NCBI GenBank assembly: GCA_937864895.1
Contig: CALMDF010000105.1
Span: 1 to 11,348, forward strand
Reading direction: 5' to 3'
DNA: 11,348 bases
From: an uncultured Holophagales bacterium
GTDB taxonomy: Bacteria; Acidobacteriota; Thermoanaerobaculia; UBA5066
Shown: in pieces, positions 1-11,348 of the stretch
How the letters are laid out: the number at the start of each line of letters is the position of its first letter
Numbering within the stretch: the stretch's first letter is position 1
Position numbers and translations under genes: made by a program
Notes under the pieces: generated by a model
Told to the model about the DNA's origin: nothing
Database searches by the model: none
What the model saw: the letters and a program-made list of their open reading frames with translations, nothing else

Positions 1-29
1 ACCGGCGCGTCGAGCTCGTGAAGCAGTAA
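1..29 (+). CDS. Possible C-terminal tail of an upstream plus-strand gene (partial)
   Basis: A frame entering from the left edge reads RRVELVKQ and ends at TAA (27-29). The codons are GC-rich at third positions, like the real genes here, and a REP-like palindrome begins 8 bases after the stop, a usual place for such elements. Only eight complete codons are visible, so product and even reality cannot be judged. If real, it is convergent with capA. Confidence 0.25.
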
Positions 30-37
30 CCGGAAAT

Positions 38-96
38 GGGGTCAGGCGTGAAATCGTGTATTGTTGAAAACAATACACGATTGCACGCCTGACCAC
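38..96 (+). repeat. REP-like palindrome, copy 1 (intergenic, 3' side of capA)
   Basis: A long inverted repeat: positions 40-65 pair with 69-94 around a GAA loop (66-68), 26 positions with a single mismatch (A51 opposite G83). The outer core is GGGGTCAGGCGTG and the inner part is AT-rich (AATCGTGTATTGTT). The same sequence recurs in opposite orientation at 1436-1504. Such elements are typical of REP/BIME sequences mobilised by REP-associated Y1 transposases (RAYT); no RAYT gene is in the window, so that link is inference. Lying just past the capA stop, its transcript would form a very stable stem, but no T-run follows on either side, so 3'-end protection is more likely than classical intrinsic termination. 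Confidence 0.8.
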
Positions 97-123
97 GCGC
101 CTCTCGCGTCCCCCGCCTCCCGG

Positions 124-1455
124 TCAGGGCGACGGAGCCGCCAGCTCCACCTCGCCGTACCAGCCCTTCCCGGCGATCTTCGTGCCGTAAGGCGTCGAGA
201 GTTTCTGCAGGAGCTCGACGATCTGCTGCGCGCGTTTCGTCGAGGCGAGCCGCGGCACGCCGTAGAGCGGCCCCTCGTCGTCGATCGTGACGGGGATCAA
301 CTCGATCCTCCGGAGCTTCCCGTCGCGGTACGTCATCCGCGCGACGACACTCTCCATCACCTCGCGGGGGTCGCGCCGGTCCCAGACGGAGACGTTCGTG
401 GGACGGGGCATCTCGGAGTCGCGCTGGTGGGGGAGGTCCGTGGGAATGACTTTCGGCGTCCGGTACTGGTAGATGAAGTTGCTGAGGCTGTAGAAGATCG
501 GCCGGCCGCCGCGGATCTCGATGCCCCGCAGGACATGCGGCCCGCTTCCCAGCACGGCGTCCGCCCCGGCGTCGATCGCCCTGCGGAAGGGGATCTCCTC
601 GTTCGGGGGCGTCCTGTCCTGGATGCCGTAGGCCCGCGAGTGGCTCACGTCGTGGACGTGGAGCGACACCATCACGCTTCCGTTTCGCCGCTTCGCGAGG
701 AGGATGTCCTCCTCCATCGCCTTCACGTCCCGCTCCTGAGGCCCCTCGACCGACTCGACCTTTCCGTCCTCCCGCGCGACGAGGACCGTCGCCGGGTCGA
801 TCGTCGCGACGCACGGCCCATCCGGGTCCGTACACCGGTCGCGGTCGGTCCAGTAGCGCATGTAGGAGAGGAGGGCCAGCCGCTCCTTCTGTCCCTGCAC
901 CCTCTTCGAGCCGGGCTGGTGCGCCTCGGCGAGCGTACGGCCCGCCCCGGCGTGCGCGATCCCGGAGAGGTCGAGCGCCCGAAGGCACTCCTTCAGCCCC
1001 TCGGGGCCGAAGTCGAGGGCGTGGTTGTTCGCCATGCTCACGAGGTTGATTCCGATCGCGGCGACCTCCCAGGCGAAATCGCGCGGGGCCCTGAAGTTGT
1101 AGAAGACCTTCTGGAGCTCGGGCCGCTCGTTGATCGAGAACTCGAGATTCCCGATCGCGACGTCCGACTCCTGGAGGATCCGGAGAAGGTTCTTCCGCTC
1201 CGGCTGTTCGAGGTGGCTGATCCGCTCGTTGAAGATCATGTCTCCGACGGCGGTGACGACGACGTCCCCCGGCTCCTCGCGAAGGAGCGCCGAGACGCGC
1301 GCGTCCCAGTCGACCTTCTCCGGCGCCTCGGCGGGCCGGATCTGGCGTTCGTAGACCGACCGCCCCTGGTCCCACCGGGGAGCCTCCGACGAGGCGTTCC
1401 CCGCGATACCGAGTCCGGCCAGGAGAACCAACGCCGGGGTCAGGCGTGCAATCAT
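124..1455 (-). CDS. capA-like: CapA-family (PGA_cap) metallophosphatase-like secreted protein
   Basis: 443 residues. An N-terminal signal-like segment (MIARLTPALVLLAGLGIAG, 1-19) leads into a CapA domain of the calcineurin-like phosphoesterase superfamily, associated with poly-gamma-glutamate capsule synthesis or export. Visible motifs: TAVGDMIF (68-75, GD metal site), GNLEFSI (102-108), MANNHALDFG (141-150), SLHVHD (264-269), GSGPHVLRGIE (303-313) and FYSLSNFIY (321-329). These match the family order GD, NLE, ANNH, LHxH, GPHV, NF; SLHVHD replaces the usual HWG-type motif. The ATG at 1455 was chosen because GGGAAGAG lies 7 bases upstream and the signal peptide follows at once; a GTG at 1494 has no such support. 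The start lies inside a REP-like repeat, so residues 1-7 (MIARLTP) are repeat-encoded. The gene follows the cyanophycinase-like gene on the same strand, probably co-transcribed. Family is clear; substrate is unknown. Confidence 0.88.
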   Translation of the reverse strand: MIARLTPALVLLAGLGIAGNASSEAPRWDQGRSVYERQIRPAEAPEKVDWDARVSALLREEPGDVVVTAVGDMIFNERISHLEQPERKNLLRILQESDVAIGNLEFSINERPELQKVFYNFRAPRDFAWEVAAIGINLVSMANNHALDFGPEGLKECLRALDLSGIAHAGAGRTLAEAHQPGSKRVQGQKERLALLSYMRYWTDRDRCTDPDGPCVATIDPATVLVAREDGKVESVEGPQERDVKAMEEDILLAKRRNGSVMVSLHVHDVSHSRAYGIQDRTPPNEEIPFRRAIDAGADAVLGSGPHVLRGIEIRGGRPIFYSLSNFIYQYRTPKVIPTDLPHQRDSEMPRPTNVSVWDRRDPREVMESVVARMTYRDGKLRRIELIPVTIDDEGPLYGVPRLASTKRAQQIVELLQKLSTPYGTKIAGKGWYGEVELAAPSP

Positions 1456-1504
1456 GTATTGTCTCTTCCCTTTTCTAATAATACACGATTTCACGCCTGA
1501 CCCC
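1436..1504 (-). repeat. REP-like palindrome, copy 2, overlapping the capA start
   Basis: An inverted repeat with arms 1436-1460 and 1480-1504 around a 19-base loop (1461-1479). Read on the minus strand, its first 25 bases are identical to 38-62 of copy 1, and its last 25 differ from 72-96 of copy 1 at two positions. The loop is 10 bases longer than the matching segment of copy 1. The same A-G mismatch occurs at the same stem position in both copies, and the mismatch defines an orientation: copy 2 is inverted relative to copy 1, so the two point towards each other across capA. Confidence 0.8.
1453..1504 (-). promoter_or_regulatory. capA translation-initiation hairpin (SD in loop, ATG in stem)
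   Basis: In the minus-strand transcript the loop contains AAAAGGGAAGAGAC, with GGGAAGAG (1470-1463) placed 7 bases before the ATG (1455-1453). The ATG sits in the 3' arm and pairs fully with the 5' arm: the position changed relative to copy 1 forms a G-U wobble, leaving one A-G mismatch in 25 pairs. Translation of capA should therefore need the stem to be opened, for example by ribosomes finishing the upstream gene, whose stop (1512-1510) lies just before the hairpin. The pairing is seen in the sequence; the regulatory effect is inferred. Confidence 0.5.
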
Positions 1505-1509
1505 GGCTC

Positions 1510-2370
1510 TCAGCGGCGGGTGCGAAGGTCGTAGGTTTCGCCGGGGAGGAGGAGGTGGAGGCGGAGGTCGCGGACGCCGAGGAGGTCCTGGCCGGTGTCG
1601 CGGGGATGGCGGGAGAGGCGGGAGCCCTTTGCGTCGAAGACCATGACGCCGCTCCGGCCGAGGACCTGGAGGGTGCCGTCGGGGCGGACCCAGATTGCGG
1701 TCTCCTCGTCGACGCCCACCCCGAGGAGGGCGGGGTTCTCGAGGACGACCGAGAGGAGGCGGTTCTGCCGCTGGCGCTTGATGAAGTGCTGGTCGACGAC
1801 GACGTCGGGAGGGAGGAAGCCGAGGCCGGCCCAGAGCTCGACGCTGCGGGTGGCGACCTGCGTGAAGACCCCCTCGCCGGTGATCATCCGGTCGCTCTGG
1901 CAGGCCGTGCCGGCGGAGGTCCCGCCGACCACGGCGCCGCTCGCGAAGGCGGCCACGATCGCGTCGCCGACGGGGGTGCCGAGGAGGGCGTTCGTGATCC
2001 GGATCTGGTCCCCGCCGCCGAAGAAGATGCCGCGGGCGTTCCGCGCGAGCACGGCCCAGTCGGCGCGGCCGGCGTCGGCCCTGCTGCGGATGCGGAGGGA
2101 GACGGCGTTCGTGCAGCCGTGCTCTTCGCGGAAGAGCTTCTCGTAGTAGTCCGCGGTGTCGGGCTCGGAGGAAGCCGTCGGGATGGCGACGATCGGGGCG
2201 TCCCTGCCGCCCGCCAGCTCGACGAACTTCGCCATGACCTCGGGCGGCTTGTCACCTCCGCCGATGAGGACGAGGTGCCCCCTCGCGGGCGCGTCGCCCG
2301 CGAGGGCGGCGGCGGAGAGGGCGGCGAGCAGGGCGATCGACAGCAGGGGGAGGAGGCGGGAGCGTGTCAT
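1510..2370 (-). CDS. Secreted cyanophycinase-like serine peptidase (family S51)
   Basis: 286 residues, close to cyanophycinase CphB length plus a signal peptide. The N-terminus (LLPLLSIALLAALSAAALAG, 6-25) is a clear signal sequence, so the enzyme should act outside the cytoplasm. Family S51 hydrolyses peptide-like bonds; cyanophycinases cleave the arginine-substituted polyaspartate cyanophycin to beta-Asp-Arg. Visible signature: LVLIGGGD (33-40), FFGGGDQ (116-122), nucleophile motif GGTSAG with Ser152, DQHF with His195, and GVGVDEETA (217-225) with Glu222. The Ser-His-Glu spacing resembles CphB's triad. The ATG at 2370 has GAGGGA about 5 bases upstream. It lies between the terminator of the receptor gene and capA and is likely the first gene of a two-gene unit. 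The true substrate may be another iso- or beta-linked peptide rather than cyanophycin. Confidence 0.88.
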   Translation of the reverse strand: MTRSRLLPLLSIALLAALSAAALAGDAPARGHLVLIGGGDKPPEVMAKFVELAGGRDAPIVAIPTASSEPDTADYYEKLFREEHGCTNAVSLRIRSRADAGRADWAVLARNARGIFFGGGDQIRITNALLGTPVGDAIVAAFASGAVVGGTSAGTACQSDRMITGEGVFTQVATRSVELWAGLGFLPPDVVVDQHFIKRQRQNRLLSVVLENPALLGVGVDEETAIWVRPDGTLQVLGRSGVMVFDAKGSRLSRHPRDTGQDLLGVRDLRLHLLLPGETYDLRTRR

Positions 2371-2427
2371 CCGGTTCCCTCGGCCGCCGGTCGGGTCTTG
2401 CCGGCGCGGGGCGGCCGTCGCGCCGGG

Positions 2428-2460
2428 AAAAGAGGGGGGGCGGCCACGGGCCGCCCCCCT
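2428..2460 (-). terminator. Intrinsic terminator of the TonB-receptor gene
   Basis: A near-perfect hairpin: GGGGGGCGGCC (2435-2445) pairs with GGCCGCCCCCC (2449-2459) across a 3-base loop, and a further G-T pair (2434/2460) extends it. On the minus strand it is followed immediately by TCTTTT (2433-2428). It begins 24 bases after the receptor's stop codon and ends 57 bases before the cyanophycinase-like start, separating the two transcription units. Confidence 0.85.
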
Positions 2461-2484
2461 GCGAAACGGAGGGAGGAGGGAGGG

Positions 2485-5241
2485 CTAGAAGCTGAAGCGC
2501 GCGCCGAGCCGGAACTGGCGCGGGGTCTCGATGCTGAGCGTGGCTCCGTAGGTCGAGTTCTTGCGCCACGTGCCGCTGCGATACTCGCCGTAGTAGTCGT
2601 CGATGGTGAGGGTCTCCCCGGTGTTCAGGACGTTGAAGCACTCGAGGGAGAGGTCGAGGCGGGTCTCGGCGCCGAGCTTCGTACCCCAGGCGAGCCGGAG
2701 GTCGAGGATGTTCCGGGCGTCGAGCTGCTCCGAGCCGCGCTCCGTCAGGAAGATGTAGCGGCCCGAAGCGGAGTTGCCGTCGAGGTAGCGCCGGACGTTG
2801 CCCTGGGGGGTCCAGTAGGTGCCGGAAAGGTAGGTGTACTGGCCGCTCGCGGCGAAGCCGAGCGGCAGGTCGACGGAGCCGGAGACCTTGAACTCCCACT
2901 CGTTGAACGAGGAGTCCATGTTCCCGTAGGCGTTCACGAGGCCGTTCCGGTCCTCGAGCTCGGGGGCATAGCCGTTGTTCTTGAGGACGTTCCCCTTCAG
3001 GTCCGTCCAGACGAGCGAGGAGCGAAGCTGCCAGCCCTGGCTGTAGCGCTTGTCGAAGCGGACGACGAAGGAGTCGTAGTCCCGCTCTCCCGGGTTGCCG
3101 GTGGTCAGCGACCAGACCGGGTCGCCGTTGAGGCTCCAGACCTCGAGCTCGCCGCCCGCGATCGGGTTCGGGATGCCGGTCACGCGCTCGTAGTCGTCGT
3201 TCGTGTTGACCATCCCCATGAGGCTGCGGAAGCGCCGGTTGATGTAGTCGGCGCCGATCGCCATGTCCCTGCCGAGCTGGTGCTCGATCGTGAGGAGTGC
3301 TTCGTCGACGTACGGGTGGTCGATGTTCCCCATCGTCGCGTAGTCCGGCACGGAGGCGCCGCAGTCGCCCCAGGCGCTGCCGTCCCAGTAGCAGTCGCCG
3401 TCGGGGATCGAGGCCTCTCCCGACGCCTCGCGGTCGTAGAGGTAGGTGTACATCGAGGAATGGTAGCGGCCCCAGTGAGCCTTGAGGGCGAGCCTGGCGT
3501 TGCCGAGGACGTCCCACGCGAAGCCGATGCGCGGGTCGACGAAGTCGGCCTCGTAGACGTCGGCGTCGCCGAAGCCCTCTCGCCAGCCGCCCTTGTAGTT
3601 CGTGTACCGCAGGCCGTAGTTGAGGGTGAAGCGGTTGATCCGCATCGAGTCCTGCGCGTAGGCGGTGAAGCCCTCGTTCTCGGCGTTGACGTCGTACTCG
3701 CCGTAGCCCGTCGAGCGCTCGTACCAGCCGCAGGTCGGGTCCTTCAGGTAGTTCGCGATCTGCTCTTCCTCGGTGTCACCCGGGCAGAGCGTCGAGTCGT
3801 CGAAGTAGGTGTACCCGCCGTTCCGGCGCCAGTTGTCGGTCGTGGAGGCCTTCTCGTAGAGGATCCCGATCTTGAACGAGTGCGAGTCGCTCTGCCCGAA
3901 GAGGCCGTCCTTGAAGAGGCTCCAGTTGACGTCTCCCGTCACCTTGTGCCGATGGTTCAGCTCCTGGATCCCCTGGTTCACGAGGGCGTAGCCCGTGTAC
4001 CCGTAGTAGTCCTCGTGCCCGGCGGTGCCGTGCCCGTTGTAGGGGAGGAAGTCGTCGTTGCCGTCGTAGCCGGTGACCTTCACGTTGAGGAAGCTCGACG
4101 AGCTGAGGATCGACTCCCAGTTCACGCCGAACGTCGCGTTCGGGCCGTCCTGCTTCGAGGTGGCCTCGGGGAACGTGTACCGGTCGATGCCCCGCCGCTC
4201 GTTCGTGACCTTGTCGTACTCGCCCATCGCGAAGATCCGGTTCTTCTCGTTCAGCTGGTAGGTCAGCTTGCCGAGGAAGCGGGGGATCTTCCGGTCGGAC
4301 GTGTCCATCGCGCCGACGGGCGTCGTCTCCTGGTGCCAGTACTCGACGCTGCCGAAGAACCAGAGCTTGTCCTTGGCGATCGGGCCGCCGAGGCTGAGGG
4401 CGTAGTCCTCGAAGGTGAAGGTCTCGTCATCCGTGTCGGGCGAGTTGTCGGAGACGAACGAGTCGGGCTGGTAGTAGGCCTCGAGCACCCCCTTGAACTC
4501 GTTTCCGCCCGACTTCGTGACGCCGTTGACGACGGCGCCGGTGTAGCCGCCGTACTCGGCGTTCGCGCCGAGGCCGGCAACCTGGATCTCCTCCATCCAC
4601 TGGATGCTCGGGAGGAGCCAGTAGTTGCCGCTCGCGGCGTCGCCGACGTTGACCCCGTCCATCGTGAAGGCGTTCTGGTTCGAGGTGGTGCCGCCGTAGG
4701 CGAGCATGCTGCTGCTGCTGGCCGAGGCCGACGAGTCGATGTTGACGCCCGGGGCCGACGCGAGAACCTGGTAGTAGTTGCGCGGGACGGCCTGCTTGTT
4801 GATGAAGTCCCCGCCGAAGCTCGTGGAGACCTTGTTCTCGACGACGCTCACGATCGGCGACTCGGCCGTCACGACGGCTTCGGCGGTGACGGAAGCGAGC
4901 GGGAGGAGGAGGTCGACGGCCATCGCCTGGCCCAGGCTCACCCGGATCCCGTCGCGGCGGACTTTCTTGAAGCCCTGGAGCTCGGCCTCGATGGAGTAGC
5001 TGCCAGGAGGCAGCGCGGGGAACCTCCAGCTGCCGCGGACGTCGGTGGTCGTCGTCATGCGGCCTTTCACGAGGGCGTTCGAGATGGCCGTGACCAGGAC
5101 GCCCGGCATGACGCCGCCTTCGGCGTCCTTGACGGTCCCCTGGACGCTGCCGGTGACCGTCCCCTGGGCGTTCGCGACGCCGGAGAGCCCGATCAACAGG
5201 ATCAGGGCGGCTCCCACGACCATGGAGAGCTTGCGTGGCAT
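2485..5241 (-). CDS. TonB-dependent outer-membrane receptor with N-terminal carboxypeptidase-regulatory-like domain
   Basis: 918 residues. The signal peptide (1-25, cleavage after ANA) is followed by a carboxypeptidase regulatory-like beta-sandwich (about 28-115: GTVKDAEGGVMPGVLV, then RGSWRFPALPPGSY), a plug domain (about 121-245: NAFTMDGVNVGD, AEYGGYTGAVVNGVTKSGGNEFKG) and a long beta-barrel ending in aromatic-terminated FRLGARFSF. This Oar-like layout is expanded in Acidobacteriota and resembles SusC-type receptors, importing large substrates using TonB energy. No SusD partner is visible. The ATG at 5241 has GGAGGAGGAG directly upstream and starts the signal peptide. An in-frame ATG at 5343, overlapping the stop of the GntR gene, would add 34 charged residues and is less likely. 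A Ser/Ala-rich patch (170-178) sits in the plug. A strong terminator follows. The substrate cannot be read from the sequence. Confidence 0.93.
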   Translation of the reverse strand: MPRKLSMVVGAALILLIGLSGVANAQGTVTGSVQGTVKDAEGGVMPGVLVTAISNALVKGRMTTTTDVRGSWRFPALPPGSYSIEAELQGFKKVRRDGIRVSLGQAMAVDLLLPLASVTAEAVVTAESPIVSVVENKVSTSFGGDFINKQAVPRNYYQVLASAPGVNIDSSASASSSSMLAYGGTTSNQNAFTMDGVNVGDAASGNYWLLPSIQWMEEIQVAGLGANAEYGGYTGAVVNGVTKSGGNEFKGVLEAYYQPDSFVSDNSPDTDDETFTFEDYALSLGGPIAKDKLWFFGSVEYWHQETTPVGAMDTSDRKIPRFLGKLTYQLNEKNRIFAMGEYDKVTNERRGIDRYTFPEATSKQDGPNATFGVNWESILSSSSFLNVKVTGYDGNDDFLPYNGHGTAGHEDYYGYTGYALVNQGIQELNHRHKVTGDVNWSLFKDGLFGQSDSHSFKIGILYEKASTTDNWRRNGGYTYFDDSTLCPGDTEEEQIANYLKDPTCGWYERSTGYGEYDVNAENEGFTAYAQDSMRINRFTLNYGLRYTNYKGGWREGFGDADVYEADFVDPRIGFAWDVLGNARLALKAHWGRYHSSMYTYLYDREASGEASIPDGDCYWDGSAWGDCGASVPDYATMGNIDHPYVDEALLTIEHQLGRDMAIGADYINRRFRSLMGMVNTNDDYERVTGIPNPIAGGELEVWSLNGDPVWSLTTGNPGERDYDSFVVRFDKRYSQGWQLRSSLVWTDLKGNVLKNNGYAPELEDRNGLVNAYGNMDSSFNEWEFKVSGSVDLPLGFAASGQYTYLSGTYWTPQGNVRRYLDGNSASGRYIFLTERGSEQLDARNILDLRLAWGTKLGAETRLDLSLECFNVLNTGETLTIDDYYGEYRSGTWRKNSTYGATLSIETPRQFRLGARFSF

Positions 5242-5243
5242 GA

Positions 5244-5257
5244 CTCCTCCTCCTTCC
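5244..5257 (-). promoter_or_regulatory. Strong ribosome binding site of the TonB-receptor gene
   Basis: On the minus strand GGAAGGAGGAGGAG lies two bases before the ATG at 5241, with several overlapping anti-SD matches at workable spacings. It supports this start over the in-frame ATG 102 bases upstream. Confidence 0.75.
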
Positions 5258-5339
5258 CGGGATCGGGCGGCGCCCGAGGACCCGTGGGCAGAAATTGCGT
5301 TCCGTTCGTTCGATTCCCGCCGCTTCCGCGCCGGGCGCT

Positions 5340-6026
5340 TCATGGGTGGTTCCTCATGGCGACGAGGAGGGTCCGGCCCGCCTCCTCGACGTGCCGCTTC
5401 ATGGCCGCGGCGGCCCGCTCGGGGTCGTGCGCGGCGAGGGACGCGATGATCTCGGCGTGCTCCTCGGCGTCGGGAGCCTCGCGCTCGGGGAGCGAGCTGA
5501 CGGCGATCTTCGGCACGTTGCTCCAGAGCATGGTCGGGAAGGCGGACCAGAGGTTGCCGAGGGTCCGCGCCAGGAAGGGCCGGCGGGACGCGGTGATGAT
5601 CGCCTCGTGGAACCTGCGATTCAGGTCGCGGTATTCCTTGAGACGCGCCGGGACCTCGCACCCGAGCATCCGTTCGTGGAGCGAGGTGAGCTCCTTCAGC
5701 TCCTCGGGGGTGATCGCCGTCGCGGCGTGGCGGGCCGCCATCGGTTCCAGGACGGCACGGCTGGCGTAGAGGTCCTCGGCGTCCTCGATCGAGAGCGTGA
5801 CGACGCGGATGCCGCGGTACGGCACGTGCTCGAGGAGCCCCTCGGACACGAGCTGCTTGAGCGCCTCGCGCACGGGAGTCTGGCTGACGCCCTCCTCGCG
5901 GGCGACGCTCTCCTGACGGAGCCAGTCGCCGGGACTGCGGCGCCCGTCGAGGATCTCGGTGCGAAGACGGTCTGCGACCCACTGACGAAGCTGTCGGTGC
6001 TTCTCGGTTCCCGCTCGCCCCTGCAT
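5340..6026 (-). CDS. GntR-family transcriptional regulator, FCD (FadR) subfamily
   Basis: 228 residues from the ATG at 6026. An N-terminal winged helix-turn-helix (about 10-76: RTEILDGRRSPGDWLRQ, EEGVSQTPVREALKQLVSEG, wing YRGIRV) is followed by an all-helical FCD effector domain (about 80-218). Likely metal/effector ligands follow the FCD pattern: NRRFH (N136, H140), EEHAEI (H190) and MKRHVEE (H212). FCD regulators usually sense organic acids, amino acids or sugar acids and repress adjacent catabolic or transport genes. The TonB receptor starts 98 bases downstream on the same strand and is the natural target. Upstream in-frame starts (ATG 6065, TTG 6077) lack an SD and would overlap the promoter-like patch, so 6026 is preferred though its own SD is weak. 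Effector unknown. Confidence 0.88.
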   Translation of the reverse strand: MQGRAGTEKHRQLRQWVADRLRTEILDGRRSPGDWLRQESVAREEGVSQTPVREALKQLVSEGLLEHVPYRGIRVVTLSIEDAEDLYASRAVLEPMAARHAATAITPEELKELTSLHERMLGCEVPARLKEYRDLNRRFHEAIITASRRPFLARTLGNLWSAFPTMLWSNVPKIAVSSLPEREAPDAEEHAEIIASLAAHDPERAAAAMKRHVEEAGRTLLVAMRNHP

Positions 6027-6036
6027 GATGTTCTCT

Positions 6037-6065
6037 ACATTATATATTTTGTTTCGGGTTGTCAT
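6037..6065 (-). promoter_or_regulatory. Putative promoter/operator of the GntR gene (AT-rich patch)
   Basis: In an otherwise very GC-rich window, the minus strand here reads ACAAAATATATAATGT (6052-6037), an imperfect palindrome (6 of 8 matches) containing a consensus TATAAT (6044-6039). An ATGACA (6065-6060) lies 15 bases upstream, a short -35 spacing. The ATG at 6026 is 12 bases beyond the -10, so the leader would be only a few bases. An operator role with autoregulation is inferred from the symmetry and from habits of the GntR family. Confidence 0.45.
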
Positions 6066-6096
6066 CTGGAATCGCAAATTGCTGACGGGTAGTTGT

Positions 6097-8076
6097 TTAT
6101 GAGCTGCTTTCCGGAATCTCGGCCGGGGCAGGACGAGGCGGGCGAATGAAGTCGAGCGGGCGGCGAAGTGCCCGTTGCAGGACGTGTCTCAGCACGCCCC
6201 CCAGCTCGCCCGACGGCATCTCGTAGGCGCGGGCTGCGTTCATGAGCGAGAGCGCGAACGCGACCGAGAGGTTCAGGACGAACATGACCCCGATCCCGGC
6301 GAGGCCGCGCAGGAAGGCCCCGTCGTCGAACCACCTTTCGCCCAGGCTCGAAGCGGCGAGCGCGAGCTGCCCGGTCGAGAGCGTGACGTGGCGGACGTCG
6401 AAGGGGATGCCGAAGAAACGCCCCACGGCGGGAGCGAAGCCGAGCAGGAACCCGAGCGCGACGTTCGTGGCCCAGCCGGACGCGTTCCTCTCGAGAGCGT
6501 CGGCGACCCGCCTCATCCGCGCCGGACCGAAAACCCTGCCGAGCGGGTGGCGAGCGATCCCCTCCGGGAGGCGGTGATACGTCGACCAGTTCTCGAACCA
6601 GCCGCCCGCGAGGCTCCCCATCCAGAGGAGGACGCCGGTGAGGGCGGCGAAGAAGATCGTCCCGCTGTCGAGCGGGCTCAGGACGAGGAACGTCTCCTTC
6701 GCGGTCTTCTCGTCCACCCACGGACGTCCCGCAAGCAGGAGCCAGCCGCCGACGAACACGGCGGCGCCGACGCCGACCGTCGCCACGTTGGAGATCGCGG
6801 CCGCGAGCTGCGAGCTCGTGAGCCGGGCGAAGAAGCCGGCGATCCTCTCCTCGCGGTCCTCCCCCTTCGCCTCCCGCATGATCTGCGCGAGGGCCGCCGC
6901 GGTCATCGCCGGCTGCTTCGTCGCGAGGACGAGGCCGAACGACTGCATGAGGAGGAAGCTGACGGCGTAGTTCAGGCCGTAGAGAAAGCTCTCCGGGAAG
7001 GCGGCGAGGTGCCATTCGTGGACGAGCATCTTGAAGGCCGCGGTGAGGACCGTGAGCGCCCCGCCCCCCGCCGCGGCGAGCCAGATGTGCCGGTACTCCG
7101 AGGGGGTCCCCGCGACGTAGTGCTCGCCCGTCTTCCCCGTCCGGTCGACGATCTTCCGGTCGAGGAGGTGCAGGTTCCACCGGACGAGGTGGAGGATGCT
7201 CTTGTCCTCGTGGGCGAGGCGGACGAGGCGGGAGAGGAGACGGTGAATCGCCCGGGAGCGTTCGGGGCCGTCGCCGCCCTCCATCACGTCGGCCATGAGA
7301 GCCGTCCGCGTGAGGCACCGGTCGATGACCTCGAGGCCGAAGACGACGTCGACGCTGACCCCGGCGTCCTCGAGGTGGCGCTGGATGACCCGGACCTCCT
7401 TGCGGCAGGCCCCCGAGTCCTTGTTGAACGCCTGGAGCGCCGCCGCGGTGTCCCGGCCGCTCGTCCACGCGTCGAGGAGGGCGTCGCCCGACCTCAGGAT
7501 CCGGTGGAACGGCGAGGCGAAGACCGGCCCCGCGTTACAGCGGCACCTGAGCTCGCGGGAGAGGCCCTGCGCCTGGATCCGGCTCAGGAGGAGCCGGAAC
7601 CCGTCCGCGAACCCGCGGGAGACGGCCGCCTTCGCTTCCTCCGAGAGGCCCCCGTCGAGAAGCCGGACGAAGCGGTGGACCTCCGAGAGGGGCCGGTCCG
7701 CGAAGGTCTCGACCTCGTCCCCCGACTCGAAGATCCGCGAGACGAGGGCGGAGAGGTCGTGGGCGTCCCGCGGCGAGGGGACGAGCCGGGCGGAGATCCT
7801 CTCGCCCAGCTCGGAGAGAAAGCCCCGGTCGCTCGGGATTCCGACCTCCCCGAAGAGGGAGGTCCCGTCGGCTTCGGCGAGGAGGGCCGACAGGGCCCCC
7901 AGGAAGCGCTCCCGGCTCCCAGGGGATGCCTCGACCGACGTGAGCAGCGAACCGACGGGCACCTTCGACCCGGAGCCGTCGTCGGACCACCTCGTCTCGC
8001 GGACGAGACGGACGAGGGTGTCGGCGCGCTCCTCCGGGGTTGCCGCAGCGAGAAACGGCTCGAGGGGATCGTTCAC
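6097..8076 (-). CDS. Gcr-family 'site-specific recombinase' multi-pass membrane protein
   Basis: 659 residues from a GTG start, near family length (SpecificRecomb / Gcr, named after a Neisseria gonorrhoeae gene). The first ~325 residues are soluble and mostly helical, without transmembrane segments. The C-terminal half has about seven hydrophobic segments: roughly 331-352, 365-386, 425-449, 472-494, 535-556, 565-578 and 590-613. The family hallmark is LNYAVSFLLMQ...LATKQPAMTAAALAQIM (368-400). The name comes from early invertase reports; I see no serine or tyrosine recombinase catalytic motif, so actual function is unresolved. The GTG at 8076 begins NDPLEPFLAA, matching typical starts, but has no SD; a TATCCT lies 10 bases upstream, suggesting a near-leaderless mRNA. 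Divergent from the GTPase gene. The GntR gene follows after 70 bases with its own promoter-like patch. Confidence 0.85.
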   Translation of the reverse strand: MNDPLEPFLAAATPEERADTLVRLVRETRWSDDGSGSKVPVGSLLTSVEASPGSRERFLGALSALLAEADGTSLFGEVGIPSDRGFLSELGERISARLVPSPRDAHDLSALVSRIFESGDEVETFADRPLSEVHRFVRLLDGGLSEEAKAAVSRGFADGFRLLLSRIQAQGLSRELRCRCNAGPVFASPFHRILRSGDALLDAWTSGRDTAAALQAFNKDSGACRKEVRVIQRHLEDAGVSVDVVFGLEVIDRCLTRTALMADVMEGGDGPERSRAIHRLLSRLVRLAHEDKSILHLVRWNLHLLDRKIVDRTGKTGEHYVAGTPSEYRHIWLAAAGGGALTVLTAAFKMLVHEWHLAAFPESFLYGLNYAVSFLLMQSFGLVLATKQPAMTAAALAQIMREAKGEDREERIAGFFARLTSSQLAAAISNVATVGVGAAVFVGGWLLLAGRPWVDEKTAKETFLVLSPLDSGTIFFAALTGVLLWMGSLAGGWFENWSTYHRLPEGIARHPLGRVFGPARMRRVADALERNASGWATNVALGFLLGFAPAVGRFFGIPFDVRHVTLSTGQLALAASSLGERWFDDGAFLRGLAGIGVMFVLNLSVAFALSLMNAARAYEMPSGELGGVLRHVLQRALRRPLDFIRPPRPAPAEIPESSS

Positions 8077-8229
8077 GGTGGGCGGGAGGATAGCCTTCCT
8101 TCGAGCCGCGATCGAGAGGCGGTCGTCCGAAAGAGCGAGCTCGACGACGGAATTCCGGCCGGCCGGGACGATGCTCGCCCGGACGTGCGCGAGGCCGTCC
8201 GCGGGCGTGCGGCGGCGGGGCGTCCGGCG

Positions 8230-8241
8230 GATAATCGCGGG
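8230..8241 (+). promoter_or_regulatory. Possible -10 element for a leaderless GTPase transcript
   Basis: GATAAT (8230-8235) matches the -10 consensus at five of six bases and stands six bases before the GTG at 8242, so transcription would begin at or next to the start codon. No SD is present in front of the GTG. No clear -35 is visible in the GC-rich sequence upstream. Confidence 0.3.
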
Positions 8242-9228
8242 GTGCCTGCGAACCTGACGCCGCAGTACCACGACGCCGAGGAGAGGTTCAAGGCGGCGTC
8301 CTCGCACGACGAGAAGCTCGCGGCGCTGCGCGAGATGATCGCCCTCCTCCCGAAGCACAAGGGGACCGAGAAGCTCTTCGCCGACCTGAAGAAGCGGCTC
8401 GCCAAGCTCGAGAGCGAGGTGGAGCACGCCGCCCACGGCGGGCGCCGCGCCGACCCGGGGCACGTGAAGCGAGAGGGGGCGGGGCAGTGGGTCCTCCTCG
8501 GCGAGCCGAACGCGGGGAAGTCGTCGCTCCTGGCGGCGCTCACGCACGCGCACCCGGAGATCGGGGAGTACCCGTTCACGACGCGGGCGCCGCAGCCCGG
8601 GATGATGCCGTTCGAGGAAGTGCAGGTGCAGCTCGTCGACACGCCGGCCGTCGCCGAAGGGCACACCGAGCCCTATCTCACGAACCTCGTCCACAACGCC
8701 GACGGCGTCCTCCTCGTCCTCGACGTGACGGCGGACGACGGCGAGGCCGCGGCCAAGCTCCTCCTCGACCTCCTGGAGCGCTCGCGGGTCTGGCCGCGGG
8801 TGAGGCCGGTGCCGGCCGACGCCCCTCCGTTCCTCGCCGTGCGGCCCGTGATCGCCCTCGGCAACAAGAGCGACCTCGACGACGGGACGTTCGCCCAGAT
8901 CGCCCGCGAGGCGATCGGTAAGGACCTGCCGTTCCACCCGGTCTCAGCCCTGTCGGGCCAGGGACTCGACGAGCTGAAGCCGCTTCTCTACCGGGAGCTG
9001 AGGCGGGTGCGCGTCTTCGCCAAGGAGCCGGGCAAGAAGCCCGACCTCGCGTCACCCTTCGTCCTCCCGGAGGGAGCCACGGTCCACGACCTGGCCGAGC
9101 GGGTCCACAAGGACGTCGCGGCGGCCCTCCGCTTCGCGCGGATCTGGGGGCACGCGAAGTTCGACGGACAGCAGGTCGACCGGCAGCACGTCCTGGCCGA
9201 CCGCGACGTCGTCGAGCTCCACTCGTAG
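8242..9228 (+). CDS. Obg/DRG-like GTPase with C-terminal TGS domain
   Basis: 328 residues from a GTG. The start fits a conserved N-terminus of this group (PANLTPQYHDAEERF), and residues 1-66 form a charged helical region (EKLAALREM, PKHKGTEKL) as in DRG/Obg-like proteins. The G domain shows G1 GEPNAGKSS (87-95), G2 PFTTR (111-115), G3 DTPA (133-136), G4 NKSD (208-211) and G5 SAL (235-237). A TGS domain occupies about 256-328, ending HVLADRDVVELHS. Such proteins bind ribosomes or RNA and are thought to act in translation or ribosome maturation. The Gly of the usual DxxG motif is Ala136, as far as I recall not rare in this subgroup. It is the only clear plus-strand gene. Its stop lies 9 bases from the convergent PPK2 stop, leaving no room for separate terminators. 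Confidence 0.9.
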   Translation: MPANLTPQYHDAEERFKAASSHDEKLAALREMIALLPKHKGTEKLFADLKKRLAKLESEVEHAAHGGRRADPGHVKREGAGQWVLLGEPNAGKSSLLAALTHAHPEIGEYPFTTRAPQPGMMPFEEVQVQLVDTPAVAEGHTEPYLTNLVHNADGVLLVLDVTADDGEAAAKLLLDLLERSRVWPRVRPVPADAPPFLAVRPVIALGNKSDLDDGTFAQIAREAIGKDLPFHPVSALSGQGLDELKPLLYRELRRVRVFAKEPGKKPDLASPFVLPEGATVHDLAERVHKDVAAALRFARIWGHAKFDGQQVDRQHVLADRDVVELHS

Positions 9229-9237
9229 GGCGGGGCG

Positions 9238-10125
9238 TCAGCCCTTCTCGGCCTCCAGCTCCACCTTCGCCTTCGCGAGCTCAGCCCTCTTCGCCTCGTC
9301 GACCTCCGGGTAGGCGAGGTCCATCTTCTCGAGCGCGTCGATGACCGCCGAGGCGACGGCGAGCCGCGTGAACCACTTGCTGTCCGCGGGGACGACGTAC
9401 CACGGGGCCCAGGGTGTCGCCGTGGCGCGGATGGCGTCCTCGTAGGCCGCCATGTAGGAGTCCCAGTGCTTGCGCTCGGCGACGTCGCCCAGCGCGAACT
9501 TCCAGTTCTTCTCGGGCTCGACGAGCCGGTCGAGGAAGCGCTTCTTCTGCTCCTTCTTCGACACGTTCAGGAAGAACTTCACGACGACGATGCCGTTGCG
9601 CGAGAGGTAGCGCTCGAAGGAGGCGATGTCCTCGTAGCGTTCCTGCCAGACGTGCTTCGACAGCACCTCGGGCGGGAGCTTCTGCCCGGCGAGGATCTGC
9701 GGGTGGACCTTCACGACGAGGACTTCCTCGTAGTACGAGCGGTTGAAGATGCCGAGCCGGCCGCGTTCCGGCAGGCACTTCGTCGTCCGCCAGAGGAAGT
9801 CGTGGTCCAGCTCCTCGGCCGACGGGGCCTTGAACGAGTAGACCTGGCACCCCTGCGGGTTCACGCCCGAAAGGACGTGCTTGATCGTGCCGTCCTTGCC
9901 GGCGGCGTCCATCGCCTGGAAGATCAGGAGGAGGGCGCGCTTGTCCTGGGCGTAGAGCCGGTCCTGGAGCGAGGCGAGGAGCTCGACGCCCTTTTCGAGC
10001 AGCTCGGCGGCGTGGTCCTTCTCGAGCTTCAGGCCCCCGGTGTCGGCCGGGTCGTAGTCCTTCAGCCGGAACTTCTTTCCGCTCTCGACGCGGTACGGAC
10101 GCGACAGCTTCGCGGCCTTGCTCAT
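9238..10125 (-). CDS. ppk2: Polyphosphate kinase 2, class III-like (polyphosphate:AMP/ADP phosphotransferase)
   Basis: 295 residues. PPK2 enzymes transfer phosphate from polyphosphate to nucleotides in the cytoplasm. Seen here: Walker A region AMDAAGKDGT (71-80) with Asp73 and Lys77, the PPK2 segment LSGVNPQGCQVYSFKAP (85-101), EELDHDFLWR (104-113), the Walker B-type GIFNRSYYEEVLVV (125-138) and the basic lid region around KKEQKKRFLDRL (190-201). The SGVNPQG / SFKAP / HDFLWR pattern resembles class III enzymes, which can phosphorylate both AMP and ADP; class is assigned by eye. A charged, helix-prone tail (273-295) extends beyond the core. The ATG at 10125 has AGGAGG 5 bases upstream, and the preceding gene's stop abuts that SD, so the two are surely co-transcribed and probably translationally coupled. 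Last gene of its run. Confidence 0.92.
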   Translation of the reverse strand: MSKAAKLSRPYRVESGKKFRLKDYDPADTGGLKLEKDHAAELLEKGVELLASLQDRLYAQDKRALLLIFQAMDAAGKDGTIKHVLSGVNPQGCQVYSFKAPSAEELDHDFLWRTTKCLPERGRLGIFNRSYYEEVLVVKVHPQILAGQKLPPEVLSKHVWQERYEDIASFERYLSRNGIVVVKFFLNVSKKEQKKRFLDRLVEPEKNWKFALGDVAERKHWDSYMAAYEDAIRATATPWAPWYVVPADSKWFTRLAVASAVIDALEKMDLAYPEVDEAKRAELAKAKVELEAEKG

Positions 10126-10136
10126 GACGGCCTCCT

Positions 10137-10532
10137 TCAACGACGGCCGAAGACTTCGACGACCGCGCCCCGGCGGCCCAGGGACTTCGCCTCGTAGACG
10201 AAGTCGATCCGCCGGATGATCCGGTTGGCCCCGCGCAGGTCGATCGCGCGCGACTGGCCGCCGGCGGGGATGACGTCGCGGACCTCGAGGTCGTCCGAGG
10301 TCCCGGCGCCGTAGACGACGCTGACCTTCACGAACCGGACGGCCGACCGCTTCACGCCGATCCGAATCGCGTCGAAGGAGCCCTCGGAGGCCGTGACCTC
10401 TATCGAATCCCTTTCGACCTTGTCGGTCACGTGGCGCTGGCCGAGGAAGACCCACTTCTCGGCCGCGGCGGGAAGGGCCGTCAGAAGAAGCGCGAGCGCG
10501 AGGAACGGGGCGAAGAGTCGGGTACGGGTCAT
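10137..10532 (-). CDS. Small secreted protein, DUF2541-like (YaaI-type)
   Basis: 131 residues with a clear signal peptide (FAPFLALALLLTALPAAA, 7-24, cleavage before EKW), leaving about 107 residues. The mature part alternates beta-strand-like stretches (KWVFLGQRHV, SFDAIRIGVK, VRFVKVSVVYG, SRAIDLRG, RIIRRIDFVYEA, GAVVEVFGR), a pattern like the periplasmic DUF2541/YaaI proteins, so a small beta-sandwich is likely. Assignment is from memory of the pattern and is tentative; no catalytic motif or cysteine pair is visible. The ATG at 10532 has AAGGAG 5 bases upstream. The TerC-like gene ends 34 bases before it and PPK2 starts 11 bases after it, so it belongs to one transcription unit. A role in envelope stress is only a guess from its neighbours. 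Confidence 0.8.
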   Translation of the reverse strand: MTRTRLFAPFLALALLLTALPAAAEKWVFLGQRHVTDKVERDSIEVTASEGSFDAIRIGVKRSAVRFVKVSVVYGAGTSDDLEVRDVIPAGGQSRAIDLRGANRIIRRIDFVYEAKSLGRRGAVVEVFGRR

Positions 10533-10566
10533 GGCAGCTCCTTGTGCCGGCTCGGGCCGGCCGCTT

Positions 10567-11088
10567 TCAGACTTTCTCTCCCTCGACGTACGGCGAGCGC
10601 AGCTCGACGGGATCGCGGAGCTTCCTCGCCCGGAGGTTCACCATCCCGACCGCGGTGAAGACCGAGCCGAGGGAGAAGATGACGTCGAGGGCGACGTTCT
10701 GCGCGAGGACGGCACCGTAGGACCCGAAGGCCTTCGTCGAGCGCTCTCCCTCCACTCCCTCGAGCTTGTCGTGGATCTCGTGTGTGCTCTTGGCGACGAG
10801 GAAGAGCCCGCCGACGATGAGGACAGAGTCCCTTCCCGAGATGACCTTCGTCAGGACGGTGAAGAGCGGGGCCGTCAGGCCCATGACCCAGGAGATCGAA
10901 AAGAGCAGGAGGACCCTCGAGACGAGGGCGAGGCCGAGGCCGATCCGGTAGGCCTCTTTCCGCTGCTCGGCCGGGAGCTTCTCGACGAGGATCGAGATGA
11001 AGACGATGCTGTCGATTCCGAGCACGAGCTCGAGAGCGGCGAGCGTCAGGAACGCGATCCATCCCTGCGCCTCGAAGATCCACCCCAT
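10567..11088 (-). CDS. TerC-family membrane protein, C-terminally shortened
   Basis: 173 residues versus roughly 230 or more for standalone TerC proteins. TerC proteins are multi-pass inner-membrane proteins tied to metal (notably Mn) export and tellurite resistance. Visible: TM1 with the family motif LELVLGIDSIVFIS (19-32, Asp26), TM2 about 48-69, TM3 with GRDSVLIVGGLFLVAKSTHEIHDKLEG (85-111 region), and TM4 AVLAQNVALDVIFSLGSVFTAVGMV (126-150). The usual second motif FSLDS is FSLGS here, so its conserved Asp is Gly141. After GMV the protein turns charged (NLRARKLRDPVEL) and stops, losing the last membrane segments. I found no continuation of the family sequence in the other frames downstream, so this looks like a deletion, not a simple frameshift. 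The ATG at 11088 has GGAG 8 bases upstream. Either a decaying gene or a short variant. Confidence 0.85.
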   Translation of the reverse strand: MGWIFEAQGWIAFLTLAALELVLGIDSIVFISILVEKLPAEQRKEAYRIGLGLALVSRVLLLFSISWVMGLTAPLFTVLTKVISGRDSVLIVGGLFLVAKSTHEIHDKLEGVEGERSTKAFGSYGAVLAQNVALDVIFSLGSVFTAVGMVNLRARKLRDPVELRSPYVEGEKV

Positions 11089-11127
11089 TCTCTATCACTC
11101 CGAAAGGAGGCTTGGCTGACGCGGAGT

Positions 11128-11348
11128 CTACCCGCCCGGGGTGGACGCCGGCAGTGTCCCGGCGAACGCACGGGCGACCGCGACGGCCGCGCCCTCTTCC
11201 CGGGCCGGGCCCGTCCCCGCGACGAGGCGGACCTCGGCCCCGGCGGCGCGAAGGGCCTCGGCGAAGAGCCGGTGCATCTCGTCGCGGCGGTCTCCGCGGT
11301 CCCTCGGGGCGTCGGGCTCCCAGGGGAGGTCGGCGGCGCAGAGGAGGT
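11128..11348 (-). CDS. NadR-like AAA (AAA_28) ATPase/kinase, C-terminal part (5' end outside window)
   Basis: The last 72 residues of a protein entering from the right edge, reading LLCAADLPWEPDAPRDRGD, then RRDEMHRLFAEALRAAGAEVRLVAG and stopping at TAG (11130-11128). The LPWEPDxxRDR motif followed by a helix (EMHRLF) and a Val-rich strand ending in Gly matches the C-terminus of the NadR-type ribosylnicotinamide kinase / AAA_28 domain, where this loop contacts substrate. In NAD salvage this domain phosphorylates nicotinamide riboside. Whether an adenylyltransferase domain precedes it cannot be seen. The base pair before the first whole codon (AC) allows a Tyr, as in the family's YLLC. The TerC-like gene starts 39 bases downstream on the same strand. 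Confidence 0.65.
   Translation of the reverse strand, partial: LLCAADLPWEPDAPRDRGDRRDEMHRLFAEALRAAGAEVRLVAGTGPAREEGAAVAVARAFAGTLPASTPGG

Follow-up and report, generated by a model that had tools for sequence, protein, structure and literature searches.

A REPIN-like repeat doublet as the predicted translation start of capA in a genus of Thermoanaerobaculia

In an uncultured Holophagales bacterium and the other genomes of its genus, a mobile-type palindromic repeat has very probably been exapted as the translation start of capA, as predicted from the sequence. We analysed a window of 11,348 nucleotides (the whole stretch of DNA, contig C105 of its source genome) together with the rest of that genome, G000 (3.1 Mb, 565 contigs, 75% complete), and the three further genomes of the genus, G001 to G003. 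The closest named records of the window's capA are metagenome-assembled Acidobacteriota or Thermoanaerobaculia.

In the reading that we favour, a doublet of the RAYT/TIRYT type would have come, in this genus, to separate capA from an S51-peptidase gene. At the outset the junction would have held a GTG overlapping the peptidase stop codon, as in the closest repeat-free relatives. The loop of the capA copy would then have become about 10 nt longer and have gained a purine stretch fit for a Shine-Dalgarno sequence, and the ACG of the distal arm would have become ATG. The distal arm would now encode roughly seven N-terminal residues, among them the positive charge of a signal-peptide n-region, and ribosomes would start at the arm ATG; the repeat would have come first and its change to a start afterwards.

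The doublet at the peptidase-capA junction

The capA-like gene (124..1455, minus strand) carries PF09587 (PGA_cap; Pfam E 1.2e-48), with the database names CapA and poly-gamma-glutamate synthesis protein. Upstream of it lies a Peptidase_S51 gene (1510..2370, minus strand; PF03575, Pfam E 7.9e-20), whose stop stands 57 nt before the capA ATG. At the junction, sequence, hairpin and family census point to a 69-nt inverted-repeat doublet (1436..1504, minus strand; REPIN-like, TIRYT type), which reaches from the gap between both genes into the capA coding region. A sister copy of the ordinary doublet type (38..96, plus strand), identified by sequence and hairpin, is found 27-29 nt past the capA stop codon.

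An earlier note on this DNA had compared the two copies base by base, and direct reading of the sequence agrees with it throughout. The 25 leading bases are identical, and in the capA copy they form the proximal (left) arm GGGGTCAGGCGTGAAATCGTGTATT (1480..1504, minus strand), which was also aligned with G001 to G003. The capA copy is longer by 10 nt and contains GGGAAGAG, and CAATACACG of the sister copy has become CAATACATG. Its lengthened loop holds the purine stretch AAGGGAAGAG (1463..1472, minus strand), a candidate Shine-Dalgarno sequence. The predicted capA start codon is an ATG (1453..1455, minus strand) where ordinary copies have ACG. By translation, it opens the codons MIARLTP, drawn from the distal (right) arm (1435..1455, minus strand) and forming a putative signal-peptide n-region, in the same frame as the PF09587 protein, as had been claimed.

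The sister copy folds into an almost perfect hairpin whose loop is 3 nt long (-40.2 kcal/mol, z -11.8 against shuffles), and the capA copy also forms a single hairpin (-38.8 kcal/mol, z -9.6). A chance palindrome is ruled out by these z scores, by the 15 sites in the genome itself and by the zero matches to the reversed pattern. An assembly artefact is unlikely, given the identical start in four separate assemblies. A known RNA family was rejected too: a search gave eight matches at E up to 1 and none at the gathering score, mostly microRNA models on hairpins.

Both window copies read GTGAAAT in the left arm and GTGCAAT in the right one. Among the full doublets of G000, 11 of 14 arms have GCAAT, and the two GAAAT arms are those of the window copies; the two copies may share an origin or conversion. 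In this genome capA has one copy on either side, and on the capA contigs of G001 to G003 the start-side copy stands alone among the arms listed.

The repeat family and its transposase

At the genome level, G000 contains 15 distinct element sites, full and partial. Four of them are no more than 90 nt away from the end of their contig (C105, C83, C126, and C279), as expected if repeats break the assembly, and copies may therefore be missing from G000. An arm pattern that accepted any base in the middle of ACG/ATG and tolerated one mismatch matched 18, 47, 48, and 39 arms in G000 to G003 (152 in total) and one place (in G006) in ten other genomes of the taxonomic family; the reversed pattern, used as a control search, had no matches. 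With a longer pattern, 4 of 148 genomes of the class matched, exactly G000 to G003.

The earlier note had asked whether ACG and a short loop are the norm, and the census shows that they are. Among the 149 arms listed of the 152 matched, 143 have ACG, four ATG, one GCG and one TCG; the remaining three arms belong to G000, where reading of all 15 sites showed ATG at capA alone. The four ATG arms come one from each genome of the genus, and every one is at the start of capA. Full doublets numbered 55 (65 pattern matches minus 10 removed by a shape filter), fewer than the whole family since 20 regions were taken from each of G001 to G003; a further 174 'half' matches to a loose pattern, a large share of which arose by chance, were left uncounted. 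The 110 arms of the 55 full doublets comprise 104 ACG, four ATG, one ACC and one TCG. Fifty-one doublets are 58-59 bp long and form 24-28 base pairs each, an inverted doublet forming a hairpin and repeated in the genome, and the four capA copies measure 68, 68, 68, and 69 bp. ATG together with 68-69 bp is thus confined to the capA copies among the 55. In an alignment of these four, CAATACATG or TAATACATG is conserved and the loop variable, and the purine stretch (AAGGGAA, AAGAGGA, GAAAGGA or AGAAGGA) occupies shared columns.

G001, G002, and G003 share a syntenic locus at which a Y1_Tnp gene has a left arm on one side and a right arm on the other; these are three of the eight Y1_Tnp places found across the four genomes. 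Such arms are absent from the other five, including the sole one in G000, apart from a loose one-sided match at L165. The DnaA-type HTH domain PF08299 was above cut-off in both flanked proteins scanned (G001 and G003), and the domain scan of the G000 Y1_Tnp protein did not find it. The GGGGTCAG end fits the TIR motif GGGGWSAS; GGTGCCAG, which is the commoner end in G001 to G003 and borders the transposase itself, does not fit it. There is no constant GTAG/CGTC foot tag: GTAG, CTAC, CGTC or GACG occurs anywhere in the doublet plus 6-nt flanks in 12 of 55 doublets.

TIRYT elements, described in part of PMC3733652, consist of a Y1 transposase gene with flanking inverted repeats, are dispersed as dimers too, and occur in Acidobacteria. 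The present family resembles these TIRYT/TIRtron repeats in its flanked Y1 gene, its dispersed dimers and the fit of GGGGTCAG. It differs in its commoner, off-motif end, and in the predicted use as a translation start, which goes unmentioned in the accessible portions of PMC3733652 and PMC6006769. The DnaA-type HTH of the two scanned flanked proteins is a likeness to TnpA-REP subclass 2.1 as outlined in sections of PMC6006769, a subclass to which the TIRYT repeats probably correspond. With the REPIN, as far as PMC3116915 describes it in the text available, it shares the inverted doublet, short spacer, hairpin, RAYT association and scattered single copies; it departs from it in the missing constant GTAG foot and in one copy altered into a start. 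RAYTs are single-copy, vertically inherited genes according to parts of PMC8049555, which suits the transposase locus shared by G001 to G003. Altogether, the element seems to be REPIN-like and of the TIRYT kind, with putative mobilisation by a RAYT/TIRYT-type transposase.

At the transposase locus (contigs C364 of G001, C266 of G002, and C288 of G003), the gene starts a few nucleotides past the left arm GTGTATTGTT, followed by GAGGTATG, GTGGCATG or GAGGCATG. The transposase's own initiation region thus also holds a left arm. A derivation of the capA ribosome site from this gene start is not supported, as the capA loops bear no resemblance to these three sequences.

The ends of the doublets show a further regularity. 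In 32 of 55 doublets the terminal hexamer occurs again 8-30 nt outward, often with the intervening host flank repeated (e.g., L105, L113, L123, and L159). At a spacing of 10-20 nt this holds for 36 of 110 element edges, all of them at 13-18 nt, against 8/108, 3/109, and 7/110 in shifted controls. The pattern resembles a tandem duplication that takes in the repeat end and roughly 9 nt of the host sequence beside it. In G001 and G002 the unit downstream of the capA ATG measures 15 nt, and is therefore in frame; units of 13, 14, 16, 17, and 18 nt also occur, at other copies. Since 15 nt is also the commonest unit (13 of 36, G001 and G002 included), this lends weak support to translation through the arm. 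Among the arm-started proteins considered below, 8 of 24 (three near-identical) repeat [TA]P four or five residues further.

capA in relatives and the history of the start

Outside the genus, the nearest capA genes are those of G007 and G008, two genomes with no copy of the repeat family. In both, the S51 stop overlaps a candidate capA GTG as GTGA, which is the sole candidate start in the stretch scanned. In farther relatives with an S51 neighbour (L089, L090, L093, and L095), capA likely starts at an ATG 19-70 nt past the stop, behind a G-rich ribosome site. The relatives favour the direction from repeat to start that the earlier note had proposed, be it by one event or by several.

At the protein level, 541 homologues passed E 1e-60 and 120 of these were listed. 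Of the listed ones, 24 start with the arm-type motif M[IST][SA]RL[TA], and all 24 are within the best 33. Homologues sharing this start without any repeat would have spoken against the proposal; none was found among G001, G002, and G003, whose DNA was read and which have the repeat in all three cases. Among the best 35 listed homologues, no arm was seen in P0004, P0008, P0010, P0024, P0030, P0031, P0032, P0034, and P0035. On back-translation, the predicted N-terminus of P0003, MYFCRWQKYTISRLARG, fits an ordinary doublet with the ACG kept before capA; P0003 would possibly represent the state before the ATG change, or else a separate insertion. P0012 (VHYSRKREHDM) would fit a left arm followed by a decayed right arm, again by back-translation.

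Whether the start was captured once or several times was addressed with trees of 55 of the 120 listed proteins, with the N-terminus left out, a quick method and no bootstrap. A single origin of all arm-started genes was rejected by the gene tree: one clade for the 24 arm-started and 7 uncertain proteins had a p-AU of 4.65e-8, and the arm-start label needs six changes on the capA tree. It is thus possible, if not the reading we would back, that the junction acquired repeats more than once, through insertion, exchange or conversion by resident copies, with an ATG start each time. The ends of the capA copies point the same way, as they are of the commoner type of their own genome in G000, G001, and G002 (mixed in G003). 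However, the same single clade is no longer rejected when P0021 and P0033 are taken out (p 0.145), and the arm group was defined from N-termini with the tree in view. Moreover, the longer loop and the ATG are placed alike in four species, which suggests one old capture. Repeated gain, repeated loss, gene exchange and conversion may all be compatible with the tree, repeated loss or exchange fitting it as well as several captures do.

More speculatively, and with considerable doubt on our side, the peptidase-capA junction could be a recurrent landing and domestication site. Transposase-borne repeats would there repeatedly supply or overwrite, by conversion, the initiation region of capA while keeping the ATG and the ribosome site in the loop, and the hairpin, with the AUG in its stem, would be a translational gate in place of the former stop-start overlap with the upstream gene.

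Initiation at the arm and comparison with known repeats

Regarding the start itself, the earlier note had combined an ATG with a Shine-Dalgarno sequence. The ATG stands; the Shine-Dalgarno is only fair (AAGGG at -18, with an anti-SD duplex of -5.3 kcal/mol, no stronger than the -5.8 of G007 and the -5.5 of G008, both repeat-free). The best duplexes in G001 to G003 are -9.1, -6.4, and -5.4 kcal/mol, so that a clear excess over these relatives is seen only in G001. In all four mRNAs, folding predicts that the stretch from -15 to -6 relative to the start is largely open (unpaired 0.89, 0.58, 0.65, and 0.70 in G000 to G003) and that the AUG is entirely base-paired (unpaired 0.00). Among the repeat-free starts, that of G007 is predicted paired (0.00) and that of G008 is not (0.65).

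The hairpins around the AUG reach -38.8, -41.5, -40.8, and -27.8 kcal/mol in G000 to G003, the G003 stem having mismatches. The 51 ordinary copies average -49.6 kcal/mol, with a range of -53.5 to -39.4 in which the capA hairpins of G001 and G002 fall. Melting of the stem by a ribosome at the upstream stop was modelled and rejected: the AUG stayed paired with 12 nt past the S51 stop masked. From these predicted folds, in which the loop presents the ribosome site and the stem takes up the AUG, we infer that initiation would be slow or gated: the 30S would dock at the loop and open the stem at its weak upper part. No other step of the proposal is less certain, and the burial of the AUG is at the same time the strongest reason to suppose that capA has its start elsewhere.

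Such a start elsewhere would make the repeat a structured leader only, with capA beginning at the left-arm GTG or at a GTG or TTG past the right arm and the ATG incidental. Many REPs at predicted N-termini may indeed be untranslated, with initiation downstream, as parts of PMC3733652 propose. Alternative codons exist as well, which qualifies the earlier view that no other good start lay downstream: in G000 an in-frame TTG 24 nt past the ATG and a GTG 39 nt ahead of it, a GTG 27 nt past the ATG in G001 and G002, and in-frame GTGs upstream in G001 and G003. Nevertheless, none of them is at the same position in all four genomes. In G002 the codons preceding the ATG are CGG TAA TAC, and the in-frame TAA two codons upstream, between the left-arm GTG and the ATG, excludes a longer N-terminus. 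In G003 there is no ATG, GTG or TTG in frame within 30 codons after the arm ATG. An untranslated leader would also have no need of the change from ACG to ATG, which is seen at capA alone. Thus, we consider the leader-only explanation unlikely.

The doublet could also act mainly on the mRNA, protecting the 3' end of the peptidase message or hindering ribosomes at its stop, with the start as a by-product. Liang et al. 2015 reportedly described REPs acting just after stop codons. The doublet starts 5, 14, and 2 nt past the S51 stop in G000, G001, and G002, and REPs within 15 nt of a stop affect translation according to the available text of PMC12306157. Against this, the G003 doublet lies 25 nt past the stop with its mismatched stem, and the ATG and the long loop are left unexplained. 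We regard it as quite improbable as the main role; it is compatible with initiation at the arm rather than exclusive of it. Finally, the reverse direction, in which the family arose from the capA start region, is most implausible: family and arm-type starts have a genus in common, but ACG and a near-perfect palindrome characterise the ordinary copies, from which the capA copy deviates, and arms also flank the transposase gene at its syntenic locus.

Palindromic repeats within proteins, also at N-termini and in a predicted signal peptide, are described for Rickettsia RPE, ERIC/RU-1, and YPAL/RU-2, and RPE-1-decorated N-termini were reported as expressed (PMC3733652, PMC2229807, and PMC2759123, in the sections accessible). 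As there, a mobile palindrome here would encode part of a host protein, its N-terminus included. Those cases are, as far as these sections go, in-frame fusions or insertions, whereas at capA the initiation region would result from one altered base and a lengthened loop. The capA element sits at a gene boundary and supplies the predicted start, rather than being an in-frame insertion inside an existing coding region. A further difference is that the start is common to all four genomes examined in the genus and that repeat-free relatives are available for comparison. In the accessible parts of the open-licence literature we found no start codon supplied by a REP, a REPIN or any other mobile repeat, and the terms 'start codon' and 'ribosome binding' are absent from the review PMC10969869. 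Repeat-encoded N-termini are therefore already known, and what is new is the genus-wide, predicted translation start built from a repeat doublet.

Bacterial palindromic repeats are mostly viewed as selfish DNA or as mRNA ends. In this genus, a selfish element appears to have been recruited to start translation. Both the before and the after can be read: ordinary copies, repeat-free overlapping starts, a genus with a repeat-built start and, possibly, the unconverted P0003. How mobile DNA gives rise to a translation start thus becomes directly testable, and capA would be an example of a repeat that replaces an operon stop-start overlap and shapes the n-region of a signal peptide.
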